A DNA stretch of 64,000 bases, from assembly GCA_026129905.1 (NCBI GenBank), contig JAHCHE010000011.1:1-64000 (forward strand). Reading direction: 5' to 3'. The notes below the pieces were generated by a model. That model had not been told where the DNA came from, did not search any database, and was given only the letters and a program-made list of their open reading frames with translations. The translations under genes and the position numbers were made by a program. Shown here one piece after another: positions 1-64,000 of the stretch (within the stretch, counting starts at the first letter, position 1; each line of letters starts with the position of its first letter). The stretch comes from Bryobacteraceae bacterium (GTDB lineage Bacteria > Acidobacteriota > Terriglobia > Bryobacterales > Bryobacteraceae).

Positions 1-16
1 CCAGGAGGAAAAACCA

Positions 17-580
17 ATGAAATGGATTCGTTCTCTCGCGATGTTAGCGGTCGCGGCGGGGCTTGTCTCGGCCACCGAGGGCAAGCCCGGGCGCATCGAT
101 GGTTCGCGGCAGCAGGTCAGGCCGGTTCCCAGCCAGAAGGCGAAGCCGGCCAAGCCCGTCAAACCGTCCGCGGAGGCGAAGGCGCAGGAAATCAAAGCGG
201 CTGCCGGCTCCAAGGCCAAGGCGGAGGCGCTCACGCTCCCGAAGGAAGCCGTCGCGGCTGGGGAAAACACATGGCGCCATAAGGATTCCGACGGCAAGGT
301 CTGGATTTATCGCCGGACGCCCTTCGGGCTGGTTCGCTACGAGGACAACAACGACGCCGCCGCCCCGGCGCCCAAGCCGGCCGCGGAATCGACCGGCCTC
401 CGCGCCTTCGACGACGGCGACTCGATCCGTTTCGAGCGTCCGGGTCCGTTCGGCAACTGGCGCTGGACCCGTAAGAAGACGGAGGAATTGAACGACGAGG
501 AGCGGCAGGCCTGGCAGCGCGCCCGCAAGTCCGCCACCCCAGCCGGCAGCGGCGCCGCCGAGGACGCCGCCAGGGAGTAG
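17..580 (+). CDS. exported hypothetical protein upstream of secretin
   Basis: I do not recognise this 187-residue protein. It starts at an ATG with a strong ribosome-binding site (AGGAGG about 8 bases upstream). It opens with a lysine, a short hydrophobic stretch and Ala-Thr-Glu, which looks like a cleavable signal peptide (residues 1-20). Residues 25-80 are low complexity (Lys/Ala/Pro), likely a disordered periplasmic linker. Two small similar modules follow, around residues 84-110 (WRHKDSDGKVWIYRRTPFG) and 130-152 (IRFERPGPFGNWRWTRKK), each ending in a P-F-G plus aromatic pattern, so they may be a short repeat. The gene ends 6 bases before the secretin gene and is almost certainly co-transcribed with it. 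A role as an accessory or linker protein of the secretin is inference from position only. Confidence 0.7.
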   Translation: MKWIRSLAMLAVAAGLVSATEGKPGRIDGSRQQVRPVPSQKAKPAKPVKPSAEAKAQEIKAAAGSKAKAEALTLPKEAVAAGENTWRHKDSDGKVWIYRRTPFGLVRYEDNNDAAAPAPKPAAESTGLRAFDDGDSIRFERPGPFGNWRWTRKKTEELNDEERQAWQRARKSATPAGSGAAEDAARE

Positions 581-586
581 CGCCGA

Positions 587-3034
587 ATGCTCTTCACCGT
601 CGTTCGTCTCACCGCGAGCCTGGCCCTCGCCGCTCTGCTCCAGGCCCAGGTCCGCGTCCCTCCGGGCTTCGGACCCCGCCTCGGGGGAAGACAAGGCGAA
701 TCCCAGGCGGAGCGGCAGCGCCGGGCCGAATCTGTGAAACAGCGTTCGGAGCAACAACAGCGTGAAGAGCCGGGGCCTACCCAGCCGCCGCCCGACCCCG
801 CCGCCCAACCAGCGCCGGCGCAACCGGAGGGCGCTCCCGCCGAACCCGCCGAAGGCGAGGCGCCGCAGCGCGGCGGAATCCAGACCACGCCCTCGGGCAT
901 CCTCAGTTTGCAGAACGCTTCGCTCACCGAAGTCATCGACGCCTTGGCGCGCCAGTTGCGCATCAACTACATCCTCGATCCTCGCGTGAAAGGCAGCGTC
1001 ACCCTGAACACCTACGGCGAGGTCAAGGAGATCGATACCCGTTCGCTGCTGGACATGGTGCTGCGCATCAACGGCGCGGCCATGGTGAAAGTGGGCGATA
1101 TCTACCGAATTGTGCCGTTGGCGCAGGCGACGCGGCTGCCGATCTCGCCGCAGGTGAACGCCTCCAAGGAAATCCCTGAGGACGATCAGATTATGCTGAA
1201 CCTGATCTTCCTCAAGTACGCTACCGTCGAGGAACTCTCCAAGCTCCTGGAGCCTTTCATCGGCGAAGGCGCCTTCACCCTCGCCTACCCGCCCGCCAAC
1301 CTCCTGCTCCTGCTCGACAGCCGGCGTAATGTCCGCCGGACCATGGAACTGGTGGCGCTGTTCGACAGCGACGCCCTGGCGAGCCAGCGCGTCCGCCTGT
1401 TCGAGGTCGAGCACGGCCGCCCCTCCGACATCACCAAGGAACTGGAAGCCGTCCTGAAGGCCATCTCGCTTGGCGAAGCGGCCTCCCCGATCAAGTTCCT
1501 CCCAATCGACCGGCTGAACCTGGTGGTCGCCGTCGCGCCGAATCCGGGCGCTTTCGAAACCGTGGAAACGTGGGTCAGGAAGCTCGATCAACCCCTCAAA
1601 GTTACCGCCGGCGCCATCGACAATTACGTCTACCGCGTGAAATACGGCCGGGCCGAAGTGATCGCGGGCGCCATCATGAGCCTTTATCTCGGCATCGGCT
1701 ATGGCGGCTACGGCATGATGGGTGGCTACGGCGGCGGCTTCGGTCTCTTCTCCGGGCCCGCCTCGGGCTTCGGCAACCGCTATCACGGCATGGGTGGTCT
1801 CGGCGGCGGCTACGGCGGCATGGGGATGATGGGCGGTTATGGCGGCATGATGGGCGGCTACGGTGGCATGGGCATGATGGGCGGATATGGCGGCGGCTTC
1901 GGCGGTGGCTACGGCGGAATGATGGGTGGCTACGGCGGCATGGGCATGATGGGCGGTTACGGCGGCGGCTACGCCGGCGCCACCTCCTCCCAGTTCACAC
2001 GGCCCGGCGCCTCTGGAGCCGTCCAGGGAACGGCCGGCGCAACCGGCGGCCTCGCTGGCTCGGACCTCACCGGAAGCTATCTGGGCGGCGGCTACGGGTA
2101 TGGCTACGGCTTCCCCCCTGGCATCCCCAGGGTCGTGCCCAACCCCTTGGACAACACTCTCCTCATCCAGGGCACGCCGCAGGAGTACCAGCAGATCCAA
2201 AAACTCCTTTTGCAGCTCGACGTGCCGCCGCGCCAGGTGCTCGTCGACGCGAAGATCTACGAGGTTAGCCTGACGGGCGCTTTCAGCGCGGGCGTCTCCA
2301 CGTACCTGCAGCGCATCAACGCCGGCCGCGGCCGCGACGGCCTCGGTTCGGTCACTCCGCCGTCGGCCGAGGGACTCTCCGGAGTGAACTTCTCCATCGG
2401 CGCGCTCGTGGACAGCAGCCGCGAGCTTTTCGTCGCTCTCCAGACGCTGGAAACCACGACACAGGCAAAGGTCTTGTCCTCTCCGAGCCTGATCGCCACC
2501 GACAGCATCCCGGCCACGATCACCATCGGTTCGGAAGTGCCCACCCTCACCGCGCAGGCCGTCTCACCGATCCAGGCCGGCGGCAGTTCGCTGTTCACGA
2601 ACTCGATCGCCAACCGGGACGCCGGCATCACTCTGGCCGTACTGGCCCGGGTAAATCCGAGCGGCATCGTCACCCTCGTCATCGATCAGGAGGTCAGCGC
2701 CCCGACCCCCAACACCGCCTCCACCATCCAATCCCCGTCCTTCTCCAAGCGCACTATCCAGACGCAGGTCACCGTCCGCGACGGCGACATGATCGCCATC
2801 GGCGGCATCATCAACGAGACCAGCACCGCCACCAGCGCCGGGTTTCCCGGCCTGCACCGCATCCCAATCCTGGGCGCGCTGTTCGGCGGCAAGTCCTCCG
2901 ACAACGAACGTACCGAGCTGGTGGTGTTCATGACGCCCCGCGTCATCTACGACACCAACCAGATCCTCGATGCCACCGAGGAGATCAAGTCCCGTTTCAA
3001 GAAACTCCGAAAAATGCTGGATCAGGGCGAATAG
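587..3034 (+). CDS. gspD: GspD-like outer-membrane secretin with Gly-rich insertion
   Basis: Outer-membrane secretin of 815 residues, most like GspD of type II secretion. After a signal peptide (about residues 1-21) and a charged Gln/Pro-rich linker comes an N0 domain (about 103-185), with the typical pattern of a variational LTEVIDALARQ helix followed by ILDPRVKG. N1 (about 200-260) and N2 (265-340) domains follow, then an N3 domain (about 345-560), then the C-terminal secretin gate domain with TIGSEVPTLTA and VRDGDMIAIGGII segments and a final VVFMTPRVI strand. No AMIN domain is seen, which argues against PilQ. The N3 domain is split by about 95 residues of Gly/Met/Tyr repeat (residues 369-465). 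GspE/F/G partners are not in the window. It shares an operon with the small exported protein upstream. Confidence 0.85.
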   Translation: MLFTVVRLTASLALAALLQAQVRVPPGFGPRLGGRQGESQAERQRRAESVKQRSEQQQREEPGPTQPPPDPAAQPAPAQPEGAPAEPAEGEAPQRGGIQTTPSGILSLQNASLTEVIDALARQLRINYILDPRVKGSVTLNTYGEVKEIDTRSLLDMVLRINGAAMVKVGDIYRIVPLAQATRLPISPQVNASKEIPEDDQIMLNLIFLKYATVEELSKLLEPFIGEGAFTLAYPPANLLLLLDSRRNVRRTMELVALFDSDALASQRVRLFEVEHGRPSDITKELEAVLKAISLGEAASPIKFLPIDRLNLVVAVAPNPGAFETVETWVRKLDQPLKVTAGAIDNYVYRVKYGRAEVIAGAIMSLYLGIGYGGYGMMGGYGGGFGLFSGPASGFGNRYHGMGGLGGGYGGMGMMGGYGGMMGGYGGMGMMGGYGGGFGGGYGGMMGGYGGMGMMGGYGGGYAGATSSQFTRPGASGAVQGTAGATGGLAGSDLTGSYLGGGYGYGYGFPPGIPRVVPNPLDNTLLIQGTPQEYQQIQKLLLQLDVPPRQVLVDAKIYEVSLTGAFSAGVSTYLQRINAGRGRDGLGSVTPPSAEGLSGVNFSIGALVDSSRELFVALQTLETTTQAKVLSSPSLIATDSIPATITIGSEVPTLTAQAVSPIQAGGSSLFTNSIANRDAGITLAVLARVNPSGIVTLVIDQEVSAPTPNTASTIQSPSFSKRTIQTQVTVRDGDMIAIGGIINETSTATSAGFPGLHRIPILGALFGGKSSDNERTELVVFMTPRVIYDTNQILDATEEIKSRFKKLRKMLDQGE
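1691..1978 (+). repeat. Gly/Met/Tyr-rich repeat region inside the secretin gene
   Basis: In-frame degenerate repeats built from GGYGG, GMMGGYGG and GMGMMGGYGG units, encoding about 95 residues in the N3 domain of the secretin. Codon use varies between units (GGC/GGT/GGA, TAC/TAT), so the repeat is maintained at protein level and is not just recent slippage. Confidence 0.85.
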
Positions 3035-3132
3035 AGCCTCCTGGAAGCCGTTCGCTGCGGATTTCGCTCTTCCCGCCGCTCGCCCCGTTCGCTCCCCGCC
3101 GGCGCCGCCCCCCCGCTTCGGATAAATAACGC

Positions 3133-3161
3133 TTGACTTACCTTGCGGTTGATGATATCAA
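3133..3161 (+). promoter_or_regulatory. possible sigma-70 promoter in 366-base gap
   Basis: TTGACT (3133-3138) and TATCAA (3156-3161) are separated by 17 bases in the gap 3035-3400. This could drive the secreted protein gene at 3401 with a leader of about 230 bases. A second -10-like hexamer, TAGAAT at 3283-3288, has no -35 at proper spacing. Nothing else was seen in this gap apart from the conserved leader at 3341-3400. Confidence 0.35.
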
Positions 3162-3340
3162 TGTGTTGATCGCGTCCGAAGGATTTTAGCGGCATTCATT
3201 GGCTGATGAATCCCGCAAGCACACGTTTGGAATGACAGCGAATCCACGCTGAACCGAGAGCTATTGTTCAAGCGGAATGTAGTAGAATCGAAAAACCGTG
3301 TAGAGAGGCGAACCACAACGGCCCCGTCACGGTTTCCTGC

Positions 3341-3400
3341 TGAGGCTCAGGTTGAAGGGACTTCCATCAATTCAATTTCAGATTCCACAAGGAGAAGGAA
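3341..3400 (+). repeat. duplicated 5' leader, copy 1 (copy 2 at 5371-5432)
   Basis: The 60 bases before the gene at 3401 are nearly the same as the 62 bases before the gene at 5433. Both hold GAGGC.CAGGTTGAA, CCATCAATTC and the ribosome-binding site AAGGAGAAGGAA directly before ATG. The duplication therefore includes the leader, not just the coding sequence. Confidence 0.8.
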
Positions 3401-5173
3401 ATGTTAGATTTTCGCAAGAGTCTATTGCTACTGGCCATCTTGTGCGTTGTTGGCTCGGTAGCAAGCGCACAGGTGGTGACACCCGCGTTCCAGTGCACCG
3501 CGAACGCCGGCGTCACGCCGCTTGTACGCGCGGAGGGCTTGGCGGAGCTGGTCGGCGACGTCGTGCTGAACTGCAACGGCGGTACCCCGACGCCGGCGGG
3601 CGAGTTGGTGCCCCAGGTGAACGTTCGGATCTTTCTGAACGTCAACGTCACCAGTTGGCTGCTCGACGGCGCCTGGAATGAGGCGATCCTCGCCATCGAC
3701 GACCCGGCGCCGGCAGATCAGACGGCCTGCCCTGGCGACGCCTGCTCCATCGTCGGAGTTGGCACGGCCGGCGGCGTCAACTACGCCAACGAAGTTAACG
3801 TGTTCCAGGGGACCTGGATCAGCCCGAACCAGGTCGAGTGGCTCGGCGTTCCGATCGATCCGCCGGGAACCGTGGGTACCAGGATCATCCGCATCACCAA
3901 CATTCGCGCGAACGCGAATCAGCTTGGCGTTTCCGGAACCCTCATCCCCAGCTCGATCTCGATGTTCATCTCCGCGACGGGCACGACTTCCATCCCGATC
4001 AACAATCCGACTCAGGTCGTCGCCTTCGTTCAGGACGGAATGACCTTCTCGATCGTCGGCACCAGGAACTTCCTGCAGTGCGAGAGCGCTGGCGCAGCGG
4101 GGAATTTCTGCGGCGCGGATCTGTTCCTCCGCTACCAGGAGAACTTCGCCACCGCCTTCAAGACTCGCGGTACCGGACCCGGCGGGACGCTCCAGCCCCA
4201 ACGAACGTTCGGCGCCATTTTTAACACCGAGACCGGTTTCTACAACCCCAGCCTTTCGAACAATCACAACATTGGAGCGGCTGGCGCCGCGAGCCAGGGC
4301 ACAAGGCTGCTGGCGCGGTTCGCCGGTGTTCCCACTGGCCTGACGCTTCGCGTCTGGACCGTGAGCGGAAGCTGCGCGGTTCCGGATATCACCAGCACGA
4401 ACGTCGCCTGGCGCGTTAATGATGCCGATTCCGTTGGCGCGGGCGGTGGTCCGACCACGACCGCCGAGTATCGCGCGGTCGGCGTCAGCGGCGGCGCTGG
4501 TTCCTCCACATGGGAAATTACGGTCGCCGATCCGTTTAACAACGACTCGGTCTACTTTGCGGTGGATGTCGCTTATACCGCCAACACGACCGCCGGCGTG
4601 CCGGCGCTCGGCACGGCCACCGTCAACGGCTCCTATGCGCCGCTGAGCACGGTTGTGCTGGCTTCGGCCACGGCGCCGCGGCCGCGGTTCTTCGACGATT
4701 CCACGGCGATCGACCTCTTCACGGTCAATTCGTGCGCGACCAACCTGCTCTGGCCGTTCGTGACCAACCAGGCCGGCTTCGACACCGGCATGGTGATTTC
4801 GAACACATCGGAAGATCCGTTCGGGACGGCAACGCAGGAAGGCGCCTGCACGATTCACTACTATGGCTATACCACCGGCGGCGGGGCAGCGCCCGCTCCG
4901 GTCGACACTCCAGTGGTACCTGCGGGACAGCACGCGGTGTGGACCCTCTCCTCGGGCGGCACGGTGCTTACTGGCGGCGGCACAATTGCGGCGGCGCCTG
5001 GCTTCCAGGGCTACGTGATTGCCCACTGCAACTTCCAGTTCGCTCACGGCTATGCCTTCATCAGCGACGTTGGAGCTACCCGGTTGGCTCAAGGCTATCT
5101 CGCGCTGGTGATGGACGGCGTGGCGAACACGGTGCCGCGTTCCGGCTCCGAGAGCGAGCCTCTCGGCCAGTGA
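3401..5173 (+). CDS. secreted protein, tandem paralogue 1
   Basis: I do not recognise a named family for this 590-residue protein. It begins with a clear signal peptide (MLDFRKSLLLLAILCVVGSV, cleavage near ASAQ at 24), so it is exported. The rest is Gly/Thr/Asn/Val-rich with few charged residues, and has scattered Cys pairs, as in extracellular or surface-layer-like beta proteins. The C-terminal third holds a conserved block: PRFFDDSTAIDLFTVNSCAT, then NQAGFDTGMVISNTSEDPFG, then FQGYVIAHCNFQFAHGYAFI. The start is fixed by GGAGAAGGAA directly upstream. The next gene is a close paralogue with the same architecture. A structural or surface role is inference from composition. Confidence 0.8.
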   Translation: MLDFRKSLLLLAILCVVGSVASAQVVTPAFQCTANAGVTPLVRAEGLAELVGDVVLNCNGGTPTPAGELVPQVNVRIFLNVNVTSWLLDGAWNEAILAIDDPAPADQTACPGDACSIVGVGTAGGVNYANEVNVFQGTWISPNQVEWLGVPIDPPGTVGTRIIRITNIRANANQLGVSGTLIPSSISMFISATGTTSIPINNPTQVVAFVQDGMTFSIVGTRNFLQCESAGAAGNFCGADLFLRYQENFATAFKTRGTGPGGTLQPQRTFGAIFNTETGFYNPSLSNNHNIGAAGAASQGTRLLARFAGVPTGLTLRVWTVSGSCAVPDITSTNVAWRVNDADSVGAGGGPTTTAEYRAVGVSGGAGSSTWEITVADPFNNDSVYFAVDVAYTANTTAGVPALGTATVNGSYAPLSTVVLASATAPRPRFFDDSTAIDLFTVNSCATNLLWPFVTNQAGFDTGMVISNTSEDPFGTATQEGACTIHYYGYTTGGGAAPAPVDTPVVPAGQHAVWTLSSGGTVLTGGGTIAAAPGFQGYVIAHCNFQFAHGYAFISDVGATRLAQGYLALVMDGVANTVPRSGSESEPLGQ

Positions 5174-5189
5174 GAATCTGAACTCCGAA

Positions 5190-5211
5190 GGGGGAGCCCC
5201 GCGGCTCCCCC
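5190..5211 (+). terminator. hairpin after paralogue 1
   Basis: Perfect 9-bp stem (GGGGGAGCC / GGCTCCCCC) with a CCGC loop, 16 bases after the stop codon. No T-run follows, so it may act as a weak or factor-assisted terminator or as an mRNA-stabilising 3' end. Confidence 0.6.
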
Positions 5212-5432
5212 GTTGGGGAGAGGGTTAGGAATTATGGTCTGGCCGGGTCGAACAGAACTACAAGCCGCGGCGGCTCGCATCCGTCGCGGAAACGAACTCG
5301 GGGCCAGGTCTGTGATTAGGGTTTTTATTGAAAGGGAATGTGGTTCAATCTGTGATGCATGACTCAAAGCAGAGGCCCAGGTTGAAAGAGCATCTCCATC
5401 AATTCGAAATCAGATACCACAAGGAGAAGGAA

Positions 5433-7235
5433 ATGGTAGATTTTCGCAAGAGTTTACTGCTGCTGGCCATCCTGTTGGTGGTTGGCTCAGTAGCCAGCGC
5501 GCAAGTCGTGACTCCCGCGTTCCAGTGCGTCGCCAACGCCGGCGTTACGCCCCTCATTCGCGCTGAGGGATTGGCGGAGCTGGTCGGCGACGTCGTGCTT
5601 AACTGCACCGGGGGGACGCCCGCGGCCGCTGGCGTCCAGGTGCAGAAGGTGAACGTTCGCATCTTTCTGAACGTCAATGTCACAAGCTGGCTGCTCGACG
5701 GCAATTGGAACGAGGCCCTCTTGGCCATCGACGACCCGTTGCCGGGAGCGCAGAATCCCTGCCCCGCGAACAACTGCAACATCGCCGGCGTAGGGACGAC
5801 CGGGACCGGCGTCAATTACGCCGCCGGAGCCCCGGCCTATAACGTGTTCCAGGGTACCTACATCGCTCCGAACCAGGTGGAGTGGCTTGGCGTACCGATC
5901 GATCCTCCGGGCTCACAAGGCACCAGGATCATCCGTATTACGAACGTGCGCGCCAACGCCAACCAGCTTGGCGTGTCGGGAACGCTGATCCCGAGTTCGG
6001 TGTCCATGTTCATTTCCGCGACGGGCACCACCTCCATCCCGATCAACAACCCGACCCAGGTCGTTGCCTTCGTACAGGACGGCATGACCTTCTCGGTTGT
6101 CCAGGGTTGGAGGTTCCTCCAGTGCGAATCCGCCTTTGAGGACAGCCCCTGCAATGCGGACGTGTATCTCCGCTATCGCGAGAACTTCGCAACGGCCTTT
6201 AAAGTCCTCGGCGGCATCCAGGACGTCTTCGGCCAGATCCACAACACGGAGAACGGCTTCTATAACCCGGCGCTGTCCAACCTGCACGGGATCAACCGGG
6301 CGGGTTTGGCAAGCCAGGGAACGCGTTTGCTGGCGCGGTTTAACGCCGTCCCGGCGGGCGTGACCCTAAGGGCGTACACCGTCTCCGTCCAACGGGGCGC
6401 CAACACGACGACAAATTGCGGCCCGGCCACACTCGCCGGCTTCTTCAACTATCACTCCACCAATATCGCGGCGAGAGTGAACGACGCCGACGGATTGGGC
6501 GCCGGCGGAACGCCGACCGGCACGGCCGAATGGCGCAACGTGGCTGTCAGCGGCGGCGCCGGATCTTCCACGTGGGAGATTGTGGAAGCCGATCCGTTCT
6601 CCAACGACAGCGTCTACGTCGCCGTCGACGTCGTCTACACCGCCAATACCACATCCGGAATCCCGGCACTCGGCTCGGCCACCGTCAACGGCTCGTACGC
6701 GCCGCTCAGCACCATCGTGACGGCCAGTTCGACCGCTCCGAGACCGCGGTTCTTCGACGATTCGACCGCTATCGACATCTTCACGATCAATTCGTGCGCC
6801 ACCAACCTGCTCTTCCCGTACGTGACCAACCAGGCCGGTTTCGATACCGGAATGGTGATCTCGAACACGTCGGAAGATCCGTTCGGAACAGCGACCCAGG
6901 AAGGAGCTTGCGTCATTAACTACTACGGTCACACGACCGGTGGTGGCGCGGCCCCGGCGCCGGTGGAAACGCCCGTGGTACCCGCCGGACAACACGCGAT
7001 CTGGACGCTTTCCTCCGGCGGTACCGTGCAGACGGCTGGCGGCACGATCGCGGCGGCGCCTGGCTTCCAGGGCTACGTCATCGCGCAGTGCAACTTCCAG
7101 TTCGGGCACGGCTACGCCTTCATCAGCGACATCGGCGCCGGCCGCCTTGCTCAGGGCTACCTTGCTCTGATCATGGATTGGTGGTCCGATAGCGTGCCGC
7201 GTACCGGATCCTTCAGCGAGCCGCTCCTGCACTAA
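5433..7235 (+). CDS. secreted protein, tandem paralogue 2
   Basis: 600-residue paralogue of the preceding gene, colinear from the signal peptide (MVDFRKSLLLLAILLVVGSV) to the C-terminal NFQFGHGYAFI block. The start at 5433 is preferred over upstream in-frame codons because the signal peptide and ribosome-binding site (AAGGAGAAGG) match copy 1 exactly. It differs by small insertions, for example around residues 110-125, and by a Cys-containing loop near residues 320-345 (NTTTNCGPATLAGFFNYHS) that the first copy lacks. Divergence is spread along the gene, so the duplication is not recent. It has its own strong terminator, so the two copies can be transcribed separately. Confidence 0.8.
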   Translation: MVDFRKSLLLLAILLVVGSVASAQVVTPAFQCVANAGVTPLIRAEGLAELVGDVVLNCTGGTPAAAGVQVQKVNVRIFLNVNVTSWLLDGNWNEALLAIDDPLPGAQNPCPANNCNIAGVGTTGTGVNYAAGAPAYNVFQGTYIAPNQVEWLGVPIDPPGSQGTRIIRITNVRANANQLGVSGTLIPSSVSMFISATGTTSIPINNPTQVVAFVQDGMTFSVVQGWRFLQCESAFEDSPCNADVYLRYRENFATAFKVLGGIQDVFGQIHNTENGFYNPALSNLHGINRAGLASQGTRLLARFNAVPAGVTLRAYTVSVQRGANTTTNCGPATLAGFFNYHSTNIAARVNDADGLGAGGTPTGTAEWRNVAVSGGAGSSTWEIVEADPFSNDSVYVAVDVVYTANTTSGIPALGSATVNGSYAPLSTIVTASSTAPRPRFFDDSTAIDIFTINSCATNLLFPYVTNQAGFDTGMVISNTSEDPFGTATQEGACVINYYGHTTGGGAAPAPVETPVVPAGQHAIWTLSSGGTVQTAGGTIAAAPGFQGYVIAQCNFQFGHGYAFISDIGAGRLAQGYLALIMDWWSDSVPRTGSFSEPLLH

Positions 7236-7257
7236 ACCGCACGACCGGCTGTGATGC

Positions 7258-7286
7258 GAAAGGGGAGCCTCCGGGCTCCCCTTTTT
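7258..7286 (+). terminator. rho-independent terminator after paralogue 2
   Basis: AGGGGAGCC (7261-7269) pairs with GGCTCCCCT (7274-7282) around a TCCG loop, with flanking A's before and TTTTT after. This is a textbook intrinsic terminator. Confidence 0.9.
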
Positions 7287-7557
7287 GCGTTGGCGGCCTT
7301 GCCACGGCCGTGGCGCGCGCTCTCAGCGCGCCGAGTCCACACTTGTGTGGCCTCTTGCCTCGCCCCATCCCGCCGCATCTTCGTTCCCCGGTCAGGCCTC
7401 TTCCCGTCGCGATTCCTTCTTTTTTTCTGTAATTTGCGCTTCCCTCAAGAACATTTCCGTGCTATTCTGTTTTGGGAGTGTCGGAACCCTGCGGATGATG
7501 CTAGACTGTTTGTTGCACGCCCGCGTCCTGCCTAAGATTTCCCTTTTCGAGGTTGTG
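7287..7557. other. intergenic, no gene seen
   Basis: 271 bases between the terminator and the next start. It includes a T-rich patch (about 7419-7426), but I could not find a well-spaced promoter pair and no coding signal. The following gene can be read open further upstream, but the signal peptide places its start at 7558. Confidence 0.5.
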
Positions 7558-10500
7558 ATGAATCGTTGGATGAAATGGCTCGCGCCTTTGACCTGCCTGT
7601 TCGCCCTTGTCGCCGTCTTGCAGGCAAACGACGTGTTTGTGCTGCCGGACGGCGTCCAAAGTCAGACCGTCAATGTTTACAGCGCTAACCCGCTGGCGGT
7701 GGCGGGCTCCTTCCCCGGACCCCAGGGACGCGCGATCGACACGCTGGCGAGTCCCGACAGCCCCGTCACTTACTGGACCTACGGCGATGCCTCCATCGAC
7801 ACGGTTGTCGGGGTGGACCAGGCGATCTCGCCCGTCTTCCGAAGCGGCGTCGGAAACGCCGCCTCCCGCGCCGCCGTCGTGACGCCGAATGGACGCTATC
7901 TGTTGGTGGCCGCCGGCGCCTTTCGCGTATTCGACACGGCCACCCGCACGGAAGTGAACCTCAACCCGGCGCCGCAAGTGGGGGCGGATCCCGTCGACAT
8001 CGCGGTGAGCGTCGATTCCCGTTACGCCTTTGTTCTCAGCTCGACCTCGCAGCGGCTCACCCGCGTTTCGCTGGAGAACTTCTCCGTCGCGAGCTTCCTC
8101 ACCATCGGAGGCCAGCCCACCGCGGTTGCTGTCGGGCCGGACGGCTACGTCTACCTCAGCACGACCAACGAGATCCTCATCATCGACGGCAACGAGTTGA
8201 ATACCGTCGGCGCCATCAACCTCAACGGCGTGCCCGCCAAGGTCCATTTCACGCCCGACGGGAAAACCGCTCTCGCCATCAACCGGACGCCCGCCACGAA
8301 CGTGACCGTGTGGATCATCGACGTGGCGGCCCGCGCGCTCAAAGGCACGATCCCCAGGCTAGCAGCCGGCGCCCAGACCATCGCCATGGACGATCGCATC
8401 CTCGTGCTGAACAATGAACGGGCTGTGCTTACGTCGCGTCAGACCCAGCTCATGTACCGCCTTACGTTCGCGCCCGCCATCAACATTTTTCTGTACGAGG
8501 TGGGGGGAATCGGCTCGCCCACGGGCGTGTTGGGCGCGACGGTCTCCCATGAGATGCCGCCACGAAATCTGTTCTTCGCCACCGCCAATACGCTCTATCG
8601 CGTCCAGTTATCCAACGATCAGCGCACGGATTCGGTGGCGGTTACCGGCAATGTGCGAGGTCTCGCTTTCGCGCGGCAGCCGTCCAGGGATGTCCCGACA
8701 ACGTTTATTCAGTACAACACCGACCAGACTATCGGCGCGGATGCGGCCTTCAAACCGATCGCCGTCCGGGCGCTCGACGAACTGGGGCGGCCCGTGTTCG
8801 GCGCTCCCGTGGTCTTCTCGACGACGACCGAGGGCGTGACCATCGGGACGCCTTCCACCGAAACGAATCTCGACGGCCTTGCCATGACCACCGTCAATCA
8901 CGGCGAGGTTGGGGGCCGCATCGTCGTCACCGCAACCATTGGAACGAGCCTGACCGCCAACTTTACGCTCATCGTTTCCGGCGGAGGCGGTGGAGGCGGC
9001 GGCGGAGCCGGAGGTATCGCCATCGTCTCCGGGAACGGCCAGCTTCTGCCCACGCAGTTCATCACCGCCGAACCGTTCCGCGTCCGCGTAACCAACGCCG
9101 CCGGAGAACCGGTGGCCGGAGCGGCCGTGGAGTGGCAGGTGGTCGACGGGCAAGGCACTCTCCTTGGCGCCACGCCTGCCACGGACCAGGACGGCTACGC
9201 CATCGCCAACTACGTTTCTCCGCCGACTTCCATCGGCCAGTCTTACCTGCAAACCCGCATACGCGCGACCAGCCAGGAATCCTCGGTCGAATTCTTTGTC
9301 ACCGCCTTTCCGACAGTTGACTTTTCGGGCAGGCAGGTGGCCTCTCCGAACGTCGAACTCATCAAGCCCGCTCTCGACGACCGCGTTGTGACCGGCCGGT
9401 CGGGCGAGACGGTGAGCGACGCGATCCGGCTCAGGATCGTGGCCGCATTCGGCATCAACGCCGGCCAGGGCATTCCCAACGTCAAGATGACGGCCACCAC
9501 CAATCTCCAGCCGAACGTCGGACCCGTGGCTTCCTGCGCCGGAGGCGAGCCTCTGAGCGACGCTCAGGGCTTCGTCAGTTGCAACCTGGTACTATCCGGC
9601 CGTCCCGGCACGTCCCCTCTGTGGGCTACGGGCGGCGCCTTCCGCGAGCACCAGCTCACGCTGGTAATGGCCGAGCCCCTGCCCACTACCATTGAAATCT
9701 CCTCCGGTAACAACCAGTCCGGACTACCCGGCACGGAGCTTCCGCAGCCTCTGGTCGCCCTGGTCAAGAGCACAACCGGCGCCGTAGTCGGCGGCGCCAC
9801 CGTGGTGTGGGAAGTCGTCTCCAACGCCACCCTTCGCAACGTCGTCAGCGTCTCCGACGCGCAGGGCCGCGTCTCGGCTAATGTGACCCTGGGGTCGACG
9901 GTCGGGCCTGCCCAGGTCCGTGTCCGAGCCGGAAACGCTTCGGCGACCTTCAGCCTGACGGTCCGAGCCACGGCCACGAGCCTCGTCGCCATCTCCGGCG
10001 CGGGTCAGACGGCGGTTGTCGGCCAGCAGTTCGCCGCTCCGCTGGTGGTTGAGCTGCGCGATGCCAACAACGCCGGAGTCGCCGGCCAGAATGTGGCGTT
10101 CCAGGTAACGTCCGGCGGCGCCACCTTGTCGTCGCAGAGCGTTCAGACCAACGCGCAGGGCCGCGCCTCGGTTAATGTTACCGCCGGCTCGTCGCCCGGG
10201 AGCATCGTCGTTTCGGCCTCCTACGGCGACTTGCCGGCTGTGACTTTCGCGCTCTCCTCGCGCCTGGCCGGTCCGGCCGTCGGCGTCGCCAGCTTCGTCA
10301 ACGGGGCCAGCGGCGCTCCGGGTCTGGTTCCCGGTTCCATCGCGAGGATCGTCGCTCCGGGACTTGCTCCCAACGTCCAGAATTGCGTCACCCCGGTGTT
10401 CACGTTCGGCGCGCTTCCTCTGGAACTGGCCCAGGTTACCGTCCAGTTCGGCCCTGACGCCGCCGCTTCGTTCGCTCCCATCTATTACGTCTGCAATGTG

Positions 10501-11016
10501 CAGGGCGAGGAATCGGTCGCCATCCAGGTTCCGTTCGAGCTGACGCCTGGGACGACGTCGGCGACCATCCGCGTATCCGGCGGTTCCAGCACGGTTCAGG
10601 ATATTCCCGTGCTCCAGGCGCAGCCCGGCATCTTCGAGGCGGTTGGCCCCAACGGTCTGCGCTACGGCGTCGCCCTCAGGCCCAACGGCTCCTACGTTTC
10701 GCCCCAGAATCCCGCCCGGCGCGGGGAGATCATTGCATTGTTCGCCACCGGCTTGGGCCGCGTCGACCCGGCCGCCGCTACCAACTCCGTCGGCATCCCG
10801 GGCCAGCGCGCGCTCGAACGGATCGTCGTCGGCGTCAACAATCAGGGTGTTCGGGTGTTGCGCGGCGAGTACGCGCCGAACATGATCGGCATCTACATCG
10901 TGTTCTTCGAGATTCCAGCCGATACCGCAACCGGCCTGAACGCTCCGCTGGCGCTCGCGGTTGAGCAGGCCGGCGCGCTGGTGTTCGCCAACGGCTCGAG
11001 CATCGCGATTCAGTAG
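7558..11016 (+). CDS. secreted beta-propeller/Ig-like protein with TIGR03437 C-terminus
   Basis: 1152 residues. The start at 7558 gives a proper signal peptide (MNRWMKWLAPLTCLFALVAV, cleavage near LQAND); the open frame upstream has no such feature. Residues 25-370 show repeated propeller-like motifs (for example TPNGRYLLVAAG, VGPDGYVYLST and FTPDGKTALAI), as in YVTN/lactonase-type propellers. Several bacterial Ig-like (Big_1-type) domains follow from about residue 385 to 910, with the recurring AxVxWxV and DxxGxAxxxV patterns, broken by a poly-Gly linker near 480. The last 230 residues match the TIGR03437 domain (NGASGAPGLVPGSIARIVAP, then IALFATGLGRVDP). An adhesive or surface role is inference. 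Confidence 0.85.
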   Translation: MNRWMKWLAPLTCLFALVAVLQANDVFVLPDGVQSQTVNVYSANPLAVAGSFPGPQGRAIDTLASPDSPVTYWTYGDASIDTVVGVDQAISPVFRSGVGNAASRAAVVTPNGRYLLVAAGAFRVFDTATRTEVNLNPAPQVGADPVDIAVSVDSRYAFVLSSTSQRLTRVSLENFSVASFLTIGGQPTAVAVGPDGYVYLSTTNEILIIDGNELNTVGAINLNGVPAKVHFTPDGKTALAINRTPATNVTVWIIDVAARALKGTIPRLAAGAQTIAMDDRILVLNNERAVLTSRQTQLMYRLTFAPAINIFLYEVGGIGSPTGVLGATVSHEMPPRNLFFATANTLYRVQLSNDQRTDSVAVTGNVRGLAFARQPSRDVPTTFIQYNTDQTIGADAAFKPIAVRALDELGRPVFGAPVVFSTTTEGVTIGTPSTETNLDGLAMTTVNHGEVGGRIVVTATIGTSLTANFTLIVSGGGGGGGGGAGGIAIVSGNGQLLPTQFITAEPFRVRVTNAAGEPVAGAAVEWQVVDGQGTLLGATPATDQDGYAIANYVSPPTSIGQSYLQTRIRATSQESSVEFFVTAFPTVDFSGRQVASPNVELIKPALDDRVVTGRSGETVSDAIRLRIVAAFGINAGQGIPNVKMTATTNLQPNVGPVASCAGGEPLSDAQGFVSCNLVLSGRPGTSPLWATGGAFREHQLTLVMAEPLPTTIEISSGNNQSGLPGTELPQPLVALVKSTTGAVVGGATVVWEVVSNATLRNVVSVSDAQGRVSANVTLGSTVGPAQVRVRAGNASATFSLTVRATATSLVAISGAGQTAVVGQQFAAPLVVELRDANNAGVAGQNVAFQVTSGGATLSSQSVQTNAQGRASVNVTAGSSPGSIVVSASYGDLPAVTFALSSRLAGPAVGVASFVNGASGAPGLVPGSIARIVAPGLAPNVQNCVTPVFTFGALPLELAQVTVQFGPDAAASFAPIYYVCNVQGEESVAIQVPFELTPGTTSATIRVSGGSSTVQDIPVLQAQPGIFEAVGPNGLRYGVALRPNGSYVSPQNPARRGEIIALFATGLGRVDPAAATNSVGIPGQRALERIVVGVNNQGVRVLRGEYAPNMIGIYIVFFEIPADTATGLNAPLALAVEQAGALVFANGSSIAIQ

Positions 11017-11025
11017 CTCTTTCGG

Positions 11026-11045
11026 GGGGCGGGCCTTCCCGCCCC
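11026..11045. terminator. bidirectional hairpin between convergent genes
   Basis: Perfect 8-bp stem (GGGGCGGG / CCCGCCCC) with a CCTT loop. It fills the 30-base gap between the stop codons of two convergent genes (11016 and 11047). Confidence 0.75.
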
Positions 11046-11046
11046 T

Positions 11047-11721
11047 CTATCCCATCGCCCTCAGTTCGTCCATCGTCATCTGGTCGGCCACCTCGGCCGG
11101 GTATTTCGCGTACCGCTCCAGCAGCATCATGACGTTCATGCCGCCGATGAGAAAGCTGCGGCGATCGTCGCCGTACTCGATTGCGAATGGCCCGCTCGTC
11201 ATCTGAAGCTCCTCGATCTCGCCCGCCTTCATCCCGAGCGATTGAAGCTTCGCCAGAACAGCCCCCGCCTGGTCTTTCGACGAGAGCCAGCTTGCGCTTA
11301 GCGCCTGCCCGCTGGAATCCATGCTGTTCCGGACGATGGCGCTCGACGCGCCGCGCACCGACTCGAGCCGGCCGTTCAACAGAGCCGCCGGTTCCGGAGC
11401 TCCGCTCAGCTCGTCTTGCGTCAGGTTGCCCTCGAGCATGGTCTTCCACTCACCGGTCTCCGCCGCGCTTTGCCGCGCAACTCCGGGTTCGGCGCAACTG
11501 ACGACGAGGCGGTTTCCCCGTTTAGCCGGCAAGCTTTCCTCCGCTTCCTGGACCTGTATACGCCTGCCATCGGCCGGAGCCGCGGCCGATTCCAGCGACT
11601 CGCGCAGAGCCTGGGTGAAATGTTCCCCGATCGAACGAAGCGGGCCTGACGTCCCGGCGGCGGACGATCCTTCCTTTCCGGTCAACAGTCGTAGAAAGTC
11701 GCTGCTTGTCGAGCTAACCAT
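11047..11721 (-). CDS. hypothetical protein
   Basis: 224-residue protein that I do not recognise. The start at 11721 is chosen because AAGAGGAGT lies 3-6 bases upstream; the 28 extra residues possible further upstream are low-complexity and lack a ribosome-binding site. There is no signal peptide. The N-terminal half is Ser/Ala/Glu-rich and probably disordered. The C-terminal half (about 140-224) looks folded, with an amphipathic segment (WLSSKDQAGAVLAKLQSLGM), a short strand region (GPFAIEYGDDRRSFLIGG) and a hydrophobic helix (MNVMMLLERYAKYP). The isolated position gives no functional clue. Confidence 0.65.
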   Translation of the reverse strand: MVSSTSSDFLRLLTGKEGSSAAGTSGPLRSIGEHFTQALRESLESAAAPADGRRIQVQEAEESLPAKRGNRLVVSCAEPGVARQSAAETGEWKTMLEGNLTQDELSGAPEPAALLNGRLESVRGASSAIVRNSMDSSGQALSASWLSSKDQAGAVLAKLQSLGMKAGEIEELQMTSGPFAIEYGDDRRSFLIGGMNVMMLLERYAKYPAEVADQMTMDELRAMG

Positions 11722-12039
11722 TGCACTCCTCTTACTTCCGGAATCGGCGGATTCCTCGGGCCGCCTCCCTGACAATCCATTGGCGCCATTTCCATCGGTC
11801 GCCAATTCTCCGTCGCGTTCCCCCGCCTCTCCGCGTGCGGCTGCAGCTTCCCGGAGACCGCGCGCGGCGCCCCGCCTAAGGGTTCTGTCGTTGAAAATAC
11901 AGGTGTTACGCCGCTCCCTCTTCGCGCTGATTTCGTTGTCTCGCGATGCGCCCGTCTTAACACGACGATCCGGAGTGCAATCGGCTTTCCGCGGCGACCC
12001 GACCGGCTACTACCGCGAGCTGAAGGGACAAAGACGCCG
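11722..12039. other. intergenic, no gene seen
   Basis: 318 bases between two minus-strand genes. Open frames across it on both strands lack a plausible start and recognisable protein character. It probably holds the promoter of the gene starting at 11721, but I could not find a convincing -35/-10 pair. Confidence 0.5.
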
Positions 12040-12870
12040 CTACGGTTTCGGCGGAGCTTTTTGAAGGTCGGGAGGCGGAGTGAACGCGATTCGGATGGGT
12101 ATGACCTGCGCGGTCTGGGCGATGCGCAGCGTACCCTCCACAGGGTCTTTCGCCAGCTTGTGCGGAGGCTGGAACGTAAACCGGAGCGTCGCCCTTTCAC
12201 CCCCGGCGAGGCGTTCCTTATCCAGCTTCGCTTCAAGACCGGGTACCGACGCGCAAACGAATTCGAGGTCGACCTCGCCCGGCATCCCGTTCACGATAAC
12301 CACTTCATCGGAACCGGGCTCCGATCCGTTCAGCACAACCTCCGTCTTGCTGACGGCAATCTGCTTACGGATCGCCTCTACATTCGGCATGTTTGCCAGG
12401 CGGCCCAGGACATCTTCCTGCTCCGCCCCGGGCTTCATGGTGCCGAATGGGGTGTCCACCCCGTGCTCCGGCGAACGGACGTACCACCACCACTGGCCGT
12501 CTTCAAACTTCCAGAGCGTCGTCAACGGGATCTTCACCTGGCGCTTGCCGAAGCCGGGCATCAGAAAATCGGTGTCCACGGCGACGACAGCCGTCGCATT
12601 CGCGAAGTTGTCCGAGTACTGCAACCGTATGATTTCAAACCCGCGGATCTGCTCCTTCTTGCTGCCGAAGAAAACTTCCTTGCTGTCCTCGTGCACCACC
12701 GCGTCGGCCGCCCGAAACTTGCCGTCGACATGCGCCTGGTAGAACGCGCGCACGCGCTCCCGCAGGGCCGCCTCGACGTGCGGCGGCGCTTTCTCGAACA
12801 ATTCATTGGCATTCTGCGCCATCGCCGCGCAGGCGGCGAACGCCAGCGTCATGAAGCGTAACGACACCAT
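12040..12870 (-). CDS. exported protein with NTF2-like region and Ig-like C-terminal domain
   Basis: 276 residues, with a short signal peptide (MVSLRFMTLAFAACAAMAQN). The first half resembles the cone-shaped NTF2/SnoaL-type fold in sequence rhythm: a helix ERVRAFYQAHVDGKFRAAD, then strands, ending in WKFEDGQWWWYV. The second half (about 170-270) reads as a single beta-sandwich (DEVVIVNGMPGEVDLEF, then GGERATLRFTFQPP). Start is either 12870 or the in-frame ATG at 12852; neither has a good ribosome-binding site. The function is unknown. It is divergent from the peptidoglycan-binding-domain gene at 12995, with a 124-base shared upstream region. Confidence 0.7.
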   Translation of the reverse strand: MVSLRFMTLAFAACAAMAQNANELFEKAPPHVEAALRERVRAFYQAHVDGKFRAADAVVHEDSKEVFFGSKKEQIRGFEIIRLQYSDNFANATAVVAVDTDFLMPGFGKRQVKIPLTTLWKFEDGQWWWYVRSPEHGVDTPFGTMKPGAEQEDVLGRLANMPNVEAIRKQIAVSKTEVVLNGSEPGSDEVVIVNGMPGEVDLEFVCASVPGLEAKLDKERLAGGERATLRFTFQPPHKLAKDPVEGTLRIAQTAQVIPIRIAFTPPPDLQKAPPKP

Positions 12871-12994
12871 CACATCTATTGTAGACGTGAACCGCGGCCT
12901 CTCCGTGTACTCGGCGATCCCCGCACACCCGCCGGCGGGCTCCTGAAACAGGGGCGCGCCCTGGACTGTCTCCTTGTCGGAGGGGCCAAGAAAT

Positions 12995-13564
12995 ATGATA
13001 AGAACTCTGAAACAATACGCCATCTGCGGGACGATCCTGGCGGCTTTTGCCGTCTCCTCGGCCACGGCCGACGACGAGAAAAAGAAGGACCGCTACGACC
13101 GCGCAGGCGAGAAGACCGAAGACACGGTCAAGAAAGGCGGCGAGGCAACCGATCGCGGCGTCACCAAGGCGGGCAAAGCAACCGAGAAAGCCGCCGATAA
13201 GACCGGCGATGCCGTCGAGAAGGGCATGGAAGGCGCCGGCAAGGGCGTCGGAGCCGCCGTCGAGCATACCGGCAGGGGCGTGGCCAAAGGCGCGAAGGCT
13301 ACTGGAGGCGCGCTAGAAACCGCCGGTGGAGCGATCAAGGGTCTGTTTACCGATGACGACGACGATCGCGACAGCGACCGCTATCACGACCGGGTGAAGG
13401 CAGCCCAGCGGGCGCTCCAGGCGAAAGGCTACTATGGCGGGCCGATCGACGGCGTCGCCGGCGACGATACCCGCTCCGGTGTCCGCGAGTTTCAGCGCGA
13501 CAACAATCTCGCGGTAACCGGCAGGATCGACCGGGCGACTGCGGAGAAGCTCGGAATCGACTGA
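12995..13564 (+). CDS. exported protein with peptidoglycan-binding domain
   Basis: 189 residues starting at ATG 12995, with GGAGGGG upstream. A signal peptide (about 1-25) is followed by a long Ala/Gly/Lys/Thr-rich region (30-110) with an irregular 7-11-residue repeat (KGGEATDRGVTKAGKATEK), reminiscent of LEA-like or apolipoprotein-like amphipathic helices. Then comes an acidic DDDDD stretch. A C-terminal PG_binding_1 domain (about 130-189) carries AAQRALQAKGYYGGPIDGVAG and FQRDNNLAVTGRID. It likely sits in the periplasm and attaches to the cell wall. The role of the repeat part is unknown. Confidence 0.85.
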   Translation: MIRTLKQYAICGTILAAFAVSSATADDEKKKDRYDRAGEKTEDTVKKGGEATDRGVTKAGKATEKAADKTGDAVEKGMEGAGKGVGAAVEHTGRGVAKGAKATGGALETAGGAIKGLFTDDDDDRDSDRYHDRVKAAQRALQAKGYYGGPIDGVAGDDTRSGVREFQRDNNLAVTGRIDRATAEKLGID

Positions 13565-13590
13565 GGGTATAAACGCCCTTTACCCGAACC

Positions 13591-13624
13591 CGGGAGCCGG
13601 CTGCCGCAGTCAGCCCGGCTCCCG
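13591..13624. terminator. hairpin between convergent genes
   Basis: Perfect 10-bp arms (CGGGAGCCGG at 13591-13600 and CCGGCTCCCG at 13615-13624) with a 14-base loop. It lies between the + gene ending at 13564 and the - gene ending at 13610, and overlaps the last codons of the latter. It probably serves both directions. Confidence 0.65.
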
Positions 13625-14296
13625 CGCACTTCTCGCCGCCGCCTGTCCCGCCGGCTGCCGGAAAGCTTTCCACCAAACCAGCAGGCAAGCCAGGTGCGAC
13701 AGCACCGCAATGAGGTTGCCGAGCAATACGAGCGAAGGCGCGGAGCGCGAAACGCGCAGCAGCGATTCGCCGATCGCGTTACCCGCCATGTTGAGCCCCA
13801 TCCCGCCGCTCACCATCAGCAGCCGGTTGTCGCCGAGTCCTGCGCGAACGAGTGAAAACCAGAGGATCGCCGTCAAGACCGTCGCGGCGAAGCTCAAGTT
13901 GCGCCCCACCTCGTTCATGTAAAGCGCGGCAGTCTCTCCCCGGGTAAATACAAATACCCCGGCGATGCCAGAGAACGTCGCCGCGAACGTCTTGATGCGG
14001 AACGCCGGACCGCCGTGATGCTCTTTCGTCGCGATGTAGATCAACGACAGCACGGCTGCCATTCCCGCAAAATGCCGAAGCGTGTCATTGATGAAAAAGT
14101 ACTTCCGGTACCAAACCGGCCAGTTGCCGAGTTCGAGGAACATGGACATGTCCGCTACCCCGGTCAAGAACAAGACCAGCAGATAGAAGAAGACCCCGGC
14201 GAATTTGCCGGGCTCGGCCCTGGTCATGGCATAGATCACCATGACCTGGAGGACCATTCCGCAAATTCCCAGGGCCGTGAACAGGTATAGCTGCAT
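13610..14296 (-). CDS. polytopic membrane protein
   Basis: 228 residues with about six or seven hydrophobic segments: residues 3-25, 34-54, 76-90, 101-118, 131-151, 159-175 and 185-208. It is therefore an inner-membrane protein. I do not recognise the family. Conserved-looking polar loops include the RKYFFINDTLRHF stretch (about residues 64-76). It lies 53 bases downstream of the repeat-protein gene on the same strand and may be co-transcribed with it. Confidence 0.7.
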   Translation of the reverse strand: MQLYLFTALGICGMVLQVMVIYAMTRAEPGKFAGVFFYLLVLFLTGVADMSMFLELGNWPVWYRKYFFINDTLRHFAGMAAVLSLIYIATKEHHGGPAFRIKTFAATFSGIAGVFVFTRGETAALYMNEVGRNLSFAATVLTAILWFSLVRAGLGDNRLLMVSGGMGLNMAGNAIGESLLRVSRSAPSLVLLGNLIAVLSHLACLLVWWKAFRQPAGQAAARSAREPG

Positions 14297-14349
14297 GCGC
14301 CGCCGGCATCAGCGGGATTCGCAACCGGCGCCGTCGCCAGGCCGCTTCG

Positions 14350-14856
14350 CTACGGCCTCTCGAACGGATCGGGACTGGGCCAGGGGCCGAGGGCCACCGG
14401 CCTCTCGAACGGATCGGGACTGGGCCAGGGGCCGAGGGCCACCGGCCTCTCATACGGATCGGGGCTGGGCCAGGGACCGAGGGCCACCGGCCTCTCATAC
14501 GGATCGGGGCTAGGCCAGGGACCGAGGGCCACCGGCCTCTCAAACGGATCGGGGCTGGGCCAGGGACCGAGAGCCACAGGCCTCTCGAACGGATCGGGGC
14601 TAGGCCAGGGACCGAGAGCCACCGGCCTCTCGAACGGATCAGGACTGGGCCAGGGACCGAGAGCCACCGGCCTCTCGAACGGATCGGGACTGGGCCAGGG
14701 GCCGAGGGCCACGGGCCTCTCATACGGATCGGGACTGGGCCAGGGACCAAGTTGCGAATCTCCGCTGCTTCCAGTCAACAGTGTCGCATCTGCCGGAACT
14801 GCAAACAACACGAGCACCGCAGCAACGATGGCAACGACAGCAGGTGTTTTGTTCAT
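14350..14856 (-). CDS. exported protein of nine 15-residue Pro-rich repeats
   Basis: 168 residues. A signal peptide (MNKTPAVVAIVAAVLVLFAV, cleavage near ADA at 24) and an 11-residue spacer lead into nine copies of GPWPSPDPFERPVAL, with the ninth truncated after RP by the stop codon. Copies 1, 6 and 7 have Tyr in place of Phe; all others are the same at protein level. Spaced Pro residues suggest an extended, perhaps polyproline-II-like rod with a Trp and an aromatic residue per unit. A ribosome-binding site (AGGAG) lies about 14 bases before ATG, a little far. I know of no named family. A surface or wall-spanning role is inference. Confidence 0.8.
   Translation of the reverse strand: MNKTPAVVAIVAAVLVLFAVPADATLLTGSSGDSQLGPWPSPDPYERPVALGPWPSPDPFERPVALGPWPSPDPFERPVALGPWPSPDPFERPVALGPWPSPDPFERPVALGPWPSPDPYERPVALGPWPSPDPYERPVALGPWPSPDPFERPVALGPWPSPDPFERP
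14353..14748 (-). repeat. 45-bp tandem repeat, about 8.8 copies, coding
   Basis: Near-identical 45-bp units in phase with the protein repeat. Most differences between units are synonymous or Tyr/Phe changes (TTC/TAT). Because 45 is divisible by three, several frames on both strands stay open, which creates false open frames here. Confidence 0.95.
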
Positions 14857-14873
14857 GAGAGTGTCGGTTCCTC

Positions 14874-14946
14874 CTAAGGTGTTTGACTCACGCCACGCAT
14901 CGAAAAAGCTTGATAAGTGGCCTACGATAGCAAGCGAACACCTTAG
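14874..14946. promoter_or_regulatory. 10-bp inverted repeat upstream of the repeat-protein gene
   Basis: CTAAGGTGTT (14874-14883) and AACACCTTAG (14937-14946) are perfect inverted arms 53 bases apart. The first arm overlaps the ribosome-binding region of the gene starting at 14856. It could be a two-site operator or a long stem that hides the ribosome-binding site. Confidence 0.35.
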
Positions 14947-15032
14947 AGTGTACCCGAGGTAAACGTAAGAATTATCTAAGAAAATTCCTTACTTGTCGTT
15001 GGGTGTAAGACGCTAGGACGCGCCCGGTCGTC

Positions 15033-16559
15033 CTACTTAACCGCAAACAGCCGCACCAGCGCTACCCCATGCCGCGGAACCTCCGCCGCGTACGTCCCCT
15101 CAGCGCCTCCGAGATCCTTCTGCCGCCACAGGTCGCGCAGCCGTTGGCGTCCGCTCAGGCCCAGCTCGCTCAGGCTTACGGTGATTCTCCGCCCGCTCTC
15201 TCCGAGGTTGAACAGACCCACCGCCACCGAGCCGTCCTCCATCGGTTTGGCGAATACGGCTTCGCTTTCCGTCTGGCGCAGAAGCTTCGCCTGTTTCGCC
15301 AACGCGTCCTGGTTCACCTCGATCACCTCCGCGTTACACAGCACATTCAGCGTGAAATCGTCCAACCGGCCCATGTCGCCCGAGAAGAACAGCGGCGAAG
15401 CCATCAGCGACCACATCGACATGTAGCTGTACTGCTCATCCGCGGTGAGCCGGGTCGGCTGCGGTTCGGCGTCGATCCGCCGCGCGTTGCCGATCACGCC
15501 GATGAGGATGTAGTCGGGATCGTTCCAAGCGCCCGGGCCCGCGTAGGCGTCGTGCCGCGCGTTGCTCAGGCCGCCGCTATAAAAGCCCGGCAGCGCCGAG
15601 TCCTTGATCAGCCCGACGTCGCCCGTTGTCCGCCAGCAGTGCCCCCCGACCTCGGCCCCCCATTTCCAGACGTCGCTCATCCCGTACTGGCAGAGATTGA
15701 AGACGATATCCCGGTCCAGGCGCTTCAGGATGCCGCCCATCAGATCATACGGCTTCTTCCTTGCCTCAACCGTCTCCCCACCGGCCACTTCCCGATACGA
15801 GCACCAGTCGTATTTCAGAAAATCGAATCCCCATTCGGCGAACTTGCGCGCGTCCTTTTCCTCGTGCTGGTACGACCCGGCGTAGCGCGCGCACGTCAGC
15901 GGACCGGGCGACGTGTAGATTCCCGCCTTTAGCCCCTTGGCGTGGATGTAGGCCGTCAACGCGTTCATGTCCGGGAAGTGCCCGTTCGGCCGGATCGCCC
16001 CGTCGGGGTCCCTGGGCGCCCCGTTCAGCATCGGGTCGTCCGAGCCGGGCCGCATCATCCAGCAATCGTCGATGCTCACGTACTGGTAGCCGAAATCGGC
16101 CATTCCCGAGGCCACCATCGCGTCGGCCGCTTCCCGGAACAGCTTGTCCGTGACCCGGTGGTAATGGGTGTACCAGTGGTTCCAGCCCATCGGCGGCGTC
16201 AGCGCCAGCGTGTCGCCGACAACGATCGTGAGCTTCCGCTCCGCTGCGCCCCGCGCGTTCTTCGCCCGCAGGGTAACGCCGTACTCCCCTTTTGAGCCTG
16301 GGGCCTTGCCGGCGATGATCCCCGTCTTCGCGTCCAGCCGCAGCGTCGCCGGCAGTTTCTCCGCGGCAAACTCCACCGGCCGTTCTCCCGTGCAGGGAAT
16401 CCGGTACAGAAACGGCCGCCCCGGTCGCGCGCCGTACCGCGTCGGCCCGTTGATCTTCGGTTCCGGACCCGGCTTGGGGGTCAGGATCGGCTTAGGTTCC
16501 GCGCCATAGCAGGCGGCCGCGAAAGCCGCGGCGAAGCAGGCAGCCAGTCGGCAAGTCAT
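15033..16559 (-). CDS. secreted alpha-galactosidase, GH27 family
   Basis: 508 residues. A signal peptide (MTCRLAACFAAAFAAACYGA) is followed by a small Ig-like domain (about 30-112; YGARPGRPFLYRIP to GEYGVTLRAKNARGAAERKLT), then a TIM-barrel glycoside hydrolase. The barrel opens with the family signature LTPPMGWNHW, and has YVSIDDCWM with the paired Asp, the nucleophile segment FLKYDWCSY, and a later GAWNDPDYILIG segment with the acid/base Asp region. A C-terminal beta domain (about 425-508) ends in VALVRLF. It should release terminal alpha-galactose outside the cytoplasm. There is no obvious operon partner; it is convergent with nothing and separated from the epimerase gene by a divergent promoter region. 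Confidence 0.92.
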   Translation of the reverse strand: MTCRLAACFAAAFAAACYGAEPKPILTPKPGPEPKINGPTRYGARPGRPFLYRIPCTGERPVEFAAEKLPATLRLDAKTGIIAGKAPGSKGEYGVTLRAKNARGAAERKLTIVVGDTLALTPPMGWNHWYTHYHRVTDKLFREAADAMVASGMADFGYQYVSIDDCWMMRPGSDDPMLNGAPRDPDGAIRPNGHFPDMNALTAYIHAKGLKAGIYTSPGPLTCARYAGSYQHEEKDARKFAEWGFDFLKYDWCSYREVAGGETVEARKKPYDLMGGILKRLDRDIVFNLCQYGMSDVWKWGAEVGGHCWRTTGDVGLIKDSALPGFYSGGLSNARHDAYAGPGAWNDPDYILIGVIGNARRIDAEPQPTRLTADEQYSYMSMWSLMASPLFFSGDMGRLDDFTLNVLCNAEVIEVNQDALAKQAKLLRQTESEAVFAKPMEDGSVAVGLFNLGESGRRITVSLSELGLSGRQRLRDLWRQKDLGGAEGTYAAEVPRHGVALVRLFAVK

Positions 16560-16887
16560 AAGGGGATCCCCCTATCCGGCATTCAGGTACGGAACTATTC
16601 TACCGGAAGACCCTGGCGTCCTCCACCCGATCCGGTACCCGAAGCCGGTTCCGCGACGGAGACTCGCGGCCCACAATGCCGGCCGATTTTGGTGGTGATT
16701 GACCTCGCAATCTGTTATTCTGTAGCTTCCTCAATAGAGGAATTACAGACCTTAATAACGTTAATTTTGCGGCGGTCTGACGCCGCGCGCGTGTGGACGT
16801 CATGGAGAGTCTCGTGCGACGTGCGATCGCTCCCGCCCGCGCGGAACTCCATTCGTCCGTACCGCGGCAGGCGTGGGAACGGGGCCA
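16560..16887. promoter_or_regulatory. divergent intergenic region with possible extended -10
   Basis: 328 bases between two divergent genes. An extended -10-like element, TGTTATTCT (16713-16721), faces the epimerase gene; a TTGACC at 16699-16704 is too close (11 bases) to be its -35. The rest holds no gene I can support, although the GC-rich end can be read open on both strands. Confidence 0.3.
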
Positions 16888-17904
16888 ATGGTCATGAGCT
16901 CGTACGCGGGCCGGCGTACCCTGGTAACCGGGGGACTCGGATTCATCGGCAGCAATCTCGCGCTGGCGCTTGCCCGGCAAGGCGCTCTCGTCACCGTGGT
17001 CGATTCGATGGTCGACGGCTGCGGCGCCAATCCGCATAACCTCGACGATGCCGACGGCGCCATCGACGTCATCCACGCCGATATTTCCGACCAGGAGCGG
17101 ATGGCCGGGATCCTGCCCGACCAGGAAGTCGTGTTCAACCTGGCGGGCGAGATCAGCCACTCCAATAGCGTCCGGTGTCCCGAGCGCGACCTCGATCTCA
17201 ACGCCCGGGCGCACCTGCGGTTCCTGGAATCCTGCCGCCGTTATTCGCCCTCCGCCCGAGTGATCTACGCCAGCAGCCGCCAGGTCTACGGCGCGCCAAA
17301 CTACCTCCCGGTGGACGAGTCCCACCCCGTCCAGCCGTCGGACTTCAACGGCGTGCACAAGTGGGCGGCCGAGACCTACCACCGGCTCTTCTCGACCGTG
17401 CACGGCCTGGATACAATTAGCATCCGGCTCACCAATACCTACGGTCCACGGCAGGCGCTGCATCTGCCGTGGCAGGGATTCATCGGCACGTTCGTTTCGC
17501 GCGCTCTGCGCGGGGACGACATTGTGGTGTTCGGCGACGGCGCGCAGTTGCGGGACATGATGTATGTCGACGACGTCACCGAGGCCTTCCTGCTGGCAGG
17601 GCTGACGCCATTCCGCGAAGGCGTGAAGAACCTCCTTCTCAACATCTCCGGCCCGCGGGCCATGCCGCTCTCGGAAGTGGCGGAGACGCTTGCCGAGGCG
17701 GCCTGCGAGCAACTCCACCGGCGGCCCCCCGTGCGGTACACGCCTTTCCCCGACGCCCACCGCCGGATCGACATCGGCAGCTATTTCGGCGACAGTACGA
17801 AGCTGCAGTCCTGGACCGGATGGCGTCCGGCCATCGACTTCCGGCAGGGCATCGCCCTCACCCTCTGTTTTTTCCGCGAACATGGCGCCAAATACAAAGT
17901 CTGA
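16888..17904 (+). CDS. NAD-dependent sugar-nucleotide epimerase/dehydratase (extended SDR)
   Basis: 338 residues from ATG 16888 (ATG 16894 and GTG 16873 are alternatives). It acts on a nucleotide-activated sugar in the cytoplasm. The Rossmann motif TGGLGFIG is at residues 14-21, and SSRQVYG provides the usual active-site Ser region. The normal SDR Tyr-x-x-x-Lys reads Asn154-GVH-Lys158, so Tyr appears replaced by Asn. My recollection is that a related subfamily with an NGINK-type motif and LTNTYGPR carries the same change; that could not be checked here. The last 23 bases overlap the next gene, an aminotransferase, so together they may make an amino sugar for a glycan. Confidence 0.88.
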   Translation: MVMSSYAGRRTLVTGGLGFIGSNLALALARQGALVTVVDSMVDGCGANPHNLDDADGAIDVIHADISDQERMAGILPDQEVVFNLAGEISHSNSVRCPERDLDLNARAHLRFLESCRRYSPSARVIYASSRQVYGAPNYLPVDESHPVQPSDFNGVHKWAAETYHRLFSTVHGLDTISIRLTNTYGPRQALHLPWQGFIGTFVSRALRGDDIVVFGDGAQLRDMMYVDDVTEAFLLAGLTPFREGVKNLLLNISGPRAMPLSEVAETLAEAACEQLHRRPPVRYTPFPDAHRRIDIGSYFGDSTKLQSWTGWRPAIDFRQGIALTLCFFREHGAKYKV

Positions 17905-19021
17905 AGCCGCGATTCCGCTCACCGATCTTCAGCGCGCGCACCGCGAGTGCTTCGCGCCTTGGCGGGCGCGGCTCCCGGAGCTTGTTGCCCGCAGCCAGTG
18001 GATTCTGGGCCCCGAAGTTTCGGCCTTCGAAACGGAGTTTGCCGCTTCCATGGGCGCTCCGTTCGCGGTCGGAACGGCCAGCGGTACCGACGCCATCACG
18101 ATCGCTCTGCTCCTGCGCGGCATCGACAGCCCGGAGCGGAGCGTGATGACATCGCCGCTCACGGCGCCGTTCACGGCAATGGCGGTCCTGCGAGCCGGCG
18201 CGCGCGTGCGGTTCTGCGATATCGACGCGGAAACCCTCCTGTTGGACCCGGTCCGGGCCGCGGAGGTGGTGACGCCCGATACGGCGGCGTTCCTTCCGGT
18301 TCACCTGTACGGCCAGACCTGCGACCTCGAGCGCTGGCGGAATCTCGCCGCCGCGACGGGCGCCGCCCTGATCCAGGACGCCTGCCAGGCCCACGGCGCG
18401 CGGCATGAAGGCAAGACGCTGACCGCGTATTCCTCTTGCGTCGCCTATAGCTTCTACCCCACCAAGAACCTGGGCGCCCTCGGCGACGGCGGCGCGCTCT
18501 GCCTCGCCGCGGAGGAGGACCTCGTTCGCGCCCGCGAGTTGCGGGACGGAGGCCGCCGCCAGGGTCACGTGAGCCACTGCGAGGGCCTCAACTCACGGCT
18601 CGACGAAATTCAGGCCGCCTGGCTGCGCATCGCCTTGACGCGCCTGGAGAGGTGGAACGCGACGCGCCGGAGGCTGGCTGCCGTTTATGACGAGGAACTC
18701 GCCGCGCTGCCGCCGGAACTGCTGCGCCCCGTTGCCCGAAGCGAGGGTTCCGGTCACGTTTATCACCTTTACGTGGCGCGCGCGGCGCGGCGAGACGATC
18801 TCCGCGAACGCCTCGCCACCAACGGCGTTTCCACTGGAATCCATTACCCCGTTCCCCTCCACCTCCAGCCCGCCTTCGCCTCCTGCGGCTTGCGCGCCGG
18901 CGATCTCCCGGTGGCCGAGAAAGCCGTCGCGGAGATCGTGTCCCTGCCCATGGGGGTGCATTTGTCCCAGGAGCAGGCGCGCCGCGTGACGCGGCTGATT
19001 CGCGCGTTCTACGGCTGTTGA
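17882..19021 (+). CDS. DegT/DnrJ/EryC1/StrS-family PLP aminotransferase
   Basis: 379 residues from ATG 17882, inside the end of the epimerase gene. This family transfers an amino group to 3- or 4-keto nucleotide sugars. The PLP lysine is Lys195 in FYPTKNLGALGDGGA. Upstream family features are visible too: GTASGTDAITIALLL, then LPVHLYGQTCDLERW, and IQDACQAHGA with the Asp that contacts PLP. The C-terminal part has VYHLYVARAARRDDLRERL and GIHYPVPLHLQPAF. Length is typical. Translational coupling with the epimerase is likely. A terminator hairpin follows. Confidence 0.92.
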   Translation: MAPNTKSEAAIPLTDLQRAHRECFAPWRARLPELVARSQWILGPEVSAFETEFAASMGAPFAVGTASGTDAITIALLLRGIDSPERSVMTSPLTAPFTAMAVLRAGARVRFCDIDAETLLLDPVRAAEVVTPDTAAFLPVHLYGQTCDLERWRNLAAATGAALIQDACQAHGARHEGKTLTAYSSCVAYSFYPTKNLGALGDGGALCLAAEEDLVRARELRDGGRRQGHVSHCEGLNSRLDEIQAAWLRIALTRLERWNATRRRLAAVYDEELAALPPELLRPVARSEGSGHVYHLYVARAARRDDLRERLATNGVSTGIHYPVPLHLQPAFASCGLRAGDLPVAEKAVAEIVSLPMGVHLSQEQARRVTRLIRAFYGC

Positions 19022-19027
19022 CCAAAG

Positions 19028-19045
19028 CGGCCCCCGCCGGGGCCG
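19028..19045. terminator. hairpin between convergent genes
   Basis: Perfect 7-bp stem (CGGCCCC / GGGGCCG) with a CGCC loop in the 25-base gap between convergent genes. It probably ends transcription from both sides. Confidence 0.65.
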
Positions 19046-19046
19046 T

Positions 19047-20123
19047 CTACGCGGGAACTGCCACCGGCTGGAACGAGCGAACGTGGTCCCGGTAGGCCGC
19101 CGAGACGCGCAGGATGCCTTCGTCCACAAGCTGGTTCACGCGAACGAGCTTTCGCGCGGCCGGTCCGCGAAAAACAAGCTGCGGGTTCTTCTCCAGCGTC
19201 TCCAAACCCGCCCGGTAGATGGCCGCCCGGCCGTAATGCTGGCCCCGCTGGACGATCACTCGCCAGCGTTCCATGAACGAACGATCGAACTTGTAATGGT
19301 GAAGAACGGCGGACACGTCGGCGACATGGGCGCCCCGGCAGAAGTGCTGGATCCGGTTCAGGTTCAGGCGCCCGCCCCGGACGTAATACAGCAGAGGAAA
19401 CCTGGTGGCCACGTTCCGTATCCCGAACATCTGGTAGTGAATTCCGCCCCGATAGAAAGGCATCTTCGGGTCGGCGAACCGGTTCCTCAGCCGCAGCCGC
19501 AGAATTCGCGAACCGCACAAACCGGTCAGATCGTACCAGACCGAGGCGTTGATGGTCCTGCGGCCGGGTTCGGGCCAGCTCTCCGGCGGACCGTCGGGGA
19601 ACATATCCAGCACCGTGGCCATCATTGCCGTGTACTGCCGCCGGTTGAGATAGCGGAGCAGGCCCGGCAGCGGCAGCGTGTCGGAATCCGGATAGTCGAA
19701 GCGTTCGTCGATGTCCACCGCCAGGTGCCACCGGCCCTCGCCGAACTCCTCGATCAGGAATCGTTTGAACTCCAGGTCGTAGTGCTTGAAAGGCAGCGTG
19801 CACCGTAGCATCGTCACCTGAGGACATTCCAGCGCCTTGCGGACCGTGTCGTCCTGCGAGCCGTTGTCCAGCAGCACGATCTGGCTCACGCCCAGCCGCA
19901 GGTAGTGTTCCAGGTACGGCTCCACCAGGTGCTCGGCCTCCCGGACCACCGTCGTCACCACCCACTCCTCGGGTCCCCGCCGCCGTTCGCCCGCCTGCCG
20001 CAGAACCTCGATATTGCGCTCGATGGCCCGCCGCCGGTAAGGCCACTCGAGCGTGCGGCGCGTCTTTCGGAACTCGGCCCGAACCCGGCTGACCGCGAGG
20101 TTATAGAGAAAAGGAAGCTTCAT
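19047..20123 (-). CDS. GT2-like glycosyltransferase, tandem paralogue B
   Basis: 358 residues. The GT-A core is recognisable: VVTTVVREAEHLVEPYLEHY, then LLDNGSQDDT (nucleotide-binding Asp), and AVDIDERFDYP with the Asp-x-Asp metal motif at about 145. This fits the Glyco_tranf_2_4 (PF13704) type, which transfers sugars to glycans. There is no membrane segment except a weakly hydrophobic N-terminus. It lies 56 bases downstream of its paralogue at 20180-21325, and the two align over their full length. Position next to the epimerase and aminotransferase genes suggests a glycan cluster, but acceptor and donor cannot be told. Confidence 0.85.
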   Translation of the reverse strand: MKLPFLYNLAVSRVRAEFRKTRRTLEWPYRRRAIERNIEVLRQAGERRRGPEEWVVTTVVREAEHLVEPYLEHYLRLGVSQIVLLDNGSQDDTVRKALECPQVTMLRCTLPFKHYDLEFKRFLIEEFGEGRWHLAVDIDERFDYPDSDTLPLPGLLRYLNRRQYTAMMATVLDMFPDGPPESWPEPGRRTINASVWYDLTGLCGSRILRLRLRNRFADPKMPFYRGGIHYQMFGIRNVATRFPLLYYVRGGRLNLNRIQHFCRGAHVADVSAVLHHYKFDRSFMERWRVIVQRGQHYGRAAIYRAGLETLEKNPQLVFRGPAARKLVRVNQLVDEGILRVSAAYRDHVRSFQPVAVPA

Positions 20124-20179
20124 GGCGTATTCCAGGCCTCACACTCCTTTGTGTCGACTGTGGCTCAGGATTGCGAAGC

Positions 20180-21325
20180 TCATGGCCGGACCGCGCGGTG
20201 GCTCATCGCCCGAACGGAACTTGTCTTCCGGGACCTATGAGACCGGACATAGTCCCAGTACGCCGGCGACGCTCGAAGGAAACCCTCGTCCACAAGCTGG
20301 TTCACGTGAACGAGCCGCCGCGCCGTCGGCCCCCGAAGAACGAGATCGGGATTCCTGTCCAGGGTGCTCAACGCCGCTGCGTACTCCTTGATGTGGACCT
20401 TGTGCCGGCCCCGCCCGGCGGCGGCTCTCCACCTCTCGACGAAGGCCCGATCGAATTTGTAGTGCCGGAGCACGGTCGAAACGTCGGCGACATGCGCGCC
20501 TTGCGTGGCGTGTTCAATCGCGCGCAGGCTGAGCTTCCCGCCCCGCCTGTAGTACAGGAACGGGAACTTCGTCACGATCGTAGTCTTCCGGCCGAAAGCT
20601 TGCGCGCGAATCCCACCCTGGTACAAGGGCATCTCCGAGTCGGCGAATTTGTTGACCCGCTTCAGCCAGCCGTATTGTCCCTGGTAAAAGCCGGTGAGGT
20701 CGTACCACGCGCAGGCCTCAATCAGCTCCCGGTCGCCTTCGGGCCAGCTCTCGATCGGACCGTCGGCGAACATGTCCAGCATCGTCGCCACCACGGCCGT
20801 ATACTCGCGCTCGTTCAGATAACCCAGAAAACCCTCAAACGGCAGCTCGTCGGAGCCCGGATAGTCGAAGAGCTCGTCGATGTCCACCGCCAGGCACCAG
20901 CATCCCTCCGCGTACCGTTCAATCAGGAACCGCTTTAGATCCATCTCGTATTCGTAGAATGGAAGCGTGCAGCGCACGAGCGTGACCCGTTCGAAGCGGA
21001 GCGCCTTCTCGGCCGTGCTGTCCCGCGACCCGTTGTCGAGCAGCACGATGTGGCTCACCCCGAGACGCAGGTAGTGCTCCAGGAAAGGCGCGACGAGGTG
21101 TTCGTTGTCCAGAAACAGCGTCGCCACCACGCACTCCTGCGGACTCCTACGGTACTCGCCTCCGGAGCGCAATACCTGGAAATTGCGTTCAATTCTCCAC
21201 CGCCGCGCCGGCCACGAGAGCGCCCGCCGGGCATATCGATACTTCCCCCGCAGTACGCGCCCTCGAGCAGCTAGGCCTGCGGCAAACAGGGAGAGTAACC
21301 TTCCGTGGACTATGTCTCCTCTCAT
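20180..21325 (-). CDS. GT2-like glycosyltransferase, tandem paralogue A
   Basis: 381 residues. Same plan as the downstream gene: VVATLFLDNEHLVAPFLEHY, LLDNGSRDST and AVDIDELFDYP with the metal-binding Asp-x-Asp, and the shared ending GPTARRLVHVNQLVDEGFLR. It carries a longer C-terminal tail of basic residues. The ATG at 21325 is the only standard start that keeps the N-terminus, but no ribosome-binding site lies upstream of it; an AGAGGAGA instead follows the ATG, inside a hairpin (see 21304-21333). As the first gene of the pair it probably carries the promoter for both. Confidence 0.83.
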   Translation of the reverse strand: MRGDIVHGRLLSLFAAGLAARGRVLRGKYRYARRALSWPARRWRIERNFQVLRSGGEYRRSPQECVVATLFLDNEHLVAPFLEHYLRLGVSHIVLLDNGSRDSTAEKALRFERVTLVRCTLPFYEYEMDLKRFLIERYAEGCWCLAVDIDELFDYPGSDELPFEGFLGYLNEREYTAVVATMLDMFADGPIESWPEGDRELIEACAWYDLTGFYQGQYGWLKRVNKFADSEMPLYQGGIRAQAFGRKTTIVTKFPFLYYRRGGKLSLRAIEHATQGAHVADVSTVLRHYKFDRAFVERWRAAAGRGRHKVHIKEYAAALSTLDRNPDLVLRGPTARRLVHVNQLVDEGFLRASPAYWDYVRSHRSRKTSSVRAMSHRAVRP

Positions 21326-21333
21326 AGTCCACG
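21304..21333 (-). promoter_or_regulatory. hairpin covering the start codon of glycosyltransferase A
   Basis: Perfect 11-bp inverted repeat (CGTGGACTATG / CATAGTCCACG) around an 8-base loop, read as AGAGGAGA on the coding strand. The start codon ATG is the last three bases of the 5' arm, so in mRNA it would be base-paired, while the purine-rich loop could bind ribosomes. It may act as a translational control element or a protein-binding operator. Confidence 0.5.
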
Positions 21334-21807
21334 AACCGCGTGGCGGCCTTTCACCCGCTCATAATTGTAGACCCCTTTCAGCAGACTCTCAAGCCCGAAA
21401 TTGCAGGTCGCCTGGTCACGAATTGGCATCGGCTCTTCGCCAAGGGCGGACGAGTTCACCCCATCCTCGGCGGTCACATCGCACCCGCGCAGCCGTCGGC
21501 GACCGGTAATCCTAATGTGTTCAAGGAGTTAGCGTTCATCGCCGCCACTCGTAGATTTTTTGAGAGTTCTTGACATTTTTGTCTTGTATCGTGTCGCGGT
21601 TCGCTGTAGAATAGTACTTCCTGCCAAACGCTCCATTACCTGTCGGCAGGCTGTCCCATGAAGCGACACTCTGCTCGCGATGTTGCGCTGGCTCAGTTCT
21701 CCGGGCGCCGCCCGCCCTCAACCTCGCGGTGGCGCTACCCGCTGCACGGTTCCGCTCCTTGGGGCGCATTTTTGGCTCGCCGGCGCAATTTTCTGCACGA
21801 TTCCATC
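21334..21807. other. intergenic, no gene supported
   Basis: 474 bases between the divergent glycosyltransferase and receptor genes, less GC-rich than the surroundings in 21541-21620. A 77-codon open frame (21340-21573, GTG start) has weak codon bias and no recognised motif, so it is not called. TTGTAT (21584-21589) and TAGAAT (21607-21612) at 17-base spacing are a further weak promoter candidate for the receptor gene. Confidence 0.4.
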
Positions 21808-21836
21808 TTGTGCCGCCACTTTGAAAGGGATAGAAT
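21808..21836 (+). promoter_or_regulatory. candidate promoter of the TonB-dependent receptor gene
   Basis: TTGTGC (21808-21813) and TAGAAT (21831-21836) with a 17-base spacer, 43 bases before the ATG. The -10 matches consensus in five of six bases; the -35 only in TTG. A strong ribosome-binding site AGGAGG (21867-21872) follows. Confidence 0.5.
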
Positions 21837-21879
21837 AGTTCGGTTCTTTTCTGCCTAGTACGAAATAGGAGGTTAGTCT

Positions 21880-24800
21880 ATGAAGCGATTCGCCTATTAC
21901 GGGGTGGGCGTAGCGTTTGCTCTCCTCGCAATAAGCTGTTTGCTATTTTCGCCTGCCGTCGCGCAGGACTACCGCGCAAAGGTTCAGGGCGTCGTTACCG
22001 ACAGCTCCCAGGCTGTCGTATCCGGCGCCAAGGTTACTCTCCATAACGACAAGACAGGGGTCGACTCGGTCCGGACGACGAACGTGACCGGCAACTACGT
22101 CTTCGATTTCGTCGAGCCCGGCGCGTATACCGTCACCGTCGAGTTGGAAGGATTTAGCAAATTCGTCCAACAGGGCGTTGCGGTACTCGTCCGCGGCGAC
22201 GTCACCGTGAATGCCCAGCTCACGATCGGGCAGGTCAGCGAAGCGGTCACGGTCCAAGCCGAAGCTGTGTCGGTTCAATTTAATACGAGCACCATGGAGC
22301 TGACCGTGGACCGGAAAATGCTCATGGATCTCCCGGTGATGCAGCGCAATCCCTTCACTCTCGCACTGCTCGACCCCGCCGTGGTCAATCGCTATTGGGA
22401 CGTCGCCCATCGCAATCCGTTCTACATGTGGTCTTCCAGCCAGATCGACGTCGGCGGCAACACCACGACGAAGAATGACCTGCTGATTGACGGTTCGCCC
22501 GTCCAGATCGGCGTCAAAGGCTCCTACGCGCCGCCCATGGACGCCGTCCAGGAGTTTTCCGTTCAGCAGAACAGCGTCGACGCCGAGTTCGGCCACTCCG
22601 CCGGCGGCATCATGAGCGTCGGCATGAAATCCGGCACGAACGAAATTCACGGAACGACCTACTACTTCGGCCGAAATCCGGCGATCAACGCCCGCACGAA
22701 CTCGGTGACCAACACGCCGAACCTGGTGCGAAACCACATCTGGGGCGTCACCGTCGGTAATCCCATCATCAAGAACAGGCTGTTCGCGTTCACCGCTTAC
22801 GAAGGCTGGCGCAGCCAGGAGCCGAACCAGACCTTCCGGACGATGCCCACCGACCTTGAGCGTACCGGGGACTTTTCGAAATCTCTGAACGTGTCCGGCG
22901 GTCTGCGTACCATTTACGACCCCTGGACCACCCAACTGGATGCCTCCGGCAAAGCCAGCCGCCAGCCGTTTCCCGGCAACATGATTCCGGGGGATCGGAT
23001 CGACCCCACCGCCGCGCGCTTCATGCAGGATATCTGGAAACCCAACAATCCGGGCGACGATCTTGCCGGCACGAACAATTTCAAGATCGGCTACTCCTGG
23101 CCCCAGAAGTACATGAACTTCTCCGAGCGCGTCGACTACAACATCACCGACAACTGGAAAGTCTTCGTGCGCTACTCGCGCGTCAAGACGACGCTCGACC
23201 AGACCCAGTACGTCAACTCACCAGCCATGCCCAACGACAACGGCGGGCTGATGAACAACAGGAACGTGGCCGGCGACACAGTGTATACGCTCAACCCCAC
23301 CACCGTGCTGAACTTCCGCATGGGTTTCTCCTCGCTCGAGGACGACTACGACGCCCCGCGTTCCGCCATCGGCGAACAGGCTCTCAGCCAATTCTGGCCC
23401 AACAATCCGTGGTACTCTCCCTACGTCGGCGAAATGCCCGCTGTCTACTATCCGCTGTTGAACGTTGGCGGCGGCTCGTACGGCAAAGGGGGATATTGGT
23501 ATCAGCATCCCCGCCATTGGACGTGGGACGGCAGTCTTCGCAAGGTCAGCGGAATCCATAGCTGGAAAACCGGCTTCTCTCACCGGCGCCACATGGCGGA
23601 TGGGATTTTCCCGAACCTGATGGGTTTCAACTTCTATCCTGCTCACACCGCCGAAACTTTCCAGGCGCCGGATGTGAAAAAGAACGGCAGCGACTGGGCG
23701 TCCTTCCTGCTGGGCTCCATCGACAACAACTCGTATGCCCGAACCTTCCCGTTCCAGTATTTCCGCACCAACTACTACGGGGCGTTTTTCCATGACGACA
23801 TCAAGCTCAGCCGGCGGATTACGTTGAATCTCGGCATCCGCTACGAGTACGAGAACGCTCCGTACGACGAGCGCGACCGCTTCTCCCGCAACAACGACCT
23901 CACCAATCCCATTCCGGAGTTTCAGGCGAATCCGCCCGTCATGCCGGCCGAGGTCCTTGCGGTGCGAAAAACCCAGCCGGTCTATAACGGAGCCTGGATT
24001 TTCACCGAGCCGGGAAATCGCGGATTGTTCGATTCACCCAAGAATATCCTCATGCCCCGCGCCGGCATTGCGATCCGCCTCGATGACAAGACGGCAATCC
24101 GCGGCGGCTTCGCCCGCTACGTCATTCCGCCGGTCGTGACGCAGAATACGCTTTCCTCCGGGGCTCACATGCCGTTGTGGGGCTTCTCGGCGGAAACCCT
24201 TGTGGAGGCGCAACGTCAGGGCGTGCCCTCGGCGCGGCTTAGCGAACCCTTCCCCGCCGCCAACCCCCTGGTCCTGCCGGCGGGCAAAACGCGCGGCCGG
24301 TACACCAATCTGGGCGACAACAGTCCGTCGTTCTACGATCAGGACATCAGGTTGGGCGTAAACGACCGGCTCAACATCTCCTTGCAGCGCGCTCTCCCCG
24401 GCCAGATCCACTTCGACTTCACGTTCTTCATGAACTTTGGGCGCGACCTGCCTTACAACAAGTTGATCAACTTGTCCGACCCCAGCATCGAGTATGCCAT
24501 CCTCAACGAGTGGGACCGCCAAGTCACCAACCCCTTCTATCAATACCTGACGCCGGACAAGTTCCCCGGCGCGCTGCGAAATCAGAGGACGGTCTCCGTC
24601 GGGCGCCTCACCAACCTCTATCCGCAATACGGTACCAGCATGACGCAGTTCAGTACGGATGGCGTCGAGAACCGTTACAAGGCGTTCCAATTCCGCGTCC
24701 AGCGCGCCTACAGCGCCGGTTACAGCTTCCTGTTCGCCTACAACTACAACCAGGAACGAAACCTCGAACTCTTCAACGAACTGGACCGCTTCAACGATAA

Positions 24801-25338
24801 GTTCACCTGGATCGATGGGCCCATGCCGAGGCACCGCTTTAGCGTCGCCGGCAGCTACGACCTGCCGTTCGGCAGAGGCCGCCAGTATCTGAACAATATC
24901 AACCCCATTCTGAACCACATCATCGGCGGCTGGCAGACCAGCCATATGCTGCTTGCCAATTCCGGTCCCCCGTTGCGCTGGAACCTTTTCAGCCCCATGG
25001 TTGGACCCGCCGAGACGCCGGAGGTCTATCGAGAACGCAACAGGTGGTTTGATATCTCCGGTTTCTCGCGCCTTCCGGCCCATGTCAACCGCACCAGTCC
25101 CTGGCAGTACCCTGGCCTTAACGGTCCCAAGTATTGGAACCTCGACTCCACACTCTCCAAAACCTTCCAGGTCAAGGAAGATTTGAAGGTCGAGTTCCGC
25201 TTTGAAACTTACAACACTCCCAACGCCTTCGTGCCGACGAACCCCCAACTGTCGGTAACGAATGCCGCGTTTGGACGTACGCAAAGCCAGCAGAACCGCG
25301 GCCGCGAGTCGCAATACTCGATCCGCATCATCTTCTAG
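21880..25338 (+). CDS. Oar-like TonB-dependent receptor with carboxypeptidase regulatory-like domain
   Basis: 1152 residues, outer-membrane. A signal peptide (about 1-29; FALLAISCLLFSPAVA then QD) leads into a CarboxypepD_reg-like beta-sandwich (about 32-115; KVQGVVTDSSQAVVSGAKVT, then FDFVEPGAYTVTVELEGF). Then comes a plug domain (about 125-235; IDVGGNTTTKNDLLIDGSPV, GHSAGGIMSVGMKSGTNEIH) and a long beta-barrel ending in SIRIIF with the terminal Phe that barrel assembly needs. This architecture is very abundant in Acidobacteria and is thought to import or bind large substrates. The substrate is unknown. The gene stands alone, with its own promoter candidate and terminator. Confidence 0.93.
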   Translation: MKRFAYYGVGVAFALLAISCLLFSPAVAQDYRAKVQGVVTDSSQAVVSGAKVTLHNDKTGVDSVRTTNVTGNYVFDFVEPGAYTVTVELEGFSKFVQQGVAVLVRGDVTVNAQLTIGQVSEAVTVQAEAVSVQFNTSTMELTVDRKMLMDLPVMQRNPFTLALLDPAVVNRYWDVAHRNPFYMWSSSQIDVGGNTTTKNDLLIDGSPVQIGVKGSYAPPMDAVQEFSVQQNSVDAEFGHSAGGIMSVGMKSGTNEIHGTTYYFGRNPAINARTNSVTNTPNLVRNHIWGVTVGNPIIKNRLFAFTAYEGWRSQEPNQTFRTMPTDLERTGDFSKSLNVSGGLRTIYDPWTTQLDASGKASRQPFPGNMIPGDRIDPTAARFMQDIWKPNNPGDDLAGTNNFKIGYSWPQKYMNFSERVDYNITDNWKVFVRYSRVKTTLDQTQYVNSPAMPNDNGGLMNNRNVAGDTVYTLNPTTVLNFRMGFSSLEDDYDAPRSAIGEQALSQFWPNNPWYSPYVGEMPAVYYPLLNVGGGSYGKGGYWYQHPRHWTWDGSLRKVSGIHSWKTGFSHRRHMADGIFPNLMGFNFYPAHTAETFQAPDVKKNGSDWASFLLGSIDNNSYARTFPFQYFRTNYYGAFFHDDIKLSRRITLNLGIRYEYENAPYDERDRFSRNNDLTNPIPEFQANPPVMPAEVLAVRKTQPVYNGAWIFTEPGNRGLFDSPKNILMPRAGIAIRLDDKTAIRGGFARYVIPPVVTQNTLSSGAHMPLWGFSAETLVEAQRQGVPSARLSEPFPAANPLVLPAGKTRGRYTNLGDNSPSFYDQDIRLGVNDRLNISLQRALPGQIHFDFTFFMNFGRDLPYNKLINLSDPSIEYAILNEWDRQVTNPFYQYLTPDKFPGALRNQRTVSVGRLTNLYPQYGTSMTQFSTDGVENRYKAFQFRVQRAYSAGYSFLFAYNYNQERNLELFNELDRFNDKFTWIDGPMPRHRFSVAGSYDLPFGRGRQYLNNINPILNHIIGGWQTSHMLLANSGPPLRWNLFSPMVGPAETPEVYRERNRWFDISGFSRLPAHVNRTSPWQYPGLNGPKYWNLDSTLSKTFQVKEDLKVEFRFETYNTPNAFVPTNPQLSVTNAAFGRTQSQQNRGRESQYSIRIIF

Positions 25339-25364
25339 CCTCAGGACTCCTGTCCTGACCTCTC

Positions 25365-25397
25365 GGGCGGCTGTCCCTCGCGGGCCGGCCGCCCTTT
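25365..25397. terminator. terminator after the receptor gene
   Basis: GGGCGGC (25365-25371) and GCCGCCC (25388-25394) with a 16-base loop, followed by TTT. A smaller stem (TCAGGA / TCCTGA, 25341-25358) precedes it. It probably also ends the opposing antitoxin-like gene, which stops at 25398. Confidence 0.6.
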
Positions 25398-25625
25398 CTA
25401 CACCTCTCCCCGGATCTTGGACCAGCTCGCATCGCGGTACTCCGCCGTCAATCCGCGACCCCGAAACGTCACGGGCTTGATCTGAATCTTGCGCCTGGCG
25501 GAGCGCTGTTCCAGGACCAGTTCCAGCCCCTCTTCGACGAGATCCCGGAAGGTTGTGTTCTCCTCACGAGCCAGGCGCTTCGCGGCTTCGAAGATATTGC
25601 TGCCAATATCAATCGTTGTTTTCAT
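25398..25625 (-). CDS. orphan VapB-like antitoxin
   Basis: 75 residues. The N-terminus MKTTIDIGSNIFEAAKRLA followed by TTFRDLVEEGLELVL is typical of the ribbon-helix-helix VapB antitoxins (DUF2191 type), which bind DNA and neutralise a PIN-domain RNase. The C-terminal part (about 45-75, KIQIKPVTFRGRGL) is the toxin-binding region. No toxin is present: only 59 bases separate its stop codon from the end of the receptor gene, and the upstream neighbour is a divergent metabolic gene. It is therefore an orphan, maybe a relic or an anti-addiction copy. No clear ribosome-binding site was seen. Confidence 0.75.
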   Translation of the reverse strand: MKTTIDIGSNIFEAAKRLAREENTTFRDLVEEGLELVLEQRSARRKIQIKPVTFRGRGLTAEYRDASWSKIRGEV

Positions 25626-25710
25626 ATGGGTAGCGTATCACAGCCAATTTAACCGCAGCCTCCCGCTCTACTTCCGGCCCTCCCTTCGTATCATGATGGA
25701 AGCATACGCC

Positions 25711-27699
25711 ATGGCTTCCTTCCTCAGTGCCCCGGCCGCGGGCCTCGATTTGAAAGCCCTTTGCCGCGCCCTCCTCCTCCCCCGCGTCATCGAGGAGAAG
25801 ATGCTCCGCCTCATTCGCCAGAGCCGCCTCTCGAAATGGTTTTCCGGCTATGGGCAGGAAGCGATCGCCGTCGGCTGCGCCTGGGCGCTCCGGCCCGAGG
25901 ATTACATCCTCCCCACCCACCGCAATCTCGGCGTCTGGACCACGCGCGGGGTCCCGCTCAAACCGCTCTTCTGCCAGCTTATGGGCCGGCAGGGCGGCTT
26001 CACCAGGGGCCGCGACCGAACCTTTCACTTCGGCCTGCCGGATGCCCGCGTCATCGGCATGATTTCCCACATGGCCGCGATGTTGCCGGTGGCGGGTGGG
26101 CTTGCCCTTGCCGCGCGGCTCAAGCGGGAGCCTTTCGTCGCGCTCGCCTTCGCCGGCGAAGGCGCCACCCGCGAAGGCGACTTCCATGAAGCGCTCAACC
26201 TCGCCGCCGTCTGGAAGCTCCCCGCCATCTTCGTGGTCGAGAACAACGGCTATGCCCTCTCTACGCCCCTCGACGAGGAGATGGCCGTCCCCGATGTCGC
26301 CGCCGCCGCTCCCGGCTACGGCATGCCGGGCGAGGTGATCGACGGCAACGATGTCTTCGCCGTGATCGATGCCGTCGACCGCGCCGCCGGGCGCGCCCGC
26401 CGCGGCGACGGTCCGACGCTGCTCGAAGCGAAGACCTTCCGCATGCGCGGCCACGAAGAGGCCTCCGGAACCAGGTACGTCCCGCCCGAGTTGATCGACG
26501 CCTGGGCGAAGAAGGACCCCGTCGATCGCTTCCTCCGGCGCGTACTCGAAGAAGGCGCTCTCGAGCAGTCCGAGCTCGACCGCATCCGCGAAGAGCTCGC
26601 CGCGCTCGTCGAGGACGCGGCCGAGTACGCGCTCGCCCAACCGCATGTATCCGGCGACGCAGAAACCGAGCGGCGCGACGTCTTCGTCCCTGCGCGCCCC
26701 GCCCCGCCCGCGCCCGCCGGCGCCGAAACCGAGAAACGCTTCATTGACGCCATCAGCGACGGGCTTCGCCAGGCCATGGACCGCGACGAGCGCGTCCTCA
26801 TCATGGGCCAGGACATCGCCGGCTATGGAGGCGTCTTCAAGGTGACCGAGGGCTTCCTCGCGCAGTTCGGCGCGGACCGCGTTCGCAACACGCCGTTGAT
26901 CGAAAGCGGCATCCTCGGCGCCGCCATGGGCCTCGCGCTCGAAGGCTTCAAGCCGGTCGTGGAGATGCAGTACGGCGATTTCATCACGTGTGGCTTCAAC
27001 CAGGTGGTGAACAATCTCGCCACCACCCGCTATCGTTGGGGCGCGCCGCTGCCGGTGGTGATCCGCGCGCCATTCGGCGGCAGCATCGGCGCCGGACCCT
27101 TCCACTCACAGTCGATGGAAGCCTGGTTCTGCCATGTCCCCGGCCTGAAAGTGGTGGCGCCCTCGACCCCGCGGGATGCCAAGGGCCTGCTGATGGCCTC
27201 CATCGAGGACCACAACCCCGTCCTCTTCTTTGAGCACAAGTACCTCTACCGCGCCGTGAAAGGCCTGGTCGCCGACGCCCCGTTCGAGTTCGAACTCGGC
27301 CGCGCCCGCCTGGCGCGCGAAGGAACGGACGCCACCATCGTCACCTATGGCATCGGCGTCCTCTGGGCGCTCGAGGAGGCCGAACACCAGCGAGAGCGCG
27401 GCGTCTCCATCGAAGTGATCGACCTCCGCACCCTCATCCCCTGGGACAAGGAAATGGTTCTCGCCTCGGTTGCCAAAACCAACCGCCTGCTGGCCCTCCA
27501 CGAAGCCCCGATGACCGGCGGCTTCGGCGCCGAAATCGCCGCCCGCGTCGCCGAGGACGCTTTCGCCTCGCTGGACGCGCCTCCGGTTCGCGTGGCCGGC
27601 GAAGACTTCCCGATCCCGTTCTCGCCGGAGTTGGAGAAGCGCGCCTACTCCGCCCGCTCCCGCCTCCGCGCCGCCCTCGATCGACTGCTGGAGTACTAG
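25711..27699 (+). CDS. fused alpha/beta 2-oxo acid dehydrogenase E1 (ThDP-dependent)
   Basis: 662 residues from ATG 25711, with GGAAG about 9 bases upstream; ATG 25693 and 25696 are alternatives. Decarboxylates a 2-oxo acid (pyruvate or branched-chain type) with thiamine diphosphate. The alpha half (1-320) shows SGYGQEAIAVG and the ThDP motif GEGATREGD (149) to VENN (about 178). An Ala/Pro linker (320-343) joins the beta half, with MGQDIAGYGGVFKVTEG, PLIESGILGAAMGLALEG and IRAPFGG. The fused form is known in Bacteroidetes and Acidobacteria. No E2 or E3 gene is in the window, so either they lie elsewhere or this enzyme uses another acceptor. It is the first gene of a three-gene operon. Confidence 0.92.
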   Translation: MASFLSAPAAGLDLKALCRALLLPRVIEEKMLRLIRQSRLSKWFSGYGQEAIAVGCAWALRPEDYILPTHRNLGVWTTRGVPLKPLFCQLMGRQGGFTRGRDRTFHFGLPDARVIGMISHMAAMLPVAGGLALAARLKREPFVALAFAGEGATREGDFHEALNLAAVWKLPAIFVVENNGYALSTPLDEEMAVPDVAAAAPGYGMPGEVIDGNDVFAVIDAVDRAAGRARRGDGPTLLEAKTFRMRGHEEASGTRYVPPELIDAWAKKDPVDRFLRRVLEEGALEQSELDRIREELAALVEDAAEYALAQPHVSGDAETERRDVFVPARPAPPAPAGAETEKRFIDAISDGLRQAMDRDERVLIMGQDIAGYGGVFKVTEGFLAQFGADRVRNTPLIESGILGAAMGLALEGFKPVVEMQYGDFITCGFNQVVNNLATTRYRWGAPLPVVIRAPFGGSIGAGPFHSQSMEAWFCHVPGLKVVAPSTPRDAKGLLMASIEDHNPVLFFEHKYLYRAVKGLVADAPFEFELGRARLAREGTDATIVTYGIGVLWALEEAEHQRERGVSIEVIDLRTLIPWDKEMVLASVAKTNRLLALHEAPMTGGFGAEIAARVAEDAFASLDAPPVRVAGEDFPIPFSPELEKRAYSARSRLRAALDRLLEY

Positions 27700-27700
27700 C

Positions 27701-28960
27701 CTGCCGCCGCCTTGCGAATCGAAGCCCGGCGTCGTTTTTCTAGGTGGCGCCATCGCGTCGCTTGGCGCGGCCAGGTCGCTGGCGCCGCACGGCATCTCCG
27801 TCCACGTCGTCGCCACCCACCCCTACGATCTTGCGCATCACTCCCGGACGGTTGCCGAAGCCGTGAAGTTGCCCGAGTTTGGCGACCGTCCGGACGCGCT
27901 GTTGGAACTCCTCGAACGCAAGGCGACCCTCTGGCGCGGCCGGGTCCTGATGCCCGCCAGCGACCTTGCCCTCGAAGTCGTCTCCCGAGACCGTGACCGG
28001 CTCGCGAGCCGCTACCGCCTCGCCGTCCCGCCCTGGGAGGTGACGCGAATTCTGCTCGAAAAGAACCGCCTCCGTAAGGCCGCCGAGGAGGCCGGCCTCG
28101 ATCTACCCCGCTGCCACGGCCCCATCTCCGAAGCGGATGTCCGCCCACCCGCCGTTCGCTTTCCGGTCGTCCTGAAGCCCGCCGACAGCAAAAGGTTCGA
28201 ACGGCGCGCCGGCCGCAGGCTGTTGGTCGCGCGGAACGACGAGGAACTGGCCCAAGGCGCCGCCGTTTTCCGCCGGCTTGGCTTCGATGGCGAGATTGTC
28301 GAGCTGATTCCCGGGCCGGACCCTTTCTTCTATAACTACTCGGTCTACATGGATGCCGGCGGAGAGCCCGTGGGCGGTCTGGCGATGCACAAGTTGCGTA
28401 AGAGCCCTCCCTTCTACGGCGTCTGCCGGGTGGCCGAGACGGATGTCGATCCCGCCGTCGCCGCGCGCCTCCGCGAACCGACCGTGGCGCTCCTGCGCCG
28501 CATCGGATGGCGCGGTATGGCCAACGCGGAGTACAAGTGGGATGCCCGGGACGGGAGCTATCGCTTCATGGAGGTGAACGGGCGCTGTTTCATGATGCAG
28601 GGCGTCGCCATGGCCGCCGGCGTCAACTACGCGCTGTTGGCCTGGGAAGATGCTACCTTTGATAAGGTGAGCGCCGCGGCGGCGCCGGTTTGGAAGGGCT
28701 CCTGGATTCACCTGCACGCGGATCTGCTGCACGCGCTGCTGCGCCGCCGCGCGGAGGGCTTGCGATTTCGAGACTACCTGGCGCCGTACCGCGGACCGAA
28801 GCGATACGCGGTATGGTCGCTTACGGATCCGAAACCCTTTCTGGTGGAGTGGGCCAGGACGCTACGACAGGCAGCCGCGTGGGCGGCGCGCCGCAACCGT
28901 CGCTCCCCGCTTCTGGACGAAATACAACCGATGCCGGCCAAAATTCATGACCATTTCTGA
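27701..28960 (+). CDS. ATP-grasp enzyme, probable CTG start
   Basis: 419 residues if read from 27701. ATP-grasp ligases join a carboxylate to an amine or thiol using ATP. The ATP-binding core is visible: LLEKNRLRKAAEEAGLDLPR, FPVVLKPADS and KWDARDGSYRFMEVNGR with the metal-binding Glu and Asn. It looks like the COG3919-type predicted carboligases. The first standard start (GTG 27863) would remove a clear N-terminal Rossmann-like segment, GVVFLGGAIASLGAARSLAP. No ATG, GTG or TTG lies upstream in frame. CTG 27701 sits one base after the E1 stop codon and 7 bases after GGAG, so reinitiation there is the best reading. It overlaps the next gene by 14 bases. Confidence 0.82.
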   Translation: MPPPCESKPGVVFLGGAIASLGAARSLAPHGISVHVVATHPYDLAHHSRTVAEAVKLPEFGDRPDALLELLERKATLWRGRVLMPASDLALEVVSRDRDRLASRYRLAVPPWEVTRILLEKNRLRKAAEEAGLDLPRCHGPISEADVRPPAVRFPVVLKPADSKRFERRAGRRLLVARNDEELAQGAAVFRRLGFDGEIVELIPGPDPFFYNYSVYMDAGGEPVGGLAMHKLRKSPPFYGVCRVAETDVDPAVAARLREPTVALLRRIGWRGMANAEYKWDARDGSYRFMEVNGRCFMMQGVAMAAGVNYALLAWEDATFDKVSAAAAPVWKGSWIHLHADLLHALLRRRAEGLRFRDYLAPYRGPKRYAVWSLTDPKPFLVEWARTLRQAAAWAARRNRRSPLLDEIQPMPAKIHDHF

Positions 28961-30377
28961 AAACCTGGTTCCGTTTACTTCCGTTCTGCTTCAGGACATG
29001 ATCAGCACGCCCGAAATGCGGCGCGTGTGGTCCGAGGAAGGCATGATCCGGAGCTGGATGGCGGTGGAAAAGGCCATCACCGAAGCCCAGGCGGAGATGG
29101 GCATCGTCCCCCGCGCCGCCGCCGCCGAGATCGTGGCGAAGCTCTCGCCCGGGCATCTGCCGCTCGCGGAGGTGAAAAAGCACGCCGACGACACCGGACA
29201 TCTCATGGTCGCCTTCCTCCGGACGTTCCGCGAGGTGTGCGGCCCGGCGGCGGAGCATTTTCATCTCGGACCCACCACCCAGGACATACTCGACACGGGT
29301 CTGACGCTACAGATGCAGGAGGCTCACGCCATCGTCCTCCGGCAGGCCCGTGAGCTGGAATCGGTTCTCTGCGGCCGCGCTCTCGAGCACAAGGACACCG
29401 TCATGATGGGCCGCACCCACGAGCAGCACGCGGTCCCGCTCACGCTCGGCTTCGTGCTCGCCGGCTGGGCTTGGGAGGCGTACGACCAGATCGAGCGCGC
29501 CTTGGAAGCGGAACCGCGCTGGCGCCGCGGCTGCCTTTCCGGCGCGGTCGGCGCGCAGAATGCGTTCGTCGAACTTTGCGGCGTCGAGGGGGCCCGCAGG
29601 CTCGAGGCGGCGGTCTGCGCTCGCCTCTCGCTCGGAGTTCCGCTCGCCGACCTGCACCCGCGCACGGACCGATTCGCGGAAGTGGTCTCCAACCTGGCCG
29701 GTTTTTGCGGCGTGGTCGCCAAGATCTGCCTCAACCTCCGCTCCTGGCAGCGCCCCGAAGTCCTCGAAGTGGAAGAGGCGGCCGGCGAGAAAGTCTGCTC
29801 CAGCAGCACCATGCCGAACAAGGTCAATCCGGAGGCCGCCGAACGCACCGAAGGTCTCGCCAGGCTGGCGCGCTGCCTCGCCTTGGCCATGCAGGATATT
29901 CGCATGGCCGATCACCGCGACAGCACCCGGATGCCCGTCGAGTTCGTCTCCATTCCGCTCGTCTACATGCTGACCTCCCGGGCCCTGGCCACCGCCGTCC
30001 GCGTCATCGAGCGCCTGATCGTCCATCCGGACATCATGAAAGCGAATCTCGACCACCCCAACGTTCTCGGTCAGGCGGCCGGCGAACGCCTGATGATCGC
30101 CCTGTATCGGAAGACCGGCAACAAGGACGAGGCGCACCGCCGCCTCCAACGCCTTTCTTACATTTCGCGGTCCCAAAAGAGGAATCTTGCCGAAGTCGTG
30201 CTGGAGGACGAATCCCTCAACACGCACTTCAGCCCCGAAGAACTGGATCGCCTCATGGACCTGACCACCTACGCCGGCACCGCTGCTTTGCAGACCGAAC
30301 AGGTCGTGGCGTTCATTCGCCGGAACCGCGAAGCCCGCGCGGCGACGGCAGCCGGAGAGGCAGTCTTCACCCGCTGA
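28947..30377 (+). CDS. adenylosuccinate-lyase-like enzyme (fumarase/aspartase superfamily)
   Basis: 476 residues. Superfamily enzymes eliminate fumarate, or cyclise, by anti-elimination. The signature loop SSSTMPNKVNPEAAER lies at about 284-297; the other two active-site regions are LGPTTQDILDTGL and MMGRTHEQHAVPLTLG. It resembles adenylosuccinate lyase and 3-carboxymuconate cycloisomerase, and the operon context does not favour purine synthesis. Together with an ATP-grasp ligase, it could complete an aspartate-based amination: ligate Asp, then release fumarate. That is inference. It is the last gene of the operon, overlapping the ATP-grasp gene by 14 bases. Confidence 0.9.
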   Translation: MTISENLVPFTSVLLQDMISTPEMRRVWSEEGMIRSWMAVEKAITEAQAEMGIVPRAAAAEIVAKLSPGHLPLAEVKKHADDTGHLMVAFLRTFREVCGPAAEHFHLGPTTQDILDTGLTLQMQEAHAIVLRQARELESVLCGRALEHKDTVMMGRTHEQHAVPLTLGFVLAGWAWEAYDQIERALEAEPRWRRGCLSGAVGAQNAFVELCGVEGARRLEAAVCARLSLGVPLADLHPRTDRFAEVVSNLAGFCGVVAKICLNLRSWQRPEVLEVEEAAGEKVCSSSTMPNKVNPEAAERTEGLARLARCLALAMQDIRMADHRDSTRMPVEFVSIPLVYMLTSRALATAVRVIERLIVHPDIMKANLDHPNVLGQAAGERLMIALYRKTGNKDEAHRRLQRLSYISRSQKRNLAEVVLEDESLNTHFSPEELDRLMDLTTYAGTAALQTEQVVAFIRRNREARAATAAGEAVFTR

Positions 30378-30454
30378 GCGGCTGTCCCGGCCGCGGCGAA
30401 TCTCCTATTAACGTCCGGCAGGAACTCTCCGCCGGCGCCAGTTTCTACGGTTCT

Positions 30455-31009
30455 ATGAGTCTTGTCGGCGCTTTCGTTCGCGATCTCCGGTATGCCGCGC
30501 GAGGCCTGTTGCGAAACGGGAGCTTCACCGTCGCCGCGCTGCTTGCGCTAACGCTAGCTAGGCATCGGCGCTTGCGCCGCTGTGTTCAGCGCCGTGGACC
30601 GCATCCTGCCGCGGGCCCGCAGTCCCACGCCACTCTGCTGGGCTCGTTCGCAGCGCTTGCGCTGTTGCTCGCCGCCATCGGTCTGTACGGCGTGATGTCT
30701 TACCTGGTCGAGCGCCGGACGGCGGAGATTGGCGTCCGCATGGCCCTCGGAGCGACCCCGGCCGCTATCTCGCGGCTCGTCCTCGGTGAAGCGGCGAAAT
30801 GGACGCTCTCCGGCGTCGCCGCCGGCATGGCCGCCTCGCTCTGGACCGCTCGGCTGATCGAGCGGATGCTATTCCGCACCACGCCCCACGATCCCGCGAC
30901 CCTCGCGCTGGCTTCGGCGGTCCTGCTCGGGGTTGCCCTGCTCGCAGCATGGATTCCGTCTTACCGCGCCGCCGGGGTCGATCCTTTGAAAGCTCTGCGA
31001 GGCGAGTGA
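30455..31009 (+). pseudogene. decayed ADOP/MacB-type permease
   Basis: Remnant of a roughly 800-residue FtsX/MacB-like permease of the type abundant in Acidobacteria. The N-terminal 30 residues are intact (SLVGAFVRDLRYAARGLLRN, then a first membrane segment). A two-base loss near 30555 shifts the frame; the neighbouring frame then reads LGIGACAAVFSAVDRILPR, the expected continuation. Some 500 residues of the centre are missing. The last 130 residues (LLGSFAALALLLAAIGLYGV to PLKALRGE) are the normal C-terminal FtsX domain, back in the first frame. The open frame is therefore a deletion product and unlikely to work. Confidence 0.85.
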
Positions 31010-31355
31010 ACTGACTCGCGAATCGACCGGTGACGCATCGCGGCGCTCCGGATGCCTCACCTTTCCAAAGCGTCAACGAGACCAAGCGCGCCAGCATCCG
31101 GCAACGTGATTTGCCGGCGCACGTGGCCATCGGGTCGTCACTCTCCTTTTCCCTTTCGCACGGGCGCCCTGCCGCTCCGCCCCTTGGGTGGCCCCCAACC
31201 CAATCTACTTCCATGACGCCGCCCTGCGAATCTCCCCACCCGGACCCGATCCCGCCGCCGAACCGGCTTTTCCGGCCTCACCACGCCAGGCTGCCGCGGT
31301 AATGCGAAGTTCCTGGAAGTGCACCCAGTCCGGAGACGGCGCGGAACGGACGCCA

Positions 31356-31364
31356 TGCTATACT
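31356..31364 (+). promoter_or_regulatory. extended -10 promoter of the rpmI-rplT operon
   Basis: TGCTATACT is an extended -10 (TGn plus TATACT), 42 bases before the rpmI start. No good -35 is present, as expected for this class. A short stem with a GCAA tetraloop (TCCC/GGGA, 31381-31392) lies in the leader. The rest of the 396-base gap 31010-31405 holds no gene I can support, and no infC is seen. Confidence 0.6.
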
Positions 31365-31405
31365 AAGAAGGTCCCGTAAATCCCGCAAGGGAAATCACCG
31401 CAACA

Positions 31406-31600
31406 ATGCCGAAATTGAAGACACATCGGGGAGCGGCGAAGCGCTTCAAGAAGACAGGAACCGGCAAGGTGTCGCGTAGGCACTCCTTCGCCCGCCATAT
31501 TCTGACTTCGAAGCCCAAGAGCCGCAAGCGCCGGCTCGGCCAGAGCGCGTTGGTGGATCCCGCGAACCGCCCGGCCGTCGACGGAATGCTCCCTTATTAG
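31406..31600 (+). CDS. rpmI: 50S ribosomal protein L35
   Basis: 64 residues. [20 protein letters not shown] and the basic [14 protein letters not shown] stretch are diagnostic for bL35, a small protein of the large ribosomal subunit. Length is normal. Ribosome-binding sequence AAGGGA lies a little far (about 12 bases). It is followed by rplT, the normal order, but the usual infC upstream is absent here. Confidence 0.97.
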
Positions 31601-31678
31601 AACCGTTGAGCGTGAACGGCGCGCGGGGCACGTGCCCGTTTCACCTCCGATCGTACACGCCGCAAAGGAAAAACAAAC

Positions 31679-32041
31679 GTGCCAAGAGTCAAACGAGGAA
31701 CAAAGCGGAGACAGGCCCGCAGCAAGGTCCTTGGCGAAGCCAAGGGCTATTTTCTAACCAAGAGCAAACTTCATCGCGCCGCCCAGGAAGCCGTCGAGAA
31801 GGCCTTGCGCTACGCCTACGTAGGGCGGCGGCGAAAGAAGCGGGATTTTCGATCCCTCTGGATCGTCAGGATCAACGCGGCCTGCCGCGAGGCGGGCATT
31901 TCCTACAGCCGCTTCATGGACGGCCTGAAGAAGTCCGGCATCGATCTCAACCGCAAGATGCTGGCCGAGCTTGCCGTCAGCGACGAAGCCGCGTTCCGCT
32001 CGCTCGTCGACAAAGCGCGGGCGACGGGAGGCGCGGCATGA
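31679..32041 (+). CDS. rplT: 50S ribosomal protein L20
   Basis: 120 residues starting at GTG, with AAAGGAAAA upstream. bL20 binds 23S rRNA and is needed early in large-subunit assembly. [32 protein letters not shown] and [20 protein letters not shown] are characteristic. The C-terminus, [13 protein letters not shown], overlaps the next start by an ATGA junction, so the coiled-coil protein is translationally coupled to it. Confidence 0.97.
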
Positions 32042-32307
32042 GCCCCGCCTGGGAAGACCCGGGCCTGGACCCGCTGGCTCAACTCGAGGAGCGGATTCGC
32101 GAGGCGGCCGAGGTCATTCCCCGCTTGCGCGAGGAAAAGGAAGCCGCGCTGGCCGAACGCGACGATGCGCTGGCCCAGCTTCAACAGGCGCAGACGCAAT
32201 ACGCCAAACTTGCTAAGGAACTGGAAGGTCTTCGGCACGAGCGCCAGCAGGTGCGCACCCGTATCGAGAAACTGCTGGGACACCTTGATGTCCTCACCGC
32301 CGGTTAG
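32038..32307 (+). CDS. short coiled-coil protein upstream of zapA
   Basis: 89 residues starting inside the rplT stop (ATGA). Residues 15-80 form an unbroken charged helix with heptads ([20 protein letters not shown]), a coiled coil ending in [14 protein letters not shown]. Small coiled-coil proteins often sit directly before zapA between rplT and the division gene, so a role in cell division (ZapB-like) is plausible but inferred from context and shape. It has no membrane segment. Confidence 0.75.
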
Positions 32308-32336
32308 GCCGGCGACCGCGATCTTAGGAGCGCCCG

Positions 32337-32642
32337 ATGGACTCGCCACATTCCGAACGCCGGCAGGTCAGGGTTACGATCTTCAACCAGACGTACACGC
32401 TGCGAACCACGGGCGAAGAAGGCGAAACCGAACAACTCGCCCACAGCGTGGACGAATTGATGAACGACATAGCCTCCCGCACGGGCGCCTTCGACTCCGG
32501 CCGCGTCGGTGTTCTGGCATGCCTGCATCTGGCCGACCAGTTGCGCTCGCTGCAGCGGGACCTGGACGAACTGCGCCAGCGCGTAGCGGACAAAAGCCGG
32601 AATTTCTCGAAGTTACTCGACGAGGTCATCCGGCCGGATTGA
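32337..32642 (+). CDS. zapA: cell division protein ZapA
   Basis: 101 residues. ZapA binds FtsZ and bundles its filaments at mid-cell. The N-terminal domain has VRVTIFNQTYTLRTTGEEGE and the ELMNDIA helix; the C-terminal half is the expected coiled coil (LADQLRSLQRDLDELRQRV). Start ATG 32337 has AGGAG about 8 bases upstream. It follows the coiled-coil gene by 29 bases in the rpmI operon direction. The next gene is convergent. Confidence 0.85.
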   Translation: MDSPHSERRQVRVTIFNQTYTLRTTGEEGETEQLAHSVDELMNDIASRTGAFDSGRVGVLACLHLADQLRSLQRDLDELRQRVADKSRNFSKLLDEVIRPD

Positions 32643-32654
32643 GCGCAGCCATGC

Positions 32655-34478
32655 TCACGGTGTGGCCGTCGCCGAGCAGGCCACCGGGCGGCTGAACGCT
32701 TCGCCGGCAGAAAGGCGAAGGTCGAAGGTCCCCGAACCGAAGCCGGCGGGCAGCAGCGCGTCCACCCGGTAAACGCCGGCCATCCCCGCCGCCAATCCGG
32801 CGGACGACGGCCTTACCACCGTATTGCCAAACCAAACCTGAACGTCCGCGGTTACCGCCGGCGCCGGATCCGCGGCAGCCTGCCCGGCAGCGACGCGGCC
32901 GGCGACCGCCCCCAGGCCCGTGGCATAGATGCTGACGTTCTTTCCCACATGCGCCGGTTGTTCCGCCGTTACCAGCTTCGCTTCCGACATCACCGCGAGA
33001 ATCGACGGCGCGGTCGCCGACAACGTCCGTTCCGTTTTCGCCGTTCCGTTCGGCGTGGTCACCTGGATGGCAGCCTTGCCGATTTCGCCGTAGGGAACCT
33101 GGAAATTCACTTGGCCGGGAGAGACGAACAACAGCGGGGCAGGCATGTTGCCCACGGTGACCTGGATCTCGCCAAGTTCGGCTGGCAGCGGGTATTTCTG
33201 CCGCGCGACTTCCTGCGTCGCCAGGTTCAGTCCAAACAGACTGGCCAGCGACCCGGGGGCGAGCGCGGGAGCAAAGTCGCCCGCGCTGCCGATGCCCTTG
33301 GCCGAAATCACCGGTTCCGGCGCCAGCGTGACGCGATCGATCTCCTCGCCCTTCAATCCGACAGCGCGGATCGTCATACGGCCGCCCTCGGCGTCGACCC
33401 GCAGATAGTGATGGACGGACAGCGCCCGCGCTGTATGCGGCTGCGATCCGACCCAGTGCAGTTGCGCGCCCCCGCCCCCGCTCACCACGTACAGCGTCGA
33501 CGGGGCGCCTGAGACCGTCGCTCCGTTCCGGAGCGGAGATGAGCGCTCGTAGGCGTGTTCGTGAGCCGCCAGCACCAGTTGCACGCCGTGGCGCTCGACG
33601 ATCGGCGTTACCCTCGATCGGGCGAGGGCGCACACCGGGTCGTTGATGTGATGGCCAGTGGGATAGGGCGTGTGGTGGAAGTATACGATCTTCCAGAACT
33701 TCCGCGTATTCGCCAGGTCCCGGTCCAGCCACTCGAGCATGCGGTCGGCGTATCGGGTCGGCAGCCGGTTCGAGTCGAGCGAGACGAAATGCGCGTCGCC
33801 CCAATTGAACGAGTAGTATCGGCCGTGGTCGGCAGCGGGCACGCCGCTGTCGGGGAATACCATTCCGGCGCGATAGGACGCTCCGTCGTCGTCAAGGTAA
33901 TCGTGGTTACCCGGCGTGGGAAAAACAGGCAACTGCCGCATCCGCGCGTTCGGCCCGAAAAACGACAGGTCGTACCGGGCGAAACCACCATGAGGGTACA
34001 CCAAGTCGCCCGTGTGCAGGATCAGGCCGATGCCACGTTCCGTCGCCATCCGCTCGACTAGCTCATGCTGTTCCGGCGTGTCGGCGCCGCTGTCGCCCAC
34101 CACGAGGAATGAGAAGTTGCCAGGCCGCGCGGTGCGAAAGCGGTAGAAAGCCGGGTTCTCGGCGAGGTCGTGGCCATCCATCGCTACGCGGTAGATGTAC
34201 AATCGTCCTGCCTCTAGGCCTGTGATGTCGGCCTGGTACTGGTAGAAAGGGCGGTCTAGCGAAGTCTCCACCGGCAGGAAGGTACGCATCGACGCGGTGA
34301 TCGTTCGCGACTCGCCCTCCGGCCTGGATACCATGACGGCGCCGCGGCCGGGAACCAGAGTCGTCCACAGGATCGACGCCCCGCTTTCGTGTACGTTTTG
34401 CAGGTACGGCGTGCGGTTGAAGGGTACGGGGTTGCTCGATGGCGGGACGGCCAGGACTGCCATCGAGCGCAAAAACAC
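32655..34478 (-). CDS. secreted purple-acid-phosphatase-like metallophosphoesterase with TIGR03437 C-terminus
   Basis: 607 residues from GTG 34478. An N-terminal fibronectin-like domain (about 20-120) precedes the two-metal phosphoesterase core: VVGDSGAD, HTGDLVYPHGG, TPGNHDYL, YFHHTPYP and LAAHEHAYER supply the Asp, Asn and His ligands. The rest (about 385-607) is the TIGR03437 domain (GDFAPALAPGSLASLFGLNL). In-frame codons just upstream of the GTG read SRRVFLRS, a twin-arginine-like motif, yet no standard start lies before them. Export is likely but its route is open. The promoter candidate is at 34521-34550. Confidence 0.87.
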   Translation of the reverse strand: MFLRSMAVLAVPPSSNPVPFNRTPYLQNVHESGASILWTTLVPGRGAVMVSRPEGESRTITASMRTFLPVETSLDRPFYQYQADITGLEAGRLYIYRVAMDGHDLAENPAFYRFRTARPGNFSFLVVGDSGADTPEQHELVERMATERGIGLILHTGDLVYPHGGFARYDLSFFGPNARMRQLPVFPTPGNHDYLDDDGASYRAGMVFPDSGVPAADHGRYYSFNWGDAHFVSLDSNRLPTRYADRMLEWLDRDLANTRKFWKIVYFHHTPYPTGHHINDPVCALARSRVTPIVERHGVQLVLAAHEHAYERSSPLRNGATVSGAPSTLYVVSGGGGAQLHWVGSQPHTARALSVHHYLRVDAEGGRMTIRAVGLKGEEIDRVTLAPEPVISAKGIGSAGDFAPALAPGSLASLFGLNLATQEVARQKYPLPAELGEIQVTVGNMPAPLLFVSPGQVNFQVPYGEIGKAAIQVTTPNGTAKTERTLSATAPSILAVMSEAKLVTAEQPAHVGKNVSIYATGLGAVAGRVAAGQAAADPAPAVTADVQVWFGNTVVRPSSAGLAAGMAGVYRVDALLPAGFGSGTFDLRLSAGEAFSRPVACSATATP

Positions 34479-34520
34479 GCGCCGCGAATGGCTGAGTGTA
34501 CTTCTTGGGTTTATGCCCCG

Positions 34521-34550
34521 ATTCTATCGCGGCCGCGCCGCTCAGCGCAA
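34521..34550 (-). promoter_or_regulatory. candidate promoter of the metallophosphoesterase gene
   Basis: On the minus strand, TTGCGC (34550-34545) and TAGAAT (34526-34521) have an 18-base spacer. It lies in the end of the preceding CotH-like gene and would give a leader of about 36 bases before GTG 34478. The -35 is weak. Confidence 0.4.
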
Positions 34551-36434
34551 TGCCAAACTAGCGATCGCCATCTGTTCCCCCATGGCCAACGATAGCGGGT
34601 GGGTCCCCGAGGCCAGGCCGGCTGGAATTTCGAATACCACCTGGTAGAGGCCGACGAAGCCTGGCGACAGACCGGCGTAGTCAACTCGCGCCTCGCGCTC
34701 GTCCACCAGAATTCGGGGCGCAACTAGCGTTTCCAACCCGGCGCCGGCCTCCGGCGCCGCGCCGTCCACCGGGGTGGCGTTGACCTCTCCCAGTCCGGTC
34801 ATCCACAGCACAACGACCTCGCCGCCGGCCCCGGGCGCGTCCTCGCTGACCGGAAGTCCGTCGGCGTGAGCGACAGCGAAGATCACCGGCGCCGCCGCCG
34901 CAACCGGGACCTCCAGCGTGTCGCTCAACCAGCCGTCCACCGCGACGGCGATGCTGGCCGCTCCGGACGGGATGTCCCACGGGATCTGGAAGTTCGCCTG
35001 CTCCTCCGCCGCCAGCAGCAGCGGCGCGCGCACCCCGTTGATCGCCACAAACGTATCGCCCAGGATGCGAGGCAGCGGCGTCCCGGCCGCGCTCTCCTCC
35101 GCCGCGCTGAGCCGTTCACCCGCGACGGCAGCCAGGGAACCTGGCGCCACTTCCGAGCGCGAACCGTCCACGGCCCCGGCGGCTCGCAACAGGGGCCACT
35201 CGCCGGCGGGCGCTTCGTAGCCGCTGTCGGCCACCTGCGCCAGGACAAAGAGCTGGCGCTCGGCGAGAAAAACGTGAAGATCCTTTACTTCCGCCTCAAA
35301 CTCTTCCGGCCCGCAGGAGGTCAGGCTCCCGCCCTCGATGATGCACTGCTTATGGGGATCGTCGGTCGCCGCCTCGCGGATCAGCTCGTACTGCCCGGCG
35401 ATTGTAAGGTCCGCCCAGCCGCCTTCGCCTCCCAGAAGCGTCGCCGCCTTTACGACGGCGGAAAGGTATGCGGTGCGATACTCGGGAATGCCCATCAATC
35501 GCCGGGCAAGCAGGTTGTCTTCTACGCCGTCGAAAATTCCTCGCTCCGACCACCGGAACGTCAGGTCCTTGTCCCAAGCGATCATTTGCGACAGCGGCTG
35601 TCCCTCGAAACGGTACAGCGAGAAATTGTTCATCCCGTAAAGACCCCAAATGCCATCGATTTCCGACAGCGCGTTTTCGATCGCGGCATGCGTCAGGTAC
35701 AGCCGCGGATTCAGATAGCGCGCGACCTCCTCGACGAATTCCGAATCCGGGACGAAATTGATCGCGCGCACCAGTTCGATGAACGGCTGGATGTCGGGGT
35801 CGTTCTCGCGCGTCTGGGGATCGAGCAACCGCGGCGAGTACTGCTCGGGATCCTCCCCCAACCACTCGAAGTGATAGAAGTCGTTCGGCTCCCATTCGTA
35901 TAAATAGCCGCCGCTCTCTCCGAAATTACGTTCCAGAAACTCCTGGTCGATGTTCTCAACCATCGCGTAGAAGCCGAAGTATTGGCCGTTAATATGCACG
36001 CGCGCGAACGACTGCCGCGGCGCGGGCAGTCCCATGCGCTGGAACAGCCGGAAGGCGATCCACTGCCGCATGGCCGACGCGTCCTGATTGCACGCGTTCA
36101 GCACCAGGCGCCGCAGGCCGGCGAACCGCTGCCCGCTCACGTGGCGCGGAAAATTCACGAGGATGTTCGGTTTGATCGGACTCCGGCTTCCCCGGCCCCG
36201 TGAGCGAACGCCCACCTCGAGCGATTCCTCTCCCCACCAGAATTGCGCGCGGTAATAGGTGTTCTCGGTGTAGTTCTCACGCAGCGCCGCCCAGTCGTCT
36301 GGATCGAGATCGAGCGAGACCTCATGGACGATGCTGTCGTCGAAAACATCGCGGGCCGTTGCGGCCGGGAATGCGGTTGCGCCGGCGGCGAGCAGCGCCG
36401 CCACAGCCAGGAACGGACAGTACGTACGACTCAA
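34542..36434 (-). CDS. secreted CotH-kinase-like protein with TIGR03437 C-terminus
   Basis: 630 residues, with a signal peptide (CPFLAVAALLAAGATAFPAA). Residues about 28-370 match the CotH family, atypical protein kinases found in spore coats and in many secreted bacterial proteins: FDDSIVHEVSLDLDPDDWAA, the GLRRLVLNACNQDASAMRQW region, GFYAMVENIDQEFLERNF and AWDKDLTF with the conserved Asp pair. The last 220 residues are TIGR03437 (VAPGSLAAVAGERLS). Enzymatic activity is not certain. It ends 64 bases before the start of the metallophosphoesterase gene on the same strand, so the two could share a transcript. Confidence 0.85.
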   Translation of the reverse strand: MSRTYCPFLAVAALLAAGATAFPAATARDVFDDSIVHEVSLDLDPDDWAALRENYTENTYYRAQFWWGEESLEVGVRSRGRGSRSPIKPNILVNFPRHVSGQRFAGLRRLVLNACNQDASAMRQWIAFRLFQRMGLPAPRQSFARVHINGQYFGFYAMVENIDQEFLERNFGESGGYLYEWEPNDFYHFEWLGEDPEQYSPRLLDPQTRENDPDIQPFIELVRAINFVPDSEFVEEVARYLNPRLYLTHAAIENALSEIDGIWGLYGMNNFSLYRFEGQPLSQMIAWDKDLTFRWSERGIFDGVEDNLLARRLMGIPEYRTAYLSAVVKAATLLGGEGGWADLTIAGQYELIREAATDDPHKQCIIEGGSLTSCGPEEFEAEVKDLHVFLAERQLFVLAQVADSGYEAPAGEWPLLRAAGAVDGSRSEVAPGSLAAVAGERLSAAEESAAGTPLPRILGDTFVAINGVRAPLLLAAEEQANFQIPWDIPSGAASIAVAVDGWLSDTLEVPVAAAAPVIFAVAHADGLPVSEDAPGAGGEVVVLWMTGLGEVNATPVDGAAPEAGAGLETLVAPRILVDEREARVDYAGLSPGFVGLYQVVFEIPAGLASGTHPLSLAMGEQMAIASLALR

Positions 36435-36519
36435 GACACCTCCAAACCCCTTGCAGTCTGCGACCGTCCCCTTCGGTGTGAAGACGGCCCACTGGAGGCG
36501 AAGGTTACCGGCGAGGGCG

Positions 36520-37950
36520 TCAATCTGCTGTGGTGGAAGTGAACTCCGGCTGCGGCAGACCCGGCCTGGGATCGTGTTCGCCGCGTTGTTTGTGGAGACC
36601 GTATTTCTCCATCCGGTAGATCAATGTCTTACGGCTGATATCCAGATATTTCGCGGTGTGCGTCTGGTTCCAGTTGCATTTCTCCAGCGCGCGGAGAATC
36701 AGCTCTTTTTCAACCCCTTCCAGACTGATCCCGAACGGCGGCAGGTCGAGTTGAATGGCCTCCAGCGCCGGCCGCTGGCGCCGCAGGAACTCCGGCAGGG
36801 CGTCGGCGGTGATTTCATTTCCCCGCGCCAGCACCACCAGGCGTTCGACGATATTCTCCAGTTCGCGGACGTTCCCGGGCCAGCGGTACGCGCAGAAATA
36901 CGGCAATAGCGAGTCCGGAAGCGCCAAATCCGGCCTGGAATGCTTCTCCTTGTTCTTGACAAAAAAGTGCTGCACCAGGTCCGGAATGTCGTCGGCGCGT
37001 TCGCGCAGCGCCGGCAGATCCAGCGGAATCACCGCCAGACGGTAATACAGGTCCTCGCGGAACGCGCCGTCCTCGATCATCGCTTGCAGGTTCCGGTTGG
37101 TGGCCGCCAGAATCCTGACGTCGACCGTCGCGGTTTCTGTCGCGCCCACCTTCTCTACCTCGCCGTGCTGGATCAGCCGCAACAGCTTCACCTGCAACTC
37201 CGGCGGCAGTTCGCCCACTTCGTCCAGGAACAGCGTGCCGCCGTCGGCCATCTCGACCCGGCCCTTGCGGTGCGCCACCGCCCCGGTGAACGATCCCCGT
37301 ACGTGCCCGAACAGCTCGGATTCGAGCAGGTCTTTCGGAATCGCCGCGCAGTTAATGGTGACAAACGGCCGTTCGCGCCGCGGGCTGTTGAAGTGGATCG
37401 CCCGGGCCAGCAACTCCTTGCCGGTCCCCGTTTCGCCGTGAATCAGGATCGTCGAACTGGACTGGGCCGCGCGCATCGCCGTATCCAGAACGTACAGCAG
37501 CGCGTCCGAGCGCCCCACGATGTTCTCGAAGCCATACTTCTTGTCCAGGCTCGCGCGCAGGTTCCGCACCTCTTCCACCAGGTGGACATGCTGCAAGGCG
37601 CGGTCGATCACCAGCGTCAGCTCATCCGGATGCACCGGCTTGGTGATGTAATCGAAGGCGCCCGCCTTCATGGCCTCCACCGCCGTTTCCACCGTCCCGA
37701 ACGCCGTGATCATCACCACCACCGTCTCGGCGTGTTCGGCGCGGATCTTTTTGAGCAGGTCAACGCCGGACATCCCGGGCATCTTCAAGTCCGTCAGCAC
37801 CAGGTCGTACGGCGACTCAAGCAGCGCATCGAGCGCCTCTGCGCCGTCGGCGGCCGCGCCGACGCGATAGCCCACCTGCTCCAGTTGCACCTGCGTGACG
37901 CGCCGCAAACTTTCGTCGTCGTCCACCACAAGAATTCTTCCCGCCTTCAT
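36520..37950 (-). CDS. NtrC-type sigma-54-dependent response regulator
   Basis: 476 residues from ATG 37950, with GGGGGAG 8 bases upstream. A receiver domain (1-120) has phospho-acceptor Asp54 (LTDLKMPG). The AAA+ domain (about 143-370) has Walker A GETGTGKE at 172-179, GSFTGA at 219-224 (the sigma-54 contact loop, Ala to Ser variant) and LFLDEVGELP as Walker B. A Fis-type helix-turn-helix is at 420-455 (NQTHTAKYLDISRKTLIYRM). It activates sigma-54 promoters when phosphorylated. Its ATG overlaps the stop of the kinase gene (ATGA), so the two form a coupled pair. Target genes are unknown. Confidence 0.95.
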   Translation of the reverse strand: MKAGRILVVDDDESLRRVTQVQLEQVGYRVGAAADGAEALDALLESPYDLVLTDLKMPGMSGVDLLKKIRAEHAETVVVMITAFGTVETAVEAMKAGAFDYITKPVHPDELTLVIDRALQHVHLVEEVRNLRASLDKKYGFENIVGRSDALLYVLDTAMRAAQSSSTILIHGETGTGKELLARAIHFNSPRRERPFVTINCAAIPKDLLESELFGHVRGSFTGAVAHRKGRVEMADGGTLFLDEVGELPPELQVKLLRLIQHGEVEKVGATETATVDVRILAATNRNLQAMIEDGAFREDLYYRLAVIPLDLPALRERADDIPDLVQHFFVKNKEKHSRPDLALPDSLLPYFCAYRWPGNVRELENIVERLVVLARGNEITADALPEFLRRQRPALEAIQLDLPPFGISLEGVEKELILRALEKCNWNQTHTAKYLDISRKTLIYRMEKYGLHKQRGEHDPRPGLPQPEFTSTTAD

Positions 37951-39065
37951 ATAATGCTCCCCCGCCGCAGCGGTAATACCAGCGTAAATGTCATGCCGCG
38001 CTCCGGGTTCTTCTCGGCCGTCAGAACGCCGCCGTGCTGCACGGCGATCTGGTGCGCCACCGACAATCCCAGGCCGGTTCCGTACTCCTTTGTGGTGAAG
38101 AACGGATCGAAGAGCTTGTCGACGTTCTCCGGACTCGCCGCGGAGCCCTCGTCCTTCACCCGAAGCGCGACGTTGTCTCCTTCCAGACGCGCCGACAGCG
38201 TCAATTCGCCCCCGTCCGGCATCGCCTGCACCGCGTTGATCGTCAGATTGAGGAGGATTTGTTTCACCTGCTCCGGATCGCATTCCAGCCGCGGCAACCC
38301 CTCCTCCACGTCCTTCACCCACCGGATCGTTTGCTTGCCGGCGGCATGCGACGCCAGGCTGAACACGCTGTCGATGATCGGGGCCACCTCCACCGCCTGG
38401 TAGGCCGGCGGCCGCGGTCGCGCGAAGTCCAGAAAATTCGTCAGCAGCCGGTTCAAGCGGCGGCACTCTTTCTGGATGATCTCAAGGAACTCTCCGCGCC
38501 GCTGGCGGTTCTCTCCGTCCCGCTGCAAAACGATGGCCGCCCCTTCGATACCCGCCAGCGGATTGCGGATCTCGTGCGCCAGCCCAGCCGACAACTGGCC
38601 CAACGCGTAAAGCCGCTCAGCCCGCTTCATGCGTTCGAAATTGTCCTGGAGCCTCCGGTACACGTCGCTCAATTCCTGCGTTCTGCGCTGTAACATGTGG
38701 CGCTGTTCCCTCTCTCGATCCGCCAGAACGCCCGTCAGGATCCCCGCCATGCAGAAAATGATCACTTCCAGGTATTGCGTCAGCGAGTAGTAGGGCAGTT
38801 GCTGCCACCGCACCAGCACCAGCGGCGAGTAGAACACGCCGGCGAAAACCGCCGTCGCCAGCCCCCCTCGCCACCCAAAATGCAGCGCCGCGTAGATCAC
38901 CGGCAGGTAGAACAGACGCTGCAGAATGTAGTGCCAGTGCACGAGCGCCGGCGGAATGATGTAGTGCAGAAAACTGATCGACAACACCACGCCCAGGATG
39001 ACCGTGGCGCGGATACGTTCCGATCCTGCTCTCTCAGCGCTCAAGGCCGCTGCGGTCCACGTCAT
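37947..39065 (-). CDS. membrane sensor histidine kinase, NtrB/ZraS-like
   Basis: 372 residues. Four membrane segments (about 20-42, 50-65, 67-88 and 98-114) are followed by a short coiled coil. The HisKA domain has phosphorylated His164 in LAHEIRNPLAG. The ATPase domain has N-box NLTINAVQAM and G2 region TGLGLSVAHQI. The G1 box reads DEGSAAS, where DxGxG would be normal; its effect is unclear. There is almost no periplasmic loop, so it probably senses a membrane-linked or internal signal. Its partner regulator follows directly. Confidence 0.92.
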   Translation of the reverse strand: MTWTAAALSAERAGSERIRATVILGVVLSISFLHYIIPPALVHWHYILQRLFYLPVIYAALHFGWRGGLATAVFAGVFYSPLVLVRWQQLPYYSLTQYLEVIIFCMAGILTGVLADREREQRHMLQRRTQELSDVYRRLQDNFERMKRAERLYALGQLSAGLAHEIRNPLAGIEGAAIVLQRDGENRQRRGEFLEIIQKECRRLNRLLTNFLDFARPRPPAYQAVEVAPIIDSVFSLASHAAGKQTIRWVKDVEEGLPRLECDPEQVKQILLNLTINAVQAMPDGGELTLSARLEGDNVALRVKDEGSAASPENVDKLFDPFFTTKEYGTGLGLSVAHQIAVQHGGVLTAEKNPERGMTFTLVLPLRRGSII

Positions 39066-39131
39066 CCGAAATTATACTGCCTTCGCTCCTTTCGAAAACC
39101 TCAACCGTTCTCCGGACCCGCGAGCGCCGGT

Positions 39132-40058
39132 TCAGGCGGCCCGCAACCGCGACGGGGCCGGGCTGCGCGCCGGCTTTACCGCCAGAACCGAGCAACCTCC
39201 TCGCCGCAGCACCTTTTCCGTGAGGTTGCGATCCAGTAAACGGCTCAGCCCGCGTTCACCCGCGCTCCCCATCACCGCCAGATCGATCCCTTCCGTAGCC
39301 GCGAACCGCGCGACCGAAAGCCGGGGATCTCCCGTGAGCACGTGAATGTCGTACTCGAGCCCCCGCAGGTTCATTTGCGCGAGCAGCCGGTCGAGCTCGG
39401 CCTCGGCCGCTTCTCGCCCCGGCAGCGGCAACTCGGCCCGCGCGCCGAACGAGGCGACATCCACCGCATTCCACACATGGACAATGCGCAGCGGGCTTCC
39501 TTCCAGCCTGGCGATCGAAGTCGCCAGTTCCAGGATTCGCCGGGTGTTCTCCGCCAGCCTCCCCCCGCGCGGGTTCAAATCGACCGCGGCCATCACCCCG
39601 CGCCGGCCGCTGGTTCCCGTCGGCTGCGCTACCAGGACCGGACAAGGGCAGTTGCTGATCAACCGGACGGCCACGCCGCCCAGCAGCCGGTCGAGCACGC
39701 TTTCCCTCGAGTCGTGGGCGACGATGACCAGGTCATGGCCGTTCCGCTCCGCCTCGGCCGCGATCTCGGCGCAGGCCCTGCCCATCAGCAGCCGCGATGC
39801 CGCCGTCAGCCCTTCGCCTCGATGTCGCCGCAGCAGTTGCTCCATTCGCATGACGCGCTCGCTTGCGGCGAGTTCCTGCAGCATTTCCGGACCAACCGCC
39901 GGAAGCAACCGCAGCAGATCGCGAGGCAGCCGCTCCAGTACGTCGACAACGCTCAAAGACGCGCCGCACTTCCGGGCGAGGTTCGCCGCCCGCGCCAAGG
40001 CCTCCTCCAGGCCCTCCGATGGACGCGCATAGAAAAGAATGCTGTGGAATTGGATCAT
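39132..40058 (-). CDS. tandem-domain universal stress protein
   Basis: 308 residues from ATG 40058 (GGAG 10 bases upstream; an in-frame start at 40133 is less likely). It has two Usp domains of about 145 residues. The first has FHSILFYARPSEGLEEALARA and HDLVIVAHDSRESVLDRLLG; the second has GVMAAVDLNPRGGRLAENTR and VMGSAGERGLSRLLDRNLTE, close to the ATP-binding G-2x-G-9x-G pattern. Usp proteins bind ATP or AMP and help under stress. It is on the same strand as the two-component pair and may be its target, but no sigma-54 site was identified. Confidence 0.85.
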   Translation of the reverse strand: MIQFHSILFYARPSEGLEEALARAANLARKCGASLSVVDVLERLPRDLLRLLPAVGPEMLQELAASERVMRMEQLLRRHRGEGLTAASRLLMGRACAEIAAEAERNGHDLVIVAHDSRESVLDRLLGGVAVRLISNCPCPVLVAQPTGTSGRRGVMAAVDLNPRGGRLAENTRRILELATSIARLEGSPLRIVHVWNAVDVASFGARAELPLPGREAAEAELDRLLAQMNLRGLEYDIHVLTGDPRLSVARFAATEGIDLAVMGSAGERGLSRLLDRNLTEKVLRRGGCSVLAVKPARSPAPSRLRAA

Positions 40059-40275
40059 CGGCGCTTCACTCCGGCTGAATCGGGAACGCATCGGACCTAA
40101 GTGCAATTTGGGCGCCATGGCGAAACGGTGCATCGAAACGCATCTTTGTCATTGCTTTGCCTTTTTTCGGACACCACCTGCCGGATATCGGCCCTTTCGG
40201 TCCAAGCCCCCTCTTCCATCGCATTCAATTTCCGCCGTGCCGGTTTGGCGCCAAACGTGCCCTAAGATCTTTGCC

Positions 40276-40500
40276 ATGCTTGCATCCAAGTACTGCTCCG
40301 TGTGCAATTCGGAAGTCGCGGCCTTCGATCCCGAAGCCAAGTCCGACCCGAAAGATCCCCACCGAAGGGTGCACGCTCGCTGCTTGCGATCGCGCGAACC
40401 CTTGCCGAGGAGGCATCGCGCGGCAGGCCGCCCCGTAGGCCGCGGCGTTCCGGTCCGCCTGTCGACGCTGGATCGCGAACGTCGGGCATCCGTCGAATGA
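40276..40500 (+). CDS. possible small Cys-rich protein
   Basis: 74 codons from ATG 40276. The start, SKYCSVCNSEVAAFDPEA, then HRRVHARC, looks like half of a zinc ribbon (Cys-x-x-Cys and His/Cys), as at the N-terminus of some methyltransferases. The rest is Arg/Pro-rich, as in non-coding GC-rich frames, and no ribosome-binding site is seen. It may be a fragment. Nothing else is seen in the 572-base gap 40059-40630. Confidence 0.3.
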   Translation: MLASKYCSVCNSEVAAFDPEAKSDPKDPHRRVHARCLRSREPLPRRHRAAGRPVGRGVPVRLSTLDRERRASVE

Positions 40501-40630
40501 GCGTGGGAGGCGCGGCTTCGGTTTTCCCGACGGCTCGGCCTGTCGTCGGGATGGGCACGGCAGCGGTGCGCCTGTTTGGCGCCCTCGCCGACTTCCGCCC
40601 CCCAATGGCGCCCGGCATCGTCGAATCCGT

Positions 40631-41380
40631 TCAAAGCGATGCGATCGGCGCCGGATCGGGCTCTGCATCCCACACCGGCGCCTCGCCATCGCGAGGATAC
40701 GCGCGGAGGATCTCGTGGGGCCGAAAGCGCGCCTTGTAGCTCATCGAGCGGGAGGCCTCGATCCAATATCCGAGATAGACGTAACGCAGTCGCATTCGTC
40801 TCGCGTATTCGAGCTGCGCCAGAATCGAAAACGTTCCCAGGGAACGGCGCCGCAAAGCGGGGTCGTAGAAGCAGTACGCCAGGGAGGTGGCGCGCGGGGT
40901 TTCGTCCATGAACGCGACGCCCAGCAGTCTCCCCTCTTCCATGAAAAGCCACTGCCGCCCAACCTGATCGCTTCCGTCCGCGAAGCTTTCCTGTAACAAG
41001 CGCGCCGTGGCCCGCTCTGCCGGCCAGCCGCGATGTTCCGCCATGTAGCCGTGGTAGCGGTTGTACAGCCTCACGTGCTCGTCGGTAATGAAAACCCGCT
41101 CGAGTTGCGCCTGTACGCCGCGGTTGGCGGCGAGCACCCTGCGGAAGCTCGCGCCGGGCTGGAAACGCTGAACCGGTACCCGCAGGCTTCGGCACTGTTC
41201 GCACGCCGGACACTGAGGCCGGAACAGGTAATGGCCGAATCGCCGGTATCCCCGCTCGAGCAACCCTTCGTATTCCTCCGGATCGACGCTCTCAACCAGG
41301 CGGTATTCGAGCGACGCCGTCTCGGCCGGCAGGTACGAACACGGCCGCGGCGGTTCGATGATGCGCGCGAACTCTAGCAT
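40631..41380 (-). CDS. bpt: aminoacyl-tRNA--protein transferase of the Ate/Bpt family
   Basis: 249 residues. The family adds leucine or arginine from tRNA to protein N-termini and so marks proteins for Clp degradation. Conserved parts: the N-terminal PCSYLPAETASLEYRLV (where the Cys cluster begins), YRRFGHYLFRPQCPACEQC, LYNRYHGYMAEHRGW, FYDPALRRRSLGTFSILAQL and YVYLGYWIEASRSMSYK. Bacterial members of this length are mostly Bpt, which adds Leu to Asp/Glu N-termini. The choice of Bpt rather than Ate is by length and by bacterial origin. It is divergent from the dehydrogenase gene at 41442. Confidence 0.9.
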   Translation of the reverse strand: MLEFARIIEPPRPCSYLPAETASLEYRLVESVDPEEYEGLLERGYRRFGHYLFRPQCPACEQCRSLRVPVQRFQPGASFRRVLAANRGVQAQLERVFITDEHVRLYNRYHGYMAEHRGWPAERATARLLQESFADGSDQVGRQWLFMEEGRLLGVAFMDETPRATSLAYCFYDPALRRRSLGTFSILAQLEYARRMRLRYVYLGYWIEASRSMSYKARFRPHEILRAYPRDGEAPVWDAEPDPAPIASL

Positions 41381-41401
41381 CCGGCGGCGCCTCTGGCGCT
41401 A

Positions 41402-41410
41402 TGTTATATT
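41402..41410 (+). promoter_or_regulatory. extended -10 promoter of the dehydrogenase/isomerase operon
   Basis: TGTTATATT is an extended -10 (TG, one base, TATATT). It lies 31 bases before ATG 41442, with no good -35 upstream. A strong ribosome-binding site (AAGGAGGA, 41427-41434) follows. Confidence 0.6.
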
Positions 41411-41441
41411 ACGGGCCGGCCGGCGAAGGAGGACCTGCGAG

Positions 41442-42458
41442 ATGAACGTGGCGGTGATCGGACTCGGATTCATGGGAGCGGTCCATCTGAAAGCGCTGGC
41501 CAACATCGCCACCGCCAACGTGGTGGCCGTGGTGGATGAATCGCCGGAGCGGCTCACCGGCGATTTGAGCGCGATTCAGGGAAACCTCGGGCGGCCGGGC
41601 GAGTCGATGGACTTCTCGCGTTTTCGGAAGTACTCGTCCCTCGACGAAGCGCTCAACGACCGGGAGATCGAGGCGGTGGACATCTGCCTGCCGACCCATT
41701 TGCACGGCCCGGCGGCAATCCAGGCTCTGCAGGCGGGAAAACACGCGCTGGTTGAGAAGCCGATGGCGTTGAACGGCGCCGTCGCCGACCGGATGCTGGC
41801 GGAGGCCGAGAAGGCGCGGCGCACGCTCATGGTCGCGCAAGTCCTTCGCTTCATGCCCCAATACGAGGCGCTGGACGATGTGGTTCGATCCGGCGCTATC
41901 GGTCGCGTCCACTCTGCGTTCTTCCGCCGGCGCACCGCGACGCCCACCTGGGCGCCTTGGGAGTTCGACTCCTCCAAGAACGGCGGCGGCGTATTCGATC
42001 TGCTGGTCCACGACGTGGACTTCTGCCTCCGCTTGTTTGGCGCGCCGGAGGCGATCTCGTCCGTCGGGACCGAGGCGATGGCGGCCGGGGTCGATATGGT
42101 GGTGGGCGAGCTTCACTATCCCGATATCGGCAACGTGACGATAACCGGCGGCTGGCACCACGTTGGCGACTACCCGTTTTCGATGGAATACACTGTGATC
42201 GGTGAGAAGGCCTCCGTGGAGTTCAACTCCGACGGCCGGCCGCCGACGCTCTACCCATCGGGCGGGAGAGCGCGCCCGCTCCCGCAGGGCGCCCATGACG
42301 GCTACCAGGCCGAGATCGAGTACTTTGTCGAGTGCTGCCGTTCCGGCGCCAGGCCGGTTCGTTGTCCGCCGGAAGAGTCGGCAAAGGCTGTGAAACTGGC
42401 GCGCCTTATGGTCGACTCGCGAGTTCATAAAGGAGAAAAAGTGGCATGCAACCTATAA
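41442..42458 (+). CDS. Gfo/Idh/MocA-family oxidoreductase
   Basis: 338 residues from ATG 41442, fixed by AAGGAGGA 7 bases upstream. NAD(P)-dependent sugar or inositol dehydrogenase. The Rossmann motif GLGFMGAVHLKAL is at 8-20, and the family motif EKPMALN at about 106. The C-terminal alpha/beta domain has FDLLVHDVDFCLRLFG, the substrate-binding His region. It overlaps the isomerase gene by 13 bases. Such pairs oxidise and then isomerise sugars in catabolism. The substrate is unknown. Confidence 0.9.
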   Translation: MNVAVIGLGFMGAVHLKALANIATANVVAVVDESPERLTGDLSAIQGNLGRPGESMDFSRFRKYSSLDEALNDREIEAVDICLPTHLHGPAAIQALQAGKHALVEKPMALNGAVADRMLAEAEKARRTLMVAQVLRFMPQYEALDDVVRSGAIGRVHSAFFRRRTATPTWAPWEFDSSKNGGGVFDLLVHDVDFCLRLFGAPEAISSVGTEAMAAGVDMVVGELHYPDIGNVTITGGWHHVGDYPFSMEYTVIGEKASVEFNSDGRPPTLYPSGGRARPLPQGAHDGYQAEIEYFVECCRSGARPVRCPPEESAKAVKLARLMVDSRVHKGEKVACNL

Positions 42459-43312
42459 GAGAGATGGAAATTGGCTTGATGTTCTGGGGCGAAACCGACC
42501 CGGCGGCGAGTCTGCGCGAAATTAAGTCGTTGGGCATCCGCTGCGGGCACCTGGGCATCGCGGGCCACATACCGCTCGAAGGAGCGGCCGGGAAGTGGAA
42601 GGCCGCGGCCGAGCAGGAGGATTTCGTGGTAACGAATGTCGTCGGGTCGTTCAACGGCGAGGACTACGCCGACATTCCCACCGTCCAGCGGACCGTAGGA
42701 TACGTGCCGGCCGCCACCAGGCAGGAGCGCGAAACCAGAACCTACGAACTGATCGACCTGGGCGCCGCCATGGGCGTCGGCATCTACTGCTGCCACGCCG
42801 GCTACATTCCGGAGGACCGTTCGGACCCCGACTATCTGGCCCTTTGCGACATGGCGCGGCGCATTTGCGACTACGCCGCAAAGCGCGACATGACCTTCGC
42901 GCTGGAGACCGGCCAGGAAACAGCCGAGGTGCTGGATGCCTTTATCAAAGATGTCGGCCGGCCGAACCTCAAGATCAACTTCGACCCTGCCAATATCATT
43001 CTTTATGGCGTAGGCGATCCCATCGAAGCGCTCGACAAGCTGGGCGGATACGTTGTCTCGGTTCACTGCAAGGACGGAATCTGGCCTCCCAAGGGGGTCG
43101 AGGGCGCGCTCGGGACCGAAAAACCCCTGGGCGAGGGCGAGGTCGGCATGGAACGGTTCATCGCCAAGCTGAAAGAAATCGGCTATACCGGCGCGCTGAC
43201 GATCGAGCGCGAAGTGGAGACGACGAAAGCCGAGGAGCGTCATGTCGCCGGCTTACCCCATCGCGGCGACGTGCTGAAGGCGGTCGCGTTGCTGGAAAAG
43301 CTGCGCGGTTAA
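42446..43312 (+). CDS. xylose-isomerase-like TIM-barrel sugar isomerase/epimerase
   Basis: 288 residues. It is a metal-dependent TIM-barrel enzyme of the AP_endonuc_2 superfamily, cytoplasmic. Putative metal-ligand positions: Glu in FALETGQET (about 150), Asp in LKINFDPANI (about 180), His in VVSVHCKDG (about 207) and Glu in GALTIEREVET (about 250). The GAAMGVGIYCCHAGYIP strand is also typical. It overlaps the dehydrogenase gene by 13 bases. Substrate unknown; similar pairs act on inositol or keto-sugars. Confidence 0.88.
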   Translation: MQPIREMEIGLMFWGETDPAASLREIKSLGIRCGHLGIAGHIPLEGAAGKWKAAAEQEDFVVTNVVGSFNGEDYADIPTVQRTVGYVPAATRQERETRTYELIDLGAAMGVGIYCCHAGYIPEDRSDPDYLALCDMARRICDYAAKRDMTFALETGQETAEVLDAFIKDVGRPNLKINFDPANIILYGVGDPIEALDKLGGYVVSVHCKDGIWPPKGVEGALGTEKPLGEGEVGMERFIAKLKEIGYTGALTIEREVETTKAEERHVAGLPHRGDVLKAVALLEKLRG

Positions 43313-43363
43313 CCCCGGCCGGCCCTAACCTTAATCCGGCGTTCCGCCGATAGCGGTCATGTG

Positions 43364-44950
43364 ATGTCGGCGGGCGCCGTCGCGCCTCCTCCGTATCCTG
43401 TAAGAGCGCTCTCGGCAGGGCGGAAACTGCTGCTGCCGTCGCCCTCCGATTGTCTTTTTATCGCCTGGATTCTCTGGGTGTTCGTTGTCGGCCAGCCGGG
43501 CTGGAGCGTGCTGCTGGACGACGGCGACGCCGGATGGCACATTCGCGTTGGGGAGTCAATCCTCGAAACGGGCGCGATCCCGCGGACCGATCCGTTTTCC
43601 TTCACTCGGCCGGACGCGCCCTGGTATGCCTGGGAATGGCTATCGGACATCGCCTACGCCGCGGCGCACCGGGCGGCCGGCCTCAAGGGCGTTACCCTGC
43701 TGGCGGGCGTCGCGATCGCGGCATTTGGCGCGCTCCTGTTCCGGTACATGATCTGGCGCGGGGCGAACCTGCCGGCGTCGCTGGCGGCGGTGATGCTCGC
43801 GTTCGGCGCGTCTTCGGTGCATTTTCTGGCGCGCCCGCACGTGTTCACGTTCGTGCTGGTGACGGCGGCGCTCTGGCTGTTGGAACGTGATGAGCGCGCT
43901 CCGGACAGGGTGTTGTGGGCGCTGGCGCCGGCGGCCGCGATCTGGACGAACCTCCATGGGGGATTCGTGGCGTTGCTGGCCTGCCTCGGCATTCTCGCGG
44001 CTGGCAGCGGCGTGGAGGCTCTGCTTGGCGCGCCCGGCGGGCGGCAGCGGGCCAAACGTTACGCGCTGCTGCTGGCGGCGTGCGCCGCGGCCACCCTCGC
44101 CAATCCCTACGGCGTGCGCCTGCACGTTCATGTATACGACTATCTGCGGGCCGACTGGATCCGGAACACCGTCGAGGAGTTCAAGTCGCCGCTGTTTCGA
44201 ACCGAGAACGCCTACCAGTTCGAGGCGCTGTTGTTTCTCGGCATCATGGCGGCGGCGAGTCTGTCGGCGAAGCGGCGCCTGGCGTGGGCGGGACTCATCC
44301 TGGCCTGGGCGCACCTGGCGCTGGTCTCCGCCCGGCACGTTCCCATTTTCGTTATCGTCGCGGCCCCTGCGATCGCGGGCGAACTGACGGCGCTGTGGCG
44401 CCGGTGGGTCGAGAGCGCGCCCCGCAAGTCCGCGCGCGGCGTTTTGCAGCAACTGTCGGAGGACTTCGGCGCCGGGGCGCGGCGCACGTCGATCTGGCCG
44501 GTCGTCTTCGTGGTCTTCCTCGCGTTGGTCGGAGAACCTCTTGGATGGCCCGCCGATTTTCCGGCTCGCGAATTTCCCGTCGCGATGATGAACCGCCATC
44601 GGGACCTGCTTGCCTCGACGCGGGTGTTTGCCAACGACGAGTGGGCGGACTACCTGTTGTACCGGAATTATCCGCGGCAGCGCGTGTTCTTCGACGGACG
44701 GAGCGACTTCTATGGCCCCGAGTTGACCCGGGAGTATATCTCTGCTTATCAGGGCAGACACGACTGGCGGCAGATCCTCGACCGATATCGCGCGGAAACG
44801 GTTCTTGTCCCTCCCGATACTCCCCTGGCCTCGCTGTTGAAAGGAGATGCGGGATGGAAGCTGTTGGAGGACAACGGGGAAGCCGCTCTATTTGTGCGCC
44901 GGCCGGCATCCGGCGGGAGCAATCAATCCACGGCGGCACTAATGAAATAA
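43364..44950 (+). CDS. polytopic membrane protein, glycosyltransferase-like (GT-C?)
   Basis: 528 residues from ATG 43364 (GTG 43361 is adjacent). About ten hydrophobic segments from residue 30 to 400, the first at CLFIAWILWVFVVG, suggest an integral inner-membrane protein. A conserved-looking early loop, DDGDAGWHIRVGESILETG, has the acidic pair seen in GT-C-type membrane glycosyltransferases. The C-terminal 120 residues (FANDEWADYLLYRNYP, then FFDGRSDFYG) are soluble and outside the membrane. I know this arrangement as an uncharacterised family in Acidobacteria. A transferase function is a guess. It follows the isomerase gene by about 50 bases. Confidence 0.75.
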   Translation: MSAGAVAPPPYPVRALSAGRKLLLPSPSDCLFIAWILWVFVVGQPGWSVLLDDGDAGWHIRVGESILETGAIPRTDPFSFTRPDAPWYAWEWLSDIAYAAAHRAAGLKGVTLLAGVAIAAFGALLFRYMIWRGANLPASLAAVMLAFGASSVHFLARPHVFTFVLVTAALWLLERDERAPDRVLWALAPAAAIWTNLHGGFVALLACLGILAAGSGVEALLGAPGGRQRAKRYALLLAACAAATLANPYGVRLHVHVYDYLRADWIRNTVEEFKSPLFRTENAYQFEALLFLGIMAAASLSAKRRLAWAGLILAWAHLALVSARHVPIFVIVAAPAIAGELTALWRRWVESAPRKSARGVLQQLSEDFGAGARRTSIWPVVFVVFLALVGEPLGWPADFPAREFPVAMMNRHRDLLASTRVFANDEWADYLLYRNYPRQRVFFDGRSDFYGPELTREYISAYQGRHDWRQILDRYRAETVLVPPDTPLASLLKGDAGWKLLEDNGEAALFVRRPASGGSNQSTAALMK

Positions 44951-44984
44951 GCTCCCACCGCCGAAAGAAAGAGAGGAGACACGG

Positions 44985-45263
44985 GTGGTGAAGACCGGTA
45001 AAGGCGCGGCTGACCGCGCCCTGCGTCTGGAGAGGGTCGCCGCGAAAGCTGCGGGCCGGCTTAAAGACGAGGGATGGGAACTGCCATCGGGCGAGGGTCT
45101 GACGGAGTTCGCCGTCCACGCCGGATTCGTCGCTTCCCTGCTGATGGCTTCCAGTGCCGTAGAGGTCAGCGAGGCGGAACTGCTGGAGCAAGCGCGGGAA
45201 ACCGGAACCAGTCCGGGCGGAAACCGCCCCCGCCGGGACAAGGAGGCGCGGCGTGAGCGCTGA
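44985..45263 (+). CDS. small hypothetical protein at the head of the Tad operon
   Basis: 92 residues starting at GTG, with a good ribosome-binding site (GAGAGGAG). There is no signal peptide. Residues 5-32 are a charged helix; residues 45-60 (FAVHAGFVASLLMASSAVEV) are hydrophobic; the tail is Arg-rich. It has no Gly/Glu type IV prepilin cleavage site, so it is not a Flp pilin. It overlaps the prepilin peptidase gene by 11 bases, so it belongs to the operon. Function unknown. Confidence 0.7.
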   Translation: MVKTGKGAADRALRLERVAAKAAGRLKDEGWELPSGEGLTEFAVHAGFVASLLMASSAVEVSEAELLEQARETGTSPGGNRPRRDKEARRER

Positions 45264-45690
45264 GTTGGCGGTAGCCGTCGCGGTCGGCGTTGCTGCCGTG
45301 GCGGAGGATCTGGCGCGCCGGACCATTTCGGATTGGACCGCCTTGGCGGCGCTCGCCGGCGGTCTGTGCTGCCAGATTGCGGGAAGAGGACTGTACGGGG
45401 CGGGAATGGCCGTTCTTGGCGCCTTGGCCGGGTTCGGGATCTTCTACGTCCTTCACCGGTTCTGCGAACGCGGCGGCGGCGATGTAGCGCTCATGGCGGG
45501 CTTCGGCGCGTTGCTGGGAATCGGGCGCGTTCTCAGCGCGGTATTTTGGATCTCCGTGATCGGCGCGCTGATCGCGTCGGCGGTAATGTTCGTGGCGGCC
45601 GTGCGGAGGACGAAACCCGTGCCCCGGGCCATCCCGTACGCTCCGGCCATCGCCTTGGGAGTATGGATCGCGCTGATGCAGGAAAGCTGA
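45253..45690 (+). CDS. cpaA: prepilin peptidase, CpaA/TadV type (A24 family)
   Basis: 145 residues with four or five membrane segments. It cleaves the leader of Flp-type prepilins at the inner membrane. Catalytic aspartates: the Asp of VAEDLARRTISDW (about 19) and the GGGD motif (CERGGGDVALMAGFGALLG, about 76). Size is normal for the small CpaA group. It overlaps the preceding gene. A 20-base palindrome separates it from cpaB. Confidence 0.87.
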   Translation: MSAELAVAVAVGVAAVAEDLARRTISDWTALAALAGGLCCQIAGRGLYGAGMAVLGALAGFGIFYVLHRFCERGGGDVALMAGFGALLGIGRVLSAVFWISVIGALIASAVMFVAAVRRTKPVPRAIPYAPAIALGVWIALMQES

Positions 45691-45704
45691 GCCGGTGCGC
45701 GGCC

Positions 45705-45724
45705 ACCCGCCGTCGACGGCGGGT
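45705..45724. promoter_or_regulatory. 20-base perfect palindrome between cpaA and cpaB
   Basis: ACCCGCCG / CGGCGGGT arms around TCGA. It would form a very stable hairpin in the operon mRNA. No T-run follows, so it is more likely to slow decay or limit expression of the downstream genes than to stop transcription outright. Confidence 0.6.
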
Positions 45725-45787
45725 CCGGGCCGGCGCGGCAGAGATGAAGGAGCGAACGGGCGGACCGTTCTGCCCAGGAGCAGGATT

Positions 45788-46675
45788 ATGGATCGAAGGT
45801 TTTTGACGGTTCTCGGCGTGAGTCTTCTGTTCGCGCTGGTGGTCTCCGCCATTTTCTATCAGTTTTCGGCGCGGGGGAAGACGCCTGGGCCCGCCGCCCC
45901 GCCGGAAATGAAGGATCTTGTGGTCGCCGCCAAGCCCCTGCCGATCGGCGTCATGGTGAGACCCGATGACGTGAAGATCGCGAAGGTTCCCGCGAATGGG
46001 TTCCCCAACGGCGCCGTTTCGAAAGTGGAGGACGTCATCGACCGGCCGGTGATCGCCAACATTCTGCTGGACGAGCCCATCCACACCGGCCGTCTCGCTG
46101 AACGCGGCAGCGGGCTCGGCCTGGCGCCGGTGATCCCGCCGGGCATGCGAGCCGTTTCGATCCGCGTGGACCAGGTGGTCGGCGTCTCCGGCTTCGTTCT
46201 GCCGGGCATGCGGGTCGACGTGCTGTTGACCGGCAGCCCGCCCCAGGAGGATGGCCGCGTCACGGTGACCGTGCTGCAAAACATCTTGGTGCTTTCCGCC
46301 GGCCAGACCATCGAGCCGGAGGCGAAAGGCCACGCGATCAACGCCGCTACCGTCACGTTGCTCGTAACGCCGTCGCAAGCCGAGGCGCTGACCCTGTCGG
46401 CGAACGAGGGCAGGGTCCAACTCGTGCTGAGGAACGGCAGCGACCAACAGATCGCCAGGACCGATGGCGCTGCGGTGTCCGAACTCTACCGGCGAAGGCA
46501 GGAGGTCGAGAAAGCGCCGCGGCCCGCGCCCGCCCGAACCGAACAGGCCGCGATCAGGATTCCTCCAGTCCCGGCGCGCCCCATCGCGCCGCCGTCGGAG
46601 GTGGTCGTGTTCCGCGGGACGCAGCGGACCGTCGAAACCGTCAACGCGAGCCTGCCCGGCCAGCGAGGGAACTAA
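45788..46675 (+). CDS. cpaB: Flp pilus assembly protein CpaB/RcpC
   Basis: 295 residues from ATG 45788, with AGGAG upstream. An N-terminal membrane anchor (VLGVSLLFALVVSAIFYQF) and a periplasmic SAF domain (about 45-110; VVAAKPLPIGVMVRPDDVKI) are followed by the RcpC-like domain (MRAVSIRVDQVVGVSGFVLP, GMRVDVLLTG, ATVTLLVTPSQAEALTLSAN). The C-terminal 60 residues are a Pro-rich linker. In Tad systems CpaB supports or stabilises the secretin. It is 2 bases from cpaC. Confidence 0.93.
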   Translation: MDRRFLTVLGVSLLFALVVSAIFYQFSARGKTPGPAAPPEMKDLVVAAKPLPIGVMVRPDDVKIAKVPANGFPNGAVSKVEDVIDRPVIANILLDEPIHTGRLAERGSGLGLAPVIPPGMRAVSIRVDQVVGVSGFVLPGMRVDVLLTGSPPQEDGRVTVTVLQNILVLSAGQTIEPEAKGHAINAATVTLLVTPSQAEALTLSANEGRVQLVLRNGSDQQIARTDGAAVSELYRRRQEVEKAPRPAPARTEQAAIRIPPVPARPIAPPSEVVVFRGTQRTVETVNASLPGQRGN

Positions 46676-46677
46676 CC

Positions 46678-48006
46678 ATGAGTATGCGGAGCTGCCTTTA
46701 CGCGACAGCCGTTCTTGTGGCCGGCGGCATGGTATTGCCCGGCCAGACCGGAGTGGAGGACCTTCGGGTACCCGTCGGCAAGAGCATTGTGATCGATTAT
46801 CCGTCCGATATCGGCCGGATCTCGACCAGCAACCCCGATATTGTCGACGCGGTGGCGGTGAGCACGCGGGAGATCCTCCTGCACGCGAAGAATCTCGGGG
46901 CGGCGACCGTCGTCGTTTGGGCCAAGGCCGGCCAGCGGAACTTCTACGGAATCACCGTCGAGCACAACCTCGCGCCCCTTCGCAAAGTGCTGAAGGAGAC
47001 TTTTCCCGACGAGGACATCAACATCCAATCGGCGCGCGATTCCATCACCCTCACCGGGAGGGTTTCGTCGCCGGAGGTTTCCGACCGCGCGGCGGCGCTG
47101 GTCGCCTCGGCGGCGAAAACCGTCGTGAATAACCTCCATTTCCTGCCGGGCGAGATCGAAAAACAGGTCCTGCTGCGCGTTAAGTTCGCCGAACTGGATC
47201 GCGACGCCACCTCGCAGTTCGGGCTCAATCTCGCCTCGCTCGGGACCGGCAATACCATCGGCAGAATTAGTACCGGGCAATTCCAGCCGCCCAACCCGGA
47301 CCGGGTTTCGGCGGCGGCCACCGAATTCTCCATCACCGATGCGCTCAACATCTTCGCGTTTCGTCCCGATCTGAACCTGGCCGGCTTCATCAAGCTTCTC
47401 GAGACCCAGTCGCTGCTCCAGATTCTCGCCGAACCGAACCTGGTTACTACCAACGGCAAAGAGGCGAGCTTTCTTGTGGGCGGCGAGTTCCCTGTCCCGG
47501 TGCTCCAAGGCGGATCGAACGCCGGGTCCGTGACGATTCAGTTCCGCGAATTCGGCATCCGGCTGGCTTTTAATCCCAAGCTGACCGAGAACAACACGAT
47601 CAAGATGTACGTGCGGCCGGAAGTGTCCACTATCGACCTGACCAACGCCGTCTCGTTCAGCGGTTTCACAATCCCGGCCCTGGCCACCCGCCGTATGGAG
47701 ACGAACATCGAACTGGCCGAAGGCCAGAGCTTTGTCATCGCCGGTCTGCTCGACGATCGGGCGCGGGCGACCTTCAACCACATACCCGGCCTGGCCAACA
47801 TTCCGATCCTGGGCGAACTGTTCAAGAGCCGGGAAAAAAAGCGCTCGAAGACGGAACTCCTGGTGATGGTCACGCCCGAGATCGTCCGGCCGATTGGCGC
47901 AGGCGAGGCGAGGCCGGAGATCCCAATGCCGATGAGATTCCTGGAGAACTTCAAGCCGGGCGACACGATTACCTACGACGGAAAGATCAAGTCGAAGGAA
48001 GACTGA
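46678..48006 (+). CDS. cpaC: Tad secretin CpaC/RcpA
   Basis: 442 residues. Forms the outer-membrane channel of the Tad apparatus. After a signal peptide (about 1-22) comes the pilus-formation N domain (VPVGKSIVIDYPSDIGRIST, IVDAVAVSTREILLHAKNLG), then a BON-like domain (about 95-155), then the secretin domain (from about 180; LRVKFAELDRDATSQFGLNL, LAEPNLVTTNGKEASFLVGG, LAEGQSFVIAGLLDD, PILGELF and VMVTPEIV). Complete length. It is clearly different from the GspD-like secretin at 587. Confidence 0.94.
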   Translation: MSMRSCLYATAVLVAGGMVLPGQTGVEDLRVPVGKSIVIDYPSDIGRISTSNPDIVDAVAVSTREILLHAKNLGAATVVVWAKAGQRNFYGITVEHNLAPLRKVLKETFPDEDINIQSARDSITLTGRVSSPEVSDRAAALVASAAKTVVNNLHFLPGEIEKQVLLRVKFAELDRDATSQFGLNLASLGTGNTIGRISTGQFQPPNPDRVSAAATEFSITDALNIFAFRPDLNLAGFIKLLETQSLLQILAEPNLVTTNGKEASFLVGGEFPVPVLQGGSNAGSVTIQFREFGIRLAFNPKLTENNTIKMYVRPEVSTIDLTNAVSFSGFTIPALATRRMETNIELAEGQSFVIAGLLDDRARATFNHIPGLANIPILGELFKSREKKRSKTELLVMVTPEIVRPIGAGEARPEIPMPMRFLENFKPGDTITYDGKIKSKED

Positions 48007-48036
48007 ACGGCGGCGCGAAGGCGGACAAGGAACGGC

Positions 48037-49233
48037 ATGAGGGCGATTCCAACGAAAAAAGGCGCGGGTCTGACGGCGTTGCTCATCGCTCCCAACCGGG
48101 AGCTCGCCGACGCGTTTCTCCGCGCGCTGCGGGACACGCGATCGTTCCAGATCCTGGCGGACCTGAAGAGCTATCCGCCGCGGCAGACCATGGACATCCG
48201 CCTTCGCCAGCTCCAGCCCGACGTCGTGTTGCTCGACGCTGCGTCGGACCTGGAGCGGGCCTGCGAACTCATCGCCTTCCTGGCTGGGTTCCGTCCAGCT
48301 ACGCAGGTGGTCGGTCTTCACACCCACAACGACGCGGAAGCCGTGGTGCGCCTCCTGCGGCTCGGCGCCACGGAGTTCCTCTGCGCTCCATTTGACCCGA
48401 TCGAGCAGGAGGAAGCGATCTCGCGGATTCGCCGCCTCAGGGCGCCGGATGCCGCCGATGAGCAGAGAAACGGCCGCGTCGTCCTGTTCGCCAGCGCCAA
48501 GCCCGGTTCTGGCGCCTCCGCGTTGGCGGCGCAGACCGCCTTCGCGTTGCGTCGGCGAAGCGGGCGTCGCGTGCTGCTGATGGATCTGGACCTGACCGGC
48601 GGCTCGATCGCCTTCTACCTCAAGCTGCATCACAGCGGCTCGGTGGTGGACGCGTTCGAACGCGCAGGCCAGGTCGACGCCGCGGGCTGGGCCTCGCTGG
48701 TAGCCCATTGCGAAGGCCTCGAGGTGCTGCCTGGACCCGAGACTCCGGAGTTTGCCGTGATGGAGCCAAACCGGCTTCACGACATTCTGGAATTCTCCCG
48801 CGTGATTTACGAGTGGGTCGTCGTGGACGGCCCGGCCTTCCCCAACCGTACGACGCTGCTTGCGCTTTCCGAGTCCGACGAAGCCTACGTCGTCTCAACG
48901 GCGGAACTCGCTAGCCTGCACCTGACGCATCGCACCGTCAACCTGCTCAACCAGTTGGGATTCAGCCGGGATCGCTTCCGCGTGCTGATCAACCGCTCAA
49001 GCCGCAAAGACGGAATCGGCGGCGCGGAAATCGAAAAGATCTTCAATTGCCCTATTCACGCCATGATTCCGAACGACTATTTTTCCCTGCACCGCGCCAT
49101 TTCCCTCGGGGGACCCGTCTCGCCGGACAACGAGTTGGGGCAGGCCGTTGACAGGTTCGCGACGCGGCTCGTCGATAAAGCCCGTGAAGACAAACGGCGC
49201 GCCAGCCAGCCGCCGGAGGAGCAACCCGCGTAG
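48037..49233 (+). CDS. cpaE: Tad locus protein CpaE/TadZ, ParA/MinD-like ATPase
   Basis: 398 residues. The N-terminal 125 residues are a receiver-like domain ([53 protein letters not shown]). A MinD-like ATPase follows from about 147: [20 protein letters not shown] gives a Walker A whose signature Lys is placed as KPGSGAS, lacking the usual GKS/T. CpaE positions the Tad machine at the cell pole. The Walker A change is common in TadZ proteins and may reduce ATPase activity. Confidence 0.9.
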
Positions 49234-49245
49234 TGGAGTTCAACG

Positions 49246-50607
49246 ATGCTGCCGAACACTGATCTGAAATCGACGCAGCCGCTCAATTGGGAGCAGCGGT
49301 TGCTGAAGAACGCCGGCCGCCCGAAGTCGGCCTTGCGTCCGGAGTACCAGGAACTCAAGTTCACGCTGCACCGCAAGCTGCTCGACAAGATCAACCTCGA
49401 AGCCCTGGCCATGATCGACAACCAGCGCGTCCGCGGCGAGGTGCGGCAGGCGCTCATGTCGCTGATCAACGAGGAGCAGACGCTGCTCAGCTCGATCGAG
49501 AAACAGCAGATCGCCGAGGAGGTCCTCGATGAAGTGTTCGGGCTCGGTCCGCTCGAGCCGCTCCTGCAGGATCCCACCATCTCCGACATCCTCGTCAACA
49601 CCCATAAGCAGGTATACGTCGAGCGAAAGGGCCTGCTCGAGCTGACCAGCGTCGCCTTCCGGGACGATCCGCACCTGCTGCGGATCATCGACAAGATCGT
49701 TTCCCAGGTCGGCCGCCGCGTGGATGAATCCACTCCCATGGTCGATGCCCGCCTGAGCGACGGTTCGCGCGTCAACGCCATCATTCCGCCGCTGGCCGTG
49801 GACGGGCCGCTGCTGTCGATCCGCCGGTTCGGCACCGACAAGCTGATGCCGCCTGACTTGGTGGACAAGCGGGCCGTGACCCAAGGAATGATGGACCTGC
49901 TCGAGGCGTCGGTCAAGTCCCGCCTGAACCTGGTCGTCGCCGGCGGGACGGGCGCTGGCAAGACCACGCTGCTCAACGCCCTCTCGTTCTTCATCTCGCC
50001 GAAGGAGCGCATCGTTACGATCGAGGACGCGGCGGAACTGCAACTGAAACAGCCGCACGTGGCCCGGCTGGAAACGCGGCCGCCGAACCTCGAAGGCCAC
50101 GGCGCCGTCCGGCAGCGGGAACTGCTGATTAACAGTCTCCGCATGCGCCCGGATCGCATCATCGTCGGCGAGGTGCGCGGCGAAGAGGCCACCGACATGC
50201 TTCAGGCGATGAACACCGGCCATGACGGCTCGCTGACGACCATTCACGCCAACAGCCCCCGCGACGCCGTCTCGCGCCTCGAGGTAATGGTGTCGCTCGC
50301 CAATTCCAACATGCCGTTGATCTCGATTCGCCAGCAGATCGCCAGCGCCATTCACCTGTTCGTGCAGTGCTCGCGGATGAGCGACGGCTCGCGCCGCGTC
50401 ACCAGCATTACGGAGGTCACCGGCATGGAAGGCGACGTGGTCACGTTGCAGGATATCTTCGTCTTCGAAAAACGCGGGCTCACGCCGGAAGGTCGCGTCG
50501 TGGGCCGCCTGGCCGCTACCGGAATCCGGCCCAAGTTCTACGAAAAGATCCTTTCGGCGGGACTTCGCCTGCGCCCGGACCTGTTCGACGAATCGGTGGA
50601 GGTCTGA
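49246..50607 (+). CDS. cpaF: Tad secretion ATPase CpaF/TadA
   Basis: 453 residues. Hexameric type II/IV secretion ATPase that powers pilin assembly. An N-terminal helical part ([20 protein letters not shown]) is followed by the ATPase: Walker [13 protein letters not shown] (about 233-244), the Asp box [20 protein letters not shown], a Walker B region [16 protein letters not shown] and the His box [13 protein letters not shown]. It is full length. It is followed 9 bases later by tadB. Confidence 0.97.
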
Positions 50608-50616
50608 CAAGCGCCC

Positions 50617-51597
50617 ATGAAGCTCTTCATCGCGGTCTTCCTGGTGATCTGGCTGGTGACGATGGCCGTGTGGTCGATCGTCACGCGCGCCGCCCGGACG
50701 GCGGACATGGACCGGATGAAGAACCGCCTGATGGGCACGGCTTCTGACCGCAAGAAGAAAAAGGGCGCCAAGCAAAGCCCCACCCTGATTCAGGACGGCG
50801 ACAAGGATAATGGACAACTGGTGCTGCGGGCGCTCGGGCGCTTTCGCTACTACGAGTGGGCCCAGCAACTGCTCGAACAGGCCGGCCTGAAGTGGAAGCC
50901 CGGACGTCTTGCCCACGCCTGTCTGGGAATGATGCTCGCCGGTTTCGCCGCCTGCTGGTACCTCGGACCGGCGCAAGGCAGACCCTTCGCGCCGCTGGCG
51001 GCCCTCGCCGCTGGGTCCCTGCCCCTGTTGTTCGTCTTCCGCGCCCGCCGCTCGAGGCTCTTCAAGTTCGAGTCGCAGTTTCCGGAAAGCCTCGAGTTCG
51101 TAGCCCGTTCGATGCGGGCAGGGCATGCCTTCTCCGTCTCCCTGGAGATGATCCACCGGGAGTTTCCCGAGCCGCTTTCCGGCGAATTCCGGCGCACCTT
51201 CGAGGAGCACAATCTCGGCCTGCCGATTGAGACCGCGTTGCTGAAGCTTTCCAAGCGGGTGCCCTCGATGGACGTGCATTTCTTCGTCTCGGCCGTGCTA
51301 TTGCAGCGGCGCACCGGCGGCAACCTGGCGGAGATTCTGGACAAGCTGGCCAGTCTGATTCGAGAGCGCTTCAAACTCCGCGGAAAGATCCGCGCCATCA
51401 GCGCTCACGGACGCATGACCGGCATGGCGCTCACCTGCATCCCGGTTGCGGTGGCGCTGATGCTGTTCTACGTCAATCCGGACTACGGAAAGTTCTTCGT
51501 GAACGATCCGATCGGCCAGGGGATGGCGGGGGCGGCGGTGTTCCTGCAATTGCTGGGCTACGGAGTGATCAAGAAGATCGTCTCCATCGAGGTGTAA
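50617..51597 (+). CDS. tadB: inner-membrane platform protein TadB
   Basis: 326 residues. Membrane platform of the Tad machine, in the GspF-domain family. Membrane segments lie near residues 2-20, 105-122, 128-145, 271-288 and 301-320. The GspF domain (about 160-285) has FPESLEFVARSMRAGHAFSV, LPIETALLKLSKRVPSMDVH and LLQRRTGGNLAEILDKLASL. The gap to tadC is 2 bases. Confidence 0.93.
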   Translation: MKLFIAVFLVIWLVTMAVWSIVTRAARTADMDRMKNRLMGTASDRKKKKGAKQSPTLIQDGDKDNGQLVLRALGRFRYYEWAQQLLEQAGLKWKPGRLAHACLGMMLAGFAACWYLGPAQGRPFAPLAALAAGSLPLLFVFRARRSRLFKFESQFPESLEFVARSMRAGHAFSVSLEMIHREFPEPLSGEFRRTFEEHNLGLPIETALLKLSKRVPSMDVHFFVSAVLLQRRTGGNLAEILDKLASLIRERFKLRGKIRAISAHGRMTGMALTCIPVAVALMLFYVNPDYGKFFVNDPIGQGMAGAAVFLQLLGYGVIKKIVSIEV

Positions 51598-51599
51598 CC

Positions 51600-52526
51600 G
51601 TGGATTTGGTGCTCGCCATCGTCTTGTTCGTGCTGCTGGCGCTGACCATGTCGCTGGTGGGCGTCAAGCTATGGGTGCGGCCGAAGGAAGCGATCGATCG
51701 GGTCACCGGAGCGACGCTCGCCGCGCAGGATGAGGCCGCTCCGCATCCTAGCCTGATGTTTCAGGAGATCGTCAAGAAGCTGGGCACGATTCTGCCCGCC
51801 TCGCCGAAGGACGTCGGGATCATCCAGCGCCGCCTGATCCGGGCCGGTATTCGGAATCCGAGCGCTCTGAAGGTCTTCTACGGCTCGAAGGTGCTGCTCG
51901 GCATCGCGCTGCCCGTGATGGCCGGACTCGCCGTCGCCGGTTCCCAGTCGAATCCGTCGAATAAGGCCTTGACCGTGGCCCTGGCGGCCGTGGCGGGGTT
52001 TTTCGGCCCGAACGAATACGTCCGGCGAGTGGCGAAGCGGCGCCAGAAGGAAATCCGCCGCGGGTTGCCCAATGCGCTCGACCTGCTGGTCGTGTGCGTC
52101 GAGTCCGGCCTCGGCCTGGACCAGGCCATCATGCAGGTTTCCAAGGAACTCGAGCACGCGCATCCGCAGATCAGCGAGGAATTCGGCCTCGTCAACCTGG
52201 AACTGAAAGCCGGCAAGCGCCGGGTCGACGCGCTCCGCAATCTGGCGGACCGCACCGCCGTCGACGACCTGCGGAAGCTGGTGGCCGTGCTCATCCAGGC
52301 GGACCGCTTCGGCACCGGCGTCGCCCAAAGCCTCCGCGCGCACTCCGACTTCATGCGGGTGCAGGCGCGGCAGACCGCCGAGGAAAAGGCGGCGAAGCTC
52401 GGGGTGAAGCTGGTTTTCCCGATCTTCTTCTGTATATTGCCGTCCCTGTTTGTGGTGACGGTGGGACCTGTCATGGTCAAGATTTACCGGGACCTCCTCC
52501 CGATGATGAGGAGTTTCGGCGATTAG
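51600..52526 (+). CDS. tadC: inner-membrane platform protein TadC
   Basis: 308 residues from GTG 51600. Second GspF-domain platform protein and partner of TadB. It has ALDLLVVCVESGLGLDQAIM, FGLVNLELKAGKRRVDALRN and DDLRKLVAVLIQADRFGTGV, the typical TadC conserved blocks, and ends with a membrane segment (VFPIFFCILPSLFVVTVGPV). It is the last recognised Tad gene; no TadD, TadE/F/G or pilin gene follows in the window. Confidence 0.93.
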   Translation: MDLVLAIVLFVLLALTMSLVGVKLWVRPKEAIDRVTGATLAAQDEAAPHPSLMFQEIVKKLGTILPASPKDVGIIQRRLIRAGIRNPSALKVFYGSKVLLGIALPVMAGLAVAGSQSNPSNKALTVALAAVAGFFGPNEYVRRVAKRRQKEIRRGLPNALDLLVVCVESGLGLDQAIMQVSKELEHAHPQISEEFGLVNLELKAGKRRVDALRNLADRTAVDDLRKLVAVLIQADRFGTGVAQSLRAHSDFMRVQARQTAEEKAAKLGVKLVFPIFFCILPSLFVVTVGPVMVKIYRDLLPMMRSFGD

Positions 52527-52561
52527 AGACGCAGATTCACTTTGCTTGAAAGGAGAAAACG

Positions 52562-52657
52562 ATGGATCCATCCATGGTTCGTATACTGTGCGCGGTGCTG
52601 GCGATTCTTTTTTTGGGGTTGATCGTACTGCGCCGGCGCGGCAAAGCCGATGAATAA
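52562..52657 (+). CDS. 31-residue single-span membrane micro-protein
   Basis: ATG 52562 has a strong, well-spaced ribosome-binding site (AAAGGAGAA, 6 bases away). The 31-residue product has Asp-Pro-Ser-Met-Val-Arg, then one hydrophobic span (ILCAVLAILFLGLIVL), then RRRGKADE. The positive residues after the span predict N-out/C-in topology. There is no prepilin cleavage site. It starts 36 bases after the tadC stop and probably is the last gene of the operon. It could be a small accessory subunit of the Tad machine; this is inference from position. Confidence 0.65.
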   Translation: MDPSMVRILCAVLAILFLGLIVLRRRGKADE

Positions 52658-52737
52658 ATCGGGCGCTCGCGTCCCGGGAGGCGGGAGCGTGAACCGCCGG
52701 CCTCTCGGGCGCACCCCCCTGGCAGGAGTGTGAGTTT

Positions 52738-55700
52738 ATGAAGCGGAAGTCTTGGAAGTTGATATTGGCCTTCGGCTTGTGCGCGGCCTCGACGCATCCG
52801 GCGGCGTTCGCCGCCTCGCTGGGCGTCGTCGTGCCCATCGGAGGCCACGCCTCCGATCTCGCCTTGGACGAACGCCGCGGCGCCCTCTACATCGCCAACT
52901 TCACCGCCAACCGGGTCGATGTGATGTCTCTTTCAGACTTCTCGATTCAGACATCAATGAACGTCGCCGCTCAGCCGGGATCGCTGGCGATCTCTCCGGA
53001 CGGCCGTCACCTGGTCGTAGCGCATTTCGGCAATTTCGAGGGGCAATCCAACCGCAATAATGCGCTGACGGTGATCGATCTGGAAACCCGCGGCCGGCAG
53101 ACGTTTGCCCTCGCCTCGCCGCCGCTGGGCGTTGCCTTCGGCATCAACGGGCTGGCGCTGGTCGCGACGACCACGGATTTCACCCTTTTCGATCCCTGGT
53201 CCGGGGTCAGCCGCCTGATTGTTACGTTCGAGGAACTGGCGGCCACCTCGCTGCCCGTGGCGCCGGCTACGTTTCCACCCAACATCGTCGCAGCCTCGAT
53301 GAATGTCTCCGGCGACGGCAACAGGATCTATGGGCTTACCGACACCTTCGAGTTCGGCTACGACGCGACGTCGGGAAGGCTGTCGATCCTGCGCTACGTC
53401 TCTGAGCCGCCCCAGGGCCCCCGCGCCGTCAGCGTGAACGGCGACGGCTCGCGCTACCTGTCGGGGTGGGTGCTCCATGGCACGGCGATCTGGGACTGGG
53501 CGGCCGGGGTTTGGAACCTCGCGCAGTTTCCGGAAGCCGAGGGCCTGCTGAACGTCGGGAGCCACGCCATCGACTCGAGCCGCGGGCTCATCTACGCGCA
53601 GTTCACGCAAAAACCGGACCAGAATCAGAGCCAGAACTCTCAGCAGAACGCCGAGCCGGTTCTCCAGGTTCTCGACGGCGAGAATCTGGCCGTTCGGGAA
53701 CGCATCCGGCTGCCGGAGAATCTCGCCGGAAAGAGCCTGTTGAGTTCCAATCATGCCGTCATGTACTCGATCTCCGACAGCGGGGTCATGGTGATTCCGG
53801 TCGGATCGCTCGACCAGGTTCCGCGCCTGAAAGCCAGCGTCGAGGACCTCCACTTCCAGGGAACCTTCTGCAACCGCCGGCTCCTCACGAAAGAATTCAC
53901 TCTGGCGGACCCCAGCGGCCGCCGCACGGATTTCTCGCTCAACTCCGACACCGCGGGCGTGGATATCACTCCGTCGAGCGGTACGACCCCGGCCACGATT
54001 GTCGTGCGCGTCGATCCCACCGCGTTCCAGAACGCGAAGGGTACGGCGGTTGCGAAGATCGCGATCGCCTCCGGCGGCGCGGTGAACAAACCGGGTTCGC
54101 TCCGGGTGCTCGTCAACAACCCTGAGCCGGACCAGCGCGGCGCGTCCATCAACGTCCCGGGCGCGCTGGTCGATATCCTTGCGGATCCGTTCCGTGACCG
54201 GTTCTTCGTCCTGCGCCAGGACACCAACGAAGTGCTGGTATTCGACGCCCAGACGTACCGGCAGGTGGGCAGCCTTCGAACCGGCAATACCCCCACGCAG
54301 ATGGCGATCACCTTTGACCGGCGCTACCTCCTCGTCGGACACGACAACTCGCAGTACATCGCCGTCTTCGACATCGAGACCTTGCAGCCGTCTCTGCCGC
54401 ACATCCGGATGCCGGGCGGTCACTACCCCCGATCCATCGCCGCGTCGGGAAAGGCCATCCTCGCCGCCAATCGCGTCGCCGGACCGGTGCACACCATCGA
54501 CCGTGTCGACATGGCCACACGCATGGCCACCGAGCTTCCGAGCCTTGGCGTGTACAAGAACGAGATCGATATCAATACCGTTCTCATCGCCTCTCCCAAC
54601 GGATCCTCGATCCTGGCGGCCGAGAAGGACGGCAACGTTCTGCTTTACAGCGCCATCGCCGATACCTTCACCATTTCCCGTAAGGACGCCGCCAGAGAAG
54701 GCCTCAAAGGAGCCTATGCCGCGTCGAGCTACGACCAGTTCGTGGTCGGCAACCGCCTGATGAACGCGTCGCTGGTCACCACGAATTTCCTCGAAGCAGG
54801 AACGGGCGAAGCGTCCGGCTTTGTGTTCGTCGATGCGGCGGGATTCCGTACCACGGCGCCGTCCAGCAACGCGGCTGGCGTCGTCCAAAGGGTGGATACG
54901 CAGAGCGGTCTTGGCATCCGCGCAACCCGCATGACGGAGGCGCCGCTGCTGGGCTCCGAGGCCTTTCCCTTTACCCGGACGCTTGCCACGCTCTATAACC
55001 GCCAACGCATCGTCAGCCTGACGACCTCCGGCTTCACGGTGCTCCCGTGGGACTACGACGCCTCCGTCGCGCCGCCGAAGATTTCCGGCATCGTGAACGC
55101 CGCGGACTACACGGCCCCGGTTGCGCCCGGCGGCTTGGTGACGATCTTTGGCGAACAACTGAGCCCGACCAATGAGGCGACCAACCAGATTCCGCTTCCC
55201 ACCGCCCTCGGAGGCAGTTGCCTGACGGTGAACGGAGTGAGCATGCCGGTGCTGTTCGTCTCGCCCACTCAAGTGAACGCGCAACTGCCGTTCAACGTGG
55301 AAGGCCATGTCACGCTGGTGCTGCGAACGCCGGGCGGCGTGAGCGACAACTACAACCTCGCGATCGCGCCGACCGCTCCGAGCGTCTTCCGCAGCGGCGC
55401 CGCCGGTTCGCTCACCGGTCTGCCGACGGTTGTTCGCTACGGCAACGGCCAACTGGTGACGCCGTCGAACCCGATTCATCCGGAGGACACGCTGGTCATC
55501 TATCTTACCGGCATGGGTAGGACGTACCCCCCGGTGGAAGCCGGCGAACCGGCCCCGTCCCAACCGCTCGCCACGGCTCTGACGCCGACCGAGGTGACGC
55601 TCGGAGGCGTCGGCCTCCCGATCACCTACGCCGGCCTGGCGCCGGGCATGGTCGGCGTCTACCAGATCAATGCGAAGGCGCCCTGGTGGGTTTCCCCAGG

Positions 55701-55770
55701 GATGCAACAGCCGCTGACAATCGTTCAGGGCGGCGGCTCCACCACCCTCTCGGTGAGAGTAGTGAAGTAG
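52738..55770 (+). CDS. secreted beta-propeller protein with TIGR03437 C-terminus
   Basis: 1010 residues, with a signal peptide (about 1-26; WKLILAFGLCAASTHPAAFA) and a good ribosome-binding site (AGGAG). The N-terminal 330 residues are a propeller (DLALDERRGALYIANFTANR, LAISPDGRHLVVAHFG). A beta-sandwich (about 375-465) and a second propeller (about 470-770; TPTQMAITFDRRYLLVGHDN) follow. The last 230 residues are TIGR03437 (IVNAADYTAPVAPGGLVTIF, then LVIYLTGMGRTYPP). It follows the Tad genes on the same strand, so it might be exported or displayed by that apparatus. That link is untested. Confidence 0.85.
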   Translation: MKRKSWKLILAFGLCAASTHPAAFAASLGVVVPIGGHASDLALDERRGALYIANFTANRVDVMSLSDFSIQTSMNVAAQPGSLAISPDGRHLVVAHFGNFEGQSNRNNALTVIDLETRGRQTFALASPPLGVAFGINGLALVATTTDFTLFDPWSGVSRLIVTFEELAATSLPVAPATFPPNIVAASMNVSGDGNRIYGLTDTFEFGYDATSGRLSILRYVSEPPQGPRAVSVNGDGSRYLSGWVLHGTAIWDWAAGVWNLAQFPEAEGLLNVGSHAIDSSRGLIYAQFTQKPDQNQSQNSQQNAEPVLQVLDGENLAVRERIRLPENLAGKSLLSSNHAVMYSISDSGVMVIPVGSLDQVPRLKASVEDLHFQGTFCNRRLLTKEFTLADPSGRRTDFSLNSDTAGVDITPSSGTTPATIVVRVDPTAFQNAKGTAVAKIAIASGGAVNKPGSLRVLVNNPEPDQRGASINVPGALVDILADPFRDRFFVLRQDTNEVLVFDAQTYRQVGSLRTGNTPTQMAITFDRRYLLVGHDNSQYIAVFDIETLQPSLPHIRMPGGHYPRSIAASGKAILAANRVAGPVHTIDRVDMATRMATELPSLGVYKNEIDINTVLIASPNGSSILAAEKDGNVLLYSAIADTFTISRKDAAREGLKGAYAASSYDQFVVGNRLMNASLVTTNFLEAGTGEASGFVFVDAAGFRTTAPSSNAAGVVQRVDTQSGLGIRATRMTEAPLLGSEAFPFTRTLATLYNRQRIVSLTTSGFTVLPWDYDASVAPPKISGIVNAADYTAPVAPGGLVTIFGEQLSPTNEATNQIPLPTALGGSCLTVNGVSMPVLFVSPTQVNAQLPFNVEGHVTLVLRTPGGVSDNYNLAIAPTAPSVFRSGAAGSLTGLPTVVRYGNGQLVTPSNPIHPEDTLVIYLTGMGRTYPPVEAGEPAPSQPLATALTPTEVTLGGVGLPITYAGLAPGMVGVYQINAKAPWWVSPGMQQPLTIVQGGGSTTLSVRVVK

Positions 55771-55791
55771 CCCTCCACTAAAGAGAAAGGA

Positions 55792-56439
55792 ATGCAACGA
55801 TCCAAACTCGCGCTGTGGGCCGGAGCCGTCGCGCTCTCGGCCGCCGCTTTCTCGCCGCTGGCAAACGGGCAGGGCGGGGAACTCGGGTTCTTGGGCGGCG
55901 GCAGCATCTATACCAGAAAGTCCACACCCGCCCAGGCGAAGGTGGGCTTCGAGAACGGATTCTCAGCCGGCGCCTGGGGCGGGCACGACATGTACCAGCG
56001 ACTCGGCGGCGAGATCCGATACCTGTTCGAGCAGAACAAGCTGCATGTCTCCTCCGGCAGCGGCAAAGCATCCTTCTCGGGCCGTTCCCATGCTGCGCAC
56101 TACGACCTTCTGTTCTATGGCTCGTCGCCGGAGGCAACGATCCGGCCCTTCTTTGCCGTTGGCGGCGGCATCAAGGGTTACCAGGGCTCCGGCGAGGAGA
56201 CGCCGGACCAGCCCCTGCAAAATGTTGCCCTGTTGACGAAGACGACCCAGTGGAAAGGGCTCGTTGTCTTCGGAGGGGGACTCAAAGTCGCGGTTGGCGC
56301 CAAGGTGCGCCTGCGGCTGGATATCTACGACTACCTGACGCCGTTCCCGACCGATGTTATCGCGCCCGCGCCTGGCGTGGAGTTTGGCGGATGGATTCAC
56401 AACCTTGTACCGACGTTCGGCATCAGTTTCGTGTTCTAA
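55792..56439 (+). CDS. outer-membrane beta-barrel-like protein
   Basis: 215 residues. A signal peptide (about 1-26) is followed by alternating hydrophobic/polar strands such as LGFLGGGSIYTRKS, RLGGEIRYLFEQNKLHVS, HYDLLFYG, FFAVGGGIKGY, KVRLRLDIYDYL and a final FGISFVF ending in Phe. This fits a small eight-strand OmpA/OmpX-like barrel. The start follows AAAGGAA 1-5 bases after the propeller stop region. It is in the same operon as the propeller protein. Confidence 0.75.
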   Translation: MQRSKLALWAGAVALSAAAFSPLANGQGGELGFLGGGSIYTRKSTPAQAKVGFENGFSAGAWGGHDMYQRLGGEIRYLFEQNKLHVSSGSGKASFSGRSHAAHYDLLFYGSSPEATIRPFFAVGGGIKGYQGSGEETPDQPLQNVALLTKTTQWKGLVVFGGGLKVAVGAKVRLRLDIYDYLTPFPTDVIAPAPGVEFGGWIHNLVPTFGISFVF

Positions 56440-56540
56440 GCGCTAACCCTGCGGCGGACGGCTTCGGGAAAGCCGCTGGATTGCCCGGCGGAGTATTCGC
56501 GATCGAAGCCGCCTACCCCCCGGTAATCGCCACCTGGAGC

Positions 56541-56852
56541 ATGAACGTCCGCTACGGGCCGTTCAATATCACGACCTTCCTGGCCATGGCCTGCACCTTG
56601 TGGATCATCGTCGCCCGGCTCCGAGGCATGACCGACAGCAACGGGCCGCTGATCTACCTGATCGGCATCGTCGCCTACAGCATGGCGTTTCCCGGTTGCC
56701 TGGAACCGCGCTTCATCTACGTCGGATCCGTCGCGGCCCTGTTCCTGCGCTTCGAGTTTATGGGCGGGGCGTTTATGAAGTTCGTCCGGCTCGTTGATTT
56801 CCTTGTCCTGCTCTATTTTCTGTACAGTTTTGCGACCGTCCTGATCCTCTGA
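56541..56852 (+). CDS. small membrane protein
   Basis: 103 residues from ATG 56541. Three hydrophobic spans: 10-24, 37-55 (including YLIGIVAYSMAFPG) and 80-100 (VDFLVLLYFLYSFATVLIL). The in-frame sequence upstream (LPGGVFAIEAAYPPVIATWS) also reads like protein, so a TTG start at 56481 is possible. No known family. It ends 9 bases before the end of the convergent murA gene. Confidence 0.6.
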   Translation: MNVRYGPFNITTFLAMACTLWIIVARLRGMTDSNGPLIYLIGIVAYSMAFPGCLEPRFIYVGSVAALFLRFEFMGGAFMKFVRLVDFLVLLYFLYSFATVLIL

Positions 56853-56861
56853 GAAGCGTAC

Positions 56862-58124
56862 TCAGTCGATAACCCGTTGAATCTGAGCGCCCAGCTTCTG
56901 GAGTTTCCGCTCAATTCCCTCGTACCCACGGTCGATGTGGTAAACCCGGTCGATCAGCGTCTCTCCGCCCGCCACCAGTCCCGCCAGCATCAGCGACGCG
57001 CTTGCGCGCAGGTCCGAAGCGATCACTCCCGCCCCGCTCAAGGTCCTCGGGCCGGCCACGATCGCCTGCCGCCCTTCGATCCGGATGTTCGCCCCCATTC
57101 GCGCCAGCTCCAGCGCGTGCATGAACCGGTTCTCGAATATGCTTTCGGTGATGAATGAGATGCCCTCGGCCTGCGTCATCAGCGCCATGTATTGCGCTTG
57201 CAGGTCCGTCGCGAATCCCGGGTACTCCTCCGTCGTAACGTCCACCGAGCGCAACTTCCCGCGCGACTTCACGCGAAGGGCGCCCGTCCCGGCCGGCTTC
57301 ACCTCGCAGCCGGCCTGGCGCAGCCTGGCCACCAGCGCCGCCAGGTGCTTCGGCGCGCACTCTCTAACCACAACTTCGCCGCCCGTGATCGCCCCCGCAA
57401 TCAGGAACGTGCCGGCTTCAATCCGGTCCGCGATGATCGTGTGCTCCGCCCCGTGCAGGCGCTCCACGCCCCGAACCCGGATCGTTGACGTTCCGGCGCC
57501 CTCGATATCCGCGCCCATCTTGGTCAACAACTCCGCCAGGTCCGCCACCTCCGGCTCGCGCGCGGCGTTTTCGATCACCGTCTCGCCCCGCGCCAGCGTT
57601 GCTGCCATCAACAGGTCCTCCGTGCCCGTGACGGTGATGCGGTCGAAGTGAATCCAGGCCCCCTGCAACCCCTCCGGAACCTCGGCCTCGATGTAGCCGT
57701 GCGACTGACGGATCCGCGCCCCCAGTTGCTCCAGCCCCGACACGTGCAGATTGATCGGCCGCGCACCAATGGCGCACCCACCCGGCAGCGAAACCCGCGC
57801 CCGGCCCAGCCGCGCGACCAGCGGTCCAAGCGCCAGGCTCGAAGCCCGCATGGTCTTCACCAGTTCATAGGGCGCCTCGGGCCGGGCGATATTCCGCGCC
57901 GCCACCGTGACCCGCCCATCCTCCCCGGCGTCCACCTCGGCCCCCGTGTACGCGAGGAGCCTCTCCATCGTCCGGATATCCCGCACGCGCGGAACACGGT
58001 TGAGCGTAACCGGATCGGAGGTGAGCAGGCAGGCGGCCAGCGCCGGCAGGGCCGAGTTCTTCGATCCGCTTACGGCCACTTCCCCGCACAGCGGCGCTCC
58101 TCCTCGAATAATGAACTTGTCCAT
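56862..58124 (-). CDS. murA: UDP-N-acetylglucosamine 1-carboxyvinyltransferase
   Basis: 420 residues. MurA joins phosphoenolpyruvate to UDP-GlcNAc, the first committed step of peptidoglycan synthesis, in the cytoplasm. Features: FIIRGGAPLCGEVAVSGSKN at the N-terminus with the Lys22/Asn23 pair, catalytic Cys117 in VSLPGGCAIGARPINLH (so fosfomycin-sensitive form is expected), and VTTEEYPGFATDLQAQYMAL. Length is normal. It is 3 bases from the end of murQ on the same strand, so it is translated from the same mRNA. Confidence 0.97.
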   Translation of the reverse strand: MDKFIIRGGAPLCGEVAVSGSKNSALPALAACLLTSDPVTLNRVPRVRDIRTMERLLAYTGAEVDAGEDGRVTVAARNIARPEAPYELVKTMRASSLALGPLVARLGRARVSLPGGCAIGARPINLHVSGLEQLGARIRQSHGYIEAEVPEGLQGAWIHFDRITVTGTEDLLMAATLARGETVIENAAREPEVADLAELLTKMGADIEGAGTSTIRVRGVERLHGAEHTIIADRIEAGTFLIAGAITGGEVVVRECAPKHLAALVARLRQAGCEVKPAGTGALRVKSRGKLRSVDVTTEEYPGFATDLQAQYMALMTQAEGISFITESIFENRFMHALELARMGANIRIEGRQAIVAGPRTLSGAGVIASDLRASASLMLAGLVAGGETLIDRVYHIDRGYEGIERKLQKLGAQIQRVID

Positions 58125-58127
58125 GAA

Positions 58128-59018
58128 TCACCTGGCCAGCGCGCCCGAAATGCGGCCCCCGGCACTCGCAAGCGTCCTTTGCGCCTCGTCGCGTCCGGCG
58201 CCCGTCCGGGCCATTACGATCGCCGTCTTGACGTCTCCGCCGGCCGCCTCCAGTAAGCTCGCGGCCTCTTGACGGCCAACTCCGCCGGCCTGCGCCACGA
58301 TCCGCCTCGCGCGCTCGGTCAGTTTCACGTTGGACGGCTGCACGTTCACCATCAGGTTGCCGAACACGTGTCCAAGCCGGATCATCGTCGCCGTGCTCAG
58401 CATGTTCAACACGAGCTTGGCTGCCGTCCCCGCCTTCATCCGTGTGGAGCCCGCCACCACCTCCGGACCGGTCTCGGGGGTGATGGCGATATCGACCGCT
58501 TTGGATAGCGGCGAGTCCGGATTCGAGCTGAGACCGACGGTCACCGCCCCCGCCCTCGAGGCCGCTTCCACCGCGCCGAGCACGTACGGCGTCCTCCCGC
58601 TGGCCGCGATCCCCACCAGCGCGTCCTTGCCCGTGAACCCCGCCGCCTCAAGGTCGCGGGCCCCGGACCCCGGATCGTCCTCGCTCGCTTCGGTAGATCG
58701 CGACAGCGCCGCTTCGCCTCCGGCGATGATGCCGCGCACCAGGTCCGGCGGAACGTTGTAAGTCGGCGGACACTCCGACGCGTCGAGCACGCCCAGCCGT
58801 CCGCTCGTTCCCGCCCCAATGTAGAAGAGCCGCCCGCCCCGCCCGATCCGGTCGACGATCAGGTCCACCGCCTGCGCGATTCGGGGAATCTCGGCCCCCA
58901 CCGCGGCCGCGACCTTCCGGTCCTCCTCGTTAATGATCCGGAGAATCTCTTCCGTCGAGCGGGCGTCGATTCCGTCCGAGGCCGGGTTGGGCTGCTCGGT
59001 AGGCAGATCGTCCAGCAT
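58128..59018 (-). CDS. murQ: N-acetylmuramic acid 6-phosphate etherase
   Basis: 296 residues from ATG 59018. MurQ removes lactate from MurNAc-6-phosphate to give GlcNAc-6-phosphate during cell-wall recycling. Features: LFYIGAGTSGRLGVLDASEC (sugar-phosphate isomerase domain), GIAASGRTPYVLGAV and the signature STRMKAGTAAKLVLNMLSTA. It is followed directly by murA and preceded by the TIM-barrel gene with 5 bases between, so this is one operon. Confidence 0.95.
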   Translation of the reverse strand: MLDDLPTEQPNPASDGIDARSTEEILRIINEEDRKVAAAVGAEIPRIAQAVDLIVDRIGRGGRLFYIGAGTSGRLGVLDASECPPTYNVPPDLVRGIIAGGEAALSRSTEASEDDPGSGARDLEAAGFTGKDALVGIAASGRTPYVLGAVEAASRAGAVTVGLSSNPDSPLSKAVDIAITPETGPEVVAGSTRMKAGTAAKLVLNMLSTATMIRLGHVFGNLMVNVQPSNVKLTERARRIVAQAGGVGRQEAASLLEAAGGDVKTAIVMARTGAGRDEAQRTLASAGGRISGALAR

Positions 59019-59023
59019 CCGGA

Positions 59024-59863
59024 TCACCCCGCCGCGCCCGCCTTCTTCATAACCTCCATCGTGTAGCTGTAGCCCAGCCTCGCCCCGTCCTCGGGCAACA
59101 TCGTGCTCAGCCCGCGTCCGAACACCTCCGGACTGACGCCATCCACGTACCCGATCCGTTTCAGGGCCCCGAAAAAGGCGCCCCAATCGATCGCCCCCTC
59201 GCCCGGCATCAGCCGCTCGCTGTCGACGATCTTCTCCGGGGGAACGCCTGCGGGCGCGTCCGCCACCTGCACGTGCACGATCCTTTCCTTGCCCGCGCGG
59301 ACAATGTCCTCCACCGTCCCGTCCGCGTGGCGCCAGTGCCAGCTATCCAACAGGACGCCCACGTTCGGACCGCACTCCTTGGCGAACTCCAGCATCTCGT
59401 CCATGCGGTAGATGAATTCGTGTGGAAATCGTTTCCGGAGGTGCACCGGCCCCAGAAACTCCAGCCCGAACCGGATGCGCTCCTTCGCCAGGATCTCGGC
59501 GCACGCGGTGAAACGGTCCTTCAGTACCTTCCGCTGCTCGTCCTTCGACGCCTCGGACGACGACATCACCCACGTTGTCATCCGCGGGCAGCCGATCGCG
59601 GCCGAGAATTTCGCCGCTTCCGGCAGCCTCTTCAGGCTCTCCCGGAAAGCTCCGTCGTCCTTCCGGAATTCCACCGGAAGCCCCACCACGGCCGGCTTCA
59701 GCTTCAATCGGGCGAGCAGCGCGCGCGTGGAATTCAGCCCCTCTCGCATGGCCTGTTCCAGGCTTACATCGACGCCCGGATACCCCGTCTTTGCCGCCAG
59801 TTCCGCGAATTCCAACCACTTCAAACGGCCGCCCACCAGCGTCCCATTCATGGAAAGGTACAT
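59024..59863 (-). CDS. TIM-barrel sugar isomerase/epimerase
   Basis: 279 residues with no signal peptide. AP_endonuc_2-type barrel. Possible metal ligands: Glu in FGLEFLGPV (about 135), Asp in VGVLLDSWHW (about 170), His in VHVQVADAP (about 200) and Glu in DGVSPEVFG (about 250). It differs from the isomerase at 42446. Being directly upstream of murQ suggests it acts on a sugar from wall or glycan breakdown; substrate unknown. Confidence 0.87.
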   Translation of the reverse strand: MYLSMNGTLVGGRLKWLEFAELAAKTGYPGVDVSLEQAMREGLNSTRALLARLKLKPAVVGLPVEFRKDDGAFRESLKRLPEAAKFSAAIGCPRMTTWVMSSSEASKDEQRKVLKDRFTACAEILAKERIRFGLEFLGPVHLRKRFPHEFIYRMDEMLEFAKECGPNVGVLLDSWHWRHADGTVEDIVRAGKERIVHVQVADAPAGVPPEKIVDSERLMPGEGAIDWGAFFGALKRIGYVDGVSPEVFGRGLSTMLPEDGARLGYSYTMEVMKKAGAAG

Positions 59864-59906
59864 ATCAGCTCCTCAAAGGCGCGGTTGCCCCGCGCGCCCG
59901 GCGCGC

Positions 59907-61025
59907 CTATCGGTCCGCCTTTACCCCGGCTTCCGGAACCCGTATCCGCCACAAGTCCAGGTCCGATTGATATACCAGCACGTTCTTCTCTACCTCGAAT
60001 ATCGTCGCATACGCGCTTCGCGGAGCGTAGCCCGCCACCTCGTGGACGTCCCACCGTTCTCCGGCGCCGTCCGCGCTGATGGCCAGCAGACACCGCCGCC
60101 GGTGATCGGCCCTTTTTTCGTAATCCCTCCAGAATTGCTCGTCCGGATCCCGCGGCTGCACAATCTGTCCGTACGCCAGCGCCAGCCTGCCATCGCTCAG
60201 CATCAGCAGGTATGGATCGCACCCGGGTCCAATGCCCGGCGCGGGCGCCGCTCGGCTCCAGGTCTTCCCGTTGTCGCCGCTCCAGACCGTCATCAAAGGC
60301 GTGTAGTGGCCGGTCCGCACGATGCCGATCAGCCGTCCGTTGGCCAGCCTGGCCATCGACCACTCGTTGAACCCTTCGCTGTCGTCCCGCGCCTCCGCCG
60401 AGGGCACGGCCACGGAGGCCAAATAGCGCCAGGTCCGTCCTTCGTCGGTCGACCGCGCCGCGAACGCCCTCGCTTTGTACTTGATCTCCGACTTGCTCCG
60501 CGGGTTGGTCGGCGTGATCGTGTCCTGCTCGAAATTCCCGTACATGGCCGCCAGCAGAGAGCCGTCCGGCAACTCCACGATCCGGCGATGGAAGAACAAT
60601 CCCACCCACTCGCCCCCGGCGCCCGGGTCGACCTTGCCCGCCTCCGGAATCGTCAGGATCGTCTCCTCTTCGCGCAGCGACTTCAGCCCGTCGGTGGACC
60701 GCCAGCTCTTGCCGGCGCAGCGGCCGCCCTCGCCGCAGACAAACTTCGTCTTGACCCCGAGAAACAGCCCTTTTCGCTGGAAATGGACGTTCATGCCTCC
60801 CTCGTGCAGCATGACGCCCCATGGTGGATCGTTCGCCTCGCGCACCCCGATCCGCCGCCCGCCGTCGGTCGACTTCAACGGACCGAGCAGATAGATGCTC
60901 CCCCCGGCATAGACGGATCGCGCGTACCGCGGCTTCTCGGCGGGCGCAATCTCCAGGCCGGCGGCCCCGGCCGGCGCCAGGCTCGCGAGCAGCCCGGCGA
61001 CCAGTTTTGCGTGTCTTGCGTTCAT
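59907..61025 (-). CDS. secreted sialidase-like (BNR-repeat) protein
   Basis: 372 residues from ATG 61025. A signal peptide (KLVAGLLASLAPAGAAGLEI) leads to a six-bladed propeller with Asp-box-like motifs: KSTDGGRRIG, RSTDEGRTWRYL and WSGDNGKTWSRAAP. It also has SEGFNEWSMARLANGRLIGI and SDGRLALAYGQI. Sialidase-fold proteins of this kind cleave or bind terminal acidic sugars; real specificity is not clear. It is the first gene before the TIM-barrel, murQ and murA genes on the same strand, with a 43-base gap, so it may supply sugar outside the cytoplasm to that operon. Confidence 0.82.
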   Translation of the reverse strand: MNARHAKLVAGLLASLAPAGAAGLEIAPAEKPRYARSVYAGGSIYLLGPLKSTDGGRRIGVREANDPPWGVMLHEGGMNVHFQRKGLFLGVKTKFVCGEGGRCAGKSWRSTDGLKSLREEETILTIPEAGKVDPGAGGEWVGLFFHRRIVELPDGSLLAAMYGNFEQDTITPTNPRSKSEIKYKARAFAARSTDEGRTWRYLASVAVPSAEARDDSEGFNEWSMARLANGRLIGIVRTGHYTPLMTVWSGDNGKTWSRAAPAPGIGPGCDPYLLMLSDGRLALAYGQIVQPRDPDEQFWRDYEKRADHRRRCLLAISADGAGERWDVHEVAGYAPRSAYATIFEVEKNVLVYQSDLDLWRIRVPEAGVKADR

Positions 61026-61048
61026 CTTGGACGGCTCTTCGCCGCCCC

Positions 61049-61408
61049 TCAGCCTAGCATGCGCGGAACGGACCGTCCGAGGGGCGGCTCTTCCGCAGGG
61101 AGTTCGCTGCACGAGTCGATCCGGAAATCGATGTGCGGATAATCTCCACGGGCGACTTCTATCATGCGCGTCGAGATATCGATGTCTGTGACAATGGCGC
61201 CGCGATCGCTGAGCTGCTTGGACAGATACCCGGCGCCGCAGCCAGCGTCAAGCACCCGCAGCCCGTGGACGCTGCCGGCGAATGCCCACAGCACGGGATC
61301 GGAATTGAGCATGCGGTTGCTGTCGCCGGACGCGCCGACTTGAATCCGCCACTCGTCTGCCACGCGATTCCAGAAATCGCGAACCTCATCGGCGTCAAGC
61401 TGATCCAT
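61049..61408 (-). pseudogene. truncated class I SAM-dependent methyltransferase
   Basis: The 119-codon frame starts at ATG 61408 with an excellent ribosome-binding site (GAAGGAAG) and codes for the N-terminal half of a methyltransferase: FWNRVADEWRIQ, then motif I VLDAGCGAGYLSKQL, then DIDISTRMIEVA and IDFRIDSCSELPAE. After that, where motifs for the active site should follow, it changes to EPPLGRSVPRMLG and stops. Normal relatives are about 240 residues long. The 3' half was lost next to the sialidase-like gene. The fragment may still be translated. Confidence 0.75.
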
Positions 61409-61501
61409 AATGCTTCCTTCCAGCTTACCCGCGCGGAACCGGCGGTTCGCCCGCCGGCGCCGTGGTAGGATGAGCGGTGAAATCGATACGGCCTGACCCA
61501 G

Positions 61502-61843
61502 ATGAACATCCATCATGAGGAGACCGAGCAAGGTGTGGTGGTGATCCACGTGGTCGGCCGCGTGATGCTCGGCGACGAAAGCGCTCAGATCGAAAAGCTG
61601 GTGGGGGACCTCCTGGCGCAGGGCCGTAAGAACATCGTCTTCGAGCTTTCCGGCGTCACCCACATCGACAGCACCGGCATCGGCCGCTTCATCGCCTCCC
61701 TCAATCGGGTGATGCAGAGCGGCGGACAAATGCGGATGGCGGCCGCCGCCCCGATCGTCCGCGAGGGCTTCCGCGTCACGCGCCTGGACACCGTCTTTCA
61801 GTTCTTCCCCGACGTGGCCTCGGCTTGCGAGGGCTTTCGTTAG
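61502..61843 (+). CDS. STAS-domain anti-anti-sigma factor-like protein
   Basis: 113 residues, a single STAS domain. Such proteins release sigma factors or control regulators by binding kinase-type anti-sigma factors when unphosphorylated. Ser57 in GVTHIDSTGIGRFI is the phosphorylatable residue; VVVIHVVGRVMLGDESAQIE is the first strand-loop. No anti-sigma kinase or sigma factor gene is near. No classic ribosome-binding site directly before ATG. Confidence 0.88.
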   Translation: MNIHHEETEQGVVVIHVVGRVMLGDESAQIEKLVGDLLAQGRKNIVFELSGVTHIDSTGIGRFIASLNRVMQSGGQMRMAAAAPIVREGFRVTRLDTVFQFFPDVASACEGFR

Positions 61844-61945
61844 CCTCCTCTCCCGCGCAACGCTTGACAATGCCTGTGGCCCCCACGACGTGGGGCGAGC
61901 CTCCACGCTTGGATTGCGCCGGGATAGACCGGTCTGGAGTAGCGA

Positions 61946-62110
61946 ATGAGAGAGTCGTACAGGGAAGGCGTGGCGAACCACCCTGGCCCCGAGCCATGTG
62001 GGTGCGGTCGTACGGCCGCACCGGAAGCGTTGTGGAAAACCGTCGCGTGGCGGGAAGGAACCAGGCACAAACTGAAATCCCGTTTTGCGGCGATCGAACG
62101 GACCCGTTTT
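61946..62110 (+). mobile_element. possible group II intron remnant
   Basis: The frame from 61946 starts MRESYREGVANHPGPEPC and continues GRTAAPEALW. I recall similar conserved frames upstream of group II intron reverse transcriptases. The DNA contains GAGCC.TGTGGGTGCGG, and a 7-bp stem (62001-62007 with 62016-62022) as structured intron RNA would have. No reverse transcriptase remains. This rests on memory of the pattern and needs a covariance-model search. Confidence 0.4.
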
Positions 62111-62299
62111 TGCTCCTCTGCCCGCGCCGGCGGCTTGGAGCTATGCACGCGAGGATTCCGCCCGGGTTCCAGCCCCGAGGCTCGCCGCGTGCGCGCCGAC
62201 CGCATAACCCGCAGTCCATTGCCACGCTTCGCATCAAGATCGTGCGCGCCCTGATTCGGCAGCTCTCCTGCTGCCCCTTCTGTTGCTCGCGCAACTCAC

Positions 62300-62575
62300 A
62301 ACACAGTAGTAATCGACATGATCGACTTCGGGACGGACATTCAGGCCGCCTTCGCCGCGCCCCGCATCGCGTTTGTCTCGCTCGACAACGTCCTTCAGGT
62401 GGAAGATTCGGTCCCCGCCGCGGTCCGCGACGAGCTTGCCACCCGCGGCCACAAGCTCTCGGTCGTCCCGTCCATCGGCCGCCTCCACGGCCTGGCCATC
62501 ACTTACGACGATCAGGGCAGACCGGCAGGCTTCGAAGGCGGTGCGGACCCCCGCGGCGCCTCCCTCGCCAAAGGC
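62300..62575 (+). pseudogene. C-terminal fragment of a gamma-glutamyltransferase
   Basis: In-frame stretch NTVVIDMIDFGTDIQAA, FAAPRIAFVSLDNVLQVED, then PSIGRLHGLAITYDDQGRPA and GFEGGADPRG matches the end of gamma-glutamyltransferases (usually about 530-580 residues). The first 80% including the catalytic Thr is gone, replaced by the intron-like segment upstream. The natural end would be near 62575, but the frame runs on into the toxin-antitoxin remnant. Confidence 0.75.
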
Positions 62576-62587
62576 TCCGACTACCCG

Positions 62588-62766
62588 GTTGAAGCAAGCC
62601 CCTCGCCTGGTCTCGCATCGCCGATCCGCTGGCGCCCTCGGCATCGGCCAGAACGTTGGTGTCGACGGCGACCTTCATTCGGCGTCAGGCTGCGGCCCTT
62701 CTTCACGGTGCGCAGCAGCTCTGAGAACCGGCGATTGGCTTCCGCTGCCGAGATCGCTTTGCTCAC
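62588..62766 (-). pseudogene. scrambled Phd/VapC toxin-antitoxin remnant
   Basis: From GTG 62766 the minus strand encodes MSKAISAAEANRRFSELLRT, the start of a Phd/YefM-type antitoxin, for about 28 residues. From ATG 62677 in another frame it encodes MKVAVDTNVLADAEGASGSA plus MRDQARGLL, the start of a PIN-domain (VapC) toxin, for about 30 residues. The middle of the antitoxin and the rest of the toxin are missing, the latter at the junction with the gamma-glutamyltransferase fragment. Neither can work. Confidence 0.7.
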
Positions 62767-62769
62767 TCG

Positions 62770-63351
62770 GCGTTCACTTTGGTAGCGTTACTCACTATAT
62801 GACGCCAGCGAAGCCAGTCGCGCCGGCGTTCCTCGCCCCCTCCCAATTCCAGCTCGGCCGGTTAACAATTCACAACCAATTGAAGGATCGTCAAGCCTTT
62901 CCCTCCAACCAGTTGCAGCCATTTCCCACACCCCCCGATCCGGTTTTTCCGCCTCGCCCGCTATAGTCAAGGCGCGATCGAATTCGCGAACTCCGCGCCA
63001 AACCGCGCAAAACGGAACGGAGCCGCCGCTCCGGCGCCGGCATCCTGCGGTCAGATGTGCCTGGCTATTCCTTACGGCACGGTCCTTGGCGTTTCCACGT
63101 TCATCGTTCTACAAAGGCCGGCGGCCAAGGCGATGTTCGGGGAGGCGCAAACGCAGCCTCCGCCGCAGCCGCTCTGACGTGAGGCGCGAACGGTCCGGCC
63201 GACCCCGTGGCCCGGGGGCCGCTCATCCTGGAGAGTGGACGCTGTGTCTCCGCTTGGCCCGTGCTTTCACCGACCGGTCACAGCCATGTGGAATTTCGCT
63301 AAGGCCCAGCGCCGCCGCGCACTTGGCGACGAAAGCCGGAGAACCGTCCAT
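62770..63351. other. intergenic, no gene seen
   Basis: About 580 bases without a gene I can support. A lower-GC patch lies at 62870-62960. The GC-rich rest (63100-63250) can be read open in several frames, but the products are Arg-rich and featureless. It may hold more decayed sequence. Confidence 0.5.
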
Positions 63352-63379
63352 TGCCACCGCCGCCGGGCTATGCTATGAT
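63352..63379 (+). promoter_or_regulatory. sigma-70 promoter of the RRM protein gene
   Basis: TTGCCA (63352-63357), 16-base spacer, TATGAT (63374-63379), preceded by TGC, making it an extended -10. Both hexamers match consensus in five of six bases. Transcription would start near 63386, giving a leader of about 65 bases. Confidence 0.75.
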
Positions 63380-63451
63380 GAAAGTGCTTCGCATGGACCG
63401 CCTCCATTCGCACAGGTCCGTCAATTCCCCACGGAGTGAACATCACCGAAA

Positions 63452-63844
63452 GTGAGTTATACCGTTTTCCTTGGCAACCTACCCACCTGGGTGACCGCCG
63501 ACGACATCAGGTCCTGGTTGCAGGCCGAGAGCCTTGTCGCCGACGCGGTCAAAGTGATTCGTAATCCGGAAACCCAGGAATCCAAAGGCTTCGCGTTCAT
63601 CGACGCGCCCAACAACGACGAGATGAACGCCATCATCCGCCGGTTCGACCGAGCGCCCCTGGAAGACCGAATCCTGCGGGCCAACCGTGCCCAGCCGCCC
63701 CGCCCCAAAGGTCAGGTCGCCGGGCAGGGTCCCGCGAGAGAAACCGAGGAGCGCCAGCGCCGCGGAGGAAAAAAGCACCGGAGGACCGGCAAAGTTAACG
63801 CTCCCAAGAGCGCCTTCGCACAGGAACTCGCCAAAGCCCTCTGA
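63452..63844 (+). CDS. RRM-type RNA-binding protein
   Basis: 130 residues from GTG 63452. One RNA-recognition motif (1-80): RNP2 is VFLGNL (residues 5-10) and RNP1 is KGFAFIDA (about 49-56). It then has an Arg/Lys/Gly-rich tail (82-118) likely to bind RNA non-specifically and a short hydrophobic C-terminus (SAFAQELAKAL). Similar small proteins in cyanobacteria and others help cold or stress responses. Upstream is a strong promoter with a 65-base leader that could carry regulation. GGAG lies 15 bases before the start, farther than usual. Confidence 0.88.
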   Translation: MSYTVFLGNLPTWVTADDIRSWLQAESLVADAVKVIRNPETQESKGFAFIDAPNNDEMNAIIRRFDRAPLEDRILRANRAQPPRPKGQVAGQGPARETEERQRRGGKKHRRTGKVNAPKSAFAQELAKAL

Positions 63845-64000
63845 ACAGTGGCCGCCTCTTGAGCCCCAACCGCTTCTAGCGCCTGGTCTAGCGCCGGCGT
63901 CACGAAAGCGCTTTCCGGCTGCCTCTTTTTTCGCTGCATTTCGCGGTCCCAATCTGATCCGAACCTGCCGTTACCTCCGCTCCAACGCCTTCATCAATGG

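Follow-up and report, generated by a model that had tools for sequence, protein, structure and literature searches.

The quorum-sensing propeptides of the RRNPPA systems of Firmicutes are short and exported, their genes adjoin that of the receptor, and the receptors are cytoplasmic TPR proteins (PMC9765709). In fission yeast the P-factor precursor encoded by map2 follows standard secretion and contains from four to eight tandem copies of the pheromone, the receptor is the seven-transmembrane (7TM) protein Mam2, and a dose effect of the copy number is reported (PMC6342294). BtsS is a histidine kinase with seven helices and a periplasmic N-terminus that binds its ligand within the helices (PMC10653868).

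The locus described here lies in a window of 64,000 nt from a Bryobacteraceae bacterium (the whole stretch of DNA analysed, from contig JAHCHE010000011.1), and comprises a precursor gene followed by the gene of a polytopic membrane protein (Table 1). We tentatively read it as a multi-copy secreted peptide with a 7TM partner that would probably be its sensor. The system works most like the multi-copy pheromone precursors, but its partner sets it apart from the RRNPPA systems, and membership of the P-factor kind is at most putative. In common with the former it has a short propeptide with a hydrophobic N-terminus (and thus presumed to be exported) beside a partner gene, an arrangement found at 73 of 94 places with classes assigned by eye. 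However, the partner is modelled as seven TM helices in place of a cytoplasmic TPR receptor, the precursors as a rule carry arrays and the hosts belong to the acidobacteria. The resemblance to the P-factor precursor lies in the tandem copies behind a signal-like N-terminus in the window gene, for which a pheromone role is putative. Unlike P-factor, the window copies are identical except for Tyr/Phe and no dibasic site is seen; moreover P-factor and Mam2 are eukaryotic, whereas the 7TM protein is GPCR-like in shape alone, with no sequence relation found. A literature search by titles and abstracts gave nothing on the precursor–7TM family, and a narrow search on acidobacteria found no description of peptide signalling of this kind.

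Table 1. Positions of the features of the precursor–7TM locus within the window.
Feature	Position	Strand	Description
Precursor gene	14350..14856	-	168 aa; nine peptide units in tandem behind a signal-like N-terminus
Signal-peptide-like N-terminus, residues 1-24 (MNKTPAVV...PADA)	14785..14856	-	Cleavage site read by eye from the sequence
Unit array, nine GPWPSPDP[YF]ERPVAL, the last of 12 residues	14353..14748	-	Translation and Tandem Repeats Finder
Sigma-70-like promoter match, weak	14971..14999	-	9/12, upstream of the precursor–7TM pair
Partner, 228-aa polytopic membrane protein	13610..14296	-	Predicted to have seven TM helices; begins 53 nt past the precursor stop codon

The original prediction placed an exported-looking protein of nine proline-rich repeats at this position, with Tyr/Phe as the sole variation between units, and the translation of the minus-strand reading frame agrees on both points; the strand itself had been left unspecified. 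The protein begins MNKTPAVVAIVAAVLVLFAVPADA-TLLTGSSGDSQL and continues as nine units of GPWPSPDPFERPVAL, of which eight have 15 residues and the ninth stops after ERP at the stop codon; nine is the copy number as assembled. Tandem Repeats Finder gives a period of 45 with 8.8 copies, 93% matches and a score of 638. An AGGAGG sequence at 14870–14875 lies 13 nt ahead of the ATG. The promoter-like match is the one found where 0.3 would be expected in the region by shuffling, and is no evidence of function. The stretch separating the two window genes has no reported terminator-like site. The unit contains no obvious dibasic or other common cleavage site. The repeat had also been thought to belong to no known family, and the precursor indeed went unmatched in searches of Pfam (E up to 1), NCBIfam (0.1) and PADLOC (0.01). 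It is the sole clear match in its own assembly (8.57 Mb, 71 contigs), the other match having E = 0.47. A single-sequence model, of low confidence (pLDDT 59), has an N-terminal helix at residues 4–18 and an array without a confident fold.

At the level of DNA the eight full units vary in 8 of 45 columns, seven of these at codon position 3. Comparison of unit pairs gives 79 synonymous against 15 nonsynonymous codon differences, and all 15 are Tyr/Phe. One antisense frame of the array has a similar ratio (91 against 15); the sense frame is preferred because of its start, its ribosome site and its family. In twelve further arrays, picked by us from family members in other genomes, the variable columns at codon positions 1, 2 and 3 number 8, 0 and 88. 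Since copies within a gene differ almost only synonymously and the units vary widely between species, it is the peptide itself that is selected; the computation shows that silent sites have drifted between copies with the peptide kept, i.e. selection at the level of the peptide.

When the window protein was searched against 61 genomes (that of the window and 60 relatives), two clear relatives emerged at E of about 1e-7, one with seven units of GPVPPPNPWDDINGI and the other with three of GPWPFPDDSAGGNIAA; the weaker matches were without such an array. With the first of these as query, 35 of the 257 genomes of the order were matched at E = 0.01, some weakly. A DNA pattern for GPxxPP[DN]PW[DE], which does not match the unit of the window itself, was found in 24 of the 257 order genomes and, once each, in 2 of 396 genomes of a phylum sample that is a draw and not the whole group. 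The control pattern, read backwards, was found in none of the 257 or the 396. In a collection of 84,980 species the pattern matched 82 stretches, 80 with titles; in 20 of the 82 a single short frame holds at least two motifs, and every one of the 19 titled stretches among these 20 is acidobacterial. Spread of the motif through bacteria at large is therefore ruled out, and where other phyla have a single match, the frame appears by eye to be a chance one. At L108, L118 and L157 a GPxxPPNPW[DE] motif occurs, apparently by chance, inside long membrane-protein reading frames that resemble cytochrome oxidase subunit I.

Across the family the array units have 10–26 residues in 2 to 11 copies, with a mean proline share of 0.27, and are highly diverse in sequence (for example HGPVRPPGGGTNIVA, AHIAPPPDIWEL, LPTPPPSPYGPSL, SGPGPAADGF and LAGNPPPPDDEEDGTNIR). 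The net charge is negative for 78 of 87 computed units, zero for seven and positive for two, a tally in which L210 is in the wrong frame and L194, L207 and L217 are taken as double units. With the window unit at −1, this is unlike the positive charge of the cationic proline-rich antimicrobial peptides. Within genera the copy number is 8, 9 and 9 (g84) or ranges from 1 to 7 (g25). One-unit precursors are found at L222, L241, L258 and L266, and the single unit of L241, GPWPSPNPWDRPV, is by eye the most like that of the window. Genus g53 (L296, L298, L299 and L324) has two-unit minigenes of about 22–28 residues with no clear signal peptide.

The original prediction holds in part, and is changed in that the precursor belongs to a family of its order with a recurrent 7TM partner. 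Copy number does change among relatives (from 1 to 11 units, at one genome per species), as had been proposed, but the sameness of the copies is not just recent slippage, as the silent sites have diverged. The suggested antigenic or mechanical tuning gained no support. Orthologues with a single unit, or a known domain, had been named as grounds for rejecting the prediction; the former exist, and no known domain was matched. An orphan slippage repeat is ruled out by the family membership and the synonymous divergence of the copies.

The array might alternatively be a structural or adhesive protein, remaining intact in the envelope with the 7TM protein anchoring, assembling or monitoring it. Proline-rich repeats lacking a confident fold are in keeping with this, as weak evidence from the single-sequence model, and selection at the level of the peptide is compatible too. 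We nevertheless consider it unlikely, because some of the one- and two-unit precursors are just 22–50 residues long, short for a scaffold, and the unit varies widely by species in length and sequence while the 7TM protein stays recognisable.

The neighbours of 43 repeat loci were clustered, taking up to about 9 kb per side, and for many loci less. Most recurrent are an ATPase, in 15 genera, and a membrane protein, in 14. The latter is mostly of 220–255 aa, and includes the partner in the window. Unlike the case of multi-core RiPP precursors, no conserved modifying enzyme of RiPP type was recognised by eye among the neighbour clusters present in three or more genera. A profile was built from 16 members of the 7TM family standing beside repeat genes, and at a detection threshold of E = 1e-8, with 11 first-look candidates scored per genome, it located 125 places in 117 of the 257 genomes and 41 of the 84 genera of the order. 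The 7TM genes were thus sought by their own sequence and the repeats not presupposed, yet the profile itself derives from repeat-adjacent genes. Four of the 396 phylum-sample genomes were matched, three from the family of the window and one weakly.

Upstream of the 125 7TM genes there are 87 tandem precursors, four one-unit precursors and ten PAS/receiver reading frames (g55), as classified by eye by a reader to whom the hypothesis was known. Ten have neither (L245, L246, L248, L264, L275, L279, L284, L307, L312 and L323), one is uncertain (L297) and 13 are too close to a contig edge; the last were set aside, with a unit or unit tail visible in nine of them. If only the 94 places with at least 600 nt upstream are taken, the 73 precursors comprise 71 tandem and two one-unit forms, and the remainder are ten PAS/receiver frames (all in genus g55), ten with neither and one uncertain. 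Tandem loci at contig edges are within the 87 and mostly outside the 94.

The first 102 places were also put through an automatic control, with a threshold of 85% for DNA repeats in the 600 nt ahead of a gene. Outside g55, 45 of 70 7TM genes had such a repeat, compared with 2 of 283 other reading frames of at least 200 aa in the 43 loci, and both exceptions (in G181 and G182) stand behind the family's own arrays. This cut-off misses many two-unit arrays, for which reason the census was read by eye. The median gap between precursor and 7TM gene is about 66 nt in the first set, using 7TM starts estimated from the profile. An exception is L247, where about 610 nt and a second small reading frame separate the two. 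This second frame (in G021) has a signal-like start (MAKYLTNPKLF...) and is located about 450–600 nt ahead of the 7TM gene.

Taken together, the precursor and 7TM genes almost certainly form a recurrent pair. A repeat gene away from contig ends with no 7TM gene detected at E = 1e-8 was found in at least five genomes (G003, G011, G181, G182 and G198), one of which (G182) is a single contig. These genomes count against a receptor, and would suit both an envelope protein and two genes that work separately. The two genes are on different contigs in G102, G112 and G114.

Shared ancestry alone could also place the genes together, i.e. vertical synteny with precursor and 7TM protein working separately. 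A TIGR03015-like ATPase (293 bits against a cut-off of 324.5), infC-like genes and type III CRISPR genes are further recurrent neighbours of the repeat loci, as this would lead one to expect. Yet in the genome of the window the precursor and 7TM genes are together and the ATPase stands apart on a different contig (G000:C16), where no repeat gene was seen next to it, and at four g25 loci the pair is kept with the ATPase not adjacent within the stretch examined. A further family of the order (G039, L276) also keeps the pair, and in a different family of the class (G516, L302) a weak relative of the 7TM protein (E = 6e-7) stands behind a short exported-looking proline-rich reading frame. Synteny alone is improbable, and separation of the pair from the ATPase and other neighbours was counted in favour of ligand and receptor. 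The short reading frame at L302 ends GGPVPVPIPPASSSK, and is perhaps a one-unit form.

At L178:10541-15856 (G002) and L209:7214-10409 (G000:C16) the TIGR03015-like ATPase is preceded by type III-A CRISPR effector genes, a position read by eye in the window's genome. The ATPase itself, a neighbour in 15 genera though located elsewhere in the genome of the window, is a candidate third member of the system. The best PADLOC E values at L178 are 3e-20 (Csm5), 4e-19 (Csm4), 2e-62 (Csm3) and 4e-26 (Cas10), and type III-A-related genes cluster near repeat loci in up to seven genera.

Reading frames named by eye as Ser/Thr-kinase-like occur within 9 kb of repeat loci in five genera, and are on the opposite strand to the 7TM gene at L189, L198, L202 and L205, four loci where the latter is placed. 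No signalling gene recurs behind the 7TM gene on the same strand outside g55. In genus g55 a 7TM paralogue stands behind a long PAS/receiver reading frame. The ten such frames are alike by eye, and of four that were scanned all have Response_reg and PAS models above cut-off and two have HisKA.

The AlphaFold2 model of the 7TM partner (pLDDT 86, pTM 0.82) has seven long helices (residues 2–27, 33–55, 61–93, 97–117, 123–151, 157–182 and 188–213) and a short C-terminal helix. Lysine and arginine average 2.5, 2.2, 3.2 and 2.8 around loops 1, 3 and 5 and the C-terminus, against 1.1, 1.4 and 1.8 around loops 2, 4 and 6; by the positive-inside distribution the N-terminus is therefore placed outside and the C-terminus inside. 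Conservation is lower in the outer than in the inner helix halves (1.45 against 1.72, p = 0.004, for residues and sequences that are not independent), with helices 4 and 6 showing the opposite. W146 is invariant in all 103 rows of the alignment, in which the window protein is present twice. Conservation is also high at D156, at G167 and at positions 67, 68 and 71, which hold aromatic or acidic residues.

Foldseek with the model listed GPCRs first (best E 0.035, none at E = 1e-3), with rhodopsins among the matches. Structural comparison with LYCHOS (GPR155) gave Z = 14.6 (rmsd 4.4, 209 of 228 residues), and many other GPCRs and a designed GPCR-like fold gave Z = 12–14, values to be read against the roughly 13 that helical bundles reach by arrangement alone. 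The modelled partner is GPCR-like in shape, a shared arrangement that shows neither kinship nor function. Sequence profiles found no relative among solved structures. No column from 188 to 207 has lysine in more than 5 of 103 rows, so that the retinal-binding lysine of microbial rhodopsins is not seen in helix 7. The window protein matched no Pfam family at E = 1. None of the 16 members gave a confident match to the known bacterial 7TM sensor families of Pfam, nor was an NCBIfam family matched with confidence; MASE3 was matched by two of them (best E 0.0016), and TPR is absent from the 21 Pfam families matched by any of them at E = 1. Seven helices are shared with BtsS, as is the N-out placement, by charge here, and seven helices are also shared with the 7TMR-DISM proteins. 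BtsS, however, is a histidine kinase (PMC10653868); the partner described here consists of a 7TM domain alone, about 228 aa in length, and has no fused output domain.

Could the 7TM protein instead process, export or protect against the peptide, as a maturation partner or a bacteriocin-like immunity protein? Bacteriocin/immunity pairs are commonly laid out with a membrane-protein gene immediately after a variable peptide gene, and polar residues are conserved within the helices (N/D142, D156, E/D71 and R180). On the other hand the units are acidic or neutral, with a positive net charge in just 2 of 87, and the 125 places are spread over 117 genomes, mostly at one copy per genome and often beside the same ATPase (15 genera). 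Histidine does not rank first in any of the 30 best-conserved columns, and inspection by eye showed no intramembrane protease motif of a known type. Such a role is improbable.

Returning to the sensor, we infer export, cleavage into units, binding by the 7TM protein and signalling. The window gene would encode a Sec-exported propeptide in which one short peptide, acidic and rich in proline, is present in nine copies, forming a two-gene unit with the downstream 7TM gene. Outside the cytoplasm the propeptide would be cleaved into single units, and the 7TM protein, its N-terminus facing outward, would sense the peptide. The array may raise the ligand dose per transcript, as in multi-copy pheromone precursors. 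Computed support comes from the array, the peptide-level selection, the recurrent pairing across the order, the confident seven-helix model and the positive-inside charge. Counted in favour as well are the lower conservation of the outer helix halves, the g55 paralogue behind a PAS/receiver frame and the RRNPPA and P-factor precedents. Against a receptor we count the 10 of 94 7TM genes lacking a precursor, the absence of a fused output domain and of a same-strand signalling gene outside g55, the absence of an obvious cleavage site in the window unit and of a fold match at E = 1e-3, and the g53 precursors that seemingly have no signal peptide. The hosts should also have an outer membrane, which Sec export alone does not cross, and this counts against a secreted signal. 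The wider proposal is possible but rather doubtful: a peptide-signalling family of the Bryobacterales with a species-diversified multi-copy peptide and a stand-alone GPCR-shaped 7TM receptor, a bacterial counterpart of the fungal pheromone and receptor, with the g55 paralogue beside a PAS/receiver hybrid kinase. If the protein is a receptor, stand-alone 7TM proteins join the ways in which bacteria may read peptides. Acidobacteria are common in soil. About ninety peptide–7TM pairs, with changing peptides and a recognisable partner, provide a ready set for tests of peptide specificity.

Elsewhere in the window, the plus strand encodes at 587–3034 an 815-aa protein, which we take to resemble a secretin, with an inserted Gly/Tyr/Met-rich repeat tract (GGYGGMGMMGG; repeats at 1804–1977). 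At 12974–13564 (plus strand) lies the gene of a protein with a peptidoglycan-binding domain, which matches HxsA partially and below the cut-off. The gene at 7285–11016 (plus strand) encodes a large protein that combines Big_1 domains with TIGR03437, the Solibacter C-terminal domain.
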